From positions 124,001 to 188,000 of the forward strand of contig JANXOD010000008.1 in assembly GCA_025353765.1 (NCBI GenBank): DNA of 64,000 bases, given 5' to 3'. The position numbers and the translations under genes were made by a program. The notes under the pieces were generated by a model. That model saw nothing but the letters and a program-made list of their open reading frames with translations. It had not been told where the DNA came from and searched no databases. Positions 1 through 64,000 of this stretch are shown one piece after another. The first letter of the stretch is position 1. Each line of letters opens with the position of its first letter. Source of the stretch: Sphingobacteriales bacterium (lineage in GTDB: Bacteria; Bacteroidota; Bacteroidia; Sphingobacteriales; Sphingobacteriaceae).

Positions 1-262
1 AAGTTTTAAAAGCCCGGCTTACTTTTGCTTCAATAGTTACCACATCACCTAATTTAATGGCAGATTTAAAAGAAACATTATCAACTGAAGCCGTTACTAC
101 AATACGATTACAGTGTTTTTGAGCTGAAATAGCTGCTGCAATATCCATCCAATGTAATAAACGTCCACCCATTAAATTATTTAAGGTATTGGTATCATTT
201 GGAAGGACTAATTCATTCATTATGGTAAATGAATCTTTAGGCTTTTTGGAGATTAAAGTCAT
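1..262 (-). CDS. Acyl-CoA thioesterase, hotdog fold (partial, C-terminus outside window)
   Basis: The first 87 codons of a YciA/BACH-type acyl-CoA thioesterase, which hydrolyses acyl-CoA to free acid and CoA. The frame starts at an ATG at 262 (MTLISKKPKDSF) and runs off the left edge. The motif NNLMGGRLLHWMDIAAAISA has the family's N-x-x-x-G-G-x-L-x-x-W-x-D pattern: the Asn and Asp lie where the active-site residues of hotdog thioesterases sit, at the start of the hot-dog helix. A strand with VVTASVDNVSFKSAIKLGD follows, as expected. A second, separate member of the family lies at 24826-25221. The substrate range cannot be told from this fragment. Confidence 0.75.
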   Translation of the reverse strand, partial: MTLISKKPKDSFTIMNELVLPNDTNTLNNLMGGRLLHWMDIAAAISAQKHCNRIVVTASVDNVSFKSAIKLGDVVTIEAKVSRAFKT

Positions 263-282
263 ATTCTTCCAAAGATAGTGGA

Positions 283-1218
283 TTATTTCAATTCAGGGAT
301 TCCATTTTTCCATTCATTCCAGTTGTTAATAATATAATGAGTTACAGTACTTCCAACTCGGTAAGCATTTTCAATTGATAATGAAAATCCAGAATTATTT
401 TGATGAATTGATTGTTGTGCAGACTGGTTTACACTTTGCTGGTCAAAATCACTAGCGGTACGTAACACCATAATTCGATCAAAAGAAATACGGTCACAGT
501 CAGATAAGCGTTTGAGAGCTGTCAAAGTACCACTATCTTCCATGTTAGTCATGTAATATGTGCCTGCATTATTAGTCCATTGTTTAACCCACCAGCTTGC
601 CCATTCACTAGCTAACTTTCCCTGCCAATATGTACTGCCTGATATGTCATCACCTTTTGTAACAAAAGGTACTTGTCGGGCTGGTAAATTTTTCGGAAAC
701 GTGTTTCTAAATTCTTGTGCTTCTTTACTATCAAAAAGCTTTACATTTTTTGACAATTTATATGACCATTCGGTTAGAATAGAATTAAGATGAAAAACTT
801 CAGTTCCAATTTTAAAGCCCTTACACCAGGGCTCGTTGCATCCCAGATGAAAGCGAGAGAAATTCCAATTAGATGAAATTTCACGCCCATCAATTTCATG
901 ACATAGATCTCCATCTACAACCCATTCTGCCCATGCAGCAGAACCAATAGTGCACACATTGGGAGATGTTCCTGCAATACCGGCAATAATAAAATAGGTA
1001 TGATGTAAATTTATATTAGGATTAAGGCCAATTGCCATAAGTGATGCTGCAGCATTAGAAACTCCTACACCTGTTACAATTAAACCTTCTCCTTTGTCAT
1101 TATAATAAAGGGGAGAATAAGCACCCGGTATATTCATTGTATGGATCATGTTTTCCCTTTCAACCCAAAGTTGTGCTTCTCCGGCTTTATCACCCTTAAT
1201 TTCACCTATTTCATACAT
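283..1218 (-). CDS. NUP-family purine nucleoside permease / nucleoside phosphorylase-like protein
   Basis: Recognised as the NUP family (named for yeast purine nucleoside permease, and related in fold to nucleoside phosphorylases). Visible landmarks are MYEIGEIKGDKAGEAQLWVE at the N-terminus, a glycine-rich stretch VTGVGVSNAAASLMAIGL, FIIAGIAGTSPN, and TNMEDSGTLTAL near residue 220, the usual binding-loop region. The open frame continues upstream without a stop to 1332 and encodes a lipoprotein signal (KIVLLYVSIALLLSSC), then about 20 residues leading into the conserved ...TIAMYEIGE start. No ATG, GTG or TTG lies in that stretch. The ATG at 1218 is therefore probably not the ancestral start. 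A cell-surface or periplasmic lipoprotein acting on nucleosides is the likely original role. Confidence 0.75.
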   Translation of the reverse strand: MYEIGEIKGDKAGEAQLWVERENMIHTMNIPGAYSPLYYNDKGEGLIVTGVGVSNAAASLMAIGLNPNINLHHTYFIIAGIAGTSPNVCTIGSAAWAEWVVDGDLCHEIDGREISSNWNFSRFHLGCNEPWCKGFKIGTEVFHLNSILTEWSYKLSKNVKLFDSKEAQEFRNTFPKNLPARQVPFVTKGDDISGSTYWQGKLASEWASWWVKQWTNNAGTYYMTNMEDSGTLTALKRLSDCDRISFDRIMVLRTASDFDQQSVNQSAQQSIHQNNSGFSLSIENAYRVGSTVTHYIINNWNEWKNGIPELK

Positions 1219-1454
1219 AGCTATGGTGAGTGTTTTAAGAGGAAAGGGGTGTATTTTAGAATTTATAGATGGTTTAAATACACAAGAAGATAGTAATAGG
1301 GCTATTGAAACATAAAGTAAAACTATCTTTCGTTATTTAAGAAGTAAAATATACATTGTAAGTCATTTATTAGATAGACTTATATTACAATAATCTATCT
1401 ATAATGTTTGTTACACATTACAATTGTAGGGTAATTCATGGATTACTTCTATGG

Positions 1455-2777
1455 TTATTTCTTTAACGAATTAATCTGCGTAAAACCAACTAACTCATCC
1501 CAACGAGAGCCTGGCCTATGGTAATAAAACAAAATTTGATAGTTATTTTCTGTTTCGAAATGTGAACCGTCAAAAACTGTATCATCAATAGATTTATCCT
1601 TATCAACCCAGACGTAATGATAATCATAGAGGCCCTGTTTTATAAAAATAGAACCATCAAAACGGTTTCGGTGACTATCATACGTTAATTTATAGTCATT
1701 GCTTAGGCGATAATCATTAAACTGCCCTACTAAATAAGCATCACCTGAGCTAGAAGGCTGCATGGCTGCCAGCGAAAAATAAACAGATGCATAATCTGCC
1801 TCTATACGGTTATCGCTACCATCCGTATTTCGGACAAAAAAGGCTCCATCCTCATCGTAATTAAATGTATAGCTTGATTGGTCTTCCAATGGATCAGTTA
1901 ATAAAACAACGGTATTAATGCTGTCTTTATAAATTTTTGAAATCCGTTCTGAATTAAAGCGTAGACTGCGCAGATCAAAACGGCGAAATTCATTTCCTCC
2001 CCAAAAATCAAAGTCTCTTAAATCTGTATATTCTAATTGGTTGGGACGGATAAAAGTTGGTTTTGTGGTTGTTTGTGCATTATCATAACGCCCGTTTTGT
2101 AAAACTATCGCCTTAATGTCTACATACGGATTGCTTATATCAAGCTGGGGATGATTAACTATAAAATTTATCTTCTGCTTTTTATCACGTTGTGAAATAT
2201 CATTTGAGCGGGTTATTTCTGCACCAATAGTCACCAAAGGATTTAATACATAAAACCGCCTGGTGATGAGTAATTTTTGAGGATCATTATCTTCATAAAC
2301 CTTTAGTAAATAATTGCCTGATATTTTTGGCCTGATGGTTAGATTAGGAAAAATAAGCTCGTAATGCGTATATTTTTGAAGCGTGTTAAATGAATTTCTA
2401 TAATCAGTAATGCGGTCTTCAGTAAAACTTTCCAGGTAATCAATAGGAGAGAGGTGACTGCTATTCCATTCCGCATCGCAATGCTCTATGGTATATGTAA
2501 TATTGCGACTTCCTGTACGCAGGTCATCAAACCCTAAGAGAAGGTCTTCATTACTTCCCAAGGTATAAACCGGAATAGATTGTTCTTTTGTACGGTTATA
2601 AAATTCTACGGTTTTTATCTCCGGGCTATAAATACAATTTTCATAACGCAGCGGTATAATGGTATCGCCTTTAATTACCGAATTTTCCTTCCTTTTAGCT
2701 ACGCAGGAAAGTGTAAAAAAACATATAATCAGGAAAAGGTATTTTTTGAGTATAAACCGGAAGGGTTCTGTTATCAT
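1455..2777 (-). CDS. Type IX secretion system plug protein (DUF5103 family)
   Basis: A 440-residue protein with an N-terminal membrane or lipoprotein signal ([11 protein letters not shown], Cys about residue 25). The body matches what I know of DUF5103: [20 protein letters not shown], then the [20 protein letters not shown] and [20 protein letters not shown] blocks, and a C-terminal [18 protein letters not shown]-like beta region ending in [15 protein letters not shown]. In Flavobacterium the family member is the plug that closes the periplasmic end of the giant SprA translocon of the T9SS. It starts 30 bases after the SH3 protein stop on the same strand, so the two may be co-transcribed. A T9SS-dependent substrate is encoded at 38276-41155. 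Confidence 0.8.
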
Positions 2778-2807
2778 AATAAAAATAAATATATAACGGA
2801 TTAAAGC

Positions 2808-3662
2808 CTATTTACGTTTAGAAGGAATGAGTTTTAATGATTTACCATCCCAGTTGTAATATTTGTATGAGGGTGTTTCCTTTATTTTATTGTGTTTATC
2901 AAAATCTGAAGTAATTGTATGTAAAATAATCTTACCGGGTTTCCCTTTAATATCTTTTGGAAAAATATAAGTTTGATTTACTCCTATTACTCCTTCGTCA
3001 ACAACGTCAGATGAAGAGACTAATCCTGGTAAGGAGTAAAGTGAATTACCATCCCAAAGAGAATAAAAATTATAGGTTGGAATAGCGCATGCCTCACCGG
3101 AAAAAGTACATAAAAAGATATATTTTACATTTTTTAAACCCCGATTATCTTGGATAGTGGCAGAGGGATAGTTAACTGATTCAAAATTCTTTACTGTATA
3201 TTCAGCTTTACTTTTAATTATCCCATTTTCAATCACCTTTACAATTACCTTAATTTGATCATGAACATCTGGTGTTAAAATTGCTTTTTCAATGCCATAT
3301 GCAAATTTGGTATCTCCTCGTCTATGCGGGGAGAAAGAAAGCAATCCGCCCCAAATAAAACCTTCCTTTTCCTCTCCGCTTTTTACATAAGAAATTTTAT
3401 ACCATTGAGACTTTATGCCGGATAATGTAGTATAAACACCCGAAGTATCTGTAATTCTAATTTCATCTCCTGCTTTTAAAATATCTTTAATTTCGCCTAT
3501 TAATCCTAGTTTTAACCCCACTTTTGCTGTATCTGCAAATACATAAGTACTAAGCCCTTTTTCAAATTTAAAAGGCTGCGTAAGTACATACTCATCCTGA
3601 GCATATAGTTTAAGCGATATAAAGCTTATTAAAAATAAGACACAAGACAGCGTGATTTTCAT
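2808..3662 (-). CDS. Secreted protein with a bacterial SH3-like domain
   Basis: A 284-residue protein with a clear Sec signal peptide (MKITLSCVLFLISFISLKLYAQ, cleavage after about residue 22). Residues about 40-105 look like a bacterial SH3 domain: two short strands around LKLGLIGEIKDILKAGDEI, then IKSQWYKISYVKSGEEKEGFIWGG, the W-Y-x-I...G-x-I-W-G pattern of such domains. The remaining 180 residues are beta-rich (EKAILTPDVHDQIKVIVKVI; TSDFDKHNKIKETPSYKYYN) and I do not recognise them. It is probably periplasmic. SH3-like domains often bind peptidoglycan or peptides, but a specific role is not supported here. It is followed closely by the T9SS plug gene on the same strand. Confidence 0.55.
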   Translation of the reverse strand: MKITLSCVLFLISFISLKLYAQDEYVLTQPFKFEKGLSTYVFADTAKVGLKLGLIGEIKDILKAGDEIRITDTSGVYTTLSGIKSQWYKISYVKSGEEKEGFIWGGLLSFSPHRRGDTKFAYGIEKAILTPDVHDQIKVIVKVIENGIIKSKAEYTVKNFESVNYPSATIQDNRGLKNVKYIFLCTFSGEACAIPTYNFYSLWDGNSLYSLPGLVSSSDVVDEGVIGVNQTYIFPKDIKGKPGKIILHTITSDFDKHNKIKETPSYKYYNWDGKSLKLIPSKRK

Positions 3663-3830
3663 TTTTTGAATATTAAAAACATCAAATGGTAGAGGGCTTC
3701 ATTAAGAATAAAAAACAGGATACTATTGTTTTTATTTTCATCAGAATAAATTGTTTTTTAATGGTGATGAAGCTTGCATGAGCTTATTCATGTTGGTTTT
3801 TGAGTGGTAGCTTATGCAGGTTTCTAAGTT

Positions 3831-5750
3831 TTAACTTAACTCTAATTGCATGATTTCTTCAGCAAGCTTTTCCCATTCGGCTTGTGCTTTTAATAGTCTG
3901 GGACTTAGTTGCTGATATTTACGATTCGCTTCAGCTAACGCATCCAAATTACTATACACTTCTTCTTTGGCTAATTCTGCTTCGGCATCTTTTACCTGTT
4001 TTTCAAGTTCGGCGATATCTGTTTCTAAGTTTTGTAAGGTTTGATTCAGCTTTTTTAACTCCTTACTTTTGTCTTCAGTCTCAACCTTGGGTTTAGCTTC
4101 TTCTTTCTTTTCTTCTTTTTTAAGAGCGGTTACTATAACTTTTGGAACATACACACGTTTAGAATTCCATTCTTCATATTCGGCATATGTACCCGGATAT
4201 TCTTTAATTTCCTGATCCTCAATAAACCAAATTTTATTAGCCACATTATCCAGCATATACCTATCATGCGAAACAATGATGCAGGTACCTTCATATTGTT
4301 GTAAGGATTGGATCAATATATTTACCGATGCAATATCCAGGTGATTGGTAGGCTCATCAAGCACTAAAAAGTTGGCGTCAGATGTTAATGCTTTAGCCAG
4401 TGCCACCCTTGATTTTTCTCCTCCGGATAATACTTTGATCTTTTTAAATACATCATCACCAGTAAATAAAAAGCATCCTAAAATAGAACGCAATTCGGTT
4501 TCAGTATGCTTGGGAGCAAAGGCCTGCATTTCACGAATGATCTCATTATCTAAATGAAGAGCTTCCAGTTGATGTTGTGCAAAAAACGTTTGAGTTACAT
4601 TATGCCCGGTTTCGCACATGCCTTCAAAGTTTTTATCTGCACCTGCAATAATTCGTAACAGAGTAGACTTACCCCGACCATTTGCCCCAATTAAGGCAAT
4701 CTTATCACCTTTCTCAATAGTTGCAGTAGCATTTTTAAGAATAGGAACTCCAGGATAAGCTTTGGTTATATCTTCTATACGAATAACATGCCTGCCGGAT
4801 TGCTTACTGAATTTAAAGCTAAAGTTTACCGATGGATTATCATCATCCACGGCATCTACACGCTCCAATTTATCTAATGCCTTAATACGAGATTGAGCCA
4901 TTTTTGCTTTGCTTGCTTTGGCACGAAAACGCTCAATCAGCTTTTCTTCCTGCTTTATTTTGGCCTGCTGATTTTTATATTGCCCGCTTTGTATTTCTTC
5001 ACGTAAACCTTTTTCTTCTGTATAAAAAGTGTAATTACCAGAATAAGGAATTAATTTTCCTTTGCGGGATTCTACAATCTTTTTAACCACACGATCCAGG
5101 AAATACCTATCGTGAGAAACGATAATAATGGCACCTTCAAAAGCCTGCAAATACGTTTCCAACCATTTAATAGAAGGTAAATCCAGGTGATTGGTAGGCT
5201 CATCCAGTAATAGAATATCCGGACTTTGAAGTAAAATACGTGCCAGCATAACCCGCATGCGCCATCCTCCTGAAAATTCAGATAAGGTACGATGAGTATC
5301 TGCTTCGCTGAAACCCAAACCCGCCATAATTTCATGGGCACGGTATTCAATACTGTAACCATCTAATGCTTCAAACTCATGTTGCTTATCGCTCAATTTA
5401 TTAATCAGGTCATCACTATATTCCGTTTCCAGTTTCTTTAAAATAGTTTCTATTTCAGTATGCAATTGGTTCTGGCGCTCGAAAGCTTCCATTGCCACAT
5501 GCAAAATGCTTTTATCAGACTGGTAAGAAAGAAGATCCTGGTTCAGGTAACCCATTTTCAGGTCCTTAGCCATAGAAATACTTCCGCTGGTAGGAGCGTA
5601 GTCTCCAACAATAATTTTTAAAAGAGTTGTTTTTCCGGTTCCGTTAGCACCAATTAAGCCAATTTTTTCTCCGGGTTTTATATGCCAGTTCGCTTCGTCG
5701 TATAATGCCCTTGCACCGATCTCGAACGTGAGGTTGTTTATCGCAATCAT
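3831..5750 (-). CDS. ABC-F family ATPase (YdiF/Uup-like translation factor)
   Basis: A 639-residue soluble protein with two ABC ATPase domains in one chain and no membrane segments, the ABC-F arrangement. Domain 1 has Walker A GANGTGKTTL, signature FSGGWRMRVMLARIL and Walker B ILLLDEPTNHLDL. Domain 2 has GANGRGKSTLLRII, LSGGEKSRVALAKAL and FLVLDEPTNHLDI. The linker between them (about residues 240-310) is charged and matches the P-site tRNA interaction motif region. The C-terminus from about residue 540 is Lys/Glu-rich and predicted coiled coil (LNQTLQNLETDIAELEKQVK), as in Uup and YdiF. The expected role is binding at the ribosomal E site to assist translation. Length is normal and the gene appears monocistronic. 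Confidence 0.93.
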   Translation of the reverse strand: MIAINNLTFEIGARALYDEANWHIKPGEKIGLIGANGTGKTTLLKIIVGDYAPTSGSISMAKDLKMGYLNQDLLSYQSDKSILHVAMEAFERQNQLHTEIETILKKLETEYSDDLINKLSDKQHEFEALDGYSIEYRAHEIMAGLGFSEADTHRTLSEFSGGWRMRVMLARILLQSPDILLLDEPTNHLDLPSIKWLETYLQAFEGAIIIVSHDRYFLDRVVKKIVESRKGKLIPYSGNYTFYTEEKGLREEIQSGQYKNQQAKIKQEEKLIERFRAKASKAKMAQSRIKALDKLERVDAVDDDNPSVNFSFKFSKQSGRHVIRIEDITKAYPGVPILKNATATIEKGDKIALIGANGRGKSTLLRIIAGADKNFEGMCETGHNVTQTFFAQHQLEALHLDNEIIREMQAFAPKHTETELRSILGCFLFTGDDVFKKIKVLSGGEKSRVALAKALTSDANFLVLDEPTNHLDIASVNILIQSLQQYEGTCIIVSHDRYMLDNVANKIWFIEDQEIKEYPGTYAEYEEWNSKRVYVPKVIVTALKKEEKKEEAKPKVETEDKSKELKKLNQTLQNLETDIAELEKQVKDAEAELAKEEVYSNLDALAEANRKYQQLSPRLLKAQAEWEKLAEEIMQLELS

Positions 5751-5757
5751 TTGGGCG

Positions 5758-5765
5758 CAAAAGTA
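5758..5765 (-). promoter_or_regulatory. Candidate -7 box (TACTTTTG) for the ABC-F gene
   Basis: On the minus strand TACTTTTG fits the Bacteroidota TAnnTTTG -7 element and ends seven bases before the ATG at 5750. No good TTTG -33 box is visible 18-21 bases upstream, so this is a weak call. If used, the transcript would be leaderless or nearly so. Confidence 0.35.
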
Positions 5766-5973
5766 CGGTTTTTATGGATTGCTTTCATACAGAACACAAT
5801 TTTGCTATATGAAGTATTCAGACTTCGTACACAGGATGTTCATCATTTCAAAATGACGAATAACATACTATTTTATACATCCATACTTACTCTCCTTTAT
5901 GCATTACTACTATAATGGTTTTTAAACTAGATAAACAGTAACAGGGGAACCATAAAGTATATTTGCATAACTA

Positions 5974-6270
5974 TTTTCCTGGTCGTAGAAACGATTTTGC
6001 TTATTTACATAATCTCTATGTATATTAACAAAACGGCTAAATATGTTTATGAAGCCTCTATGTATATTAGCAAAGGTTCTATGTATATTAACAAAATGTC
6101 TAAACATATTTACAAAGCCTCTATGCATATTAGCAAAGCCTTTATGTATATTAACAAAACGTCTAAACATGTTTACAAAGCCTCTATGTATATTAGCAAA
6201 AGGGCTAACTATATTTACTTCACCTCTAACCTGATATAGAAAATAGTTCATAAAACTATATAAACAGGTT
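5974..6270. repeat. 21-bp tandem array (10 units, 6015-6224) with conserved flanks
   Basis: Ten consecutive units of exactly 21 bp start at 6015, 6036, 6057, 6078, 6099, 6120, 6141, 6162, 6183 and 6204. Three unit types alternate: A (TCTATGTATATTAGCAAA...), B (TCTATGTATATTAACAAAA..) and C (TCTAAACATATTTACAAAGC.), giving a 63-bp higher-order period over units 3-8. Because 21 is a multiple of 3, both strands show repetitive open frames (for example a ..FVNIHRGFANIHR.. pattern), which I read as a by-product, not genes. The array is bracketed by ACGATTTTGCTTATTTACATA on the left and TATAGAAAATAGTTCATAA on the right; both recur next to the array at 15.2-15.5 kb. The rest of the gap 5766-6445 is AT-rich with nothing I can name. 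Confidence 0.85.
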
Positions 6271-6445
6271 TCTTTTTATAAAAAGCTTCTTCCCTTAATA
6301 TTTAATTTCTTTCTGTTTTTAAGATACTTTTCATAATAAAATACGTGGATAAAAAATATTTTATTACTATTATGAAATAAATAAAATCAATGTATTATAT
6401 TTATTACAAATAAAAATAAATTTATTTACCTAAATCTTTCCTAAC

Positions 6446-7057
6446 ATGTCCTTATTAATTATGTCTTTTAAAAGGCATTCTGATCAATTGATTTTGGTAG
6501 AAGCCGGGCAAATTAAATTTAGCATGACTAACAATGCTAATTTTCCTGCACCAGCACCTACATTAACTGAACTACAAGATGATATGGATGCATTTAGTGC
6601 CGCCCTGGATAATATGGGAAACGGAATTAATGCCACTCTTGTAAAAAATGAAAAACGAAAAAAATTGGAAACCAGTTTAAAATTTTTGGGACTTTATGCA
6701 GAAATTATCGCCAAAAGCAATGAAATTATAGCCGAAAGTTCGGGGTTTAAATTAAGGTCTAAACCAAGCCCTGTGGGTATATTGCCTAAGCCATCTAACT
6801 TTAAAGTAATTCCTGCCGCTGCAAAAGGCAGTGTTAAATTAAGCATTGATAAAATTCATGGTGCAAAAACATACCTGTTTGAATATAAATTGAGTACAGA
6901 TGCCACCAATAACAACTGGGCAGTTGCATCAGATCCGCAATCTTCACTAATCGTAAGTAATCTATTAAGCGGACAAGAATATAATTTTAGAGTAGTAGGT
7001 ATTGGTTCTAATCCTACCCGGGTGTATTCGGATGAAGTAAGCAGTTTTGTTTTATAA
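6446..7057 (+). CDS. Fibronectin type III domain protein
   Basis: A 203-residue protein whose last 90 residues (about 113-203) form a fibronectin type III fold: LPKPSNFKVIPAAAKGSVKL, then TYLFEYKLSTD, and SNLLSGQEYNFRVVGIGSNP, the family's L-x-x-G-x-x-Y-x-F-R-V-x-A/G pattern. The N-terminal half is helical and alanine-rich (TLTELQDDMDAFSAALDNMG, then a Lys-rich LVKNEKRKKLETSLKFL). No signal peptide is evident. The start could be the first ATG at 6446 or the Met six codons later. The binding partner is unknown; similar small proteins in this phylum are uncharacterised. It stands alone after the repeat array. Confidence 0.65.
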   Translation: MSLLIMSFKRHSDQLILVEAGQIKFSMTNNANFPAPAPTLTELQDDMDAFSAALDNMGNGINATLVKNEKRKKLETSLKFLGLYAEIIAKSNEIIAESSGFKLRSKPSPVGILPKPSNFKVIPAAAKGSVKLSIDKIHGAKTYLFEYKLSTDATNNNWAVASDPQSSLIVSNLLSGQEYNFRVVGIGSNPTRVYSDEVSSFVL

Positions 7058-7173
7058 TACTATCCTTACTTTTAAAACCCTTGCTTGTGCGAGCTATTGT
7101 TTTAAAAAAATCGAATTAGTATAATTATATTCTTCATACTATACCTACATTAGTGGCAATATAATTAACAAAA

Positions 7174-8031
7174 ATGATTTATATTTTTCTTAGTATTTGC
7201 TGTAGTGTATTTGTTTCCGTATTACTTAAATTAGCTAAACGCTATGAAATTGATACCACACAGGCTATCACTTGGAATTATTCCATTGCAGCGTTACTTA
7301 CCTGGATATGTTTCCGGCCTGAAATCCCTCCAATAAACGCCATGCCATTGCAAACATACCTGGCATTAGGGATACTACTCCCTTCTTTGTTTGTGATATT
7401 AGCTTTATCCGTTAGATATACAGGCATTGTCAGGACGGATATAGCCCAGCGTTTATCTTTATTTATTCCGGTATTGGCTGCTTTCTTTATTTTTAAAGAA
7501 ACTGGTTCTGCTTTAAAAACCATTGCAATAAGTATAGGATTTGTAGCAATTGTTTGTTCCATCCCATGGCAAAAGCAGGATAATAATAAATCTTCTTCAT
7601 CCGCATGGATCTATCCTTTAATCGTTTTTATTGGGATGGGGGTTATTGATGTATTATTTAAACAAATAGCTAAACTAAGTATTATCCCATTTACTACCTC
7701 TTTATTCGTAGTTTTTGTACTAGCTTTCGCATTATCTATCAGCGTTTTATTGTATTTATTTATATTCAAAAAAAGCCGCTTTGCTTTTGTTAATTTATTT
7801 TGTGGCTGGTTTTTGGGTATTTATAATTTTGGAAATATCTTTTTTTATTTGAAAGCACATCAGACTTTATCACAACAGCCTTCTTTGGTTTTTTCAACCA
7901 TGAATATCGGCGTGATTATCTTAGGCTCTTTAGTTGGATTACTTATTTTTAAGGAGAGATTGAGCCGTTTAAACTACATCGGAATTGTTTTAGCTCTAAT
8001 ATCTATTTCTGTATTCTCCTTGGCTAAATAA
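7174..8031 (+). CDS. EamA/DMT-family metabolite exporter
   Basis: A 285-residue integral membrane protein with about ten predicted helices and the two-repeat layout of the EamA (drug/metabolite transporter) family. The first repeat begins FLSICCSVFVSVLLKLAKRY and ends with VRTDIAQRLSLFIPVLAAFFIFKE; the second starts WIYPLIVFIGMGVIDVLFKQ and ends GSLVGLLIFKERLSRLNYIG. The FKE(R)LS motif after helices 4 and 9 is typical. It would sit in the inner membrane and export or exchange a small metabolite; the substrate cannot be inferred. It is followed after 18 bases by the YigZ-family gene and then a nucleoside phosphorylase, so a three-gene operon is likely. Confidence 0.85.
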   Translation: MIYIFLSICCSVFVSVLLKLAKRYEIDTTQAITWNYSIAALLTWICFRPEIPPINAMPLQTYLALGILLPSLFVILALSVRYTGIVRTDIAQRLSLFIPVLAAFFIFKETGSALKTIAISIGFVAIVCSIPWQKQDNNKSSSSAWIYPLIVFIGMGVIDVLFKQIAKLSIIPFTTSLFVVFVLAFALSISVLLYLFIFKKSRFAFVNLFCGWFLGIYNFGNIFFYLKAHQTLSQQPSLVFSTMNIGVIILGSLVGLLIFKERLSRLNYIGIVLALISISVFSLAK

Positions 8032-8049
8032 GCTTTATTAAATATCAGT

Positions 8050-8664
8050 ATGCTATTTAATGATACTTATAAAACTATAGATAAACCATCCGAAGGTATA
8101 TTCCGTGACCGGGGAAGTAAATTTATGGGATATGTATTTCCTGTAAAGACAGAAGACGAGATAAAGGAATTACTCGGCAAAATAAAAACAGAACATCCTA
8201 AAGCAAGACATTTTTGCTGGGCCTTACGTTTAAGTCCTGATCGGTCTGTATTTCGTTTAAATGATGATGGAGAACCATCTGGCACTGCAGGAAGGCCAAT
8301 ATTGAATACTCTTTTATCTTTTGATGTTACGGATGTTTTTGTAGTGGTAGTCCGATATTTTGGTGGCACCTTATTAGGTGTCCCCGGATTAATTAACGCC
8401 TATAAAACAGCTACAGTAGATGCTTTAAATAATGCAGAAATTATAGAAAGAGCATTAAATGATTTTTACCTGATCGAATTTAATTATTTACAAATGAATG
8501 AGGTGATGCGAGTAATTAAGGATGAAAATCTTAATTTCAACAATCAATTATTTGATAATAGCTGCTCCTTAGAAATTGAAATACGCAAAACAACTATAAA
8601 CCAGGTGATAGGTAAATTAGAAAAGATTGAAAACATATCTTTAACCTATTTAAGAACCTGCTAA
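8050..8664 (+). CDS. YigZ/IMPACT family protein
   Basis: A 204-residue protein of the UPF0029 (YigZ/IMPACT) family. The N-terminal domain (about residues 15-125) carries the hallmark SKFMGYVFPV, ARHFCWALRL, NDDGEPSGTAGRPIL and VVVVRYFGGTLLGVPGLINAY motifs. A short ferredoxin-like C-terminal domain (FNYLQMNEVMRVI...) completes it, as in E. coli YigZ. The family's ribosomal S5-like fold suggests nucleic-acid binding; the eukaryotic member IMPACT regulates translation, but the bacterial role is unknown. Length is standard. It sits 12 bases before the phosphorylase gene. Confidence 0.9.
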   Translation: MLFNDTYKTIDKPSEGIFRDRGSKFMGYVFPVKTEDEIKELLGKIKTEHPKARHFCWALRLSPDRSVFRLNDDGEPSGTAGRPILNTLLSFDVTDVFVVVVRYFGGTLLGVPGLINAYKTATVDALNNAEIIERALNDFYLIEFNYLQMNEVMRVIKDENLNFNNQLFDNSCSLEIEIRKTTINQVIGKLEKIENISLTYLRTC

Positions 8665-8676
8665 CAAATTAAAATT

Positions 8677-9540
8677 ATGAAACCAATCTCAGAAACAGAC
8701 CTTATTATTAATCCCGATGGAAGTGTTTATCATTTAAACTTATTGCCGGAAGATGTGGCAGATACCATTATTACAGTTGGTGATCCGGATCGGGTTTCTG
8801 AGGTGAGCAAATATTTTGATCGTATCGAATTACGCAAAGGGAAACGGGAGATTATTACTCATACTGGGTACATCGGGCAAAAACGAGTTACTGTTCTCTC
8901 TACCGGCATGGGAACGGATAATATTGATATTGTTTTTAATGAATTAGATGCCTTGGTGAATGTTGATTTTAAAACACGCCTGGTTAAAAATCAACTGAAA
9001 AGCTTAGAAATTGTTCGCATTGGAACTTCGGGTGCATTACAAACAGATATTCCAATTGATTCTATTTTAGTTTCAGAGTTTGCCTTAGGATTAGATGCTT
9101 TAATGCATTATTATGTACATGATGTTTCTGGTGATGAACGTGTGATTTTAGATGAGATAAACTCTCATTTGCATCATATAAAAGGTATTGCACCTTATGT
9201 TACATCTGCCGATAAGGGATTATTAGAACGCGTTGGTAAAGATATGTTGCGTGGTATTACAACTACTGCCCCTGGTTTTTATGCACCTCAGGGGCGTGAA
9301 GTACGGGCGAAGAATGCCTTTCCCAAATTGATTGATATACTGCAATCTTTTAAAGTCAATAACCGCCGTATCACTAACCTTGAAATGGAAACTGCAGGAA
9401 TTTATGCCCTGGCTAAAGTATTAGGTCATAAAGCATTATCTGTCAATGCTATCTTAGCCAACAGAGTAAAATTTGAATTTAGTAAAAATCCTCAAAAAGT
9501 AGTAGAACAAGCTGTAAAATTAGTTTTGGAAAGATTGTAA
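8677..9540 (+). CDS. Nucleoside phosphorylase (uridine phosphorylase type)
   Basis: A 287-residue cytoplasmic enzyme of the PNP/UDP superfamily, which splits a nucleoside with phosphate into base and (deoxy)ribose-1-phosphate. Supporting motifs are ITVGDPDRVSEVSKYFD (phosphate-binding GDPxR), VLSTGMGTDNIDIVFNEL (STGMG), IVRIGTSGALQTDIPIDSIL (RIGTSG), and NLEMETAGIYALAKVLGH, the E-M-E ribose-binding motif. It is closest to the uridine phosphorylase group, though the base preference is not certain. Its end converges on mqnA, nine bases away on the other strand. MqnB futalosine hydrolase belongs to the same superfamily but is usually shorter, so I do not call this MqnB. Confidence 0.85.
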   Translation: MKPISETDLIINPDGSVYHLNLLPEDVADTIITVGDPDRVSEVSKYFDRIELRKGKREIITHTGYIGQKRVTVLSTGMGTDNIDIVFNELDALVNVDFKTRLVKNQLKSLEIVRIGTSGALQTDIPIDSILVSEFALGLDALMHYYVHDVSGDERVILDEINSHLHHIKGIAPYVTSADKGLLERVGKDMLRGITTTAPGFYAPQGREVRAKNAFPKLIDILQSFKVNNRRITNLEMETAGIYALAKVLGHKALSVNAILANRVKFEFSKNPQKVVEQAVKLVLERL

Positions 9541-9549
9541 TGCCACTTT

Positions 9550-10281
9550 TTATAATTCTTTTAGCAGTTCTAAAAATATCGTTAGTGCCTGGTGTTTTTT
9601 AGCGTCAAAATCATAATCGATGCGATGCATTAAGTAATCATCCAAATCGAAACCATTTATTAAAGGTAATTTAGCAATTACTTCTTTCCTGTGATCCAAG
9701 CCATATTTTAAAGCAGTATTAAATTCAATAACAAAGTCTTTAGATATGGGTTTATTAGATGCCCAAACAGCAAATACAAAAGGTAATCCTGTAAAGTTTT
9801 GCCATATTTCTGCTAAATCATAAACATATAAGTGATGATCCTTTTTACCAAAAGTCCGGTCTCCTATCTGAATAAATCCATCTGCACCCTCTTCGTCCAC
9901 AAATTGTGGATCTAACTTCCAATGATGTTTAAATAATACTTTAGCCAGGTCATTAGAGGTTCTGGATTGCCCATCTAATTGAAGTGTTTTAACTTCTTCT
10001 ATGGGCTTATTGCTGAAAATAAATACAGAGTTTACTGCACCCACAGCACCGATGCAATAATTAGATATAATTTGATAATTAGGAATTCGTAATAAAGCAG
10101 CAACAGGAACTAAACCTATATCGGCCTGACCATTAATAATTTTATCAGCGCAGGCTGAAGGAATCTCTAGAGTCAGATCAATTTTATCTATAAAATCAGA
10201 ATGCATTAATGCGTAAACGAAAGGCTTGGTATTAGTATAGGAGACGGCAGAGATTTTGATTTTATTCACTGTCATTAGCAA
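9550..10281 (-). CDS. mqnA: Chorismate dehydratase MqnA (menaquinone, futalosine route)
   Basis: Recognised as MqnA, a periplasmic-binding-protein fold enzyme that dehydrates chorismate to 3-[(1-carboxyvinyl)oxy]benzoate, the first step of the futalosine menaquinone pathway. Visible motifs are ISAVSYTNTKPFVYAL at the N-terminus, INGQADIGLVPVAALL, and LDGQSRTSNDLAKVLFKHHW with the conserved S-R-T-S. DGFIQIGDRTF and YDLAEIWQNFTGLPFVFAVW are also family-typical. The start (ATG at 10281, or the Met two codons on) overlaps the end of the upstream histidine phosphatase by about 20 bases, so translation is probably coupled. It is the last gene of the operon mqnE-phosphatase-mqnA. Confidence 0.92.
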   Translation of the reverse strand: MLMTVNKIKISAVSYTNTKPFVYALMHSDFIDKIDLTLEIPSACADKIINGQADIGLVPVAALLRIPNYQIISNYCIGAVGAVNSVFIFSNKPIEEVKTLQLDGQSRTSNDLAKVLFKHHWKLDPQFVDEEGADGFIQIGDRTFGKKDHHLYVYDLAEIWQNFTGLPFVFAVWASNKPISKDFVIEFNTALKYGLDHRKEVIAKLPLINGFDLDDYLMHRIDYDFDAKKHQALTIFLELLKEL

Positions 10282-10933
10282 GAAGATATTTTAAATGATC
10301 TGTATTATTAAAGTCTATAATTTTAAATTCACGCCCATCATATTCCACCTTGTATAAAGAAGTATTAAAATGTGGAAAATGATCCATTTCAGATATTGGT
10401 CTGTTAGTTAAAAGGCAAAGGAATAAACGTAAAGCTCTACCATGCATGCAAATTAATATATTCTGGTCATTATTATCTTCAATTAAATTCTCCAGCACTA
10501 CTAATTGCCGTTCTTTAACTTCAAGCGGACTTTCTCCATTCTCAAATTTATAATGTAGCTCTCCGCTAGTCCAATTTCGCATCATGGTTCCAAATGCTAA
10601 TTTAGTTTCATCAGTACTCTCCTGTCCTTCATAAATTCCCCAGGCTAACTCATCCAAACCAGGATATTGAACCCATGGAATACCTGATTCTATAAATTTA
10701 TGAACAGTTTGATGAGTTCTTTTAAGAGTAGATGTATACACTTTATCAAATGGGACATGTTTATATGCCTGATAAAAAGCCTCAGCCTGGAGTATCCCGT
10801 AAGCATTTAAATCAGTATCCATTCCACGTCCCTGAACAATTCCCTGCTTATTTAAATCTGTTTGTCCATGACGGATAATATATACTGTTTTAGATCGTGA
10901 GAGATTTTGATCAGCAAAAACTTTTTCTTTCAA
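10262..10933 (-). CDS. Histidine phosphatase family protein in the menaquinone operon
   Basis: A 223-residue member of the histidine phosphatase (phosphoglycerate mutase-like) superfamily. The catalytic RHG motif is in VYIIRHGQTDLNKQGIVQGR, with the second half FDKVYTSTLKRTHQTVHKFI, the catalytic Glu in WGIYEGQESTDE, and the second His in ILICMHGRALRLFLCLLTNR. It is cytoplasmic, with no signal peptide. It lies between mqnE (17 bases upstream) and mqnA (overlapping), which ties it to menaquinone synthesis or to a linked phosphate ester, but no phosphatase is a named step of the futalosine route. The substrate is unknown; a broad-specificity housekeeping phosphatase is the alternative. Confidence 0.85.
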   Translation of the reverse strand: MKEKVFADQNLSRSKTVYIIRHGQTDLNKQGIVQGRGMDTDLNAYGILQAEAFYQAYKHVPFDKVYTSTLKRTHQTVHKFIESGIPWVQYPGLDELAWGIYEGQESTDETKLAFGTMMRNWTSGELHYKFENGESPLEVKERQLVVLENLIEDNNDQNILICMHGRALRLFLCLLTNRPISEMDHFPHFNTSLYKVEYDGREFKIIDFNNTDHLKYLLANDSE

Positions 10934-10950
10934 AATAATTTTTCTAATAG

Positions 10951-12177
10951 TTATTTGGTATCCATCATCACACGGGCAAGAGGAATAAAAGTTCCTTTAA
11001 TACTTTCGATTATTGGCTTTTCTTCAACCGGGAATTCAAAGTTTTGATAATCAGTAACTACATTGTAAAGGGTATCACGCTCTATCGGATGACGGCCTAC
11101 TTGTTTAATTAGTTCTACCAGTTCTTTCGTGCTCATGCCTGGATGTTGTTCTTCAGCTCCTGCCATGGAATAAATTTTAGTGGTATCATCTAAGGTTCCG
11201 TCAATATCATCTACACCAAAATTTAAAGATAATTGAGCTGTACTTCTGCTTATCATAGCCCAATATGCTTTAATATGATCGAAATTATCTAAATAAATCC
11301 TGGCGATGGCATAATTTCGTAAGTCTTCAATAACTGAAACTTCGGGTACGTTAGACATTTGATTATCTTGATTTCTGAATTTTAAAGGTATAAAAGTTTG
11401 AAACCCACCAGTCTTATCTTGTAATTGACGAAGTCGATCCATGTGATCAACCCGATGTTTATATTCTTCAATATGGCCGTAAAGCATAGTTGCGTTAGAG
11501 CGCATCCCAAGTTTATGCCATTCTTCATGTATTTGTAACCATTGATCTCCTGTACATTTATCTTTCGCAATCTTTTCCCGTATTTCCGGATGGAAAATTT
11601 CTGCACCACCACCGGGTATAGAATCTAAACCGGCTTCTTTCATTAATTTCATGCCGGTGGCATAATCTATCTTAGCTTTTTTGAAGATATAATGATATTC
11701 AACAGGAGTTAAAGCTTTTACATGCAATTCGGGACGATGTTTATGAATAGCAGTGAACAATTCTGAATAGAATTTAACATCGTATTGTGGCAAAACTCCG
11801 CCAACAATATGAACTTCTGTAACAGGCTGTCCATCATATTTTTTTACGATGTCCAGCATTTCATCCATTGTATATTCCCAACCTTCGGAACGTTCTTTAA
11901 TTAAACGGGAATAAGAGCAAAATTTACAATCATATACACATAAATTAGTAGGCTCTATATGGAAATTGCGGTTAAAATAGGTTTTATCTCCATGCCGCTT
12001 TTTACGGATATAATTAGCAAGGACCCCTAAAAACCCAAGTTCGGCAGTTTCATAAAGCAAAACTCCTTCATCAAATGAAATACGTTGATCAGACTGTACT
12101 TTTTTTACAATAGATTTAAGAGAAGCGGGTAGATTTGGATCTTGTAGCAGTACCTCTAAATTATGTTCTGTGTTCAT
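10951..12177 (-). CDS. mqnE: Aminofutalosine synthase MqnE (radical SAM)
   Basis: A 408-residue radical SAM enzyme of the CofH/MqnE/MqnC group. The [4Fe-4S] cluster motif is the CxxxCxxC in NLCVYDCKFCSYSRL. TEVHIVGGVLPQYDVKFYSE, KALTPVEYHYIFKKA, EAGLDSIPGGGAEIFHPEIR and SNATMLYGHIEEYKHRVDHM match MqnE more closely than MqnC. MqnE joins 3-[(1-carboxyvinyl)oxy]benzoate to adenosine from SAM to make aminofutalosine, the step after MqnA. It is the first gene of the operon. The 117 bases between it and the divergent gene at 12295 must hold both promoters, but I see no convincing TAnnTTTG box for it. MqnB, MqnC and MqnD are not in the window. Confidence 0.9.
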   Translation of the reverse strand: MNTEHNLEVLLQDPNLPASLKSIVKKVQSDQRISFDEGVLLYETAELGFLGVLANYIRKKRHGDKTYFNRNFHIEPTNLCVYDCKFCSYSRLIKERSEGWEYTMDEMLDIVKKYDGQPVTEVHIVGGVLPQYDVKFYSELFTAIHKHRPELHVKALTPVEYHYIFKKAKIDYATGMKLMKEAGLDSIPGGGAEIFHPEIREKIAKDKCTGDQWLQIHEEWHKLGMRSNATMLYGHIEEYKHRVDHMDRLRQLQDKTGGFQTFIPLKFRNQDNQMSNVPEVSVIEDLRNYAIARIYLDNFDHIKAYWAMISRSTAQLSLNFGVDDIDGTLDDTTKIYSMAGAEEQHPGMSTKELVELIKQVGRHPIERDTLYNVVTDYQNFEFPVEEKPIIESIKGTFIPLARVMMDTK

Positions 12178-12294
12178 AAAAAAAATTTAAGTAAAAATAC
12201 GGATTGAGTAAAGAATAATTTCTATTATCCTTTAATTAACATTATTCAAATGGTTAAGTTTACGTTTTGATGTTAAATTAGTATCCGTAAGCAA

Positions 12295-13410
12295 ATGAAG
12301 ATTGAAACCATTGCCATACATGCGGGTAACCGTATTGATGCTGTTACAAAGGCCGTAATAGAACCTATTACCTTATCTACCACATTTGAACGGAGTGAAG
12401 ATGGAAATTATCCGGCAGGATATATTTATTCCAGATCCGATAACCCGAACAGAAATTCATTAGAAAATGTATTAGCACAATTAGAAGGCGGTGAAGATGC
12501 CTGTGCTTTTGCTTCCGGAAATTCGGCGGGATGTGCTATTTTTCAGGCATTAGAACCTGGTTCTCATATGATTGCACCAGATGATATGTATCATGGACTT
12601 CGCAATCAATTAAAACAAGTATTTAAAGGTATTATTGAAGTCGATTTTGTGGATCTTATCAATTTAAAAGCTGTAGAAGCAGCTATCAGACCGACGACTG
12701 CTTTATTATGGATAGAAACTCCATCTAATCCGCTGTTAAAAATTAGTGATATTCAGGAATTATCCAAATTAGCTAAAGCTCATCATATCATTGTAGTTTG
12801 TGATAATACGTTTGCCACTCCTGTTTTTCAAAATCCTTTAGCCTTAGGTTGCGATCTGGTGATGCATTCTACCACGAAGTATTTAGGTGGCCATAGCGAT
12901 GTGTTAGGAGGAGCATTGATTACTAAAACGAAGAATGCTTTTTGGGATAAAATAAAAAATGTTCAAAATTTAGCGGGTGCGGTACCTGCACCTTTTGATT
13001 GCTATATGACCGTTAGAGGTATAAAAACATTGCCTTATCGTATGCGTGGCCATGCAGAGAATGCCTTTGCTATTGCCCGCTTCTTAGAAGATCATCCAAA
13101 TATAGAGCGTGTTTATTATCCAGGATTAGAAAGTCATCCACAACATGCTATTGCTAAAAAACAAATGAAATCTTTTGGTGGTGTGATTTCTTTTTTAGTA
13201 AAAGGTGGAGCTGAAGAAGCTCGTAAAGTAGTGAATACCGTTAAAATATTTACACAAGCTACCAGTTTAGGCGGAGTAGAAAGTTTAATTGAACATCGGG
13301 CATCTGTTGAAGGGCCGGATACGAAAACACCACAAAACTTAATTCGTGCTTCTGTAGGATTAGAAAATGTGGAGGATCTGATTGAAGATTTAAAGCAGGC
13401 GTTGAAATAA
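12295..13410 (+). CDS. Cys/Met metabolism PLP enzyme (cystathionine gamma-synthase/lyase family)
   Basis: A 371-residue PLP-dependent enzyme of the trans-sulfuration family. The PLP lysine is in MHSTTKYLGGHSDVLGG; other landmarks are YSRSDNPNRNSLENVLAQLE, FASGNSAGCAIFQAL, LLWIETPSNPLLKISDI, VVCDNTFATPVFQNPL, and SLGGVESLIEHRASVEG near the C-terminus. Such enzymes make or split cystathionine, or eliminate from homocysteine, cystathionine or methionine. Sequence alone does not separate gamma-synthase, gamma-lyase and beta-lyase here. It acts in the cytoplasm as a homotetramer. It is monocistronic and ends 18 bases before a perfect palindromic terminator. Confidence 0.85.
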   Translation: MKIETIAIHAGNRIDAVTKAVIEPITLSTTFERSEDGNYPAGYIYSRSDNPNRNSLENVLAQLEGGEDACAFASGNSAGCAIFQALEPGSHMIAPDDMYHGLRNQLKQVFKGIIEVDFVDLINLKAVEAAIRPTTALLWIETPSNPLLKISDIQELSKLAKAHHIIVVCDNTFATPVFQNPLALGCDLVMHSTTKYLGGHSDVLGGALITKTKNAFWDKIKNVQNLAGAVPAPFDCYMTVRGIKTLPYRMRGHAENAFAIARFLEDHPNIERVYYPGLESHPQHAIAKKQMKSFGGVISFLVKGGAEEARKVVNTVKIFTQATSLGGVESLIEHRASVEGPDTKTPQNLIRASVGLENVEDLIEDLKQALK

Positions 13411-13428
13411 TATGTTGTGCCTCATTTA

Positions 13429-13470
13429 TACAAAAAAGGTCCACCCGATATCGGGTGGACCTTTTTTGTA
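13429..13470. terminator. Perfect 42-bp palindromic bidirectional terminator
   Basis: Two 21-base arms meet at GAT|ATC with no unpaired loop in the DNA palindrome. Each arm runs TACAAAAAAGGTCCACCCGA plus T. Both strands read a GC-rich stem (GGTCCACCC/GGGTGGACC) followed by a T run. It lies exactly between the ends of two convergent genes (13410 on +, 13490 on -), so it should stop both transcripts. Confidence 0.92.
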
Positions 13471-13489
13471 TAATGTATATTCTTATAAA

Positions 13490-13681
13490 CTATTGTGCTG
13501 GTGAAGCTAATTCATATTGAATTGCATTTACCGGTATCTTTATCTCGTTGTAAATTTGAACCTGCATTTTTTTCAAGCGGTCGTTATGGTCATCTAATCT
13601 GTCATTTATGTCCATATATCTGATTAAATCACCAGTTCTGGTATCACTAAATTTGTAACGTGTAAAATGTTGCTTTTCCAT
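13490..13681 (-). CDS. Small conserved-looking hypothetical protein (63 aa)
   Basis: A 63-residue soluble, charged protein (MEKQHFTRYKFSDTRTGDLI; then DINDRLDDHNDRLKKMQVQI) with helix-forming heptad-like spacing in the middle. I do not recognise a family. I accept it as a gene because it has its own TACTTTTG promoter box four bases before the ATG, codon use like its neighbours, and a strong terminator just after its stop. There is no signal peptide or membrane segment. Confidence 0.6.
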   Translation of the reverse strand: MEKQHFTRYKFSDTRTGDLIRYMDINDRLDDHNDRLKKMQVQIYNEIKIPVNAIQYELASPAQ

Positions 13682-13685
13682 AGAT

Positions 13686-13693
13686 CAAAAGTA
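13686..13693 (-). promoter_or_regulatory. -7 promoter box TACTTTTG, four bases before the ATG
   Basis: On the minus strand TACTTTTG-ATCT-ATG precedes the 63-residue gene. It fits TAnnTTTG, with the same four-base spacing to the start codon as at 17230 and 18629. No clear TTTG lies at -33. Confidence 0.45.
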
Positions 13694-13784
13694 CATTAAA
13701 TAATGGAGATTAGGGGTATAATTGAGTATAATCTTATTTGCTAACTCACTTAATTGTAATAATCTATATGATTCTTTTCTATTA

Positions 13785-15080
13785 TTACTTGCTAATTTTT
13801 AATCTATTGCATATATCTTTCAAAATATGGCCAAATTCAAATACATCCATAAAGGTATTGTAAAACGGAACCGGACTAATTCGGATCACATCAGGTTCCC
13901 GCCAATCACCAATGACATGTTGTTTTACCAGTTCATCAAAAATGATTTTGCCATGCTTTTTCGCGATAATGGAAAGCTGGCATCCTCTTTCTTTGGCTGA
14001 TTTCGGAGTGATGATATGAAACTGTTTATAGCCGATGTGTTTATTGATGTCATTAATGATAAATTCCAAAAAATCAGTTAGTTGTATACTTTTTTTATTT
14101 AAAATATCCATACCTCCGGCTTCTTTAAATAATACTAATGAAGCCTTATGTGCCGCCATCATTAAAACCGGACTGCAACTTAATTGCCAACCTTCTGCAC
14201 CACGTTCGGGAACAAAACCTTTTGTCATTTTAAACCGGTTAGTGGCTTCATATCCCCACCATCCGGCAAAACGGTTTAGTTCTTTATTGTTAAAATGCTT
14301 TTCATGAATATACACTCCGCTAATTCCACCCGGACTACTATTCATATATTTATAAGTACACCAGCAGGCGAAATCAACATTCCAGTCATGAAGTTTAAGA
14401 GGAACATTTCCGGCAGCATGGGCCAGATCAAAGCCTACATAGGCACCGGCTTCGTGTCCTGCTTTAGTGATAGCCTCTAAATCGAAATATTGTCCGGTAT
14501 AATAATTTATGCCTCCAAACAGGACTAAAGCCAATTCATCGGCATGTTCATTGATCTTTGATAGAATATCTTCCGTGCGTAAAGTCTCTTCTCCTTTTCG
14601 GGGATGAATTTCAATAATGGCATCTTGTGGATCATAACCATGAAAGCGAATCTGGCTTTCTACCGCGTATTGATCGGATGGAAAAGCGCCACCTTCCATT
14701 AATATTTTATAGCGTTTATCTTTGGGGCGGTAAAAACTAACCATCATTAAATGAAGGTTTACCGTTAAATTATTCATCGGAATTACCTCTTCTGCTTTTG
14801 CTCCAACAATGGGAGCCATTAACTTTTGTAATTCTTTATGATAAAACATCCAGGGTGTTTCGCCTTCAAACCAACCTTCAACACCTAAGTTTTCCCAATT
14901 ATCTAATTGTTCCTGAATATATGTTTTAGTAGATTTTGGCTGAAGCCCTAATGAATTACCGCATAAATAGATGATTTGCTTGCCGTTTTGCTTCGGTATC
15001 AAAAATTCATCTCTAAATGAATGTAATGGGTCTGCCTGATCTTGCAGAAGGGCATATTCGCGGGTGTTTTGAAATGACAT
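13785..15080 (-). CDS. kynU: Kynureninase
   Basis: A 431-residue PLP enzyme that hydrolyses L-kynurenine to anthranilate and alanine (or 3-hydroxykynurenine to 3-hydroxyanthranilate for NAD synthesis). Landmarks are IYLCGNSLGLQPKSTKTYIQ, ITKAGHEAGAYVGFDLAHAA (Asp contacting the PLP ring) and NVDFACWCTYKYMNSSPGGI, where the Lys of Y-K-Y binds PLP. FAGWWGYEATNRFKMTKGFV is also typical. The frame is open to 15170, but I chose the ATG at 15080 (MSFQNTREYALLQDQADPL) because the extra 30 residues are hydrophobic junk outside the family and run toward the repeat array. No other kynurenine-pathway gene is in the window. Confidence 0.92.
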   Translation of the reverse strand: MSFQNTREYALLQDQADPLHSFRDEFLIPKQNGKQIIYLCGNSLGLQPKSTKTYIQEQLDNWENLGVEGWFEGETPWMFYHKELQKLMAPIVGAKAEEVIPMNNLTVNLHLMMVSFYRPKDKRYKILMEGGAFPSDQYAVESQIRFHGYDPQDAIIEIHPRKGEETLRTEDILSKINEHADELALVLFGGINYYTGQYFDLEAITKAGHEAGAYVGFDLAHAAGNVPLKLHDWNVDFACWCTYKYMNSSPGGISGVYIHEKHFNNKELNRFAGWWGYEATNRFKMTKGFVPERGAEGWQLSCSPVLMMAAHKASLVLFKEAGGMDILNKKSIQLTDFLEFIINDINKHIGYKQFHIITPKSAKERGCQLSIIAKKHGKIIFDELVKQHVIGDWREPDVIRISPVPFYNTFMDVFEFGHILKDICNRLKISK

Positions 15081-15188
15081 CTTCAATAATACAAAAAAAA
15101 TACATATCAAATGAGCGTCGCTTATGCTGAGATAAATGATTGATACAGATAGAGGAAACCGATAAGCCATGTGGTGAAATGATTTTTC

Positions 15189-15434
15189 TTGTCATTTCCA
15201 ACATTTTCTTTGTCATTTCAAACATTATCCTTGTCGTTTCCAATGTTTTCCTTATCGTTTCCAACGTTTTCCTTGTCGTTTTAATCATTTTCATTGTCGT
15301 TTCAGAGACTTTCCTTGTCGTTTCAGAAACTTTCTTTGTCGTTTCAAACGTTTTCCTTGTCGTTTCAGAGACTTTCCTTGTCGTTTCCAATGTTTTCCTT
15401 GTCGTTTCAATCATTTTCCTTGTCGTGGAAATGA
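15189..15434. repeat. 21-bp tandem array (11 units plus a partial) of TTGTCGTTTC-type
   Basis: Units of exactly 21 bp begin with TTGTC (or TTATC) at 15189, 15210, 15231, 15252, 15273, 15294, 15315, 15336, 15357, 15378 and 15399, with a partial unit at 15420. The core is TTGTCGTTTCnnANnnTTTC. The first half of each unit is conserved and the middle varies between CCAATG, CAGAGA, CAAACG and AATCAT. Read as protein it gives heptad patterns on both strands (..ETTRKTLETTRKVS.. on minus, ..FLVVSNVFLVVSE.. on plus), which follow from the 21-bp period and are not evidence of a gene. It lies in the gap between kynU and the stress protein. Confidence 0.9.
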
Positions 15435-15473
15435 TTTTGCTAATTTACATAGAGGCTATGTAAATTAGCAAAA
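15435..15473. repeat. Perfect 18-bp inverted repeat with 3-base loop at the array end
   Basis: The arm TTTTGCTAATTTACATAG (15435-15452) and its exact reverse complement (15456-15473) flank AGG. The right arm is nearly identical to unit type A of the array at 6.0-6.2 kb (CTATGTATATTAGCAAA). The sequence just after it, CAGGTATAGAAAAGAGCTTA, matches the right flank of that array. There is no T run, so it is not an intrinsic terminator. The remainder to 15603 holds nothing else recognisable. Confidence 0.85.
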
Positions 15474-15603
15474 CGTACAAACAGGTATAGAAAAGAGCTT
15501 ATAAGACTATAATTAAGTTCGCGGCTAATTAATCTTTAATACAGCGTATGGAACAGCCTTGCATGTGCACGCGTGCCATGTGTGTTTCTATTAATGATTA
15601 TAA

Positions 15604-16089
15604 TTAAAGCCTTATTTCTCCATGTTCACCTTCATCATACTTTTCTCCGGTAACTACCGCTTTGATGATATTGAAAAAAGTGACCATTTTATTGCTATCC
15701 CAGTATTCTGCTTTTTCTGGCTTTACCTTCAATAATGTTAATTTTGGATCGTCTAAACCTTTGGGAAACCACGCTTTGATGACCGGACTATATAATTCCT
15801 GCATTTTAACCGGATCATGTACCAACTCCGCAGAACCTCTTACACTTAAATACGTATTTTTTGAAGGATCAGAATAGCATAAACATACTTTTGGATTATC
15901 TTTTATCTGATTTGATTTTTCTGAAAACTCATCCGTAAAAAACCAAATATTTCCCTCGTCATCCATTTGAGAAGTTGCCATTGGCCTGCTATGTATATGA
16001 TCTTGATGGTAAGTACATAACATTGCTATGTTCACCTCCTCTACTAGTTCTTTAAGTTTATGAAGTCCTTCTTGATTATCCTTTTCCAT
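15604..16089 (-). CDS. General stress protein 26-type FMN-binding split-barrel protein
   Basis: A pyridoxamine-5'-phosphate-oxidase-like split barrel of the general stress protein 26 group, about 161 residues. Typical stretches are VNIAMLCTYHQDHIHSRPMA, DDEGNIWFFTDEFSEKSNQI, NPKVCLCYSDPSKNTYLSVRG, and the acidic-aromatic YSPVIKAWFPKGLDDPKLTLL. Relatives bind FMN or FAD; the reaction is unknown and it is not the vitamin B6 oxidase itself. I placed the start at MEKDNQ (16089); an ATG five codons upstream (16104) is possible. It is probably cytoplasmic and monocistronic, lying 36 bases downstream of the glycosylase gene on the same strand. Confidence 0.82.
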   Translation of the reverse strand: MEKDNQEGLHKLKELVEEVNIAMLCTYHQDHIHSRPMATSQMDDEGNIWFFTDEFSEKSNQIKDNPKVCLCYSDPSKNTYLSVRGSAELVHDPVKMQELYSPVIKAWFPKGLDDPKLTLLKVKPEKAEYWDSNKMVTFFNIIKAVVTGEKYDEGEHGEIRL

Positions 16090-16140
16090 GTTATTTAAGA
16101 TCATTTTTAAAATAACACAAAAAAAATACTTAGGTTTTAA

Positions 16141-16746
16141 TTATATATGCGGGCGGCTTACATATTGATTCCCTTTGATATAAAAGCGCCAGGGTATAGT
16201 TTTATATGGGCCATCAAAATTCATCCCCACTCTTGCTGAAGCAATTACTTCATCATGATTAATTTCTAATGGATGATCTTCAATCCAGATCTTATCTTCA
16301 TTTAAATCAATACCATTATGGGATTTATTTAAACCTAAAGCTTGAGCTAAAGCACCCGGACCTTTACAAAGCCGTTTATCTTCTTTGTAAATATTTCTTC
16401 TATCCCTCATGATATCTATACCCACTGTTGGCTCTATGGCACGAATTAATACCGCATGAGACATACTTTCTGAACCTGTAACAATATTTAGCATATCATG
16501 AATACCGTAACAGATATACATGTAAATAATGCCGCCAGCATTATACATCATTTCGTTCCTGGGTGTTCGCCGATGATTAAAAGCATGAGAACCTCTATCT
16601 TCCGGACCTTTATAGGCTTCTGTTTCAACAATAATACCTCCGGTTAATTCGCCATTGATATTTGTAAATAAATGCTTGCCTAAAAGCTCACGTGCAATTA
16701 AAACCACATCATCACGCTGATAAAAAGATAAAGGAAGTTTAGACAT
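16141..16746 (-). CDS. DNA-3-methyladenine glycosylase (AAG/MPG family)
   Basis: A 201-residue monofunctional DNA glycosylase that removes alkylated purines such as 3-methyladenine to start base-excision repair. Recognisable blocks are ARELLGKHLF, GIIVETEAYKGPEDRGSHAF (catalytic Glu in V-E-T-E-A-Y), RTPRNEMMYNAGGIIYMYIC (the Tyr that intercalates for base flipping is in this Y-x-Y-x-C-Y block), and RLCKGPGALAQALGL. It is full length. It starts five bases after the stop of the upstream sulfoxide reductase gene, so both are one transcript pairing alkylation and oxidation repair. Confidence 0.93.
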   Translation of the reverse strand: MSKLPLSFYQRDDVVLIARELLGKHLFTNINGELTGGIIVETEAYKGPEDRGSHAFNHRRTPRNEMMYNAGGIIYMYICYGIHDMLNIVTGSESMSHAVLIRAIEPTVGIDIMRDRRNIYKEDKRLCKGPGALAQALGLNKSHNGIDLNEDKIWIEDHPLEINHDEVIASARVGMNFDGPYKTIPWRFYIKGNQYVSRPHI

Positions 16747-16751
16747 CGAGC

Positions 16752-17225
16752 TTAGAAATGAAGAAGGTCTATTATTTCCTGAAGATATTGTGCATCTATT
16801 TCATCAAATTGATTTAACTCACTACTATCCACATCCAAAACAGCTGTTACTTCTCCATTTTGAATAATAGGCAATACGATTTCAGATTTTGATAAAGAAC
16901 TACAGGCAATATGCCCGGGAAAAGCATCCACATCAGGAACGATAAGTGTTTTTTCCTGTTCCCAAGATGCACCGCATACTCCACGTCCTTTTGCAATACG
17001 CGTACAGGCTACAGGTCCCTGGAAAGGACCTAAAACAAGTTCATTCTGTTTTACCAGGTAAAACCCAACCCAAAAGAAATTAAACTGCTCTTTTAATGCG
17101 GCACAAATATTAGCCATATTAGCAATCAAATCCGTTTCTCCTTGTAGTAAAGCTATAATTTGAGGTAAAATAGATTGGTATTGTTCTTTTTTCCCTGCTT
17201 GGATAATTTTTAAATCTTCGGCCAT
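16752..17225 (-). CDS. msrC: Free methionine-(R)-sulfoxide reductase (GAF domain)
   Basis: A 157-residue single GAF-domain protein of the fRMsr family, which reduces free methionine-(R)-sulfoxide with thioredoxin. The three conserved cysteines are visible in GPVACTRIAKGRGVCGASWE (two) and FPGHIACSSLSKSEIVLPII (one). NFFWVGFYLVKQNELVLGPFQ and the C-terminal AVLDVDSSELNQFDEID are also standard. It is cytoplasmic and the first gene of a two-gene unit with the 3-methyladenine glycosylase. A textbook promoter (TTTG-N18-TATTTTTG) lies immediately upstream, its -7 box four bases from the ATG. Confidence 0.9.
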   Translation of the reverse strand: MAEDLKIIQAGKKEQYQSILPQIIALLQGETDLIANMANICAALKEQFNFFWVGFYLVKQNELVLGPFQGPVACTRIAKGRGVCGASWEQEKTLIVPDVDAFPGHIACSSLSKSEIVLPIIQNGEVTAVLDVDSSELNQFDEIDAQYLQEIIDLLHF

Positions 17226-17229
17226 AGAG

Positions 17230-17259
17230 CAAAAATAAGAATGCCATGAGAATTACAAA
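17230..17259 (-). promoter_or_regulatory. Promoter TTTG-N18-TATTTTTG of the msrC unit
   Basis: On the minus strand TTTG (17259-17256) is followed by 18 bases and TATTTTTG (17237-17230), then CTCT and the ATG at 17225. Both boxes match the Bacteroidota sigma-A consensus. The position predicts an mRNA with essentially no 5' leader. Confidence 0.65.
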
Positions 17260-17359
17260 CAGCAATCTGTAATAATAATAAAATAAATGAAATCATAGCT
17301 GAAGAATAGATTTTGTTCAGGTATTTTTGAAATCTGTAACAGAAATCGTTAAAGATTTT

Positions 17360-18058
17360 ATGATCGTTTCAATTACCATAGTTCGTTATCGCCATTTGTT
17401 CATTCCATTTGCTTTTTTTGCGATGGCTTTACATCGTTTGCCTTTAGCATTAAACCAGAAATGCTCTTTTTGGAAATTATTAGGGTGTGGTAAAAATGGC
17501 ACGTTTGATTTAAACCCGGATTGGCAGCAATGGGGTTTATTAGCTGTTTGGGATACAAAAGAAGATTTTGATCAATTTTATATTCATTCTTTTATCGCCT
17601 GGTGGTGGAAAATATTTACACAAGAACAATGGACTATTTTATGTGAACCTTTAGCAAGCCATGGAAAATGGAATGGGAAACAACCCTTTGACAAATCCGA
17701 GGCAAATAAAAATTATACTGGTACTATTGCAGTATTAACGCGTGCAACTATTCGGATTAATAAGTTAAAGCAATTTTGGTCTAACGTTCCTTCTGTTGCC
17801 CATATTATGGCTAAAGCACCTGGATATATCACTTCGGTTGGTATTGGTGAAGCTCCTTTTTTCTTACAGTCTACATTTTCTGTTTGGAAAGATGCCGATA
17901 GCGTAAAGGCTTTTGCATATGAATCTGCGGAGCATAAAGAAGTTATCCGTAAAACAAGAGAAGGCAATTGGTACAGTGAAGAACTCTTTGCACGCTTTAA
18001 GCCTGTTGCAAGTATGGGAGCTTTACTTGGGAAAGATCCTCTGGAAGGGATCTTATAA
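17360..18058 (+). CDS. Spheroidene monooxygenase (CrtA)-like protein
   Basis: A 232-residue protein resembling CrtA, the haem-dependent carotenoid oxygenase that puts keto groups on spheroidene. Matching blocks are FAFFAMALHRLPLALNQKC, SFWKLLGCGKNGTFDLNPDW, WGLLAVWDTKEDFDQF, VLTRATIRINKLKQFWSNVP, and the C-terminal SVGIGEAPFFLQSTFSVWKD with REGNWYSEELFARF. I start at the ATG at 17360 (MIVSITIVRYRH); a TTG at 17327 would add 11 residues. No carotenoid genes lie nearby, and relatives without a carotenoid context are common in this phylum, so the substrate is uncertain. It is divergent from the msrC unit. Confidence 0.78.
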   Translation: MIVSITIVRYRHLFIPFAFFAMALHRLPLALNQKCSFWKLLGCGKNGTFDLNPDWQQWGLLAVWDTKEDFDQFYIHSFIAWWWKIFTQEQWTILCEPLASHGKWNGKQPFDKSEANKNYTGTIAVLTRATIRINKLKQFWSNVPSVAHIMAKAPGYITSVGIGEAPFFLQSTFSVWKDADSVKAFAYESAEHKEVIRKTREGNWYSEELFARFKPVASMGALLGKDPLEGIL

Positions 18059-18093
18059 TTAAAAAATTATTTTTATTATCAAATTAATTAGAC

Positions 18094-18345
18094 ATGAGAG
18101 TAGTAGCCGAATTACCACATCCGGATTGTAAGATCACCCTGTTTTTAATGAACCAGAAATACATTATTAAGTTAGAAAAAGGATCATTTGAACAAAGTTA
18201 TAAGGTGTCTGAATTGGATATAGCGGAAGGAGCGGAGGGGGTATTTAAAATATTAGATGAGGTATTTATAAGTACGGCGGTAGAACGTTTTAATCAAATG
18301 CGTCAAGATTTTAATGCTGCATATAATCGGTACGAAGCACCATAG
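18094..18345 (+). CDS. Small hypothetical protein (83 aa)
   Basis: An 83-residue soluble protein (MRVVAELPHPDCKITLFLMN; KLEKGSFEQSYKVSELDIAE; FNQMRQDFNAAYNRYEAP). The pattern suggests a small alpha/beta fold: two strands, a charged turn, then helices. I know it only as a conserved unknown of Bacteroidota. It follows the CrtA-like gene by 35 bases on the same strand and may be co-transcribed. No function is assigned. Confidence 0.65.
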   Translation: MRVVAELPHPDCKITLFLMNQKYIIKLEKGSFEQSYKVSELDIAEGAEGVFKILDEVFISTAVERFNQMRQDFNAAYNRYEAP

Positions 18346-18596
18346 ATGCATCAATTATTATCTGTAAGTTGTTGATAGATAATGTCTAAAGTAATCAAAC
18401 AAAATTTAATTTTGATTTTTAGCTATATAAGCACATTAATTAAGGGTCTTTACTAACAAAATACTTTACTATAATTAATATAAAGTATTCATATACAAAT
18501 GATTATTAAAAATAAAAAATTATATTCGGTTTATAAAGTATGCCAAATAAGTGCACTGTTTGCCAATTTTATTTGATTTATCATTTTTAAGTTCAA
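18346..18596. other. Gene-free AT-rich gap
   Basis: About 250 very AT-rich bases. An ATTATCT...AGATAAT pairing at 18353-18385 could form a weak hairpin but has no T run. I see no tRNA, riboswitch or reading frame. It ends at the promoter of the DUF6580 gene. Confidence 0.5.
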
Positions 18597-18629
18597 TTTG
18601 ACAATGCATGAAAAAAATTCTTATTTTTG
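18597..18629 (+). promoter_or_regulatory. Promoter TTTG-N21-TATTTTTG of the DUF6580 gene
   Basis: TTTG at 18597-18600 and TATTTTTG at 18622-18629, 21 bases apart, fit the Bacteroidota promoter consensus. The ATG of the next gene begins only four bases after the -7 box (ATCC-ATG), which predicts a leaderless transcript. Confidence 0.6.
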
Positions 18630-18633
18630 ATCC

Positions 18634-19164
18634 ATGACAAAACAATTAATCTCCCCTCGGTTTATCGTATTAACCTTAATTGTAATTGCTGCTGCATTGA
18701 CCAGAGCTTTACCTTTATTGATCCCTCATATTTGGAATTTTACAGCAGTTGGAGCTTTGGCCATATTCTCGGGAGCTCAATTTAATAATAGAGGATTAGC
18801 TTTTGCAATGCCCTTAGCAGCAATGGCTTTATCTGATCTTTTTATTGGAAATGGATTTAGCCTTATAGTTTATAGTGGCTTTATTGCTATGGTTGCCTGC
18901 GGATTCCTAATCAGAAATAAAAAATCTGTTACTAATATTGTTTTGGGATCTATATCAGGTGCACTTGTTTTTTACCTGATTACCAATTTTTCATTCTTCT
19001 ATTCTGTATCCTTATATCCACGTAATTTAACTGGTATCATCACATCTTATACCATGGCCTTGCCTTTTCTAAATAATATGGTGGTTGGTAACCTGGTTTA
19101 TGGAACTGTTTTATTTGGTTCTTTTTATGTATTGCAAAAGCGTTATCCGGCATTAGCGGTTTAG
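18634..19164 (+). CDS. DUF6580 putative membrane transport protein
   Basis: A 176-residue inner-membrane protein with five to six predicted helices (FIVLTLIVIAAALTRALPLL; FTAVGALAIFSGAQFNN; LAAMALSDLFIGNGFSLIVY; SGALVFYLITNFSFFYSVSL; VGNLVYGTVLFGSFYVLQ). It matches DUF6580, whose layout resembles the substrate-binding S components of ECF vitamin transporters. It is convergent with the cobalamin operon at 19252-23111 and shares its bidirectional terminator, which makes a cobalamin- or corrinoid-related transport role a reasonable guess. It has no riboswitch of its own and no ECF A/A'/T subunits are nearby. Confidence 0.72.
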   Translation: MTKQLISPRFIVLTLIVIAAALTRALPLLIPHIWNFTAVGALAIFSGAQFNNRGLAFAMPLAAMALSDLFIGNGFSLIVYSGFIAMVACGFLIRNKKSVTNIVLGSISGALVFYLITNFSFFYSVSLYPRNLTGIITSYTMALPFLNNMVVGNLVYGTVLFGSFYVLQKRYPALAV

Positions 19165-19179
19165 AAACAAACTGCTTAT

Positions 19180-19216
19180 AAAAAAAGCTAAATGCATCAT
19201 GCATTTAGCTTTTTTT
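19180..19216. terminator. Bidirectional intrinsic terminator
   Basis: An 18-base arm AAAAAAAGCTAAATGCAT (19180-19197) pairs perfectly with 19199-19216 across a single C. The AGCTAAATGCAT stem is flanked by an A run on one side and a T run on the other, so it ends both the DUF6580 transcript (+) and the cobalamin operon (-). Confidence 0.9.
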
Positions 19217-19251
19217 GTTTGAGGGTTTTATTAAAAGACTTATCAGTTATT

Positions 19252-19944
19252 TTATATGATATCAATATACCAGAAACCTGTTTGTTTTTCTTGTTCTTTT
19301 GTTTTTATCGCTAAGGGAGAAAACCGCCTTTCACCTAAATGGCAAGTTATTGGACTTTTAAATATAGGTCCGGCGAAGCAGAATGTATGAAACTCTCCAT
19401 TCTCACCACAGGCATCAACATGTAAAGGTAAATCTTGTATAAATTGAGTATTTATTTCTTTTCCTAGCCAATTTTCATCCAGGCAGGTAGTACTAATGCA
19501 GCAGGTAACTGTTTTAAATCCTAAATGAATAAATTCCTTAATCAAACTACCTGTTGACTTTTGCCATAACGGAAAATAGCCATTTAAGCCTGCTTCTTTC
19601 AATATCTGTTCACGATATGCTCTCAAATCTTCCAAGAAGATATCTCCAAAAATAACAGTGTCTATCCCGTCTCTTTTTAGCTGCTGATAAACTTCTCTCA
19701 AAACCCCTTCATAGGAAGCATTCGTTGGCTCATTTGGAACCCACATTTTTATTAAGGGAATTCCAATTTCGGCTACTTGTATATCCAGAATTTCCTCTCG
19801 TATGCCATGCATAGAAATGCGACAATACTCTTTATTGAGTGTACATATTAACGCCTTTATTTCAATCTCAGGATCTTGCTGTGCTCTATACAAAGCCAAT
19901 GCAGAATCTTTACCACCACTCCAAAATATAACTGATTGCTTCAT
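19252..19944 (-). CDS. COG2102/DUF71 ATP-PPase (diphthine-ammonia-ligase-like) in the cobalamin operon
   Basis: A 230-residue PP-loop ATP pyrophosphatase. The P-loop is SVIFWSGGKDSALALYRAQQ at the N-terminus. FGDIFLEDLRAYREQILKEA, NGYFPLWQKSTGSLIKEFI and DACGENGEFHTFCFAGPIF (with the family's G-E-x-G-E-F/Y-H-T-F motif) identify DUF71. The eukaryotic and archaeal branch amidates diphthine on EF-2, a modification bacteria lack. For the bacterial branch, comparative genomics has proposed a role in vitamin B12 salvage. The last position of the riboswitch-led operon here, behind a BtuB-like receptor and a BtuG-like lipoprotein, supports that. The exact reaction is unknown. Confidence 0.85.
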   Translation of the reverse strand: MKQSVIFWSGGKDSALALYRAQQDPEIEIKALICTLNKEYCRISMHGIREEILDIQVAEIGIPLIKMWVPNEPTNASYEGVLREVYQQLKRDGIDTVIFGDIFLEDLRAYREQILKEAGLNGYFPLWQKSTGSLIKEFIHLGFKTVTCCISTTCLDENWLGKEINTQFIQDLPLHVDACGENGEFHTFCFAGPIFKSPITCHLGERRFSPLAIKTKEQEKQTGFWYIDII

Positions 19945-20007
19945 TTAAACAAAAATAGCGATGCACATTTAAGTTCATCGCTGTTTTAAATATTTAGTAT
20001 TTTGATC

Positions 20008-21075
20008 TTATTTATTTATAAACACAACGTTGTTTGGATTTATACCTGTTGCAATAGAATATTTTTTATGCCCATCCTTATCGAAACAAAATACTTCACC
20101 ATTGCTTATATAATTCTTTGCATCTGTAATAAATACTTCACCGGTTAAATTATCTACAGCAACCCCGTAAGGAGAAGTAATCGTTGTTCCATCTGTTATA
20201 AAATCTTCTTTTTCTATAGTTTCTGTTTTTACGTTATATACTTTAACGTGGTCATAAGTTGATATGTATGCGAAATCATCTTTAATGATCATAGAGCCTC
20301 CATCAAAATCATTTTGTTTTTTAACCAGATCTGTTTTGCTGTCAATAATTGCCATACTTGCATTTATATCAGTATAATTACCTGAAGATAGAACATACAC
20401 ATCACCATATTGATCTGCTGCAACTCCACGAGGATTTACAACCACAGTAATTTTTTTTATTTCCGTTAAGGTATTCAAGTCAATCACAGATACTGTTTTA
20501 TCAGGGTTATTAAAATCAAGTCCGCCGGAATTGGCTACATATAATTTACCGTTTGCAATAGCCATTTGTTCGGGGTTACGGCCAACTGTAATGTATTTTT
20601 CAATAGTTAAAGATGTGGTATCCATAACAGCAACGGTACCGTCATAAGAAGAGATAAATGCTTTATTTTTGTTGAATACAATATATCGGGGCTGGCGGTC
20701 TTTTCCTGCATCATCCATTTTAATGTTTTTAATAGATGCAGCCGTTTTAGCATTTACTACTTCAATCGTACTCGAAACGTTGACGATAATGTACATTTTA
20801 GAACCATACACTTTTATATCATTTCCAGTATCGCCAAGTCCACGGTTATTTACTTTAGCAAATTGATCTTGGGTTAATATTTTACTATCATAATCATAAT
20901 AGGTTAAACTAGAATTGTTGCCATTAAAGCTGCCTTCACATAATACAAAAAGTCCCTTTCTTTCGGCTGTTAGTTGGGGGGAGGAAATTGGATCTTGTTT
21001 ATCTTTTCGGCAGGATGCAAACAACGTTACAAAAGTGAATGCTAAGAATAGGTAGTTAATTTTAAATTGTTTCAT
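20008..21075 (-). CDS. BtuG-like YncE/DUF5074 beta-propeller surface lipoprotein
   Basis: A 355-residue lipoprotein (lipobox LFASC, Cys about residue 22) with a seven-bladed propeller of YncE type. Repeated strands include GNDIKVYGSKMYIIVNVSST, KNKAFISSYDGTVAVMDTTS, NPEQMAIANGKLYVANSGGL, NPRGVAADQYGDVYVLSSGN and SPYGVAVDNLTGEVFITDA. In Bacteroides the equivalent protein next to BtuB (BtuG) is a surface lipoprotein that binds cobalamin very tightly and caps the receptor. Position 11 bases after the BtuB-like gene and behind a cobalamin riboswitch makes the same job likely here. Family and localisation are solid; cobalamin binding is inferred. Confidence 0.83.
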   Translation of the reverse strand: MKQFKINYLFLAFTFVTLFASCRKDKQDPISSPQLTAERKGLFVLCEGSFNGNNSSLTYYDYDSKILTQDQFAKVNNRGLGDTGNDIKVYGSKMYIIVNVSSTIEVVNAKTAASIKNIKMDDAGKDRQPRYIVFNKNKAFISSYDGTVAVMDTTSLTIEKYITVGRNPEQMAIANGKLYVANSGGLDFNNPDKTVSVIDLNTLTEIKKITVVVNPRGVAADQYGDVYVLSSGNYTDINASMAIIDSKTDLVKKQNDFDGGSMIIKDDFAYISTYDHVKVYNVKTETIEKEDFITDGTTITSPYGVAVDNLTGEVFITDAKNYISNGEVFCFDKDGHKKYSIATGINPNNVVFINK

Positions 21076-21086
21076 ATTTTATTTAT

Positions 21087-23111
21087 TTAAATGGTTATTT
21101 GAAAAGTGAATCTTACAGAACGTCCGGGCATCGGGAAACTCCGAATAATGGCATACGATTTATTAAATAGGTTATTAACCTCGGCTGAAGCCGTAGCCAG
21201 GAATTTATTTAAAGAGAATTTATAGGTTAATGAGGCATCACTAATTGAAAATCCGGGAACAAAATATTCTGGCAGATTTTGGCTTGTATAATAACGGGAT
21301 GAGCAATAAATTTGATTGTAATATAAACTTACACGTTCATCATTGATACCAGCATTAATTGCCAGAGTATGCTTTGGAGTATAAGGGATTTGATTTAAAT
21401 AAACTGATGATTTAGAATCAGTGACATCTAATGCTTCCTGGTAAGTATAGTTTCCGGATAATATTACTTTCCAGTTCTCTCCAAGTGGTGTCTGCGTTTT
21501 AAGACTTAAATCTAGTCCACGTATATCTACTTTTCCCAAATTAAACATACTCCATGTATTAATGTCTTTACTGGGAATAGCTATAATTTTGTCTTTTACA
21601 TTATTATAATAGATGTCAGTTGTTATAGTCGCATAATCTAGGATTTGGGTAAATGCTTTACTGAATGTAAATCCGATATTATATTGTTCAGCAAATTCAG
21701 GCTTTAGTGTACGTATGCCAACATTGGTATAATACAAATCATTAAATGTAGGAATGCGATAAATATCCTTATAAAAAGCTCTTAATTGAAAATCAGGATT
21801 AGTAAAAGGTTCTATGGTCAGCATGAAGGTTGGAGAATAAATAGATTTTGAAGGGGCTGCCTTTCCCTTTTTTACCCATTCATTTATTCGGGTATTTAAA
21901 ATATTCCCTTGTACATTAAGTCTGCCTAATTTTAATGCACCTGCAAAAACATTCAACCAAGTAAACCTAATGGGGTAAGCATAATTGCTTTGATTTGTAC
22001 TTAAATCATTCAAGGAAATATCAGAAGCATATGAAAGTTCCAGGTTGGGATATACTTTATAAGATAAAGCTGCCGATTGATAATATTCATGCTGTGTATA
22101 ACGCTGATCTAATTCACCTTGCTGATTTAAAAAATCAGGATCCAGGTAACGGATATAATTTTGAGAAACTTTCGTATTTAATAAAAGATGAAGCCCATTT
22201 ACCCATTTCTTATCATAACCGGTTTGTAAAAACACATCTTTATTCCACAAACGCTGATTGGAGGAAGAACTGTAAAAGATAATTGCACCCGGCAAGCCTT
22301 GTTCAGAATTATAGTAGTTAATTCTAAAGCTTAGCTTGTTACTGTCATCTTTAGCCCAAAATAAGGATGCATCTGTTCCAAAAGAAGTGATATCACCGTT
22401 CTTACGTATAGTCAACGTATCCGAACCATCTCCATCTACTTTATATTTATACTTGCCAGTTGCATTTTGCCAGTTACCATTCACAACCATTGACCAACTT
22501 TCGGCAAGCTTCTGTTGCCATTGTAAGGAAGGATTAATTAAACCAAAAGATCCCCCCTTAATAGTAGCTTTTATTTGATAGGGCTTATTGGAATTTAGCT
22601 GTGGATGAATAGTTTTAATAGCCAATACACTAGCAAATGCATAGGTTCTTGCAGGCTGACATATTTCTGCAGGCTGACCATTATATAAAATGATTTCCTG
22701 CACATCATCTAAACTTAATTTTCCAAGATCAATCTGGCCATTCTGTGCATCATTTATTTGAACGCCATCATATAAAACACCTGTATGATTCTCTCCCAAA
22801 CTGCGTACAGATACTGTCTTTAATCCACCTATACCACCATAATCTTTAATATTTACGCCAGAAAAGTTGTGAATAGCATCTGCTACTGAATTAGCATTGT
22901 ACCGCTTAAAATCACTTGCTGAAACTTGTTGCGTTGGGATTAGCGTTTTTACTTTTGGGATAGGAGTAGAGAATACCTTTACTTCTCTGAGTTGGGTAGT
23001 ATCTGTTTGAGCCAAAAGTTTTCCTGAAAACAAAAAAATAATCAACCCTACGATTAAGAATCGATGGCGATAGAATAAGCTATAAGAGTTAAATAGTAAT
23101 ATAAATAGCAT
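21087..23111 (-). CDS. btuB: TonB-dependent cobalamin receptor (BtuB-like)
   Basis: A 674-residue outer-membrane receptor. It has an N-terminal signal/TM (FLIVGLIIFLFSGKLLAQ, cleavage about residue 35), then a short TonB-box-like TDTTQLREVKVFSTP and a plug domain (NANSVADAIHNFSGVNIKDYG, GGLKTVSVRSLGENHTGVLY, NGQIDLGKLSLDDVQEIILYN). A beta-barrel follows, ending in an aromatic C-terminus (RSVRFTFQITI). It would import cobalamin with TonB energy. The cobalamin riboswitch upstream at 23222-23390 fixes the likely ligand. It is the first gene of the operon btuB-like, btuG-like, DUF71. BtuCDF inner-membrane genes are not in this window. Confidence 0.9.
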   Translation of the reverse strand: MLFILLFNSYSLFYRHRFLIVGLIIFLFSGKLLAQTDTTQLREVKVFSTPIPKVKTLIPTQQVSASDFKRYNANSVADAIHNFSGVNIKDYGGIGGLKTVSVRSLGENHTGVLYDGVQINDAQNGQIDLGKLSLDDVQEIILYNGQPAEICQPARTYAFASVLAIKTIHPQLNSNKPYQIKATIKGGSFGLINPSLQWQQKLAESWSMVVNGNWQNATGKYKYKVDGDGSDTLTIRKNGDITSFGTDASLFWAKDDSNKLSFRINYYNSEQGLPGAIIFYSSSSNQRLWNKDVFLQTGYDKKWVNGLHLLLNTKVSQNYIRYLDPDFLNQQGELDQRYTQHEYYQSAALSYKVYPNLELSYASDISLNDLSTNQSNYAYPIRFTWLNVFAGALKLGRLNVQGNILNTRINEWVKKGKAAPSKSIYSPTFMLTIEPFTNPDFQLRAFYKDIYRIPTFNDLYYTNVGIRTLKPEFAEQYNIGFTFSKAFTQILDYATITTDIYYNNVKDKIIAIPSKDINTWSMFNLGKVDIRGLDLSLKTQTPLGENWKVILSGNYTYQEALDVTDSKSSVYLNQIPYTPKHTLAINAGINDERVSLYYNQIYCSSRYYTSQNLPEYFVPGFSISDASLTYKFSLNKFLATASAEVNNLFNKSYAIIRSFPMPGRSVRFTFQITI

Positions 23112-23221
23112 CCATTGTGAATCTTTTCACAGCAAACAGATTATGAAGAATACTATAAATGGCCCGGATAAAAAATGCGGATCACTCAAGCTTCAATCCC
23201 CGAAAGCTATGAATTATGTAA

Positions 23222-23390
23222 TGCTCTGGCAGGTCTTCTGACTTACTCCCCTTGAATCCTGTCTTCCCGCCTTTTTTAATTGACAGTGACTAAAGAATGG
23301 ACCTCGGTTAAGGAGCTTACAGCTGCGGGACAGTTACGGATTTACACCATATTCCCTTTTAATCCTGATAATGATATCAGGAACCTAAAG
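23222..23390 (-). promoter_or_regulatory. Class-I cobalamin riboswitch (B12 element)
   Basis: Reading the minus strand there is a CCTGATA/TATCAGG hairpin (23381-23364), then GGGAATATGGTGTAAATCC and AACTGTCCCGCAGCTGTAA (23327-23318 is GCAGCTGTAA), later GTCACTG and GGCGGGAAGACAGGATTC, and the B12 box AGTCAGAAGACCTGCC (23243-23228). This order and wording is that of adenosylcobalamin-type riboswitches. It lies 110 bases upstream of the btuB-like ATG, so bound cobalamin should turn the operon down. The gap 23112-23221 has no obvious T run, so control of translation start is more likely than termination. Confidence 0.95.
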
Positions 23391-23763
23391 CAATGCAAAG
23401 GTAATAGAAGATTAATTAATTGCAAGCAATTTTAAAATGCACCGTAGACTTTACTATAATTAGGAATCGGCTATACTCTTATAATCTAAATTTACTATTT
23501 ATACAAAAAGTAAAGCCTTTTGAACTAATTAAAAAGGCTTCTACTACTATTCAGATAGAAATAGGGTCTTAATACTTATTGTAATAATGCTTAAACCCCT
23601 GAAATTGTTTTTTAATTAAATAAAATTTACCAATCATGAAGAATTTTTTAATGAAATAGAATAATAAATAAAAATCAATAATAAATAAAAATAAAGTATT
23701 ATTGCTGACATATTTATCATTGTTTTGTATCCGCCCCAAAAGGATATATTTCAAAGACAAATG
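23391..23763. other. Gene-free AT-rich region upstream of the riboswitch
   Basis: It should contain the promoter of the cobalamin operon at its left end. An AAGCCTTTT / AAAAGGCTT pairing at about 23513-23540 could form a hairpin. A 63-codon minus-strand frame (23569-23760) is dominated by Phe, Tyr, Lys, Ile and Asn codons of the AT-rich background and has no homologue I recognise, so I do not call it. Confidence 0.5.
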
Positions 23764-23795
23764 AAGGTCGAATATTTATATTCGACCTTGTTTTT
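23764..23795 (+). terminator. Intrinsic terminator-like hairpin with no + strand gene upstream
   Basis: AAGGTCGAATA (23764-23774) and TATTCGACCTT (23779-23789) form an 11-bp stem around TTTA, followed by GTTTTT on the plus strand. The gene on its right (aldose epimerase, minus) ends at 23837, so the hairpin could end that transcript, although the T run is on the opposite strand. No plus-strand gene precedes it. Confidence 0.6.
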
Positions 23796-23836
23796 ATAAG
23801 AGTATAAAGGGCAGATGAATAGATTAAGGGGTTATG

Positions 23837-24706
23837 CTAATTGATACCAATTATGAAATCAACCTCAAAAACATGTCCATGTTCTAATTTATGAATTGCT
23901 TCTTTTTCTTTAAAGTCTATAATCTTACCTGCTGTATCGGCGCAACCTAACCAGGGTTCAATACAAATAAAGCCAGAGTCTGGTTTCGCCCAGATCCCTA
24001 AATAGTTAAAGTGAGGGTAGCTTAAAAAAATGAAGTGAAGATTTTTTCTATTTTTTAGATATATTTTTTGAGATTCAAGATTCTTAAAAACTAAGGCATC
24101 TTTTGCAAATAAATCTTTTGTAAGAAATAATTTGGCTCTTTTTGTTGCAACTAATTCAGTGTCTCCATTAAAATATCCAGCAGCGGAAAGAAGATGTTTT
24201 ACTAATGTTTCTTCCTGCTCAAATTCTATATAATAATCCTCAATTTGCTCATTTTTTAAAAAAGGGATATTAAAAGCCGGATGAGCACCAACTGAAAACC
24301 AAATAGTCTTATCATCTTGGTTTATCACCTTATAACTAACTCTTAGTTCAGAATCAAACAGATCATACAATACTTGAAATGTAAATTTAAAAGGGTAAAC
24401 AGCCATAGTTTGATTATTATAGCTTAATGAGAACTTGGCATGAATATCTGTTGCTTCTATTAAATTAAATTCTGAATGCCGGGCAAACCCGTGTCGTTCC
24501 ATGGGATATTTTTCCCCGTCGAGATGTATTTCATTGCCTAAACATCCGCCAACTACCGGGAAAAGATTAGGAGCATGCCATGCCCAAACTTTAGGATCTG
24601 CCTGCCAGAGATGCTCTATTCCATTTAATTTATTATAAATGGAGGTCATTTCTGCCCCTTTTGATTGAACAGATACTTTCAGAAAATCATTTTCGAGAGT
24701 TACCAT
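23837..24706 (-). CDS. Aldose 1-epimerase family protein (LacX/YeaD-like)
   Basis: A 289-residue cytoplasmic beta-sandwich of the galactose mutarotase superfamily. Landmarks are VQSKGAEMTSIYNKLNGIEH, AWHAPNLFPVVGGCLGNEIH, MERHGFARHSEFNLIEATDI (the H-G-F-x-R motif with a catalytic-type His), and WFSVGAHPAFNIPF (G-x-H-P-x-F, the second conserved His). IEPWLGCADTAGKIIDFKEK near the C-terminus carries the Glu expected to act as base (F-I-C-I-E-P-W). It likely interconverts anomers of a sugar or sugar phosphate; the substrate is unknown. It stands alone. Confidence 0.88.
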   Translation of the reverse strand: MVTLENDFLKVSVQSKGAEMTSIYNKLNGIEHLWQADPKVWAWHAPNLFPVVGGCLGNEIHLDGEKYPMERHGFARHSEFNLIEATDIHAKFSLSYNNQTMAVYPFKFTFQVLYDLFDSELRVSYKVINQDDKTIWFSVGAHPAFNIPFLKNEQIEDYYIEFEQEETLVKHLLSAAGYFNGDTELVATKRAKLFLTKDLFAKDALVFKNLESQKIYLKNRKNLHFIFLSYPHFNYLGIWAKPDSGFICIEPWLGCADTAGKIIDFKEKEAIHKLEHGHVFEVDFIIGIN

Positions 24707-24825
24707 AATACAGGAAATATGTTCTGATAAAAATAAAATTTAATACTAATTGTTTTAACCATTGTTATACCTGAATATGACACATTCAAAATATCCATTT
24801 ACTAATTTAGCTAAAAATAGTCAGT

Positions 24826-25221
24826 ATGAATTTTCACACACGCAAATGGATAAAACCGGAAGATTTAAATCCTAATGGAACATTGTTTGGCGGCAGCCTG
24901 CTTCGATGGATAGATGAAGAAGCCGTTATCTATGCCATTGTACAATTAAATAATCCCAGAGTGGTTACAAAATTAATGTCCGAAATTAATTTCGTCAGTT
25001 CTGCCCGCCAGGGTGATATTATTGAACTGGGTATTACCGCAACGCATTTTGGTCGCACATCCATTACGTTAACCTGCGAGGTACGTAATAAAATTACACG
25101 AAAAAGCATCTTAACAATAGATAAACTGGTATTTGTGAATGTGGATGACGATGGGAATCCTCTTCCACATGGAAAAACACAAATTGCCTATATTAAAGAT
25201 CAGTTTAAAGCAATAGAATAG
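24826..25221 (+). CDS. Acyl-CoA thioesterase (YciA/BACH-like)
   Basis: A complete 131-residue hotdog-fold thioesterase. The motif LNPNGTLFGGSLLRWIDEEA carries the active-site Asn and Asp pattern seen also in the partial gene at 1-262. VTKLMSEINFVSSARQGDII and GRTSITLTCEVRN complete the fold. It hydrolyses acyl-CoA, usually of broad chain length, as a hexamer. It is cytoplasmic and divergent from the epimerase gene, and it converges on the RNA helicase gene with 14 bases between the stops. Confidence 0.88.
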   Translation: MNFHTRKWIKPEDLNPNGTLFGGSLLRWIDEEAVIYAIVQLNNPRVVTKLMSEINFVSSARQGDIIELGITATHFGRTSITLTCEVRNKITRKSILTIDKLVFVNVDDDGNPLPHGKTQIAYIKDQFKAIE

Positions 25222-25235
25222 CTTGCCTTTCAACT

Positions 25236-26441
25236 TTATGCTTTCTTTTTCACCCAAGGCTTTTTATGCTTAAAATTACTAGCTCTTTTTATACCTGGCT
25301 GATAAATTGGCCCATCTCCCAATTCTGCCGGCAAAGGAATCCTTGGTATTTCTTTACCGATCAGGTTTTCAATAAATGAAAATTTACGCTGATCTTTTTC
25401 ATTCACAAAAGTAATAGCTGTTCCGGTGGTTTCTGCACGTGCAGTACGACCAATACGGTGTATATAATCTTCCGGATCAGGCGGAACATCAAAATTAATA
25501 ACCAGACTAATCCCTTCTACATCAATGCCCCGGCTTAGCACGTCGGTTCCAATAATTACAGGTAGTTGCCTGCTTTTAAATGCTCTTAATATAGTTTCTC
25601 GTTGTTCTTGTTCTAAATCTGAATGGAATGCCTCTGCTTTGATTCCTTCACGCTTTAATGTTTTATTAAGCTCTTTGACAGTTTCTTTACGGGATGCAAA
25701 AATTAATACGCTTTTATAATCACCTGCTTTTAGCAAACTGCTGATGAGCTTAACCTTTTGATTGTCAAATGTCATATAAACCTGTTGAGATATTCCTGCT
25801 GCAGGTTGTGATAATGCAATATTTACTTGTTGTGGGTCTTTTAAGATCGTGTTTGCCAGTGTTCTTATTTTAGGAGGCATGGTTGCCGAGAAAAGCAAGG
25901 TTTGGCGTTTTTCCGGGATGTAACTTATAATCCGTAAAATATCTTCATAAAAACCCATATCTAACATCCGGTCAGCTTCATCTAAAACAAGATATTCTAA
26001 ATGATTCAGTTTTATAACTCCCGAAGAAAGCTGTGCAATTAACCTCCCGGGTGTTGCAATAATGATATCAACACCGTCAATCATTGCTCTGCGTTGTTGT
26101 TCATATATTATTCCGTCGCCACCGCCATAAACAGCAATGGAACTAATCCCAACAAAATAAGCAAGTCCTTCCACCTGTTGGTCAATTTGTTGAGCCAGCT
26201 CTCTGGTTGGAGCTAAAATTAGTGCTTTAGTATATTTTTTATCTGTAACACTAATATGTTGCAGTATGGGCAATAAGTAGGAAGCTGTTTTACCTGTACC
26301 AGTTTGGGCACAGGCTATCAAATCTTTATGATTGAGAATTAATGGTATTGTTTGTTCCTGAATGGGTGTGGGTTTTGTATAACCCATGCTCTGCAGACTT
26401 TCAAATAGTTGAGGATCAAAGTTAAAATCGCTAAATGTCAA
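25236..26441 (-). CDS. DEAD-box RNA helicase (RhlE type)
   Basis: A 401-residue ATP-dependent RNA helicase. Motifs run in order: Q motif FESLQSMGYTKPTPIQEQTI, Walker A ACAQTGTGKTASYLLPIL, Ia APTRELAQQI, Ib TPGRL, II VLDEADRMLDMGF, III LFSATMP, IV SVLIFASRK, V GTDVLSRGIDVEG and VI DYIHRIGRTARAETTG. The short basic tail KRASNFKHKKPWVKKKA fits the RhlE/CsdA-like group in Bacteroidota. The role is RNA remodelling in ribosome assembly or decay, often cold-induced. It is monocistronic. Confidence 0.93.
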   Translation of the reverse strand: MTFSDFNFDPQLFESLQSMGYTKPTPIQEQTIPLILNHKDLIACAQTGTGKTASYLLPILQHISVTDKKYTKALILAPTRELAQQIDQQVEGLAYFVGISSIAVYGGGDGIIYEQQRRAMIDGVDIIIATPGRLIAQLSSGVIKLNHLEYLVLDEADRMLDMGFYEDILRIISYIPEKRQTLLFSATMPPKIRTLANTILKDPQQVNIALSQPAAGISQQVYMTFDNQKVKLISSLLKAGDYKSVLIFASRKETVKELNKTLKREGIKAEAFHSDLEQEQRETILRAFKSRQLPVIIGTDVLSRGIDVEGISLVINFDVPPDPEDYIHRIGRTARAETTGTAITFVNEKDQRKFSFIENLIGKEIPRIPLPAELGDGPIYQPGIKRASNFKHKKPWVKKKA

Positions 26442-26747
26442 ATGTGATATATTAATATGGTAATAATCTATAAAAGTAGTAAAAATGAATGGAATGGTAA
26501 GATTGCTATCTATATTGATGCTGGGAGATATTAATAAGATGCAAAAGTAGATTTAACATCTCCAACTACATCACTTCGACAAAGGAGAGTTTTTGAAGTA
26601 AATGACCAAAGTTAAACAAAGAGCAATTCTAATACGTAATATGTAATTCCAGTTAAGGTTTAATAAAAACAAAATTGCAATTGCAAAATTGAACTCGCAT
26701 TTATATACAATTAACAAGTAGAACTGCATATAACGCACTAGTTTTAA
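26442..26747. other. Intergenic region between divergent helicase and regulator genes
   Basis: Some 300 AT-rich bases that must hold both promoters. I find no TTTG-N18-21-TAnnTTTG pair, hairpin terminator, RNA gene or repeat. Confidence 0.4.
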
Positions 26748-28127
26748 ATGTTAAATTTGAACTTTATTGATAGTAATAATTTGAAAAAGGTATTAATTAT
26801 AGATGATGAAGAAAAACTGAGAACCTTACTAACAAGAATTATTAGTCTGGAAGGTTTTGAAGTAATTGAGGCAGGCGATTGTAAAATGGCCATTAAGAAG
26901 CTGGAGCAAGCAGATATTGATGTAGTATTATGTGATGTAAAACTTCCTGATGGCAGCGGGGTTGAACTTGCTAAAAAAATAAAGGATAAATATCCACTTA
27001 TTGAAATCATTCTGCTAACAGCCTATGGCAATATTCCGGATGGTGTGCAAGCCATTAAAAACGGTGCGTTTGACTATATTACCAAAGGCGACGATAATAA
27101 TAAAATTATTCCGCTATTATATCGTGCTGTTGAAAAGGTTGAATTAGCAAAACGGATTCAACAATTGGAAAAACAGTTAGGCGAAAAATATTCATTTGAC
27201 AATATTATAGCTAAATCAAAGGCTATACAACAAGCCATTGATCTGGCCAAAAAAGTTGCTGAAACAGAAACCACCGTTTTACTGACAGGTGAAACAGGAA
27301 CAGGCAAAGAAGTATTTGCACAATCTATTCACCAGGCAAGTAATCGCAATAATAAAAACTTTGTTGCCATCAACTGTTCGGCTTTTAGTAAAGATCTTTT
27401 AGAAAGCGAAATGTTCGGGCATAAAGCAGGAGCATTTACAGGTGCTATAAAAGATCAAAAAGGGCTTTTTGAAGAAGCGAACAAGGGAACCATTTTTTTG
27501 GATGAGATTGGCGATATGGCTTTGGGCTTACAAGCTAAACTGCTCAGGGTTATTGAAACAGGGGAGTTCTTAAAGGTTGGTGAAAGTAAACCAACTAAGG
27601 TAAATGTTCGTATCATAGCAGCTACTAACAGAGATTTACAAAAAGAAATTGAAATGGGGAATTTTAGAGAAGATCTATTTTATCGCATTTCTGTTTTTCA
27701 AATCAAACTTCCTGCTTTGCGAGAACGAGTAATGGATATTGAACCATTGGCAAAATATTTTGCAACTGTTTTTTCAGCAAAAACAAATAAAAAAGTCAAA
27801 GGTATTTCAGCAGACTGTATCGAAATACTCAAACAACATTCCTGGAACGGTAATATTCGTGAACTAAAAAATGTGATTGAACGGAGTGTCATTTTAACTA
27901 ACGGAGAAGAAATTACAATGGAGTCTTTGCCTTTAGACTTACAACATGTCACTATTCAAGACAGTAAAGGCAAACAACTTTCTGCCTTTGATCTGGCAAG
28001 CTCCGAGAAGCTTCAGATCCAAAAAGTAATAAACTACACGAATGGCAACAAAACAGAAGCTGCCCGTTTGTTAAATATTGCTTTAACTACACTTTATAGA
28101 AAACTGGCAGAATATAATATTAGTTAG
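26748..28127 (+). CDS. Sigma-54-dependent (NtrC-type) response regulator of the kdp locus
   Basis: A 459-residue regulator with three domains. The receiver is about residues 14-130 (LIIDDEEKL with Asp19/Asp20, phospho-acceptor Asp63 in VVLCDVKLPDGSG, LLTAYGN). The AAA+ domain is about 145-385 (VLLTGETGTGKEVFA, GHKAGAFTGAIKDQ sigma-54 contact loop, GTIFLDEIGDM, VRIIAATNRDL). A Fis-type helix-turn-helix closes it (INYTNGNKTEAARLLNIALT). It activates sigma-54 promoters when phosphorylated. It stands where kdpE would be: the kdp genes follow at once, and a histidine kinase gene ends the cluster at 36750. Regulation of kdp by this pair is inferred from position. Confidence 0.92.
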   Translation: MLNLNFIDSNNLKKVLIIDDEEKLRTLLTRIISLEGFEVIEAGDCKMAIKKLEQADIDVVLCDVKLPDGSGVELAKKIKDKYPLIEIILLTAYGNIPDGVQAIKNGAFDYITKGDDNNKIIPLLYRAVEKVELAKRIQQLEKQLGEKYSFDNIIAKSKAIQQAIDLAKKVAETETTVLLTGETGTGKEVFAQSIHQASNRNNKNFVAINCSAFSKDLLESEMFGHKAGAFTGAIKDQKGLFEEANKGTIFLDEIGDMALGLQAKLLRVIETGEFLKVGESKPTKVNVRIIAATNRDLQKEIEMGNFREDLFYRISVFQIKLPALRERVMDIEPLAKYFATVFSAKTNKKVKGISADCIEILKQHSWNGNIRELKNVIERSVILTNGEEITMESLPLDLQHVTIQDSKGKQLSAFDLASSEKLQIQKVINYTNGNKTEAARLLNIALTTLYRKLAEYNIS

Positions 28128-28160
28128 ATATACCAAACTCTTTCAAAACACTATGATAGA

Positions 28161-28186
28161 CCCTTTCATTTTGAAAGGGTTTTTTA
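28161..28186 (+). terminator. Intrinsic terminator after the response regulator gene
   Basis: CCCTTTC (28161-28167), loop ATTTT and GAAAGGG (28173-28179) are followed directly by TTTTTT. It separates the regulator from the kdp structural genes, which therefore need their own promoter. Confidence 0.85.
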
Positions 28187-28253
28187 TTGCTCAAAATTTA
28201 TTGAATGTTCTAAACTCTTCCTGGATAAGCACTTAGATCAACAAAATTTAAAG

Positions 28254-28269
28254 TGGAATATTAGTTGAA
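28254..28269 (+). promoter_or_regulatory. Possible sigma-54 promoter ahead of kdp
   Basis: TGGAATATTAGTTGAA resembles TGGCACGNNNNTTGCW: it keeps TGG, the correct spacing and TTG, but has A in place of the -12 C. A start about 12 bases on would give a leader of roughly 25 bases to the small ORF at 28305. Only the context of an NtrC-type activator next door raises this above background. Confidence 0.3.
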
Positions 28270-28304
28270 ATGTAGCTGACAACAATCTTTAAAATGTAAA
28301 ATAT

Positions 28305-28388
28305 ATGCTAACCCTCATTCTCATTATAACCGGGCTATTGTGCTATAGTCTTTTTTATAAATCTATTAATTGGTTTGAAAAAATCTAA
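28305..28388 (+). CDS. 27-residue membrane peptide upstream of kdpF
   Basis: A short frame starting at the ATG at 28305 encodes one hydrophobic helix with a polar end (MLTLILIITGLLCYSLFYKS then INWFEKI). It ends five bases before kdpF and about 90 bases before kdpA. Size and hydropathy resemble KdpF-type accessory peptides, but the sequence is different from KdpF. It could be a second small Kdp subunit or a leader peptide. Too short for standard gene finders, and no homology is claimed. Confidence 0.45.
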   Translation: MLTLILIITGLLCYSLFYKSINWFEKI

Positions 28389-28392
28389 CACT

Positions 28393-28470
28393 ATGACCGC
28401 ATTATTCATTATCGCAATTGCAGTTTTCGGCTATATGTGCTATGTACTGCTTAAACCAGAAAAATTTTAA
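28393..28470 (+). CDS. kdpF: KdpF, small subunit of the K+-transporting ATPase
   Basis: A 25-residue peptide (MTALFIIAIAVFGYMCYVLL, then KPEKF). A single helix ending in Y-x-L-x-K/N-P/A-E-x-F is the KdpF signature (E. coli KdpF also ends in ...YALINAEAF). KdpF stabilises the KdpABC complex in the inner membrane. It ends five bases before the kdpA ATG, in the normal kdpF-kdpA order. Confidence 0.8.
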   Translation: MTALFIIAIAVFGYMCYVLLKPEKF

Positions 28471-28475
28471 TCCTT

Positions 28476-30176
28476 ATGAATACAGAAATCCTTGGAATCA
28501 TCTTCATGTATGGGCTGGTAGTTTTATTAGCTATACTGCTGGGAAGATACATCGGCAAAGTTTTCAATTACGAAAACACCTGGTTTGATAAGCTTTTCAA
28601 TCCTTTAGATAAACTTTTTTTCAAGCTTAGCGGCATTGATCCTAAAAAGGAGATGAACTGGAAACAACATTTGGTGGCATTGCTCTCCATTAATGTGGTG
28701 TGGTTTCTCATTTCTATGTTCGTGCTTACCAACATGAGTTGGTTGCCCTTAAACCCTGATGGCAATCCAGCTATAGGTGCTGAGTTGGCTTTTAATACTT
28801 CGGTAAGTTTTGTTACCAATACCAACTTACAACACTATTCAGGCGAAACCGGGCTTTCTTATTTAGGGCAGCTCATATTAATGCTTTGGCAGTTTATTAG
28901 TGCCGGAACCGGGATAGCCATTTGTGCCGTAGTATTTATAGCCATGAAAGAAAGAACTGCGGAAACATTGGGAAATTTCTATAGCTTTTTTGTTCGTACT
29001 TGTACACGGATCTTGTTGCCACTTGCTTTTGTAGTAGCCATTATTCTTGTTTTTAATGGTACACCAATGACTTTTGAAGGCAAACACAGCATGATTACTT
29101 TACAAGGTGATACAGTTCAAGTAAGCCGTGGGCCTGTAGCTGCATTTGTTGCCATTAAACAATTAGGAACAAATGGAGGAGGGTTTTTTGCAGCAAACTC
29201 GGCACATCCGCTTGAAAATCCGAACTACTTTACCAATATCATTGAAACGATTTCCATCATCTTAATTCCTATTGCAATGGTTTTTGCTATGGGTTATGTA
29301 TTGAAAAGGAAAAAATTAGCATGGACAATTTTTGGAGTAATGACCTTGGGATTTTTACTATTACTTGTTCCTTCGGTTATGAATGAAATGAATGGTAATC
29401 CTGCCATTGCAAAGATGGGAATAGCCCAATCAATGGGAAGCATGGAAGGAAAAGAAGTTCGCTTTGGATCTGCTGCTTCTGCTTATTGGGCAATTAACAC
29501 TACCTGTACCAGCAATGGTTCTGTAAATGCAATGCATGATAGCATGACACCTTTAACAGGAATGTTCACTTTATTGGGAATGATGGTGAACTGCTTTTAT
29601 GGTGGAGTAGGTGTTGGCTTTTTGAACTTTTACATCTTCATCATTTTAGCTGTTTTCATTAGTGGTTTAATGGTAGGACGAACACCTGAGTTTTTGGGCA
29701 AAAAGATTGAGGCTAAGGAAATGAAAATTGCCATGGTTATTGCTTTGCTTCATCCCTTCTTAATTTTAGCAGGAACTGCTGTTGCAAGCTATTTGTTTGC
29801 TAACAATCCAACTGAATATGCAGCATGGTTAAATAATCCGGGTTATCATGGATTTAGTGAAATATTATATGAGTTTACCTCTTCCAGCGCCAATAACGGA
29901 AGTGGCTTTGAAGGACTTGGCGACAATACATCATTCTGGAATATTGCTACAGGTATAGTGATGTTAATGGGTCGTTACCTGCCTATCATTGGACCTGTAG
30001 CAATAGCAGGAATATTGGCAGGCAAAAAATACATTCCCGAAAGTGCCGGAACACTTAAAACGGATACGTCAACTTTTGGTTTAATGGTATTTGCCGTTAT
30101 CGCAATCCTGGCTGCACTGGCATTCTTCCCGACATTGACTTTAGGTCCGATTGCTGAATATTTTTCAGTTCATTAA
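28476..30176 (+). CDS. kdpA: K+-transporting ATPase subunit KdpA
   Basis: A 566-residue inner-membrane protein with about ten helices and four selectivity-filter-like repeats of the Trk/KcsA superfamily. NTSVSFVTNTNLQHYSGETG, QLGTNGGGFFAANSAHPLEN, INTTCTSNGSVNAMHDSMTP and SSSANNGSGFEGLGDNTSFW each carry the S/T-N-x-N/G-type filter. KdpA takes K+ from the periplasm with micromolar affinity and passes it to KdpB. Length is typical. It is part of the operon kdpF-A-B-C. Confidence 0.97.
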   Translation: MNTEILGIIFMYGLVVLLAILLGRYIGKVFNYENTWFDKLFNPLDKLFFKLSGIDPKKEMNWKQHLVALLSINVVWFLISMFVLTNMSWLPLNPDGNPAIGAELAFNTSVSFVTNTNLQHYSGETGLSYLGQLILMLWQFISAGTGIAICAVVFIAMKERTAETLGNFYSFFVRTCTRILLPLAFVVAIILVFNGTPMTFEGKHSMITLQGDTVQVSRGPVAAFVAIKQLGTNGGGFFAANSAHPLENPNYFTNIIETISIILIPIAMVFAMGYVLKRKKLAWTIFGVMTLGFLLLLVPSVMNEMNGNPAIAKMGIAQSMGSMEGKEVRFGSAASAYWAINTTCTSNGSVNAMHDSMTPLTGMFTLLGMMVNCFYGGVGVGFLNFYIFIILAVFISGLMVGRTPEFLGKKIEAKEMKIAMVIALLHPFLILAGTAVASYLFANNPTEYAAWLNNPGYHGFSEILYEFTSSSANNGSGFEGLGDNTSFWNIATGIVMLMGRYLPIIGPVAIAGILAGKKYIPESAGTLKTDTSTFGLMVFAVIAILAALAFFPTLTLGPIAEYFSVH

Positions 30177-30194
30177 TTTAAAAAAAAGAATAAA

Positions 30195-32207
30195 ATGGAA
30201 TCTAAAAATACATCCTTGTTTCAAAAAGAGTTAGTGCAGGAAGCATTTAAACACTCTTTTGAGAAACTTAATCCCAAAAACATGATCCATAACCCGGTTA
30301 TGTTTACCGTTGAAATTGGAACTGCTGTCATGCTTTTTGTTTGCGTTTGGATATTAACAGGCCAAACATCACAGGGAAGCCTGGCTTATAACTTTATCAT
30401 ATTTTTGGTGTTATTGCTCACCTTATTATTTGCCAATTTTGCCGAAGCCATAGCCGAAGCAAGGGGCAAAGCACAAGCCGATAGTCTGCGAAGAACAAGA
30501 GAAGAAACACCTGCTAAACTTGTAAACGGGCAAATTGTTTCCTCATCCCAATTAAAAAAAGGTGATATTTTCATGTGTGAAGCAGGAGATATAATTCCTA
30601 CTGATGGAGAAATTATTGAAGGTTTGGCAACCATTGATGAAAGTGCTATTACAGGCGAAAGTGCACCTGTTATTCGTGAATTTGGCGGAGATAAAAGTTC
30701 TGTAACCGGCGGAACAAAGGTTTTATCCGATAAAATTAAAGTGGCGGTTAACACCGAACCTGGTGAGAGTTTTCTGGATAAAATGATTGCTTTGGTAGAA
30801 GGTGCCCGCAGACAAAAAACACCTAATGAAATTGCATTAACTATTCTTTTAGCAGGATTTACTTTAGTATTCATTATTGTTTGTACTACCCTAAAGCCTT
30901 TTGCTGATTATGCCCACACCCCCATAACTATTGCAGCATTCATTTCGCTTTTCGTTTGCTTAATTCCAACAACTATTGGTGGATTGCTTTCTGCCATTGG
31001 TATTGCCGGGATGGATCGGGCATTGAGAGCAAATGTGATCACTAAAAGTGGAAAAGCAGTAGAAACTGCAGGTGATATTGATGTTTTACTATTGGATAAG
31101 ACAGGAACTATTACGATAGGCAATAGAAAGGCTACTAACTTTTATCCTGCTAAAGGAGTGGATGAAAAAGCTTTTACAAAATGTGTAGTGCTAGGCTCCA
31201 TGTCTGATGAAACACCTGAAGGAAAATCTATTATTGAATTGGCAGGAATCAATCCATTGAGTTATAAAATGGAAAATCCACGCTTTATAAAGTTTACAGC
31301 CGAAACAAGAAGTTCAGGGATTGACTTTGAAAATACACGCATCAGAAAAGGAGCTTCGGATGCGATCAAAAACCTTTGTGAGAAAGCCGGAAATGGATTC
31401 CCTAAAGAAATTGAAGAAAGAGTAACAGCTATTGCAAGCAATGGAGGAACTCCTTTGGTAGTTTCTGAAAATGAAAAAATAATGGGTGTTATAGAACTGC
31501 AGGATATTATTAAGCCTGGCATTCAAGAGCGTTTTGAAAGGCTTCGTAAAATGGGGATTAAAACTGTCATGGTAACCGGCGATAATCCATTAACTGCGAA
31601 ATACATTGCCGAAAAAGCAGGAGTGGATGATTTTATTGCTGAAGCTAAGCCTGAAGATAAAATGAATTATATCCGTAAAGAACAATCGGAAGGAAGGCTG
31701 GTAGCCATGATGGGGGATGGAACCAATGATGCTCCTGCATTAGCCCAGGCAGATGTTGGAGTAGCTATGAATAGTGGAACACAAGCTGCCAAGGAAGCCG
31801 GTAATATGGTGGACTTAGATAATGATCCTACCAAACTGATTGAAATCGTTGAAATTGGTAAACAATTGCTCATGACAAGAGGAACGCTTACTACCTTTTC
31901 CATTGCAAATGATGTGGCTAAATACTTTGCCATTATTCCTGCATTGTTCATTGTTGCTATTCCTTCTTTACAGGGATTAAACATCATGCAACTCCATAGT
32001 CCTGAAAGTGCTATTCTTTCGGCAGTCATTTTCAATGCGATCATTATTCCATTGCTTATTCCATTGGCATTAAAAGGTGTGGCATATAAACCCATTGGAG
32101 CAAGCGCATTACTTCGCAGAAATCTCTTGATCTATGGATTGGGAGGTGTTATCGTTCCATTTATCGGAATAAAACTTATTGACCTTTTAGTTTCAGTGTT
32201 CATTTAA
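30195..32207 (+). CDS. kdpB: K+-transporting P-type ATPase subunit KdpB
   Basis: A 670-residue P-type ATPase. The phosphorylated Asp is in [20 protein letters not shown], the actuator motif is [20 protein letters not shown], and the hinge is [20 protein letters not shown] with [20 protein letters not shown]. It hydrolyses ATP to drive K+ import through KdpA. Seven membrane helices are predicted in the usual places. It lies 18 bases after kdpA and 12 before kdpC. Confidence 0.97.
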
Positions 32208-32219
32208 AAAACAATTAAG

Positions 32220-32780
32220 ATGAAATCAAATATTATTCCTGCAATAAAACTGACATTGGTTTGCCTGGTATTATTTAGCGGTATTTACACCATGTCTATT
32301 TGGTTGGTAGCACAGATAGCACCTAACCATGGCAAAGGTGAAATAATCGCACAAAACGGGAAAACCTATTATACTAATGTTGGGCAATCCTTTACGGATG
32401 ATAACTATTTTTATTCCAGGCCTTCGGCAGTAAAATATAATGCAGCAGGTTCGGGTGGCAGTAACAAAGGAGCAAATAATCCCGATTATTTAGCAGAAGT
32501 TCAGGCAAGGATCGATACGTTCCTGGTTCACAATCCGGGGATTGATAAATCAGAGATCCCATCTGATCTGGTTACTGCAAGTGGCAGTGGATTAGATCCA
32601 AATATATCTGTTCAGGCAGCAAAAGTACAGGTAAAGCGCATTGCTAACATTCGTAAACTTCACGAAACAGCTTTATCAGAACTTATCACACAACAAACAG
32701 AAAAACCCTTGCTAGGATTATTCGGCACAGAAAAAATAAATGTACTAAAACTCAATCTTGCGTTGGATAAACTTAAATAG
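32220..32780 (+). CDS. kdpC: K+-transporting ATPase subunit KdpC
   Basis: A 186-residue protein with one N-terminal membrane helix (IKLTLVCLVLFSGIYTMSIW) and a periplasmic domain. YFYSRPSAVKYNAAGSGGSN, PSDLVTASGSGLDPNISVQA and LGLFGTEKINVLKLNLALDK are KdpC signatures. It stabilises the complex. It is followed three bases later by a porin gene, apparently in the same transcript. Confidence 0.96.
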   Translation: MKSNIIPAIKLTLVCLVLFSGIYTMSIWLVAQIAPNHGKGEIIAQNGKTYYTNVGQSFTDDNYFYSRPSAVKYNAAGSGGSNKGANNPDYLAEVQARIDTFLVHNPGIDKSEIPSDLVTASGSGLDPNISVQAAKVQVKRIANIRKLHETALSELITQQTEKPLLGLFGTEKINVLKLNLALDKLK

Positions 32781-32783
32781 ACA

Positions 32784-33860
32784 ATGAAAACGATAATTTT
32801 TATGGTATTGGCTGGAATTTCATTAACTGCTCATGCTCAAACAGACAGCATAAAATCCGCTTTGAAATTTAGCGGATATTTAGAAACCTATTATTGCTAT
32901 GATTTTGGGAATCCGGAAAACCATACAAGGCCCGACTTTGCATATTCCTTTACAGGGCATAATGAAGTAAGTTTAAATTTAGGGATGTTAAAAGCAGCTT
33001 ACGAAAAAAATAATGTGAGGGCAAATCTGGCATTAATGACAGGTAGTTATGCCAATGCAAACCTTACAGCAGAGCCGGGAGTTTTAAAAAACATTTTTGA
33101 AGCCAATGCAGGTGTAAAAATTTCAAAAACGAAAAATCTTTGGATTGATGCAGGAATATTTACTTCTCATATCGGTTTTGAAAGTGCCATAGGAAAAGAT
33201 AGCTGGAATTTAACCAGAAGCATTTTAGCCGACAATTCACCCTATTATGAAAGCGGAGTAAAGATTTCCTACACATCTGATGATGAAAAATGGTTTCTGA
33301 GTGGATTATTTTTAAATGGGTGGCAAAGGATTCAAAGAGTAGACGGAAACAATACTCCTTCATTTGGTCATCAATTGACTTTTAAGCCGAATAATAAGGT
33401 TACCTTAAACAGTAGTTCTTTTATAGGAAGTGATACACCTGATAAGGTTAGACTTATGCGATATTTCCATAATTTTTACGGACAATTTCAGCTATACAAA
33501 GAATTCGCATTAACTGTTGGTTTTGATATCGGAGCGCAGCAAAAAACAAAAGGCAGCAGTGATTATAATATTTGGTATTCACCTGTTTTAATTACGAGAT
33601 ATTCCCCAACTGAAAAAATTAGTATTGCTGCAAGAGGAGAATATTACTCAGATCCCAATCAGGTAATTATTGCTACCGGAACGAACAATGGTTTTAAAAC
33701 CTTCGGCTATTCTTTAAACCTGGATTATAACATTAGTGATAATGTGATATGGCGAATGGAAGGCAGAGGATTTAGCAGCCAGGACAACATATTTACGTTA
33801 AATAATAAACCAAGCAATCAAAATCAGTTTGTAATAACATCATTAGCCATTTCATTTTAA
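32784..33860 (+). CDS. Outer-membrane porin-like beta-barrel in the kdp operon
   Basis: A 358-residue protein with a Sec signal (MKTIIFMVLAGISLTAHAQ) and a barrel-type alternating sequence ending in an aromatic (FVITSLAISF). GYLETYYCYDFGNPENHTRP, NLWIDAGIFTSHIGFESAIG and SYTSDDEKWFLSGLFLNGWQ match the BBP2/OmpL-like porin group of Bacteroidota. Its position, three bases after kdpC and sharing one base with kdpD, argues that it is co-expressed with the pump and lets K+ or other ions cross the outer membrane at low concentration. That role is an inference. Confidence 0.8.
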   Translation: MKTIIFMVLAGISLTAHAQTDSIKSALKFSGYLETYYCYDFGNPENHTRPDFAYSFTGHNEVSLNLGMLKAAYEKNNVRANLALMTGSYANANLTAEPGVLKNIFEANAGVKISKTKNLWIDAGIFTSHIGFESAIGKDSWNLTRSILADNSPYYESGVKISYTSDDEKWFLSGLFLNGWQRIQRVDGNNTPSFGHQLTFKPNNKVTLNSSSFIGSDTPDKVRLMRYFHNFYGQFQLYKEFALTVGFDIGAQQKTKGSSDYNIWYSPVLITRYSPTEKISIAARGEYYSDPNQVIIATGTNNGFKTFGYSLNLDYNISDNVIWRMEGRGFSSQDNIFTLNNKPSNQNQFVITSLAISF

Positions 33861-34984
33861 TGACTGAAAAAGAACAAACCGTCCAGCATTTTCTTGACTT
33901 AATAAAAAAATCAAGAAGAGGTAAGTTTAAAATCTACATTGGTATGAGTGCCGGTGTAGGTAAAACTTATCGTATGTTGCAAGAGGCGCACTCTTTATTA
34001 CGAAATGGAATAGACGTAAAAATTGGCTTTATTGAAACTCATAACCGCAAAGAAACGCATGATTTATTAGATGGATTGCCTGTAATACCAAGAAGGAAAC
34101 TATTTTACAAAGGCAAAGAATTGGAAGAAATGGATGTGCAAGCCATTATAAACCTTCGTCCGGAAGTGGTTATAGTGGATGAATTGGCACATACTAATAT
34201 TGAAGGCAGTAAAAATGAAAAACGCTGGCAGGATGTATTCGATATTCTCGAAGCTGGTATCAATGTTATTTCGGCTGTAAATATTCAGCATCTGGAAAGT
34301 TTGAATGACGAAGTAAGACAAATAGCAGGAATTGAAGTCAAAGAACGTATTCCGGATAGTGTTTTGATACAGGCCGATGAAGTGGTAAATATTGATCTTA
34401 CAGCCGATGAGTTAATTACACGATTAAAAGAAGGCAAAATTTATCAGGCAGAAAAAATAGAAACTGCGCTTAAGAACTTCTTTAAAAGCGAATATATTTT
34501 ACAGTTAAGGGAATTGGCCTTAAAAGAAGTTGCTTCGCAGGTTGAACGAAAGGTTGAGACTGAAGTAAGCAAAATAAATGCTCTTAAACACGAACGTTTT
34601 TTAGCTTGTATTAGCAGTAATGAAAAAACGGCTAAGAATGTAATTAGAAAAACTTCCCGCTTAGCTAATTATTATAATAGCAAATGGTATGTTTTGTATG
34701 TTCAAACACCTGCTGAAAGCGCCGACAAAATTGCATTGGATAAGCAACGTCATTTGATCAATAATTTCAAATTAGCTACTGAATTAGGTGCTGAAATCAT
34801 TAAGGTTGAAAGCTCTGCCGTAGCAAAAGCAATCATTCAGCAAGCTGATGAACGGAATGTTACCACCATTTGCATCGGCAAACCACATTTCAATTTATTG
34901 AAAATTATTTTGGCCACAAATGTATTTAATGAGCTTTTAAAAAAACTATTTTCAAATGATATTGATCTGGTTATACTTTCATAA
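33860..34984 (+). CDS. kdpD: Truncated KdpD: K+ sensor domain plus Usp domain, no kinase
   Basis: A 374-residue protein holding only the cytoplasmic N-terminal half of KdpD. The KdpD domain (about residues 17-230) has the Walker A-like IGMSAGVGKTYRMLQEAHSL, VVIVDELAHTNIEGSKNEKR, and NIQHLESLNDEVRQIAGIEV. A universal-stress-protein-like domain (about 245-374, FLACISSNEKTAKNVIRKTS to VTTICIGKPHFNLLK) follows. The DUF4118 membrane part, GAF and kinase domains of E. coli KdpD are absent. The gene stops cleanly and shows no decayed remnant. It starts on the stop codon of the porin gene. The separate kinase next door may supply the missing half. Confidence 0.9.
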   Translation: MTEKEQTVQHFLDLIKKSRRGKFKIYIGMSAGVGKTYRMLQEAHSLLRNGIDVKIGFIETHNRKETHDLLDGLPVIPRRKLFYKGKELEEMDVQAIINLRPEVVIVDELAHTNIEGSKNEKRWQDVFDILEAGINVISAVNIQHLESLNDEVRQIAGIEVKERIPDSVLIQADEVVNIDLTADELITRLKEGKIYQAEKIETALKNFFKSEYILQLRELALKEVASQVERKVETEVSKINALKHERFLACISSNEKTAKNVIRKTSRLANYYNSKWYVLYVQTPAESADKIALDKQRHLINNFKLATELGAEIIKVESSAVAKAIIQQADERNVTTICIGKPHFNLLKIILATNVFNELLKKLFSNDIDLVILS

Positions 34985-35019
34985 AGGATTAATTTATCAT
35001 CATTTTTAAATATTTACAG

Positions 35020-36750
35020 ATGAAAATAAAAACAAAACTCACCTTAGGAGTAGGTTTATTATTTCTACTTATCATTTTACTTGGAGTGGTAGGCGCAAAA
35101 TATATTAATGCTTTAAAATCTGATACCGAAAATATTCTGGTGGCTAATTATAAGACTCTGGAATATACACGAAATATGCTTTCGGCATTGGAAGAAACAA
35201 GTCCTAATGTCATTGATAAGTTTGAAGTAAACCTGCAAAAACAGGAAAAAAATGTGACTGAAATAGGAGAGAAAGAAACAACACAAGAGCTAAGGACTTA
35301 TTTTAATCAATATAAAACGAATAAATATACTAGTTCAGTTCTACCATTTATTAGAAAAGATATTTTCAAAATTATGGAAATGAACATGCAGGCAATCCAA
35401 AGAAAAGTTGGTTTAGCCAAAGAAACAGCTAACACTGCTACTTATTGGATTGCCATTACCGCAACACTTTGTTTTTTAATTGCATTTACCTTGTTAATTA
35501 ATCTTCCTTCAAATATTGCTGATCCAATTAAAGAGCTAACCGAAAGTATAAAGCAGATTGCAGATAAAAAGTATTCCAAAAGAGTACATTTTGAAAGTCA
35601 TAATGAGTTTGGTGATTTAGCAAAATCATTCAATACGATGGCTCAAAAGTTGGAAGAATACAATAACAGTAATCTGGCCAAAATTACCATGGAGAAAAAG
35701 CGTATTGAAACGCTTATTAATAATATGCATGACCCTGTAATAGGTTTAGATGAGAACTTAAAAGTGATTTTTGTCAATGATGAAGCCATAAAAGTTACCG
35801 GATTGAAACAACAGGAGTTTATGGGTCATTCTGCTCAGGAACTTGCAGTTAGAAACGATTTAGTCCGTTTGCTTATTCAGGATTTGATGATTGCTGAAAG
35901 CTCAGGTGGAAAAGAAAAAACAAAGCCTCTAAAAATTTATGCTGATGGGAAAGAAAGTTATTTTGAAAAAGAAACCTTACATATTTCGATAGTTCCTACA
36001 GGTGAGAAAAGTAAAATCTTAATAGGGCATGTTATTATTTTAAGAAATGTAACCGAATATAAAGAATTAGATTTTGCCAAAACAAATTTCATTGCAACCG
36101 TTTCACACGAGTTTAAAACGCCTATTTCATCCATTAAAATGAGTTTACAATTATTAGATAATGGACAAATTGGCAAACTGAATGAAGAACAGAAAAATCT
36201 CGTAGAAAGTATTAAGGATGATGCCAATCGTTTATTAAAAATTACAGGAGAATTGCTGAATATGACGCAGGTTGAAAGTGGCAATATTCAACTTTCTATT
36301 ATTCCTGTAGATCCAAAGGAAATTATACTTTATGCTATCAGTGCAATAAAAACACAAGCTGAGCAAAAGCAAATAAAATTTGAAATCAATTATCCCGACG
36401 ATTTACCCAAAGTGCAAGCCGATAGCGAAAAAACAACCTGGGTATTAACTAACCTTATTTCCAATGCTATTCGTTATTCTTACGAGAATTCCATCATATT
36501 TATAAGCATCTCCACAGAAAATAAAGAAGTGAAATTTTCAGTAAAAGATACCGGACAGGGTATTTCTCCGCAATACAAGGACAAAATCTTTGACCGCTAT
36601 TTTCGTGTGCCTGGAACCAAAAAAGAAGGTACTGGCCTTGGTCTTTCAATCAGTAAAGAATTTATTGAAGCTCAAGGCGGACACATTCATATTGACAGTG
36701 AATTTGGCGCAGGAAGTACATTTACAGTCATGTTAAATAGTGTGACGTAG
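35020..36750 (+). CDS. Sensor histidine kinase (HAMP-PAS-HisKA-HATPase) paired with the kdp regulator
   Basis: A 576-residue inner-membrane kinase. TM1 is about residues 7-29 and TM2 about 143-165, with a helical periplasmic region between. HAMP (NLPSNIADPIKELTESIKQI), a PAS domain (about 230-345, LINNMHDPVIGLDENLKVIF) and HisKA (FIATVSHEFKTPISSIKMSL, His363) follow. The ATPase shows WVLTNLISNAIRYSY, VKDTGQGISPQYKDKIFDRY and GTGLGLSISKEF. It should phosphorylate the NtrC-type regulator at 26748. It ends the kdp cluster, 35 bases after the truncated kdpD, and would give the system the kinase activity that KdpD lacks. NtrB-like specificity is not visible. Confidence 0.9.
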   Translation: MKIKTKLTLGVGLLFLLIILLGVVGAKYINALKSDTENILVANYKTLEYTRNMLSALEETSPNVIDKFEVNLQKQEKNVTEIGEKETTQELRTYFNQYKTNKYTSSVLPFIRKDIFKIMEMNMQAIQRKVGLAKETANTATYWIAITATLCFLIAFTLLINLPSNIADPIKELTESIKQIADKKYSKRVHFESHNEFGDLAKSFNTMAQKLEEYNNSNLAKITMEKKRIETLINNMHDPVIGLDENLKVIFVNDEAIKVTGLKQQEFMGHSAQELAVRNDLVRLLIQDLMIAESSGGKEKTKPLKIYADGKESYFEKETLHISIVPTGEKSKILIGHVIILRNVTEYKELDFAKTNFIATVSHEFKTPISSIKMSLQLLDNGQIGKLNEEQKNLVESIKDDANRLLKITGELLNMTQVESGNIQLSIIPVDPKEIILYAISAIKTQAEQKQIKFEINYPDDLPKVQADSEKTTWVLTNLISNAIRYSYENSIIFISISTENKEVKFSVKDTGQGISPQYKDKIFDRYFRVPGTKKEGTGLGLSISKEFIEAQGGHIHIDSEFGAGSTFTVMLNSVT

Positions 36751-36794
36751 CTTTATCACAGTCTAATTAATATACTTAACTAAAGAGGAAACTA

Positions 36795-36802
36795 TATATT
36801 TG
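36795..36802 (+). promoter_or_regulatory. Candidate -7 box TATATTTG before the DUF3298 gene
   Basis: TATATTTG fits TAnnTTTG and lies about 50 bases before the ATG at 36853. No TTTG is present at the expected -33 distance, so support is limited. Confidence 0.3.
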
Positions 36803-36852
36803 AATTGTTATAAATCTATTTAACTATACAATCAAATTCTATCGGCCCTTAT

Positions 36853-37590
36853 ATGACAATAGCATTCATACTTCTAAAAATATCTTTCTTATTCAGTTAT
36901 AATCAAATAATAAGCCCTTCAATTACTTCTTCTGTTAGTATTATAGCCAAGGCAGATACGGCCTTACAAACAAACAAGTTAATAATTCCGAAGGGCCTTT
37001 TCCTTGACAGTATAAAAACCATTGATAGTTCAAAAGCCCTAACAGTTGGAATTGTTCTTCCTAAGTCAGGCAATAAGCAGTTTCTTTTGGCAGATAAACT
37101 TCTTCAAAGTATCATCAATAAAAAGAAAAACAGTTTTATTAATAGTGTGGATAAAATGCTGAAGGAGGATAAGAACTTATTACAATCTGCAACTGGCAGT
37201 ATGTTTCGGGTTTGGCCAAAGGTATTATACAAAGACAAAAACATGATTAGCTACCTGTTAATCATAGATATGTATCATGCTGGTGATGCTCATTCAAAAT
37301 CAGACTATTATACATTTAACTATGATCTAAACAAACAAAAACAAATTAGATTTTCAGATTATTTTTCAATAAAATCAAAAGCAGATAGCAAGTTTCTAAT
37401 GGGTAAAATCAATTCAGTAATCGGAGGCAATAAACTTGACAAAATGTATGATCTTGATTTTAATATTAACACTAAAACTATATTCTTCAATTTTGATGAT
37501 TATGAAATAGCAGGTTATGCCGAAGGAATGATTCGGGTACCAATAACCAAAAAAGAATTACTTTACTACATTAAGCCAGAATATAGATAG
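36853..37590 (+). CDS. Exported protein with a DUF3298-like C-terminal domain
   Basis: A 245-residue protein with an N-terminal hydrophobic segment (IAFILLKISFLFSYNQIISP) that looks like an uncleaved or weak signal. The C-terminal half (about 135-245) reads YTFNYDLNKQKQIRFSDYF and FFNFDDYEIAGYAEGMIRVP, the pattern of the DUF3298/RsiV-like domain found in secreted lysozyme-binding and unknown proteins. A periplasmic location is likely. It sits ten bases before the NADAR gene on the same strand, so the two are probably co-expressed; what links them is unknown. Confidence 0.65.
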   Translation: MTIAFILLKISFLFSYNQIISPSITSSVSIIAKADTALQTNKLIIPKGLFLDSIKTIDSSKALTVGIVLPKSGNKQFLLADKLLQSIINKKKNSFINSVDKMLKEDKNLLQSATGSMFRVWPKVLYKDKNMISYLLIIDMYHAGDAHSKSDYYTFNYDLNKQKQIRFSDYFSIKSKADSKFLMGKINSVIGGNKLDKMYDLDFNINTKTIFFNFDDYEIAGYAEGMIRVPITKKELLYYIKPEYR

Positions 37591-37600
37591 TAAACTTTAA

Positions 37601-38188
37601 ATGACTCAATACTACGATATAAAATGGTTGAAAAGTAAATTTGAAAGGGGCGATGCTTTGAAGTTTATTTACTTCTGGGGACACACCAACAAGTACAAGG
37701 AAGAAATTGGAAAGTTTTGCTTTAGTCAATGGTTTGAAAGCCCGTTTACGGTTGAAAATACAACTTATAAAACATGTGAGCATTGGATGATGGCTCAAAA
37801 AGCATTGCTTTTTAATGATGAGGTAACTTTTAATAAAATAATCAATTCAGTAAAGCCTGGTGAAGCAAAGGATTTGGGCAGACAAGTAATGGGCTTTGAC
37901 GAACAAATTTGGAACAATAAACGCTTTGATATTGTAAAAAGCGGAAATATTCATAAATTCAATCAATATCCTGCACTTACCGATTATTTACTTAAAACAG
38001 AAAGTAGAATTCTAGTTGAAGCAAGTCCTATTGATACCATTTGGGGAATTGGGCTTTCGCCAGATGATGAACAAATTAATAATATATATGCCTGGCCTGG
38101 CCTTAATTTACTTGGATTTGCATTAATGGAAGTAAGAGATTTTTTAAAAGAGTTTGGACATTTTAAATCTTCTGAAAACTCATTATAA
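37601..38188 (+). CDS. NADAR family N-glycosidase
   Basis: A 195-residue protein of the NADAR (YbiA-like) family. Motifs are IYFWGHTN at the N-terminus, FCFSQWFESPFTVENTTYKT with CEHWMMAQKALLFND, AKDLGRQVMGFDEQIWN, FDIVKSGNIHKFNQYPALTD, and ILVEASPIDTIWGIGLSPDD (W-G-I-G). Known members split N-glycosidic bonds in riboflavin intermediates or remove ADP-ribose from guanine bases. The YbiA-like form with complete motifs is seen here. No DarT toxin is adjacent, which favours the metabolite-repair role. It follows the DUF3298 gene closely. Confidence 0.88.
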   Translation: MTQYYDIKWLKSKFERGDALKFIYFWGHTNKYKEEIGKFCFSQWFESPFTVENTTYKTCEHWMMAQKALLFNDEVTFNKIINSVKPGEAKDLGRQVMGFDEQIWNNKRFDIVKSGNIHKFNQYPALTDYLLKTESRILVEASPIDTIWGIGLSPDDEQINNIYAWPGLNLLGFALMEVRDFLKEFGHFKSSENSL

Positions 38189-38275
38189 AAAGTGTAAGCG
38201 AAAATCTCTAATAAACTTTAGCAATACTAAATACGTACATATTAAGTATTTTATTAGATTTGATAAAGCTTTTGC

Positions 38276-41155
38276 ATGAAAAGAATATTACCTTATCTGT
38301 TTTCATTACTTTTGATATCAGCATTTGCTAAAGATGTTCCTCAAGCAGGCAAGGGCAAAGTATTTAAACTTCCTGTTGGCGTTAGCAGTAAAGATTATCT
38401 GCCAAACACACTAATCGTTAAATTTAAAGGAAGTGCATCCGGAATAAACCAATTATTCAGCAGTTCAGATGGAATTCAAACATTAAATATAAAGTCAGCC
38501 TCTATTATAAACATTCATCAGGTATTTAGAAATACATCTTCTAAAGAACAGACTAATTCGGTTTCAGCACAAAAAACACAAAGCATTGGATTAAACCGTA
38601 TTTATCAACTTAAGTTTTCCGGGAAAGCAGGCATTGAAAAGGTTATTAATGAAATCCTGCAAAATAAAAATATAGAATATGCTGAGCCTAGTTATGTTTA
38701 TCACAATCATTACATTCCCAATGATGCTTCTTTTAACTCTAGTCAAGGCTATTTAAACCAGGTAAAAGCCACTCAGGCATGGGATATTATTAAAAACTCA
38801 TCGAATGTAATTATTGGTATAGTTGATTCCGGTTCAGATTTAGATCATGAGGATTTATCAGCCAATATTTATCTAAATACAGCAGATCCTATAAATGGAG
38901 TAGATGATGATGGTGACGGATATATTGATAATTATAAAGGCTGGGATTTTGTTGGGAACAGCATTACTAATAGTGTAGAAGATAATAATCCGGATATATC
39001 AGGCACTGTTAATTTCCACGGAATTCATGTAAGTGGTATTGCATCTGCCGTATCAGATAATAATAAAGGTGTAGCCAGCATCGCATTTAATGCTAAATTA
39101 TTAATTGTAAAATGCGGAGCCGATGATGATGGTGAATCTATATACAGTGGCTATGAAGGCATTAAATATGCAGTGGATCATGGCGCAAACGTAATAAACT
39201 GTTCATGGGGTGGCCCTGGGGGCGGAGCTTTTGGTCAGGATATTATAGATTATGCCTTATCTAAAAACTGCCTGATTATTTCCGCTGCCGGTAATGATAA
39301 TACGATTGTACCGGATTACCCTTCAGCTTACAAGGGAGTAATGGCAGTAGGCAGTGTGGGTAGTGGCGATGTTAAAAGTAGTTTTTCGAACTATGGAGAA
39401 CAGGTTGATATTTCAGCACCAGGCGAATTTATTTACAATACGTTAAATGGAAGTACTTATGGTGCAATCTCCGGTACTTCTATGGCATCACCTATGGTTG
39501 CCAGTGCTGCCGCATTGGTAAAAGCTAAATTCCCGGCCTTTACCATGTTACAGGTTGGAGAACAATTAAGGGTTACGGCCGATGATATTTACAGTACAAA
39601 CCAAGCAAAATATGCAGGAATGCTGGGCAAGGGAAGATTAAATGTTTTACGGGCAATAACAGAAGTATCACCATCTGTACGAAATCAAAAATTGACCATT
39701 ATTGATAAAGGTAATGGCTCTATTCCTGCCGGGGATACGGTAAAATTATTTTTTGATGTAGAGAATTTTTTGTCGCCTGCTAATGGATTAATAGTAAACG
39801 TATCAACTACTAATGTTCATGCACAATTATTGGATAACCAGGTTAGCATTGGCGTATTGGGCACGCTGGAAACTAAAACATTAATTGGCCCATTCAGGGT
39901 TTACATTAAACCCGGTACTCCTGATAATGAAGTAATAGACTTTAGAATTGATTATACAGCTAACGGAAATGCTTATACAGACTTTGAACAGTTTCATATT
40001 ACCGCTTCTTTAGATTACCAAAATATTGAGGTTAACCAGGTATCAAGTACCATGACCAGTAATGGGCGGGTAGGCTTTAGTTTAGCAGGTGCAACTAATG
40101 GAATTGGATTTATATATAAAGATCAGTCTCTTTTGTATGAGGCATCCTTAATGATAGGAAATTCATCTGCTAAGGTTTCTGACAATGCCCGCACCAGTTC
40201 TGGTACTAATGATGAGCATTTTATAAAGCAGGTGCGCCTGTCGGTAGTAAATAATACGGATGCTGCTTTTGAAGGACTTTCTGACTTTAATGACTCTGGG
40301 AATCCTAGTCCATTAAATATATATGTTAGACACAGGCAATTGGCCTATGCTACAGCTCCCGATGATAAATATACGATAGCCGAATACTATGTTCAAAATA
40401 AGAATAATGTAGATTTAACAGGCGTTTATATAGGTTTATTTACAGATTGGGATATAGAGAACAGTGCCCATAATGTGACTAAATACGATGCAGCAAACCG
40501 GATGGGTTATGCTTTTTCTAAATCTGGCACTGGTTCTTATGCAGGCGTTAAGTTATTAAGTACTGCGGCACAGCCGACTTATTATCCCATGTCTTACCAG
40601 GTAGTTGGAGATCCCTTGGCAGATGATAATTTTACGACATCAGAAAAGTATGAAACCTTATCCAGCGGTATAGAGGCAACAAGTTTGGGAGAAAGTTCAA
40701 GTACCCCAAATGGAGTGGATGTGATGTTTACTTTAGGAGTGGGACCTTATACCATTCCGGCTAATAGTTCTGTTAAAGCTGCTTTTGCTTTTATTGCTGG
40801 TGATGATTTTAATGATCTGCAAACCAGTGCGACAGCTGCCCAAAATAAGTATAGTACGTTAATAGATTTAGAACCTGTAAGCTTACCGGCAGCAGGGTTT
40901 GATTTGAAGCAAAATTATCCTAATCCTGCTAAAGAAAACACGAGTATAGAATTTAGTATACCCACAAAAGCTCCAACTTCATTAATTATTTATAATATGT
41001 TGGGCCAGCCGGTTAAGCAATTGATCAATGAAAACCTGAGTGCAGGAACTTACCAATTAAACGTAAATGTAAGTGAATTGAAAAGTGGAATATATTTTTA
41101 TAAACTGAAATACGGAAGCATGGAGCATACGCTGAAACTTCAAATTGTTAGATAA
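38276..41155 (+). CDS. Subtilisin-like serine protease with T9SS sorting domain
   Basis: A 959-residue secreted S8 peptidase. In order there is a signal peptide (ILPYLFSLLLISAFAKD), an inhibitor-like pro-region with the frequent ILQNKNIEYAEPSYVY end, and the catalytic domain (about 165-470). Asp184 is in IGIVDSGSDLDHEDL, His248 in NFHGIHVSGIASA and Ser402 in SGTSMASPMVASAAAL. Beta-rich modules follow, then a type A T9SS C-terminal domain (FDLKQNYPNPAKENTSIEF, then SGIYFYKLKYGSMEHTLKL). The insert GVDDDGDGYIDNYKGWDFVG may bind Ca2+. It should be exported by Sec, sorted through the T9SS and released or anchored outside the cell. Confidence 0.95.
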   Translation: MKRILPYLFSLLLISAFAKDVPQAGKGKVFKLPVGVSSKDYLPNTLIVKFKGSASGINQLFSSSDGIQTLNIKSASIINIHQVFRNTSSKEQTNSVSAQKTQSIGLNRIYQLKFSGKAGIEKVINEILQNKNIEYAEPSYVYHNHYIPNDASFNSSQGYLNQVKATQAWDIIKNSSNVIIGIVDSGSDLDHEDLSANIYLNTADPINGVDDDGDGYIDNYKGWDFVGNSITNSVEDNNPDISGTVNFHGIHVSGIASAVSDNNKGVASIAFNAKLLIVKCGADDDGESIYSGYEGIKYAVDHGANVINCSWGGPGGGAFGQDIIDYALSKNCLIISAAGNDNTIVPDYPSAYKGVMAVGSVGSGDVKSSFSNYGEQVDISAPGEFIYNTLNGSTYGAISGTSMASPMVASAAALVKAKFPAFTMLQVGEQLRVTADDIYSTNQAKYAGMLGKGRLNVLRAITEVSPSVRNQKLTIIDKGNGSIPAGDTVKLFFDVENFLSPANGLIVNVSTTNVHAQLLDNQVSIGVLGTLETKTLIGPFRVYIKPGTPDNEVIDFRIDYTANGNAYTDFEQFHITASLDYQNIEVNQVSSTMTSNGRVGFSLAGATNGIGFIYKDQSLLYEASLMIGNSSAKVSDNARTSSGTNDEHFIKQVRLSVVNNTDAAFEGLSDFNDSGNPSPLNIYVRHRQLAYATAPDDKYTIAEYYVQNKNNVDLTGVYIGLFTDWDIENSAHNVTKYDAANRMGYAFSKSGTGSYAGVKLLSTAAQPTYYPMSYQVVGDPLADDNFTTSEKYETLSSGIEATSLGESSSTPNGVDVMFTLGVGPYTIPANSSVKAAFAFIAGDDFNDLQTSATAAQNKYSTLIDLEPVSLPAAGFDLKQNYPNPAKENTSIEFSIPTKAPTSLIIYNMLGQPVKQLINENLSAGTYQLNVNVSELKSGIYFYKLKYGSMEHTLKLQIVR

Positions 41156-41415
41156 TTGGAGATGGAAAAGACCGAAAGTTGAAAAACTAGAAATTAAATA
41201 TAATACTTCTTTTTTCTCTTATTCTTTCCTGTCATCTCGAATCTGCAAGGTGAGAGAACTTATGTTGTATCATTATGGTAATTTGGTTTAAGTACAAAAT
41301 AAGTTTCCTCTTCGTTATCACTCATTCGGAAGGACATGGTTTTTGAGGGCATTAATTTGAAAATCTAAATCTTCTCATTCATTCCTTTTACTCTTCTCTC
41401 ATTTCTTATAGGTGA
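41156..41415. other. Gene-free stretch before the 42-bp array
   Basis: It contains CTTCTCATTCATTCCTTTTA at 41372-41391, similar to one arm of the long inverted repeats at 47.9 and 62.6 kb, and a CATCTCGAATCTGCAAGGTG motif. I see no reading frame, RNA gene or terminator. Confidence 0.4.
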
Positions 41416-41709
41416 CATCATTGAATTTTATGGAGTGCTTCCTCACCTGAGAAATGGCATCATCAAATTTTATGGAGTGCTTCCCCAACTGGGAAATGGC
41501 ATCATCAAATTTTATGGAGTGCCTCCTCAACTGAGAAATGGCATCATCAAATTCTACGGAGTACTTCCTCAACTAAGAAATGGCATCATCGAATTTTACG
41601 GAGTACTTCCTCAACTAAGAAATGGCATCATCAAATTTTATGGAGTACTTTCTCAGGTAAGAAATGTCATCATTAAATTTTATGGAGTACTTCCTCAACT
41701 GAGAAATAG
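41416..41709. repeat. 42-bp tandem array, 7 units
   Basis: CATCAT starts recur at 41416, 41458, 41500, 41542, 41584, 41626 and 41668, exactly 42 bases apart. Units read CATCATCAAATTTTATGGAG then T(G/A)CTTCCTCAACTGAGAAATGG. Differences are scattered single bases and there are no indels. The 14-codon period gives the repeated peptide LRNGIIKFYGVLPQ in a 99-codon frame, with no start signal or hydrophobic or catalytic feature to suggest a real protein. TTCCTCAACTGAGAA within each unit is a small imperfect palindrome. The array lies between the convergent ends of the protease and thymidine kinase genes. Confidence 0.92.
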
Positions 41710-41734
41710 CAAACTAAAATACAGGCCTCTGTAA

Positions 41735-42313
41735 TTAGAAGTTTGTATTATAGCAGAGACGGCAACGCGGTTCGTAGCTTTCTTTTTCGCCCAGTAATAT
41801 TTTTGATTCACTGGCTACTGTACGGTAAGAATATGTAGCCGGACCGCCGCATTTCATACAAACCGCATGGACTTTAGTAACCAGTTCTGCAATACCCATC
41901 AATGCCGGCATAGGCCCGAATGGTTTGCCTTGAAAATCCATATCTAAGCCTGCAATAACCACACGGATGCCTTTATTTGCCAAAACATTACATACATCTG
42001 GAAGTTCTTCGTCAAAAAATTGGGCTTCATCAATACCTACTACTTCTGTATTTGCGCCAAGTAATAGGATGGAGGCTGCATTTTCTACTGGCGTAGACTG
42101 AATAGAATTCAAATCATGCGAAACCACAGCGGTTTCATCATAACGGGTGTCTATTTTAGGTTTAAAGATCTCTACATTTAACTTTGCGATTTGAGCCCGG
42201 CGCAGACGCCTGATGAGTTCTTCTGTTTTACCAGAAAACATAGATCCACAAATAACTTCAATGCTTCCACCAAGTTCTCTTCTGCGCTTAAAATTATGTT
42301 CGCTAAACAACAT
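41735..42313 (-). CDS. tdk: Thymidine kinase
   Basis: A 192-residue type II thymidine kinase that phosphorylates thymidine with ATP in nucleotide salvage. The P-loop is [20 protein letters not shown], the DEAQFF motif is [18 protein letters not shown], the lasso region is [20 protein letters not shown], and a Cys4 zinc site comes from [15 protein letters not shown] and [10 protein letters not shown]. It is full length, cytoplasmic and likely monocistronic. Its stop lies 26 bases from the end of the 42-bp array. Confidence 0.95.
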
Positions 42314-42421
42314 TTGTAATTCTTTCCCCGTTTTACTGCGAGCTAATATCCGAAAATTCTGGCGGAATTAACCAGTCATTTCTTTCGTTATTTGTAAATC
42401 ACCATAATAAATAATTGTATT

Positions 42422-42429
42422 TATCTTTG
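42422..42429 (+). promoter_or_regulatory. Candidate -7 box TATCTTTG before the Glu-rich protein gene
   Basis: TATCTTTG fits TAnnTTTG and lies about 80 bases before the ATG at 42508. The nearest upstream TTTG is about 27 bases away, longer than usual, so this is weak. Confidence 0.3.
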
Positions 42430-42507
42430 AGCCGAAACAAAACAGGCTTGGAAAATATTTAAGCATATATTAACGGTGTTTTGTATTCCATTTTTAGTAT
42501 TTAATCT

Positions 42508-43389
42508 ATGAATAAAAAAGAAATATTCCGTAAGATTGGAGGAATCATTACTGATTTAAATGAACAATATCAATACTTATCTCAAAATCCGGAAAGTTTG
42601 AATGAACCTGAATTGGAATTATTTACAGCCAATGCTCATTTTTTATCAGATCATATTGCAATTCTAAAAAAGTTGAATGATCATGCCAGCAAAGTTGCTC
42701 CTCTATTACCAGTAAAAGCCATAGATGTGGAACAAGAGCCTGAGGAATTAGAAAGGATAACTGAACATAAAGGAGAAGCAGTAGAAAAAATTCAGGAACC
42801 GGAATGGAAATTTGAGATAGAAAAAGAGCCAGAGATTAAGTTTGAGCTTGAGCAGGAAGACAACCAACCTGATGATCAAAATGTAATCATTAAAGAAGCA
42901 GATTCCTTAGACAATACAGTTCAGCATGAAGCACAAAAAATGTCAAATGATATATCTTCCGAAGTGCAAAAATCTGAAGCTATCCTAGAAGCTGAACCAT
43001 TTATAAAAGAAGTTGTTTTATCAGAAAAGACAATAGTTATTCCTGTAGAGAAACCAACAAATGCAGTTAATTCTGAGATTCCCACGCAAACAATTAATGA
43101 TCTGCTAAAAACATCCCAAACTACAATTGCTGGTAACTATAGTCAACAGCCTATAAAGGATTTAAAGAGTGTAATTAATTTAAATGATAAATTATTATTT
43201 GTAAAAGACCTGTTTAATGGATATAGTCTGGCTTACAGCGAGGCCATAGAGTTATTAAACCGTTGTAATAGTATGGAAGCTGCGGATAATTTATTGAAGC
43301 TTAATTATGCTGCAAAAAATAGATGGTCAGATAAACAGGCAACGGTAGACCAATTTTATGAAATATTAAACAGGCGCTTTTCTAAATAA
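42508..43389 (+). CDS. Glu-rich hypothetical protein conserved in Bacteroidota
   Basis: A 293-residue cytoplasmic protein in three parts. An N-terminal helical module (about 1-60, DLNEQYQYLSQNPESLNEPE; FTANAHFLSDHIAILKKLN) is followed by an acidic low-complexity linker (about 70-200, many Glu-Pro-Glu), and a C-terminal helical domain (about 215-293, IKDLKSVINLNDKLLFVKDL; EAIELLNRCNSMEAADNLLK). I recognise the C-terminal part as a recurrent unknown of the phylum. Its stop codon overlaps the end of convergent rodA by eight bases, so there is no room for a separate terminator. Confidence 0.7.
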   Translation: MNKKEIFRKIGGIITDLNEQYQYLSQNPESLNEPELELFTANAHFLSDHIAILKKLNDHASKVAPLLPVKAIDVEQEPEELERITEHKGEAVEKIQEPEWKFEIEKEPEIKFELEQEDNQPDDQNVIIKEADSLDNTVQHEAQKMSNDISSEVQKSEAILEAEPFIKEVVLSEKTIVIPVEKPTNAVNSEIPTQTINDLLKTSQTTIAGNYSQQPIKDLKSVINLNDKLLFVKDLFNGYSLAYSEAIELLNRCNSMEAADNLLKLNYAAKNRWSDKQATVDQFYEILNRRFSK

Positions 43390-44641
43390 TTCCCATCCGG
43401 TTAGAATCCAGTTTTAGGAGTATAAACAGCAATATCGTAAAACTCCACAAGGATGAACCTCCATAACTTATAAAAGGTAAGGGAATACCTATAACCGGAA
43501 TTAATCCTATAGTCATCCCGATGTTTATAAAGAAGTGGAAAAAAATAATAGAAGCTACACCATAGCCATAAATACGGGTAAATGATGAACGTTGCCTTTC
43601 GGCGATAATAATTATCCGGATCAATAGAAACACATACAGTCCAATCACTACAAAACATCCGGCGAAGCCCCATTCTTCACCAATCGTACAAAATATAAAA
43701 TCAGTACTTTGTTCGGGTACAAAATCATATTTGGTTTGCGTGCCTTTTAAATATCCTTTGCCCCATAATCCGCCAGAGCCAATGGCAATTTTAGATTGAT
43801 TAAGGTTGTATCCTAATCCTTTAGGATCATTTATTTTTCCAAGAATAACATCAATACGATCTTTTTGATGTGCTTTAAGAACGTGGTTATATGCAAAATC
43901 GACAGAAAAGGTAAAACATATTGAAAATAAAAGAAGTAATCCAATTTTAATTACAGATTGCCTGTTTTTGCGAAATAAATAGATTAGTAATATAGCAAGG
44001 GATATTACACCTGCCAATACATAGAATTTACTATATAGTACAGTTAATACAAATAATAAGATAGACAGGCCCTCTATAATTAAGAAATACCCTGATAGGC
44101 CTTCACGGTACAATACGAATATAAGTGAAGTAAAAGTTAAGGCAGATCCTGCATCAGGCTGAAGCATAATTAAGCCCATGGGGATAAGTAAAATAATTCC
44201 TGAAACAATTTTGGTTTGTGTATCCTGAATTTTAATATTATTTGAGCTCAAGTAACGTGCAAGCAGTAAACAGGTAGCAAACTTTGCAAATTCAGAAGGT
44301 TGTAATCTAAAACTTCCTATCGGAATCCAAGCTTGATTACCACCTACATTACGGCCAATAATAAGTACTAGAACAAGAAGTAATGCTGTTATTCCGTATA
44401 AAATAGGTGATATGGCATTAAAGAACTTGCTATCTAATAATAATATAATAAATCCTAATACTAAGGCAGATACAATAAAAAGTAATTGTTTTCCATAATT
44501 GGTATCTAAATTAAAAATACTAGGTTTCTCGGCATTATATACAGCAGCGTGAATGTTAAACCAACCAATAATACATAAAGCAAGGAATGTTACTACAATC
44601 ATCCAGTCTACATTGAAGAAAAGGCTGCGCTGGTTATTCAT
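43382..44641 (-). CDS. rodA: RodA peptidoglycan polymerase
   Basis: A 419-residue SEDS-family glycosyltransferase with about ten helices that polymerises lipid II for cell elongation together with PBP2. SFRLQPSEFAKFATCLLLAR, MLQPDAGSALTFTSLIFVLY, SKIAIGSGGLWGKGYLKGTQ with KYDFVPEQSTDFIFCTIGEE (containing the catalytic-type Glu/Asp region), and IGIPLPFISYGGSSLW are RodA signatures. It is the last gene of the mreB-mreC-mreD-mrdA-rodA row. It overlaps the end of mrdA by eight bases, so translation is coupled. Confidence 0.95.
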   Translation of the reverse strand: MNNQRSLFFNVDWMIVVTFLALCIIGWFNIHAAVYNAEKPSIFNLDTNYGKQLLFIVSALVLGFIILLLDSKFFNAISPILYGITALLLVLVLIIGRNVGGNQAWIPIGSFRLQPSEFAKFATCLLLARYLSSNNIKIQDTQTKIVSGIILLIPMGLIMLQPDAGSALTFTSLIFVLYREGLSGYFLIIEGLSILLFVLTVLYSKFYVLAGVISLAILLIYLFRKNRQSVIKIGLLLLFSICFTFSVDFAYNHVLKAHQKDRIDVILGKINDPKGLGYNLNQSKIAIGSGGLWGKGYLKGTQTKYDFVPEQSTDFIFCTIGEEWGFAGCFVVIGLYVFLLIRIIIIAERQRSSFTRIYGYGVASIIFFHFFINIGMTIGLIPVIGIPLPFISYGGSSLWSFTILLFILLKLDSNRMGII

Positions 44642-46556
44642 CTGCTGTATTGATTTTTGTTTTGGTCTTGTTTCCTATTATATTTTTGGTACTGTCTAAT
44701 TTAGGATTAATAAAAGGGTTTACTTTAGTAGGAACAATAGGTAATAAATTTGCGTTAATTAACCTGTCTACATAATATTTAGGCCTTGATATGGTGTTTG
44801 TTAGATACTTCTCTACTAAAAGACTGGCAATAGGGGCAGACCAAGTAGCACCAAAGCCGGCATTTTCTACTACTACAGCTATCGCAATTTTAGGATTTAT
44901 TCGGGGGGCAAATGCTACAAACACAGAATGATTTTTACCATGTGGATTTTGAACAGTTCCTGTTTTACCACACATCTCAATGCCATTAATTCTAGAGAAA
45001 ATAGCTGTACCATTCGGCTTATTTACAACTCCACTCATTCCTTCAATAACAGCATTAAAATATTGAGCATCTATTCCTGCAAAGTTTCTTTTAGTATATT
45101 CTTCTTTAACTATCTTTTTTTCTCCAATAGCTTTAATTAAATGTGGTTTGTAAAAAAAACCTCTGTTAGCTACAATAGCCATTACATTCGCCATTTGCAA
45201 AGGAGTAATTCCCAGCTCGCCCTGACCGATAGATAAGGAAATATTAAAGCCAGATCCCCATGTATCATTACCCCAACGTTTGGTATATAATTGATCTGTA
45301 GGCAATAAACCCTTACGTTCACCCGGCAAATCAATATTTAGTTTACTTCCAATACCAAAATTAGCTACTGCTTGTCGCCATCTTTTATAAGCTTCAACAG
45401 GGCGCATACCGGCATGGTCAATCATACGGTTATAAGTATATCCGTAATACGTATTGCAAGATCTTTCAATAGATTGAGCCAAGTTTAAGGTGCCATGAAC
45501 ATGCGTACAGGCCATAAACCCCCTTCCTCCATAATGATATCCTCCTGTGCAATTATATGTAGTACTCGAATCAGCCAAGCCAAACTGCTGGGCAACCAAG
45601 GCATTGATAATTTTAAAGATAGAACCGGGCGGATATTCTGCTTGTATAGGCCTAATGAACATTGGTTTATTGGGATCATTTTGAAATTGCATATAATTAT
45701 TACCCCGCTGTCTTCCCACCATTAAATTGGGGTCATAACCCGGACTGCTTACAAAGGCAAGAATTTCTCCGGTAGAAGGTTCAATGGCTACAATACTCCC
45801 AACTTTATTTTGCATGAGTTGTTCGCCCAGTTTTTGCAGATCTTTATCCAAAGATGAAATAAGTCGTTCGCCGGATACTGCTAATGTATCATATTTGCCA
45901 TCTGCATAATGCCCTTTTGGCCTTTGAAATGCATCAACCATTACATTTTGAACTCCTCTTTGACCACGTAATAACTCTTCATAAGAGCTTTCTACACCAC
46001 TTATGCCAATATAATCGCCTTGATGATAAAATCCATTAGATTTCTCAATAGCTCTGTCATTCACTTCGCCGATATAACCTAAAAATTGAGCAGCGGTACT
46101 ATCGGGATATCTTCTTACTGTACGGTTTAGAATAAAAAAACCTGGAAATTGAAACAGCCTTTCCTGAAATCGAGCATACGTTTGTGTTGATAATTGTTTT
46201 TCAAAAATGGAAGACTTGAAAGGAGAATAAACTACTGCTTTTTTTAAACGGATATCAACTCCTTTTTTATCCAGACCTAGCAATTTGCAGAATTCTAAGG
46301 TATCAAATTGTTTAACCTCATGCGGGATTACCATTAAATCATAAACAGGCTCATTCTGTACCAGTATTTTTTCTTTACGATCTAAAATAACACCACGGGC
46401 AGGATAGATAATAACTTTGCGAAGTACATTATTATTTGCAGATAAAATATATTTATCACTAACTAGTTGGATATAAAAAAGACGAATAAGCAATATTAGT
46501 GCAATGGCAATAAATACCGCCTGAACAACAAATTTTCTGGCAAAAAAACTATTCAT
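44634..46556 (-). CDS. mrdA: Penicillin-binding protein 2 (transpeptidase)
   Basis: A 640-residue class B PBP that crosslinks peptidoglycan during elongation. It has one N-terminal helix (VVQAVFIAIALILLIRLFYI), a dimerisation/pedestal domain (YPARGVILDRKEKILVQNEP) and a transpeptidase domain. The active-site Ser is in AEYPPGSIFKIINALVAQ (S-x-x-K), SxN is in IERSCNTYYGYTYN, and KTG is in MCGKTGTVQNPHGKNHS. The C-terminal tail is Lys/Thr-rich. It works with RodA, encoded just downstream; mreD overlaps its start by one base. Confidence 0.95.
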   Translation of the reverse strand: MNSFFARKFVVQAVFIAIALILLIRLFYIQLVSDKYILSANNNVLRKVIIYPARGVILDRKEKILVQNEPVYDLMVIPHEVKQFDTLEFCKLLGLDKKGVDIRLKKAVVYSPFKSSIFEKQLSTQTYARFQERLFQFPGFFILNRTVRRYPDSTAAQFLGYIGEVNDRAIEKSNGFYHQGDYIGISGVESSYEELLRGQRGVQNVMVDAFQRPKGHYADGKYDTLAVSGERLISSLDKDLQKLGEQLMQNKVGSIVAIEPSTGEILAFVSSPGYDPNLMVGRQRGNNYMQFQNDPNKPMFIRPIQAEYPPGSIFKIINALVAQQFGLADSSTTYNCTGGYHYGGRGFMACTHVHGTLNLAQSIERSCNTYYGYTYNRMIDHAGMRPVEAYKRWRQAVANFGIGSKLNIDLPGERKGLLPTDQLYTKRWGNDTWGSGFNISLSIGQGELGITPLQMANVMAIVANRGFFYKPHLIKAIGEKKIVKEEYTKRNFAGIDAQYFNAVIEGMSGVVNKPNGTAIFSRINGIEMCGKTGTVQNPHGKNHSVFVAFAPRINPKIAIAVVVENAGFGATWSAPIASLLVEKYLTNTISRPKYYVDRLINANLLPIVPTKVNPFINPKLDSTKNIIGNKTKTKINTADE

Positions 46557-47071
46557 TATCGTATTTTCTTACGGAAAAACACAAACTCAGCTAAAAGAAT
46601 TAAAAATACGGTAAATATCGAACTGGAAATAACACGCATGAATGTATAATTAAACTCAGAAAGTCGGAAAGTTTCAAAAGTAAATAATACTAGATGGTGA
46701 AAGAAAGTAAGTATAGTGGCATAAAATATAAACCATCTAAAACCCATTATTCCTAAGCTTGGTACCGGTTCATTATCAAATCCATCCCGCTGAACGGTAA
46801 CACTGATATATATAATTCTTACAAATGCAAGTACTGTACAAGCTGCGGCATGAAGTCCTAAAGTATCATAAAAAACATCAACCGTAAGGCCGGTAAAAAA
46901 TGCAAAGAAAAAAAGAAGCCAGTTTGGTATCCCAAAGGGTAACAATAAAATAAAAAGGATATATAAATAGGGAATTGTCAGATTATAATACCCGATATTT
47001 TTAAGAAGAAATACCTGGAGACAAATCAGTATGATAAAACGGATGCAATTTTTTAGAAATATACCTCCCAT
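46556..47071 (-). CDS. mreD: Rod-shape determining protein MreD
   Basis: A 171-residue inner-membrane protein with five to six helices (CIRFIILICLQVFLLKNIGY; PYLYILFILLLPFGIPNWLL; FFAFFTGLTVDVFYDTLGLH; IMGFRWFIFYATILTFFHH; SSIFTVFLILLAEFVFFR). FTGLTVDVFYDTLGLHAAA matches the conserved G-x-x-x-D-x-x-x-x-x-x-G region of MreD. Sequence identity in this family is low, so the call leans on position: two bases after mreC and overlapping mrdA by one base. Confidence 0.88.
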   Translation of the reverse strand: MGGIFLKNCIRFIILICLQVFLLKNIGYYNLTIPYLYILFILLLPFGIPNWLLFFFAFFTGLTVDVFYDTLGLHAAACTVLAFVRIIYISVTVQRDGFDNEPVPSLGIMGFRWFIFYATILTFFHHLVLFTFETFRLSEFNYTFMRVISSSIFTVFLILLAEFVFFRKKIR

Positions 47072-47073
47072 TT

Positions 47074-47901
47074 TTATTCTATTTTATTTTGTGCCTCTAA
47101 TAGCTGTTGCTCATTAGATAACAGATTATTTACAACATAAACATATTGAAGTGTAGCAAAATTAGTAGCTAAACTCACTTGAATGTTTAAAAAGCTATCT
47201 CCGCTTATAATATCTGTATGAGTAACTTTACCAATTTCAAGACCTGATGGAAATAATGAAAATCCTGAAGTAACTACACGTTCGCCTTTTTTAAGTATTA
47301 CATGATTCGGAATATCTTTTAATATAGCTAACTGTGGATTGTAATTGCCCTCTCCCCAAACTAATGAGCCAATATTACCATTAACACTTGCGCTGATCCT
47401 GGTATCGCTATGCAACAGAGATTGTATAGTAGAATAATTTTCGGAAACGTTTAAAATAATTCCCACAATACCTGATGAACAAATAACGCCCATTCCTTTT
47501 TGAATACCCTGTTTTTTACCTCTGTTAATAGTAATATAATTATTTTTTTGATGAATGGAATTGTTTACAACACGAGCTTCAATATAGGTGTATTGTTGTT
47601 GTGTAACAGTATCAATTACTGATTTTTGTTTTATTTTATTGTCAAAAAAAGATGACTTCAACTGATTTCTTAATCTTGCGTTTTCTGCTGCAAGACTATC
47701 ATTGGCTCTGCCCAAAACTAAATAGCTGGTAAACTGATTTACGCGTTCATAGGCTAAGCCAATTACTTGGTTGGATGAATTCCATACGCTAGCCCGTTGG
47801 TATGAATTGTTTTTTACCAATAAAACATATGACAGTGTTAAAAAAATGATGAATAGAAAAAATGCGTTGTACTTACTGATGAATATCCAGAGGTTACGCA
47901 T
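47074..47901 (-). CDS. mreC: Rod-shape determining protein MreC
   Basis: A 275-residue protein with a cytoplasmic stub, one membrane helix (YNAFFLFIIFLTLSYVLLV), a short periplasmic coiled coil (NDSLAAENARLRNQLKSSFF) and a double beta-barrel. ARVVNNSIHQKNNYITINRG with KKQGIQKGMGVICSSGIVGI, and HSDTRISASVNGNIGSLVWG are MreC signatures. It links the MreB filament to the periplasmic wall synthases. It is separated from mreB by 100 bases that are mostly a long inverted repeat. Confidence 0.92.
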   Translation of the reverse strand: MRNLWIFISKYNAFFLFIIFLTLSYVLLVKNNSYQRASVWNSSNQVIGLAYERVNQFTSYLVLGRANDSLAAENARLRNQLKSSFFDNKIKQKSVIDTVTQQQYTYIEARVVNNSIHQKNNYITINRGKKQGIQKGMGVICSSGIVGIILNVSENYSTIQSLLHSDTRISASVNGNIGSLVWGEGNYNPQLAILKDIPNHVILKKGERVVTSGFSLFPSGLEIGKVTHTDIISGDSFLNIQVSLATNFATLQYVYVVNNLLSNEQQLLEAQNKIE

Positions 47902-47920
47902 GGTTTTTAAGGTTTTAGAG

Positions 47921-48001
47921 AAGGATTGAATGAGAGAAGGAATGAATGAAAGAATGGCTCTGAATTCAATCCTTCAATCATTTTCTCATTCATTCATTTT
48001 C
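47921..48001. repeat. Long imperfect inverted repeat (GAATGA/GGATTGAA type) between mreB and mreC
   Basis: The left arm AAGGATTGAATGAGAGAAGG plus AATGAATGAAAGAATGG (47921-47957) is complementary with mismatches to TTCAATCCTTCAATCATTTT plus CTCATTCATTCATTTTCC (47964-48002). The RNA would be one long, mostly A-U hairpin with no T run. A close relative lies at 62581-62690. It starts right at the mreB stop codon, so it may set the ratio of mreB to the downstream genes by partial termination or mRNA protection. Confidence 0.75.
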
Positions 48002-49024
48002 CTATTGCATTAAGAATTTGAAATTACCTATATTTTTTAAAGCTATACCAGTACCGCGAACTACTGCACGAAGTGGATCTTCGGCAATGTGGACAGGCAA
48101 TTTGGTTTTTGCTGCTATACGTTTATCTAAACCACGTAATAATGCACCACCACCAGTTAAATAAATTCCGGTTTGATAAATATCTGCAGAAAGTTCGGGA
48201 GGAGTGATCTCTAATGCTTTTAATATTGCTTCTTCAATTTTTGATATTGATTTATCAAGACAATGAGCGATTTCGGTATATGAAACGGTAATCTGCTTTG
48301 GCACACCCGTCATTAAATCACGGCCTTGTACAGCATAATCTGCAGGCGGGTCAGCCAGCTCTGGTAAAGCAGCCCCTACTTCAATTTTTATTTTTTCGGC
48401 AGTACGCTCACCAATCATAATATTATGCTGGCGACGAATATATTGGACGATATCACTGTCAAAATTATCACCTGCAACACGTATGGACTGATCACATACA
48501 ATGCCGGATAGTGCAATTACTGCAATTTCTGTAGTACCACCACCAATATCAATGATCATATTGCCCATCGGCTCTTCTACATCAATACCAATACCTACCG
48601 CAGCGGCCATTGGTTCATGTATCAGGTAAACTTCTTTAGCTCCGGCAATTTCTGCCGAATCGCGTACTGCACGTTTTTCAACTTCGGTAATGCCGGATGG
48701 AATACAGATTACCATACGTAAGGATGGGAAAAACCAGCCTTTACCATTATTGATCATCTTGATCATTCCACGGATCATGTATTCTGCAGCATTAAAATCT
48801 GCAATTACACCATCTTTTAAGGGTCTTACTGTACGGATATTATCATGGGTTTTTCCTTCCATTTGCATGGCCTGGCGTCCTATGGCAATAACCTTATTTG
48901 TAGAGCGGTCAAAAGCTACAATAGAGGGCTCATCAACCACTACTTTATCATTATGTATGATTAAGGTATTTGCAGTTCCTAAATCAATTGCAATTTCTTG
49001 TGTAAACCAATTAAATAAACCCAT
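48002..49024 (-). CDS. mreB: Rod-shape determining actin homologue MreB
   Basis: A 340-residue cytoskeletal ATPase that guides the elongasome. Actin-fold motifs are IDLGTANTLIIHNDKVVVDE (phosphate 1), KPLKDGVIADFNAAEYMI, VCIPSGITEVEKRAVRDSAE, EPMAAAVGIGIDVEEPMGNM, MIIDIGGGTTEIAVIALSGI (phosphate 2) and GIYLTGGGALLRGLDKRIAA (adenosine motif). It is full length. It is the first gene of the shape operon and has its own promoter box at 49056-49088. Confidence 0.97.
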   Translation of the reverse strand: MGLFNWFTQEIAIDLGTANTLIIHNDKVVVDEPSIVAFDRSTNKVIAIGRQAMQMEGKTHDNIRTVRPLKDGVIADFNAAEYMIRGMIKMINNGKGWFFPSLRMVICIPSGITEVEKRAVRDSAEIAGAKEVYLIHEPMAAAVGIGIDVEEPMGNMIIDIGGGTTEIAVIALSGIVCDQSIRVAGDNFDSDIVQYIRRQHNIMIGERTAEKIKIEVGAALPELADPPADYAVQGRDLMTGVPKQITVSYTEIAHCLDKSISKIEEAILKALEITPPELSADIYQTGIYLTGGGALLRGLDKRIAAKTKLPVHIAEDPLRAVVRGTGIALKNIGNFKFLMQ

Positions 49025-49055
49025 TTGGTATCTGTTATATTGTTAAAAAAGTATG

Positions 49056-49088
49056 CAAAGTTAAACTCTTTTTGCTAATGTTATTAAA
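49056..49088 (-). promoter_or_regulatory. Probable mreB promoter (TTTA-N21-TAACTTTG)
   Basis: On the minus strand TAACTTTG (49063-49056) fits TAnnTTTG, and TTTA lies 21 bases upstream where TTTG is expected. The start of transcription would leave about 25-30 bases of leader before the ATG at 49024. Confidence 0.45.
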
Positions 49089-49139
49089 TAAAATTAGTTG
49101 TGTTTTAAAAATATAAATATGCCTTAGCTTTCAATAAGT

Positions 49140-50666
49140 TTAATGCTTAAAATGACGTATTCCTGTGGTTACCATACCCACTCCTTTGCTATTTGCCATA
49201 TCTATAGATTCCTGATCTTTAATAGATCCTCCCGGTTGTAAAACCATGGTAATTCCTGCATCAGCAGCTATTTCTACACAATCCGGGAAAGGGAAAAATG
49301 CATCAGATGCCATTACACATCCCGAAAGCTCAAAACCAAAGGCTCTAGCTTTATGAATAGCTTGTTGTAAGGCATCCACTCGGGATGTCTGCCCAACTCC
49401 GCTGGCTATTAACTGGCTGTTTTTGGCAAGCACAATGGTATTTGATTTGGTGTGCTTTACTATTTTATTGGCAAAAATGAGATCTTCTATTTCTTGCTCG
49501 GTAGGTGTACGATCCGTAACAGACTTCATATCAGTAGCCGTTTCGGTCACTAAATCTTTGTCTTGTTCTATTACTCCATTGAGCAATGTTTTAAATTGTT
49601 TTTTGGGAAGTTGTACTGCTTTTCTTTTTAATAGTATACGATTCTTTTTACCTGATAAAATTTGCTGTGCTGCTTTGGAAAATGATGGCGCAATAAGCAC
49701 TTCAAAAAATAAATTACTAATATCATTCGCTGTTAACTCATCAATCTCCTGATTACAAATTAATACTCCGCCAAAAGCCGAAACCGGATCACAGGCCAAG
49801 GCATCTTTCCATGCATTTTGTATATTGGATCTTGAAGCAACGCCGCAAGCATTAGTATGTTTTAAAATAGCAAAAGTTGGTTCCTGAAATTCATCTATTA
49901 AGGCAACTGCTGCATCAATATCTACCAAATTATTATAAGAAAGTTCTTTGCCGTTCAACTTTTCAAACATGGCATCTAAATCTCCATAAAAAAATCCTTG
50001 TTGATGCGGGTTTTCTCCATAGCGGAGTGCAGTTACTTTTTGCTCGCTATATTTAAATACAGGAAGTGAATTTTCCTGATTAAAATAATTAAAGATGGCA
50101 GTATCATAATGAGATGACATATTAAATGCCTTATGTGCAAAATCTTTACGATGTTTTAAAGTTGTATAACCCACATTTTCTGTAAGAATATTGGCAAGTG
50201 TGGAATAATCATTTTTGGATGCAATAACAACCACATCGGTATAATTTTTTGCAGCAGCACGTATTAATGATATTCCGCCAATATCAATTTTCTCAATAAT
50301 ATCAGCCTCCGTAACACCAGATTTTACCGTTTCTTCAAATGGATAGAGATCAACAATAACCAAATCTATTTCTGGTATTTCGTATTGTTCAATCTGTACT
50401 TTATCTTCTGTATGATTCCGACGATTAAGTATTCCGCCAAATACTTTTGGATGTAATGTTTTTACCCTTCCGCCCAGGAGGGAAGGATAACCAGTAAGGT
50501 CTTCAATTGCAATAACATCAATGCCTAAATCACAAATAAATTTTTCTGTTCCGCCTGTAGAATAAAAAGTAATATTTAATTTATCTAACTGGCGAATAAG
50601 GGGTTCTAAATTATCTTTAGAGTAAACGGAAATGAGGGCATTTTTGATTTTAACAGGAAGAGGCAT
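49140..50666 (-). CDS. purH: Bifunctional AICAR formyltransferase / IMP cyclohydrolase
   Basis: A 508-residue enzyme for the last two steps of IMP synthesis. The N-terminal MGS-like cyclohydrolase domain (about 1-190) shows ALISVYSKDNLEPLIRQLDK, TFYSTGGTEKFICD, GGRVKTLHPKVFGGILNRR, VIVDLYPFEETV and IDIGGISLIRAAAKNY. The AICAR transformylase domain follows with ALRYGENPHQQGFFYGD (catalytic K/H region E-N-P-H-Q), ILKHTNACGVASRSN, SNTIVLAKNSQLIASGVGQT and SDAFFPFPDCVEIAADAGI. It follows purN on the same strand, 80 bases apart. Confidence 0.97.
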   Translation of the reverse strand: MPLPVKIKNALISVYSKDNLEPLIRQLDKLNITFYSTGGTEKFICDLGIDVIAIEDLTGYPSLLGGRVKTLHPKVFGGILNRRNHTEDKVQIEQYEIPEIDLVIVDLYPFEETVKSGVTEADIIEKIDIGGISLIRAAAKNYTDVVVIASKNDYSTLANILTENVGYTTLKHRKDFAHKAFNMSSHYDTAIFNYFNQENSLPVFKYSEQKVTALRYGENPHQQGFFYGDLDAMFEKLNGKELSYNNLVDIDAAVALIDEFQEPTFAILKHTNACGVASRSNIQNAWKDALACDPVSAFGGVLICNQEIDELTANDISNLFFEVLIAPSFSKAAQQILSGKKNRILLKRKAVQLPKKQFKTLLNGVIEQDKDLVTETATDMKSVTDRTPTEQEIEDLIFANKIVKHTKSNTIVLAKNSQLIASGVGQTSRVDALQQAIHKARAFGFELSGCVMASDAFFPFPDCVEIAADAGITMVLQPGGSIKDQESIDMANSKGVGMVTTGIRHFKH

Positions 50667-50683
50667 GTAAAGTGTATGTTTTG

Positions 50684-50691
50684 CAAATATA
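50684..50691 (-). promoter_or_regulatory. Candidate -7 box TATATTTG for purH
   Basis: TATATTTG on the minus strand matches TAnnTTTG, 17 bases before the purH ATG. No TTG/TTTG is seen at -33. If real, purH has its own promoter in addition to read-through from purN. Confidence 0.4.
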
Positions 50692-50746
50692 GAGTTTAGT
50701 ATCAGCTGTTAAGATAATTTTGAAAAATAAAAATCACTCTTTTTTC

Positions 50747-51328
50747 TTAGTCATCCTTCATTTTCTTTAGTAATTGTTCTATAACCTTTGGATAATGCAA
50801 ATGTTCTAACTGTTGGCCTTTAAACTTAATCATTTCGAGATCATCATCTTTTTCAATGCGAAAACGAGACTGATATATAACTTCTCCCTCATCAAACTGG
50901 TCATTTACAAAATGTATAGTAATGCCTGATTCTTCTTCGCCCGTATCTAATACAGATTGATGAATCCGATCCCCATACATACCTTTACCGCCAAATTTAG
51001 GAAGCAGGGCTGGATGAATATTTATAATTTTGTTAGGGAAGGCCTTTAACAGATTTTGAGGGATTAGCCATAAGAAACCTGCTAAAATAATAATATTAAC
51101 TTGTAGATTTTTAAGTAGGTTAACTATATTATCTGTTTCATAAAATTCGTGTTTATCAAAAATATGGGACGGAATTTCAAAATTATCTGCACGTTGCAAT
51201 ACATAAGCTTCGGGATTATTAGTTAATAGAATAGCTACCTCTGCATCATTGTGTTTTTTAAAGTACTCCATGATCTTTTGGGCATTGGAGCCTGAACCTG
51301 ATGCAAAAATAGCTATACGTTTTTTCAA
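50747..51328 (-). CDS. purN: Phosphoribosylglycinamide formyltransferase
   Basis: A 193-residue GAR transformylase that adds a formyl group from 10-formyl-THF in purine synthesis. IAIFASGSGSNAQKIMEYF is the phosphate-binding start. LAGFLWLIPQNLLKAFPNKI with IINIHPALLPKFGGKGMYGD holds the catalytic Asn and His, and GITIHFVNDQFDEGEVIYQS provides the catalytic Asp. Length is normal. Confidence 0.95.
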   Translation of the reverse strand: MKKRIAIFASGSGSNAQKIMEYFKKHNDAEVAILLTNNPEAYVLQRADNFEIPSHIFDKHEFYETDNIVNLLKNLQVNIIILAGFLWLIPQNLLKAFPNKIINIHPALLPKFGGKGMYGDRIHQSVLDTGEEESGITIHFVNDQFDEGEVIYQSRFRIEKDDDLEMIKFKGQQLEHLHYPKVIEQLLKKMKDD

Positions 51329-51511
51329 AATATTATGGTATTTGTTAAAAATAGTATATTAAATAGTACTTTATCATCTCTAAAATTACTTAATGCATCT
51401 AAAATTATAAAAATTTAAGTGAGATATGTACTAAGCTGTATATTTATATGCTTGTTTAATCTTTTTAATCATAATACTTCTTAACTTAACTGTTGATTTT
51501 TTAAATTAAAT

Positions 51512-52639
51512 ATGGAACAAAAACAATATCCCTTTTATCTTAAAAGTACCGTTATCCTTTTTGGAATTATATTATGTATCTATTCTCTATTGAATTTGAG
51601 AGATATTTTAGTACCAATTGCATTTGCAATAATTATAGCTATACTACTTAATCCCTTGTTTAATAAACTTGTAAGTTTTAAAATACCACGGGTGATAGCA
51701 ATTTTTCTTTCTCTTCTAATGGCTATTTTAGTTTTTGGTGGAATTTTATATTTCCTTTCTTCACAAATAGCTAATTTTAGTGATACGCTGCCAACCTTAA
51801 ACGAAAAATTTAAACAGGTGCTTAAAGAATTACAAAATTGGCTACAAAGTAATTTTGGTTTAACTATAGAAAAGCAAATTCAATTAATAAAGGAGGCTAT
51901 AAATAACAGCAAATCTCTGATAGGTAGTACACTGAATACCGCTTTAGGAACTTTAGGTATTTTGTTTCTTCTGCCAGTCTATATTTTTATGTTTTTATTT
52001 TATAAACCTTTAATAGTTAATTTTTTATATGAGGTTTTTGCCGAAGAAAACTCTAAACGTGTAGGTCAGATACTTACACAAACAAAATCTGCCATACAGA
52101 GTTATATGATTGGTTTATTAATAGAAGCCTTTGTGGTGGCCGCTTTAAATTCTACAGCATTACTAATATTAGGAGTTAAATATGCTATTTTACTGGGAGT
52201 TATTGGTGCCATTTTGAATATGTTGCCTTACATTGGAGGTATTATTGCCATCGCCCTGCCTATTTTAATGGCTACTGTAACTAAAGATGGTTACTCCACT
52301 CAGATCGGTATTGTAATAGCTTATGTTGTTATTCAATTTATTGATAATAATATTTTAGTGCCGCGTATTGTATCATCTAAAGTACAAATCAATGCACTAG
52401 TTTCTATTTTGGTTGTGTTGCTGGGAGGAGCGCTTTGGGGAGTTCCGGGAATGTTTCTTTCCATACCTACTGTGGCTGTTTTAAAAATCATTTTTGACAG
52501 GGTAGATGGGCTTAAACCTTGGGGCAAATTACTTGGAGATGAAGTGCCAACAAAACATATGGGGCAGGTCTGGGGGCTAAGAAGACGTAAATCATCCGGC
52601 TTTGGGAAGGTAGTTGAGAAAGTGGTAGAAAACAAATAA
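51512..52639 (+). CDS. AI-2E family (PerM-like) membrane exporter
   Basis: A 375-residue inner-membrane protein with about eight helices. It has an N-terminal pair (STVILFGIILCIYSLLNLRD, PIAFAIIIAILLNPLFNKLV), an amphipathic middle (LKELQNWLQSNFGLTIEKQI), and the conserved core MIGLLIEAFVVAALNSTALL, GVIGAILNMLPYIGGIIAIA (N-x-x-P-Y-I-G) and VIQFIDNNILVPRIVSSKVQ (D-N-x-x-x-P-R/K). The family includes exporters of AI-2 and Na+/H+ antiporters; the substrate here is unknown. The extended basic C-terminus (GLRRRKSSGFGKVVEKVVEN) is cytoplasmic. Confidence 0.9.
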   Translation: MEQKQYPFYLKSTVILFGIILCIYSLLNLRDILVPIAFAIIIAILLNPLFNKLVSFKIPRVIAIFLSLLMAILVFGGILYFLSSQIANFSDTLPTLNEKFKQVLKELQNWLQSNFGLTIEKQIQLIKEAINNSKSLIGSTLNTALGTLGILFLLPVYIFMFLFYKPLIVNFLYEVFAEENSKRVGQILTQTKSAIQSYMIGLLIEAFVVAALNSTALLILGVKYAILLGVIGAILNMLPYIGGIIAIALPILMATVTKDGYSTQIGIVIAYVVIQFIDNNILVPRIVSSKVQINALVSILVVLLGGALWGVPGMFLSIPTVAVLKIIFDRVDGLKPWGKLLGDEVPTKHMGQVWGLRRRKSSGFGKVVEKVVENK

Positions 52640-52692
52640 TTTTTAATATTGGTTTATATAACTTGCCAATAAACAATTCTAAAGTCTAAAAC

Positions 52693-53343
52693 ATGTTAGT
52701 TAGAACACTTATTCCAGTATATTTAATAATAGTTTTATATTCTACAAACTGTTTATCCCAGCCTAAAAAAAATATGACGAATGGAGCTTCTTCACCTATA
52801 GAGCTTATAAATAGCTCAATTACTGCTACAGAAAAAAATAACTTCGCAGCCTTCCAACAATTTTATTACATAAAATCTGATAAGGACAAGAAAGAAGTTG
52901 AAGCCCTGATTGGCTTAATGAAACTGGAACCACGGATAAAAGAATTTAAAGATGCGGGGTATAAAAAATTTGGTGATAGTTTTTATGAGGTATTAGACAA
53001 AGTTCATTACGAATTAAATTTGGGCTTGGAATGTATGCCCGATTTTAAGAGCGTAAATACAAAAGAAATTAAAATACAAGCTATGCTGGAAGATACTATT
53101 GCCAGCACAACAATAAATCAAAAAGATATACTGGGAGATTCTCAAAGAACTGGATTTATAATGATAGAAGAAGCCGGAAGATGGTATTATTCTATAGCAA
53201 ATGGAAGGGAAGTATTGTACATAGCCATGAATCAGCTAATTTCTGAAGCAGAGCCCATGCTGGCAGAGGCAAAAACAGTTGAAGGACTTAAAGAAAAAAT
53301 AAATCCGCTACGCAATTTGTTTAATGATTATTATGATTTGTAA
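52693..53343 (+). CDS. Exported hypothetical protein (216 aa)
   Basis: A 216-residue protein with a Sec signal (LIPVYLIIVLYSTNCLSQP; the Cys in STNCLS is not a good lipobox). The mature part is alpha/beta and charged (SITATEKNNFAAFQQFYYIK; LIGLMKLEPRIKEFKDAGYK; GFIMIEEAGRWYYSIANGRE). The last block reads like the end of a nuclear-transport-factor-2-like or DUF4878-type periplasmic domain (E-x-G-R-W-Y-x-S), but I cannot name a family. It lies 53 bases after the AI-2E gene and converges on marC. Confidence 0.6.
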   Translation: MLVRTLIPVYLIIVLYSTNCLSQPKKNMTNGASSPIELINSSITATEKNNFAAFQQFYYIKSDKDKKEVEALIGLMKLEPRIKEFKDAGYKKFGDSFYEVLDKVHYELNLGLECMPDFKSVNTKEIKIQAMLEDTIASTTINQKDILGDSQRTGFIMIEEAGRWYYSIANGREVLYIAMNQLISEAEPMLAEAKTVEGLKEKINPLRNLFNDYYDL

Positions 53344-53389
53344 TATAATTGGAACTAAACACTTGAATTAACCTACAAATATAATCTCC

Positions 53390-53920
53390 CTATAATCCTG
53401 TATTTGCTCTGAATAATTTAATAGCGATAGCAAGTAAAATAATTCCAAAAGCTTTGCGGAGTATATTTAACCCAGCTTTACCAAATAATTTTTCTAAACG
53501 TGCTGTATTTTTAAGTACGATGTAAACGAAGATCATATTTAAAATAATACCAGCGATAATATCCTGCGTAGCATACTGAGATTTTAAGGATAATAATGTA
53601 GTTAATGTGCCAGAACCTGCAATAAGTGGAAAAGCTAATGGTACAACAGAAACACTTTCGGGCATTTCTTCTTTAAAAAAGTTTACACCTAAAATCATCT
53701 CCATAGCTAAAAAGAAAATTACAAATGAGCCTGCAATGGCAAAAGATGAAATATCAAGTCCAATAATCTTTAAAAGTTGTTCGCCTATAAACAGAAAAAG
53801 TATCATTAATACCAAGGCAACCAATGATGCTTTTCCTGATTGAATATGCCCGGCTTTTTGCCGAAGTTGAATAACAATAGGTATAGATCCCAAAATATCT
53901 ATGATCGCAAAAAGGATCAT
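53390..53920 (-). CDS. MarC-family integral membrane protein
   Basis: A 176-residue membrane protein with five to six helices. MILFAIIDILGSIPIVIQLR, FLFIGEQLLKIIGLDISSFA, AGSFVIFFLAMEMILGVNFF, VVPLAFPLIAGSGTLTTLLS (P-L-A-x-P-x-x-x-G-x-G) and GLNILRKAFGIILLAIAIKL are typical of MarC/UPF0056, whose role is unknown. The family usually starts a few residues earlier with F-S-V-T-M-I-L-F. Here the upstream seven codons read NEVFSVT, directly behind two consecutive TAA stops of the upstream frame, with no start codon. The ATG at 53920 is therefore used by default and may be internal. Confidence 0.88.
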   Translation of the reverse strand: MILFAIIDILGSIPIVIQLRQKAGHIQSGKASLVALVLMILFLFIGEQLLKIIGLDISSFAIAGSFVIFFLAMEMILGVNFFKEEMPESVSVVPLAFPLIAGSGTLTTLLSLKSQYATQDIIAGIILNMIFVYIVLKNTARLEKLFGKAGLNILRKAFGIILLAIAIKLFRANTGL

Positions 53921-53944
53921 GGTTACTGAAAAAACTTCGTTTTA

Positions 53945-55162
53945 TTAAACTGGAGATACTGATTCATCGTTTTCAATTAAAGGCAGTGAAGTGGTAACAT
54001 GTTTATTTTTCAGTTGTATAGCAAAAAATAAGGCTATAAAAATGAAAGTAGCTGAAGCCATGAATATATAGTTGATAGAATAGAATGAAATAAAGCCTGC
54101 AATTAAAGGCCCTAATATCTGCCCAATAGATAAGTAAGATTGGTTTACTCCGAGTACATGTCCCTGTTCATCTGCTGCCGTATTCTCACTAATTATAGAA
54201 TTAAGCATAGGATCGCGAAGCGCATTGAATAATCCATACACAAGCAGGCAGCATACAAAAGGAAATAATGTATCTGCAAAACCAGAGAAAAATAATGAAG
54301 TGCCTGCTACAGCCAATGAAATAATAAGAATGATCGATTTTGTTTTTATAATTTTCAAAAAAAAGGGTAATCCTACCAATTGAGTAAATATACCGACCAC
54401 TCCAAACCCTCCAAAAAATAAACCAATGGCGAAAGGCGATAGTTTAAGTACATCTACATTGAATGTTTGAAAACCAATGATCATGCTAAATTGTGCAATA
54501 GCCATTAAAAAACCTATTAAAATAGCTATGCCAATTATGGGTTTTCGAAGGGTTTTAAATGGATTAGAAAAATCAAATAACTTTCTTTTTTCTACAGAAG
54601 GTTTGCCTTTTTGTGTGTTTGTTTCTTTTAAATAAAAATAAGTGAGTATAACACCGATAAAGGACAAGGCTGCAGAAAAGAAGAAAGGAGTTGATAGACT
54701 AATTTCACTTAGAACACCGCCCAGTAATGGCCCTAAAATAAAACCTACTCCAAATGATGCACCTAAATAACCAAAAGCTTTGGTACGTTCTTTAGGAGTT
54801 GTTGAATCTGAAATTACAGCTTGTGCTACAGAGATATTTCCTCCGGTTAATCCATCTAATATCCGTGCTGCAAATAACATCATTGCTGATCTTGCTTCTG
54901 CAAATAAAACAAATGAAATAGTAGTTCCTATTAAACAAATAATAAGAATGGGTTTACGCCCATATTTGTCAGACAGGGATCCTAAGATTGGAGTAGCAAC
55001 AAATTGTGCAATAGAAAATGATGCAGTAAGCAATCCGATAGTATGTTCATTAATTCCGAATTGTTTGGTAAAAGGATAAATAAGCGGAACAATAATGCCA
55101 AATCCGAGCGCATTAATAATCATGATTAGTACCAAGACCCACAAATTTTTGTTGTTACGCAT
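53945..55162 (-). CDS. MFS transporter, TetA/TCR-like exporter
   Basis: A 405-residue major facilitator with twelve predicted helices. The loop 2-3 motif LGSLSDKYGRKPILIICLIG is the canonical G-x-x-x-D-x-x-G-R-K/R. AARILDGLTGGNISVAQAVI and FGYLGASFGVGFILGPLLGG (motif C, typical of exporters) place it in the TCR/TetA-like drug-proton antiporter group. FGGFGVVGIFTQLVGLPFFL and YGLFNALRDPMLNSIISENT are in the second half. The substrate is unknown. The marC frame follows its stop directly, so the two are one transcript. Confidence 0.9.
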   Translation of the reverse strand: MRNNKNLWVLVLIMIINALGFGIIVPLIYPFTKQFGINEHTIGLLTASFSIAQFVATPILGSLSDKYGRKPILIICLIGTTISFVLFAEARSAMMLFAARILDGLTGGNISVAQAVISDSTTPKERTKAFGYLGASFGVGFILGPLLGGVLSEISLSTPFFFSAALSFIGVILTYFYLKETNTQKGKPSVEKRKLFDFSNPFKTLRKPIIGIAILIGFLMAIAQFSMIIGFQTFNVDVLKLSPFAIGLFFGGFGVVGIFTQLVGLPFFLKIIKTKSIILIISLAVAGTSLFFSGFADTLFPFVCCLLVYGLFNALRDPMLNSIISENTAADEQGHVLGVNQSYLSIGQILGPLIAGFISFYSINYIFMASATFIFIALFFAIQLKNKHVTTSLPLIENDESVSPV

Positions 55163-55195
55163 ATTTTATAAAGTTAATAGAAAACAGAGTGCTAA

Positions 55196-55230
55196 TAAAA
55201 AAGGTTTCGAAAACGAATTCCGAAACCTTT
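55196..55230 (-). terminator. Intrinsic terminator after the amino-acid permease gene
   Basis: On the minus strand AAAGGTTTCG (55230-55221) pairs with CGAAACCTTT (55209-55200) around an 11-base loop and runs into TTTTAT. It separates the permease (ending at 55252) from the MFS gene. Confidence 0.8.
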
Positions 55231-55251
55231 ATCAATGAGTGCATTTTGATT

Positions 55252-56748
55252 TTACTCAACAATAGTTGGAGCTGGCGGATCTTTTGGAAATACCGTTTTC
55301 CCAGAATTACGTATTACTGAATGTTTAATGCTGTATGTAAAATAAATTACAAAGCCTATCATCATCCAGATAATAAGACGTTCCCAGTTATGTCTTCCTA
55401 AACCATACATCATAGCACCACATACAATAATACCAAGAATAGGTACAAGTGGCATTAATGGGGTTTTAAATGGACGATGACGATCAGGATCGGTTTTACG
55501 TAAAATGAGTACTCCTAAACATACCAGTGAGAAAGCGAATAAAGTACCAATACTCGTCATATCGCCAACAATATCACCCGGAATGAATGCAGCAAATAAG
55601 CCTACAACAACAAGGAAAATTAAATTTGACTTGTAAGGTGTTTTGAATTTGGGATGAACAGCAGAAAATATTTTAGGAACCAAACCATCTTTAGACATCG
55701 AATAAAATACCCTCGATTGGCCCAATAGCATCACTAATATAACAGATGAAAAACCTGCAAGAATTGCAACAGTAACCAATACCGATAACCAATGATAGTT
55801 ATGCATATATGTTTCAATGGCATAAGCTACAGAAGCCTCTTTACCTGCTCCGGCTGCTCCAAATTCTTTATAGTTAGCAACACCGGTTAATACATGTCCA
55901 AAAAGAACATATAATACGGTACATATTGCTAAAGAAACTAAAATTCCTATAGGCATATCCTTGGCAGGATTCTTTGCTTCCTGTGCAGCAGTAGAAACCG
56001 CATCAAAACCAATAAAGGCAAAGAAAACAACACCAGCGGCACTAATTATACCAGACCAGCCATAATCTCCAAATTTACCTGTTACGTTTTCAGGAATGTA
56101 AGGTGTATGATTCACCGGATTCATATATCCCCATCCAATAGCAATGAAAAGCACTACGATAGCTACTTTCAAAATAACGATCATGTTATTTATCGTAGCA
56201 GATTCTTTGGTTCCACGAATAAGAACCAGAGATAAAATAACGATAATAAATAATGCCGGAAGGTTAACAATACCCTGAACTCCATCTGCAGAATGCTGAA
56301 AAGGGGAGTGGCAATATTGGTAAGAAATATTCATACCAAACGTTTCCAAAAGTTTATTGAGATATTCTGACCATGCAATTGCTACAGTAGCAGCACCAAC
56401 AGCATATTCCAAAACCAAATCCCATCCAATTACCCAGGCAACAACTTCTCCCATAGTAGCATAAGAATAAGTATATGCACTACCTGCAATCGGAATCATA
56501 GAAGCAAACTCTGCATAACATAAACCTGCAAGTGCACATCCGATAGCCGCCAATATGAAGGCTAAGGTTACTGATGGACCGGCATGATCAGCAGCAGCAG
56601 CAGCAGTTCTTACAAAAAGACCTGCACCAATGATTGCACCAATTCCAAGAGCTATTAAATTTCCTGCACCAAGAGTTCGTTTCAGTGTTCCTTCACCGGT
56701 TTCGGCTGCTTCTTTCAATAGGAGATCAAGAGACTTTTTATATTTCAT
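55252..56748 (-). CDS. APC-family amino acid permease (cationic amino acid transporter type)
   Basis: A 498-residue inner-membrane transporter with twelve to thirteen helices. NLIALGIGAIIGAGLFVRTA is the helix-1 G-x-G-x-x-I-G-x-G-x-F substrate motif. YAEFASMIPIAGSAYTYSYA, GWDLVLEYAVGAATVAIAWS, FFAFIGFDAVSTAAQEAKNP (F-x-x-F-x-G-F-D) and LLGQSRVFYSMSKDGLVPKI match the CAT/YfnA-type branch. It probably imports amino acids with H+ or by exchange. It lies downstream of the pyrophosphatase gene but behind a terminator. Confidence 0.9.
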   Translation of the reverse strand: MKYKKSLDLLLKEAAETGEGTLKRTLGAGNLIALGIGAIIGAGLFVRTAAAAADHAGPSVTLAFILAAIGCALAGLCYAEFASMIPIAGSAYTYSYATMGEVVAWVIGWDLVLEYAVGAATVAIAWSEYLNKLLETFGMNISYQYCHSPFQHSADGVQGIVNLPALFIIVILSLVLIRGTKESATINNMIVILKVAIVVLFIAIGWGYMNPVNHTPYIPENVTGKFGDYGWSGIISAAGVVFFAFIGFDAVSTAAQEAKNPAKDMPIGILVSLAICTVLYVLFGHVLTGVANYKEFGAAGAGKEASVAYAIETYMHNYHWLSVLVTVAILAGFSSVILVMLLGQSRVFYSMSKDGLVPKIFSAVHPKFKTPYKSNLIFLVVVGLFAAFIPGDIVGDMTSIGTLFAFSLVCLGVLILRKTDPDRHRPFKTPLMPLVPILGIIVCGAMMYGLGRHNWERLIIWMMIGFVIYFTYSIKHSVIRNSGKTVFPKDPPAPTIVE

Positions 56749-56803
56749 AATTGGGATTAAGTTAAAGTACTTTCTATATGTATAAATAAATTTAGTGTGA
56801 TAC

Positions 56804-56811
56804 CAAACGTA
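56804..56811 (-). promoter_or_regulatory. Candidate -7 box TACGTTTG for the APC permease
   Basis: TACGTTTG on the minus strand fits TAnnTTTG, about 55 bases before the ATG at 56748. No good -33 TTTG is present. It lies between the hppA terminator and the permease, where a promoter is needed. Confidence 0.35.
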
Positions 56812-56835
56812 AATAAATTAATTCAAAAAATGAAG

Positions 56836-56861
56836 AAGGGATTTCAAAAATGAAATCCCTT
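56836..56861 (-). terminator. Intrinsic terminator after hppA
   Basis: AAGGGATTTC (minus strand 56861-56852) pairs with GAAATCCCTT (56845-56836) around a six-base loop, and a T-rich stretch follows within a few bases (CTTCATTTTTTG). Confidence 0.7.
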
Positions 56862-56888
56862 AAGAATAATAACCTCTATACGACTAAA

Positions 56889-59186
56889 TTATCGTGAAAG
56901 TGTATCTGTAGTATTTAAAACTGTATCTGTAACAGTGTTACCCAAAGAATCTGTTTTGGCTACAACTCTAATTTCCTTTTTAATATCCATTTTATTAGGG
57001 CTATGATTCACACCAACTGCAATATAAGGTGCAATTACCAAGGAAACAATAGACATTAATTTGATCAGGATATTCATAGATGGGCCGGAAGTATCTTTAA
57101 ACGGATCCCCAACGGTATCACCGGTTACAGATGCTTTATGGGGTTCCGATTTTTTGTAAAACATTTCTCCATTAATCTTAACACCTTTTTCGAAAGATTT
57201 TTTGGCATTATCCCAGGCGCCACCGGCATTTGACTGGAAAATTCCCATTAAAACTCCCGATACAGTAACACCGGCTAATAAACCACCCAGTATTTCTGCT
57301 GAACTTACAGTAGGAAAAACATTTTTAAATCCGAAACCAACAATAATAGGAACTAAAAGTGCAATAGCACCCGGTAACATCATTTCACGGATAGAGGCTT
57401 TGGTAGAAATAGCCACACACTTTTCGTATTCCGGTTTTGCTTTGTATTCCATAATCCCCGGAATTTCACGAAACTGGCGACGAACTTCCTGCACCATATC
57501 CATTGCTGCTTTACCAACTGCGGCAATACATAAGGCAGAAAAAATGAATGGTATCATAGCCCCAACAAATAATCCGGCTAAAACCGGTGCTTTGTAAATA
57601 TCAATAGCGCTAATACCTGCAACACCCACAAAAGCTGCAAATAAAGCCAGTGAAGTTAATGCTGCAGAAGCGATTGCAAATCCTTTACCTGTAGCGGCAG
57701 TCGTGTTTCCAACTGCATCTAAATTATCTGTACGTTCGCGAACTTCCGGAGGTAACTGACTCATTTCTGCAATTCCGCCTGCATTATCGGCAATGGGACC
57801 GAAAGCATCTATTGCTAATTGCATAGCGGTTGTAGCCATCATACCTGCTGCCGCAATGGCAACACCATATAATCCTGCGAAAGAATAAGAAAAAATAATA
57901 CCGGCAGCCAATACCAGGATAGGAGCAACGGTAGATTTCATTCCAACAGATAAGCCACCAATAATATTAGTTGCATGTCCGGTACCAGATTGCTGTATGA
58001 TTGAATTAACCGGGCCTTTACCCATTGCTGTATAGTATTCTGTAATCACACTCATCAACGTACCTACTATTAAACCTACTATAATAGAGTAAAATACATC
58101 AAGACTAGAAAAGTCAACACCACGTAAATGCAAGTGTGAAGGCAGCATAAACATCACAATAAAGTAAGATGCTACTGCTGTTATTACAATTGAACTCCAG
58201 TTACCTAAGTTTAATGCCGTTTGAACATTTGAATCTTCGCTCTTAATACGTACAAACCAGGTTCCTACAATAGAGAAAAGAATACCTAAACCACAAATTA
58301 CCATCGGTAACAATACCGGAGAAAATCCATTTAAGTGATCTGTATAAATTCCGTTTAGTTTTTCAACAACAATTTCTTGTCCCAATACCATGGTTGCTAA
58401 AATGGTTGCTACATAAGATCCGAATAAATCGGCGCCCATACCTGCCACATCACCCACATTATCACCCACGTTATCGGCAATTGTTGCCGGATTACGTACA
58501 TCATCTTCAGGAATACCTGCTTCAACTTTACCAACCAGATCGGCACCCACATCAGCCGCTTTTGTATAAATACCACCACCTACACGGGCAAATAAAGCAA
58601 TAGACTCGGCTCCTAAAGAGAAACCTGTTAATACTTCAATAGCGGTTCTCATTTGCTCGCTGTTAGGTTCCATAACGTGGAATACCCTTAAGAAAACAAT
58701 AAATAATCCACCTAAACCCAATATGGCTAAACCTGCAACACCTAAACCCATAACGGTACCACCTGTAAAAGATACTCTCAAAGCTTGTTTTAAGCTTGTT
58801 CTTGCAGCTTGCGTAGTACGTACATTTGCTTTTGTGGCAGCTTTCATACCAATGTATCCCGCAGTTGCAGAAAATACAGCACCAATAATAAATGCTACCG
58901 CAATGATCCAACTGGAATGCATAACTACTCCGTTTACTTCATGAATAGTTCCTGAATAAGCTAATAAAGCGGCAGTAAATACTACGAAAATACTAAGTAC
59001 TCTCCATTCGGCTTTCAAAAAAGCCATGGCTCCATCGGCAATATAACCTGCAAGAGTTTGCATATTTTCATCGCCTGCATCCTGTTTATTCACCCAGGCG
59101 CTTTTTACAGCCATCACCAGGATCCCAATTAAGCCCAATACAGGAATGAAATAAATTAAATTGTTTTGTAAAAAATTCATAAGCAC
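56889..59186 (-). CDS. hppA: Membrane-bound ion-pumping pyrophosphatase
   Basis: A 765-residue protein with about sixteen helices that hydrolyses pyrophosphate and pumps H+ and/or Na+ out of the cytoplasm. The active site is [20 protein letters not shown] (D-V-G-A-D-L-V-G-K) with [40 protein letters not shown] and [17 protein letters not shown] are the other catalytic acids. [18 protein letters not shown] has Ala where K+-independent enzymes have Lys (G-N-T-T-K-A), so this is the K+-dependent group, which includes Na+ pumps. A Ser/Thr-rich tail ([16 protein letters not shown]) is extra. It is monocistronic with a consensus promoter. Confidence 0.96.
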
Positions 59187-59228
59187 TATTCGTTTTTAAT
59201 TAAAGATTATTCGTTTTTGTGTAATCGG

Positions 59229-59259
59229 CAAAAATAACAGCCTTAATCTATTATTCAAA
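59229..59259 (-). promoter_or_regulatory. Consensus promoter TTTG-N19-TATTTTTG of hppA
   Basis: On the minus strand TTTG (59259-59256), 19 bases, then TATTTTTG (59236-59229): an exact match to the Bacteroidota consensus. The leader to the ATG at 59186 would be about 36 bases. Confidence 0.75.
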
Positions 59260-59392
59260 TTTATTTGTTGTGTTTTAGTGCTTTTTAATTCAGTATTTAT
59301 ATATAGATGCCCAAAAGCAGGTTTATTGATCTATAGATAATTCTTTAATGTGAGTTTTTTGGATAAATTCGTACAAAATAAATCACACTTAA

Positions 59393-60826
59393 ATGAAAGA
59401 AGCTTTACCACCAGCCGAAATGAAGCGAGAACTAGGACTATTAGATGCTACTTTATTAGTAGCTGGTAGTATGATCGGTTCGGGTATTTTTATTGTTGCT
59501 GCAGATATAACCCGTAATGTGGGTTCTGTGGGATGGCTCATTGCAGTTTGGCTTATTACAGGCCTTATGACTTTAATTGCCGCTGTAAGTTATGGCGAAC
59601 TAAGTGCTATGTTCCCTAAAGCGGGTGGACAGTACGTTTATTTAAAAGAAGCATATAATCCTTTTGTAGGTTTCCTTTACGGATGGAGTTTTTTTGCCGT
59701 GATACAAACTGGTACCATAGCGGCTGTTGGAGTGGCATTTTCAAAATTTACAGCTTATTTAATTCCGCAGGTAAGCGAAGACATTGTTTTGTTTAGCGTG
59801 GGCACATTAAAAATATCTCCCGCCCAAATCCTTTCCATTGTTATTGTTATTCTGCTCACCTATATCAATACCAAGGGTGTAAAAGGTGGAAAGCTCATAC
59901 AAACCTCCTTTACCTTAACTAAACTGCTTAGTCTGTTCGGACTGATCATTTTTGGTTTTATAGCCATGAAACCTGAAATATGGACAGCCAATTGGACCAA
60001 TGCCTGGAGTTTACAGCATTTAAGTAAAGATGGTTCCATACAATCTTATACTACGGTTGCAGCCTTAGGTGCAATTGCCGCAGCGATGGTTGGTTCTATT
60101 TTTAGCAGTGATGCCTGGAATAATGTGACTTTTATTGCCGGAGAAATTAAAAACCCTAAACGAAACATTGGACTCAGCTTATTTTTAGGAACCTTAACGG
60201 TTACGGTGATCTATGTGCTGGCTAATGTGGTTTATACCGGCGTACTTTCTTTACATGATATTGCATCAGCCGATAAGGATAGGGTTGCTGTAGCGGCTTC
60301 AAGTGTGATTTTCGGGAATTTAGGAACTATATTAATTGCCTTACTAATCATGGTTTCTACTTTTGGATGCAATAACGGCTTAATTCTGGCTGGTGCCCGG
60401 GTTTATTATACCATGGCACAGGATGGTTTATTCTTTAAGAAAACAGCCAGCTTAAATAAACATGCCGTACCTGAATTTGGTTTATGGATACAATGCTTAG
60501 TAGCTGCTATCCTCTGCCTCAGCGGAAAATACGGCGATTTGTTAGATATGATCTCTTTTGTCGTGGTACTTTTCTATGTATTAACCATTGTAGGAATATT
60601 TATTTTAAGAGCTAAGCAGCCTAACGCCGAAAGACCTTATAAAGCATTTGGTTATCCTTTTTTACCTGCCGTTTATATATTGATGGGATTATCCTTTTGC
60701 ACCTTATTAATCATTTATAAACCGGAATATACCTGGCCGGGATTAATCATTGTGTTAACTGGCGTGCCTGTTTATTTTATGTGGAGGAAGTTTGGGAATA
60801 ATAATCAAGTATCAGGTATCAAGTAG
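59393..60826 (+). CDS. APC-family amino acid permease (LAT/YkbA-like)
   Basis: A 477-residue transporter with twelve helices, distinct from the permease at 55252. LLVAGSMIGSGIFIVAADIT is helix 1 (G-S-M-I-G-S-G-I-F). YGELSAMFPKAGGQYVYLKE, GWSFFAVIQTGTIAAVGVAF, SSDAWNNVTFIAGEIKNPKR and GCNNGLILAGARVYYTMAQD match the serine/threonine-exchanger-like and LAT branch. Import or exchange of neutral amino acids is likely. It ends next to the 43-bp array, which separates it from the convergent nuclease gene. Confidence 0.9.
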   Translation: MKEALPPAEMKRELGLLDATLLVAGSMIGSGIFIVAADITRNVGSVGWLIAVWLITGLMTLIAAVSYGELSAMFPKAGGQYVYLKEAYNPFVGFLYGWSFFAVIQTGTIAAVGVAFSKFTAYLIPQVSEDIVLFSVGTLKISPAQILSIVIVILLTYINTKGVKGGKLIQTSFTLTKLLSLFGLIIFGFIAMKPEIWTANWTNAWSLQHLSKDGSIQSYTTVAALGAIAAAMVGSIFSSDAWNNVTFIAGEIKNPKRNIGLSLFLGTLTVTVIYVLANVVYTGVLSLHDIASADKDRVAVAASSVIFGNLGTILIALLIMVSTFGCNNGLILAGARVYYTMAQDGLFFKKTASLNKHAVPEFGLWIQCLVAAILCLSGKYGDLLDMISFVVVLFYVLTIVGIFILRAKQPNAERPYKAFGYPFLPAVYILMGLSFCTLLIIYKPEYTWPGLIIVLTGVPVYFMWRKFGNNNQVSGIK

Positions 60827-60858
60827 CAGGTATCGAGACTTTTCTTTTTATTAGCTGT

Positions 60859-61145
60859 GCAGGATGGTACTTCCAAAGTTGGAACATAGGCAACGCAGTG
60901 TGCAGGATGGTACTTCCAAAGTTGGAACATAGGCAATGCAGTATGCAGGATGGTACTTCCAAAGTTGGAACATAGGCAATGCAGTGTGCAGGATGGTACT
61001 TCCAAAGTTGGAACATAGGCAATGCAGTGTGCAGGATGATACTTCCAAAGTTGGAACATAGGCAATGCAGTGTGCGGGATGGTACTTCCAACTTTTGCAT
61101 ATAGGCACTGGAGTGTGCAGAATAGTACTTCCACTTTTGCATAAT
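60859..61145. repeat. 43-bp tandem array, 6 units plus a partial
   Basis: GCAGG-type starts recur at 60859, 60902, 60945, 60988, 61031, 61074 and 61117, exactly 43 bases apart. The first five units are nearly identical (GTACTTCCAAAGTTGGAACA, then TAGGCAATGCAGTGT); the last two diverge (TTCCAACTTTTGCATATAGG). TTCCAA-AG-TTGGAA in each unit is a perfect six-base palindrome. Since 43 is 3x14+1, all three minus frames stay open and cycle through the same 43-residue pattern; these are not genes. It lies between convergent genes with no other terminator. Confidence 0.92.
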
Positions 61146-61178
61146 CAATACACACTAATAATGCATATTAAACCAAAC

Positions 61179-62570
61179 TTAATCTAATAAATAGGTTTTC
61201 CCTTTTTCCGCCACAGTCGCTTCATACTTCTCTTCCTGCAAAGCCTGTTGCAAATTCTGCATAGATGAAACCTCGCCATGTACCAGAAAAACCTGTTTTA
61301 GTTTGTCGGGGTCTTGTTGTTTCACAAAATTAACCAGCTCTTGATGATCGCCATGTCCGCTAAATAAATCTGTTTGTTTGATGGTGGCATAAACAGGTAA
61401 TTCACGATGACGGATATTTACAATAGGATCGCCTCTTAATAAACGGTTTCCTAATGTTCCTTTAGCGCAATAACCGATGAAAAGGATAGTACAATAGTAA
61501 TTTTGAATATTATTATATAAATGATCCTGTATTCTTCCGCCTTCTAACATCCCGGCCGAAGAGATGATGATGCAGGGCTCAAAATAATTGGAGATTGCTT
61601 TACTGGCATTCATATCCTTCACATAATCCAGGTTCTCAAAATCAAATTCATCACCTTCTTGTCGATAAAACTCCTGGGCCTCCTCGTTCAACAAAGCATG
61701 ATGTTTTCTAAATATGTCTGTGGCATATCCCGCCATCGGACTATCTACAAATACTTTAACTCGAGGTAACAAACCTTTGCTGAAAATCCTGTTAAGGGAA
61801 TAAACCAATGCCTGTGTCCGCCCAACACTAAAAGCAGGAATAATTAACCGTCCCGCTGATTTTACACAGGCTTCATTTACCGTTTCAGTTAGAACTTCTT
61901 CAATAGTTCTGGTGTTATTGTGTAATCTTCCGCCGTAAGTAGATTCACAAACTAAATAATCTACAGCAGGAAGGGTTTGAGGATCATTTAAAACCGGGTA
62001 GTTTTTCCGGCCAATATCTCCGCTAAAAGCGATGCTTTTTTCGATGCCATGCTCGGTAACCGTTAATACAGCGGCTGCGGCACCCAGTAAATGCCCAACC
62101 GGAATGAAAGTTAAGATAGCCTCTCCACTTAGTCGGAATTGTTTATTAAAACCGATGGTTACAAACCTGTCAACCGTTTCCATCACGTGTTTTTGGAGGT
62201 AAAGAGGCCTTGGCCCGGATGAAGGTCCTCGCTTACCCCGGCGGGATTTACGCTGTTTACTTAGAAAAATATTGACAGAATCAAGGAGAAGTAATTCTGT
62301 GAGATCAGCAGTGGGAGGGGTGCATAAAATCTGTCCCTCAAAACCCATGCGTACTAATGTGGGCAAATTACCCGAATGGTCAATATGGGCATGCGTTAAA
62401 ATGACGACATCTATATCCGAAGGTGAAAATGGAAATTGTTCGTTTTCTTCTATCCAGGTATCCCGTTCATAATCTAAACCGCAATCTATAAGAATTTTAT
62501 AATTGTCTAATTCTAACAAATGCATGCTGCCCGTAACTTGCTGAGCAGCTCCCCAAATGGTTAATTTCAT
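61179..62570 (-). CDS. MBL-fold RNA nuclease (beta-CASP, CPSF/YSH1-like)
   Basis: A 463-residue metallo-beta-lactamase with an inserted beta-CASP domain and C-terminal RMMBL motif, the layout of RNA 3'-processing nucleases. Metal ligands are VVILTHAHIDHSGNLPTLVR (H-x-H-x-D-H), IPVGHLLGAAAAV, IAFSGDIGRKNYPVL (Asp) and DLFSGHGDHQELVNFV. The beta-CASP part has VCESTYGGRLHNN, RLIIPAFSVGRTQALVYSLN and CIIISSAGMLEGGRIQDHLY. The C-terminal VFLVHGEVSSMQNLQQAL is standard. It is cytoplasmic, and the substrate RNA is unknown. The residues 115-125 insert SKQRKSRRGKRGP is strongly basic. Confidence 0.92.
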   Translation of the reverse strand: MKLTIWGAAQQVTGSMHLLELDNYKILIDCGLDYERDTWIEENEQFPFSPSDIDVVILTHAHIDHSGNLPTLVRMGFEGQILCTPPTADLTELLLLDSVNIFLSKQRKSRRGKRGPSSGPRPLYLQKHVMETVDRFVTIGFNKQFRLSGEAILTFIPVGHLLGAAAAVLTVTEHGIEKSIAFSGDIGRKNYPVLNDPQTLPAVDYLVCESTYGGRLHNNTRTIEEVLTETVNEACVKSAGRLIIPAFSVGRTQALVYSLNRIFSKGLLPRVKVFVDSPMAGYATDIFRKHHALLNEEAQEFYRQEGDEFDFENLDYVKDMNASKAISNYFEPCIIISSAGMLEGGRIQDHLYNNIQNYYCTILFIGYCAKGTLGNRLLRGDPIVNIRHRELPVYATIKQTDLFSGHGDHQELVNFVKQQDPDKLKQVFLVHGEVSSMQNLQQALQEEKYEATVAEKGKTYLLD

Positions 62571-62580
62571 CTTTTTGAAA

Positions 62581-62690
62581 TGAATGAATGATTGATGGAT
62601 TGAAGGATAGAATGATTGATTAAATGGAGTAGGATAAGTTTTTGATTAAATAATCGCATTCAATCCTTCCGTCATTCTGTCATTCAATCC
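62581..62690. repeat. Imperfect inverted repeat of the GAATGA/GGATTGAA type
   Basis: TGAATGAATGATTGATGGAT and TGAAGGATAGAATGATTG (62581-62618) pair imperfectly with CATTCAATCCTTCCGTCATT and CTGTCATTCAATCC (62657-62690). The GGATTGAA/GAATGA words are shared with the repeat at 47921-48001. It fills almost the whole gap between the nuclease gene start and the ABC exporter stop. Confidence 0.7.
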
Positions 62691-62696
62691 ATACCT

Positions 62697-64000
62697 TTAA
62701 ACTTCAAACTGTAATTGGCTAAGATAACGGTACAGGCCTTCATCGTTTTGCATTAATTGCTGATGTGTACCATTTTCAATCACTTTTCCTTTCTCTAATA
62801 CGATGATCTTATCAGCTTCGCGGATGGTTGATAAACGATGAGCGATGATGATGGAAGTTCTGTTTTTCATCAATTCTTCCAAGGCTTCCTGTACCAAACG
62901 TTCAGATTCTGAATCTAAAGAAGAGGTGGCTTCATCCAGAATCAATATAGCCGGATCTTTTAATAATGCACGTGCAATTGCAATACGTTGCCGCTGTCCG
63001 CCAGATAATTTTACACCACGCTCACCAACTAAGGTATCGTATCCCTCCGGAAAACCGCTGACAAACTCATGCGCATTAGCACGTTTAGCAGCAGCTATAA
63101 CTTCCTCATCAGATGAACTTAATTTTCCGTAAGCAATATTTTCCCGAATAGTTCCGCCAAACAACAGCACATCCTGCGGAACAATGGCTACCTGATTGCG
63201 AATATCTGTTAAAGAGTACTCTGTAGATGGCTTTCCATCAAATAATAATTCACCGCCCTGTGTTTCATAAAAGCGGAGTATTAATCCTGCAATGGTTGAT
63301 TTTCCGGCACCACTTGGACCAACAATAGCCACTTTTTCACCGGCAAGGGCTTCAAATGATACTCCTTTTAAAACAGTTATTTCCTTACGGGATGGATAAG
63401 CAAATACCACATTATTAAATTCTAAATTTCCTTTAATGTGCTGCTTAACTTCATTGTCTTTTTCATTTATGGAGATGGGTTCATTTACTTCTGCAAGAAT
63501 TTCTAATACACGTTCACTGGCGCCAAACGCTTTTTGCATAGTGGCATACAGTTCGGGGAAACTTCCCATAGCTGCACCTACAAAAGTGGAAAGTAAAATA
63601 AAGGTGAACATACTTGCCAAACTAATTTCACCTGCTTGTACTAAATGCGAACCGTACCAAACCACAGAAACAATGGTTCCGAATAGGCAAAAAACAATAA
63701 ATGAGGCGAAAACTCCTCTGAATTTAGCTCCTCTCATGGCAAGTTTTACTACATCACGAATGCTTTTATTATATCTCCCAACTTCAAAAGCTTCGTTAAC
63801 AAACGCTTTAACGTTAGAAATTCCCTGTAAAGTTTCTTCAACTATGGTATTTGATTCGGCCAGTTTATCTTGTGCCTGGCGTGATAATTTTCTGATAAAC
63901 CGCCCGAAAAAAACAGCAATAACTACCAAAACAGGTAATACGGCTAAAAGCATCAGGGTTAATTTGCCCGATACCAGTACCAGAAAGATAATACCGCCTG
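62697..64000 (-). CDS. ABC exporter, fused permease-ATPase (partial, N-terminus outside window)
   Basis: The frame runs through the right edge (GGIIFLVLVSGKLTLMLLAV before the Met at 63953), so the N-terminal membrane helices are missing. The visible part has the last membrane helices (GVFASFIVFCLFGTIVSVVW; LASMFTFILLSTFVGAAMGS), the intracellular coupling helix EETLQGISNVKAFVNEAFEV, and a complete ATPase with Walker A IVGPSGAGKSTIAGLIL, Q-loop, signature VKLSGGQRQRIAIARAL, Walker B ILILDEATSSLDSES and switch His in IIIAHRLSTIREADK. It is MsbA/multidrug type (ABCB-like) and works as a dimer; the substrate is not inferable. Confidence 0.93.
   Translation of the reverse strand, partial: GGIIFLVLVSGKLTLMLLAVLPVLVVIAVFFGRFIRKLSRQAQDKLAESNTIVEETLQGISNVKAFVNEAFEVGRYNKSIRDVVKLAMRGAKFRGVFASFIVFCLFGTIVSVVWYGSHLVQAGEISLASMFTFILLSTFVGAAMGSFPELYATMQKAFGASERVLEILAEVNEPISINEKDNEVKQHIKGNLEFNNVVFAYPSRKEITVLKGVSFEALAGEKVAIVGPSGAGKSTIAGLILRFYETQGGELLFDGKPSTEYSLTDIRNQVAIVPQDVLLFGGTIRENIAYGKLSSSDEEVIAAAKRANAHEFVSGFPEGYDTLVGERGVKLSGGQRQRIAIARALLKDPAILILDEATSSLDSESERLVQEALEELMKNRTSIIIAHRLSTIREADKIIVLEKGKVIENGTHQQLMQNDEGLYRYLSQLQFEV

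Follow-up and report, generated by a model that had tools for sequence, protein, structure and literature searches.

A DUF71 ATP pyrophosphatase gene in a riboswitch–BtuB–BtuG locus of a Sphingobacteriales bacterium, and what B12 gene content says about its reaction

A connection between one subgroup of DUF71 proteins, called DUF71-B12, and vitamin B12 was predicted in 2012 by de Crecy-Lagard et al. (PMC3541065). The subgroup is defined by the signature ENGE[FY]H, which stands in place of the EGGExE motif of Dph6. The 2012 survey found that most genomes with CbiB possessed one of the two, CbiZ or DUF71-B12; of its 102 DUF71-B12 genes, 18 adjoined cbiB (PMC3541065). The proposal was that DUF71-B12 is the functional equivalent of the amidohydrolase CbiZ. 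Specifically, adenosyl-pseudo-B12 would be cleaved or remodelled to adenosylcobyric acid, from which CbiB and the nucleotide-loop enzymes would rebuild cobalamin. The words “riboswitch” and “BtuB” do not occur in the main text of that paper, and linkage of this kind is not discussed there. Our literature search found no work on the reaction after 2012, and neither biochemistry nor genetics for any DUF71-B12 enzyme.

On the uptake side, the closest described system is the BtuB1–BtuG1 complex of Bacteroides thetaiotaomicron (PDB 8BLW, PMC10404256), specified by adjacent btuB and btuG genes under a cobalamin riboswitch. Here, we analyze a 64 kb stretch of a Sphingobacteriales genome (the window) in which a DUF71 gene lies behind a locus of the same kind. 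The B12 link of this DUF71 group is the 2012 prediction, of which the window gene is a new, clear member. What is new is the constraint that Bacteroidia gene content places on the DUF71-B12 reaction.

A B12-uptake locus ending in DUF71

The original prediction placed a cobalamin riboswitch, an outer-membrane receptor, a BtuG-like surface propeller, and a DUF71 enzyme on one transcript. All four elements are present, in the order claimed, on the minus strand, separated by gaps of approximately 100, 11, and 63 bases. The riboswitch aptamer (RF00174; 23211..23404) scores 109.5 bits (E 1.6e-26) over the full model, positions 1-189, against a gathering score of 31.5 bits, and it is the sole RNA family match within the window. 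The receptor gene (21087..23111) encodes a BtuB-type TonB-dependent B12 receptor with plug and barrel, whose best solved relative is BtuB1 of B. thetaiotaomicron (8blw_A, E 8e-151). The propeller gene (20008..21075) encodes a BtuG-type B12-binding surface lipoprotein, a DUF5074 beta-propeller (PF16819, E 2.4e-18) with a lipoprotein-type signal (lipobox LFASC). Its best solved relative is BtuG1 (8blw_B, E 4.6e-81). This adjacent pair of TonB receptor and DUF5074 lipoprotein, homologous to solved BtuB–BtuG complexes, belongs with them. Two features distinguish the locus from its B. thetaiotaomicron counterpart: the window BtuG, at 355 amino acids, is too short to accommodate the extra BtuH domain of BtuG1, and btuG is followed by the gene for a DUF71/COG2102 PP-loop ATP pyrophosphatase (19252..19944, minus strand; PF01902, E 1.7e-40).

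The claim of a single transcript is insecure in the window. Specifically, the 63-base gap between btuG and DUF71 contains the inverted repeat AGCGATG, 12 bases, CATCGCT, followed by the T-run in ATTTTTGT (19982..19957, minus strand), and this terminator-like hairpin lies just 12 bases ahead of the start codon of DUF71. The folding energy of the gap is -13.8 kcal/mol, compared to -6.3 (SD 2.2) for shuffled sequences (z -3.5). Scanning the minus strand of the window for inverted repeats with T-runs gave 19 matches, overlaps counted, versus 0-1 in each of three shuffles. Hairpins with T-runs also precede DUF71 in L032, which is from the window's genus, and in L047 and L059. Given the hairpin, the window DUF71 gene is probably reached via partial read-through or expressed separately from btuB and btuG. 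In other genomes, DUF71 begins inside the B12 gene ahead of it, with an overlap of 1-8 bases (e.g., L036, L038, L039, L043, L060, L066, L070, and L083). These overlaps make the DUF71–B12 operon link sound, and cotranscription in those genomes, as predicted from gene arrangement, is well supported.

Downstream, a second, perfectly palindromic terminator-like hairpin (19180..19216; 17-pair stem, z -4.6) is common to DUF71 and a convergent gene for a DUF6580 membrane protein (18634..19164, plus strand), whose tie to the locus is one of association. Further terminator-like inverted repeats lie upstream of the riboswitch at 23513-23540 and 23764-23789. Elsewhere in the window, an open reading frame at 17327-18058 matches spheroidene monooxygenase (NF045923) below threshold, at 193 of 300 bits, as well as DUF3291, and ETTRK-type repeat units at 15013-15463, open in both directions, overlap the start of a kynureninase-like open reading frame.

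A predicted Dph6-like fold with a different catalytic loop

PF01902 and database names suggest Dph6, the diphthine-ammonia ligase, for the window protein, and family and fold agree with that name. The AlphaFold model (pLDDT 96) finds its best solved folds in the Dph6 proteins PH1257 (2d13, Z 25.5) and PF0828 (3rk1, Z 24.8), over approximately 200 residues. Both Dph6 and the window protein have the two-domain fold and the ATP-binding SGGKD, His46, and Gln56. Against the name, the Dph6 model TIGR03679 gives the window protein 94.8 bits, far under its cut-off of 197.3; Glu188 of the Dph6 EGGExE motif, which we take to be catalytic, is replaced by His186; and diphthamide is, to our knowledge, absent from bacteria. 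We consider it next to inconceivable that the protein is Dph6. Lower-ranked fold matches to argininosuccinate synthase, GMP synthetase, LarE, and QueC (Z ~10-12) reflect the shared PP-loop domain only.

With the DUF71-B12 subgroup (PMC3541065), the window gene shares the PP-loop, the GENGE[FY]H[TS] signature, a B12 gene neighborhood, and the fold. Its SGGKDS loop spans residues 9-14, and DACGENGEFHT, containing the subgroup signature, spans residues 177-187. Among aligned Bacteroidia members, D177 occurs in 66 of 66, C179 in 65 of 66, and H186 in 66 of 66, whereas the equivalent residues are H, A, and E in both PF0828 and PH1257. The window protein also has D101 instead of a Dph6 Ala. In other phyla, members were found by the GEnGEyH part only, with D and C outside the search pattern; D and C nonetheless hold in most of them, and C in all but two. 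The exchange of Dph6 Glu188 for His, plus the added Cys and Asp, may signify a chemistry different from that of Dph6.

A tree was built from 122 proteins, in which members from the class were combined with those of other phyla. The window gene falls in a clade, here type A, with an SH-aLRT of 100 and 45 entries, almost all from Bacteroidota. A second clade, type B (support 100, 23 entries), is embedded in sequences from Clostridia and Burkholderiales, and a third, of 4 entries, is separate. In contrast to the 2012 subgroup, the window gene sits in its own well-supported, mostly Bacteroidota clade, whose members occur in genomes that have neither CbiB nor CbiZ and mostly lack CobS. The original prediction that the enzyme is no diphthamide ligase but belongs to a B12-linked DUF71 group is supported by the signature motif, the operon context, and the 24 riboswitch loci described below. 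The PF01902 domain, the Dph6-like two-domain fold, and the adjoining B12 transport genes all place the protein in DUF71-B12; CbiB co-occurrence, a distribution pattern from 2012 and no strict definition, is lacking from the DUF71 genomes of the class, the window's included.

B12 gene content and candidate reactions

To survey the class, we used 178 Bacteroidia genomes drawn evenly across it, 61 of which encode DUF71. Genes were sought family by family, with built-in controls that found the families in reference genomes. Across the sample, the number of genomes is 4 for CbiB, 0 for CbiZ, 11 for CobS, 8 for CobU (above cut-off), 1 for BtuR, 173 for PduO, and 159 for the MetH activation domain. 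CbiB and CbiZ are absent from all 61 DUF71 genomes, of which 57 lack CobS and 4 have CobS together with CobU (G056, G062, G095, and G175). In the window genome, which is 99.8% complete in 44 contigs, searches for CbiB, CbiZ, CobS, CobU, and BtuR found none of them, while PduO, MetH, and methylmalonyl-CoA mutases are present. The window bacterium is B12-dependent and makes no B12 of its own. DUF71 as a replacement adenosyltransferase was rejected, since PduO is present in nearly all of these genomes, including the window's.

How do these data bear on the notion that DUF71-B12 replaces CbiZ? Beyond the 2012 distribution, a strong CbiB match occurs in 23 of 50 DUF71-B12 genomes outside Bacteroidota, many of the others being incomplete assemblies, and type B genes in Bacteroidota stand beside CobU, CobT, and CobS. 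However, in the present class, the few CbiB genomes have no DUF71, and all four also lack CbiZ. The 2012 rule therefore breaks down whichever way it is read; nor does the window genome supply any downstream enzyme. With CbiB, CbiZ, and the nucleotide-loop enzymes missing, the 2012 mechanism cannot, judged by gene content, apply in this lineage, unless unrelated enzymes replace all later steps. CbiZ replacement is contradicted for type A in the class and is possible outside Bacteroidota; as an account of the window gene, we rate it highly improbable.

The same gene content suggests what the reaction should deliver. Because no nucleotide-loop or cobyric-acid enzymes are present, the DUF71 product must be usable directly after PduO. 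Relatives of Dph6 adenylate a carboxylate, which ammonia then attacks. For a member of a carboxylate-adenylating family with a directly usable product, amidation of a corrin carboxylate is the simplest fit. Our best explanation, which we favor tentatively and at less than even confidence, is that this is a B12-uptake locus whose last gene, a type A DUF71, re-amidates imported corrinoids. In this scheme, low B12 would open the riboswitch, and BtuB and BtuG, by homology, would capture and import cobamides. The DUF71 protein, a predicted Dph6-fold ATP pyrophosphatase with D177, C179, and H186 in place of the Dph6 H, A, and E, would then use ATP, releasing AMP and PPi, to amidate a free carboxylate of an imported corrinoid that is complete in all other respects. 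The step would amount to repair of corrin side chains hydrolyzed in the environment, and following adenosylation by PduO, the product could serve MetH and the mutase directly. The locus anatomy, family, motif, predicted fold, and gene content are observed; that the substrate is a corrinoid we infer; and the amidation itself is a guess. The original prediction had offered amidation of a corrinoid or a side chain as an example, and gene content suits this idea better than it suits CbiZ replacement. Our literature search found nothing on bacterial repair of corrin amides.

Alternatively, type A DUF71 could process the imported corrinoid in some other ATP-dependent manner, for example by nucleotidyl tagging for retention or by upper-ligand or redox chemistry via the conserved Cys, His, and Asp. 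These three residues, which hardly vary within the B12 group but do not occur in Dph6, speak for such a role, as does linkage to uptake genes, and a reaction that needs no downstream enzymes is compatible with the gene content. Nonetheless, we know of no PP-loop enzyme that performs any of these steps, and adenosylation is already provided by PduO. We regard this alternative as rather unlikely.

The Bacteroidia distribution removes the leading proposal for the lineage, and the reactions that remain give a directly usable product, which reduces the number of candidate substrates. If side-chain repair is correct, bacteria unable to build B12 could use damaged B12, which would add a new layer to microbial competition for the vitamin.

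Recurrence, clades, and divergent groups

The 66 loci examined from the class contain 67 DUF71 genes. In 25 of the 67 (24 loci), a cobalamin riboswitch lies upstream in the locus, versus approximately 0.3 expected by random placement, an expectation that ignores kinship. Riboswitch linkage is spread over many families; on the tree, it was gained or lost at least 12 times, under a slightly wider definition than the one used for this count. The commonest DUF71 neighbors in the class are BtuB, DUF6580, BtuG, and BtuF. In other phyla, the commonest immediate neighbors are BtuC/BtuD, CbiA/CbiP-type amidotransferases, CobT, CobU, CobA, and BtuF.

Approximately 60% of DUF71 genes in the class lie away from any riboswitch, so DUF71 may have a wider role. 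An Rfam scan of 41 DUF71 loci with no obvious riboswitch found none in 38 of them; 37 scanned loci have no cobalamin riboswitch, and most of these have no B12 gene nearby either. According to the original prediction, DUF71 should not be common in genomes that lack all B12 uptake. A cobalamin riboswitch is indeed present in 54 of the 61 DUF71 genomes, but it is also present in 106 of the 117 genomes without DUF71, and the comparison does not discriminate. Moreover, 3 of the 61 (G108, G121, and G137) lack riboswitch, MetH, and mutase, although all three possess PduO. Tests of presence and absence against DUF71 showed no association for the riboswitch (p 0.79), CobS (p 1.0), CbiB (p 0.30), or MetH (p 0.21), and these statistics carry no information, since almost the whole class depends on B12. 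Two thirds of the genomes that share the B12 lifestyle have no DUF71, so the gene is not essential to uptake; this patchy, accessory distribution fits side-chain repair.

A further idea is that the substrate is no corrinoid: DUF71 would amidate another metabolite, RNA, or protein that is needed more when B12 is scarce, and the shared locus would reflect regulation only. The unlinked majority, the three genomes with neither MetH nor mutase, and the hairpin that parts DUF71 from btuG in the window all suit this idea. So do divergent members. Specifically, the seven DUF71 genomes without a riboswitch belong to two divergent groups, f41 and f49, both lacking MetH, in which the motif is mostly GE[RW]GEFH. 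The f41 DUF71 gene is part of a carotenoid cluster with squalene/phytoene synthase, two amine oxidases, and photolyase, the end of which it overlaps (L051:765-6066 and L063:5122-10419). In f49, it adjoins GTP cyclohydrolase I (L056). Three genomes that have neither riboswitch nor MetH (L056:4745-6705, L067, and L079) have DUF71 between this gene and one for a CCG cysteine-rich protein. The f41 and f49 proteins may have another function. Arguing against a noncorrinoid substrate are the DUF71 neighbors across phyla, among them BtuCD, BtuF, CobU, CobT, CobA, and the CbiA/CbiP-type genes; the PduO retained in the three genomes; and the recurrence of two DUF71 clades in the same Bacteroidota B12 loci, which regulation alone hardly explains. 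Overall, we think a noncorrinoid substrate improbable, though by no means negligible.

Types A and B occur together in single loci (L103, L107, L111, L112, L113, L114, L115, and L130), and type B genes adjoin CobU–CobT–CobS in several genomes (e.g., L054, L095, L097, L098, L100, and L112). Side-by-side occurrence suggests two B12-related substrates or steps and offers biochemists a within-genome comparison. We speculate, with considerable doubt, that type A is a corrinoid repair ligase for scavenged cobamides and that type B, beside CobU, carries out a related step on incomplete corrinoids. At L090:3233-4662, two different DUF71 genes stand in tandem behind one riboswitch, and an Omnitrophota record (L128) also has two DUF71 types.

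Gene fusions were sought as a clue to substrate: longer open reading frames at L120 and L141 have no second Pfam domain, and a DUF559 endonuclease-like N-terminus at L065 is of doubtful reality. Several neighbors recur. In four genomes of the window's family that lack CobS and CobU, the riboswitch/BtuB operon includes a Sir2-type gene (PF02146) immediately next to DUF71 (L032, 4764-5459; L033; L034; and L035). DUF6580, which is not mentioned in the literature we searched, stands beside DUF71 and other B12 genes in 15 of 66 loci by clustering (among them the window, L033, L034, L040, L045, L047, L058, L059, L077, L081, L088, and L090). It is often inside the B12 operon in other genomes, whereas it is convergent in the window. 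Finally, B12 operons from several families encode, close to BtuB/BtuG, DUF4465 proteins, described as a B12-binding family (PMC13398666), and other proteins with secretion-tail domains (L039, 8351-9322; L048; and L087).
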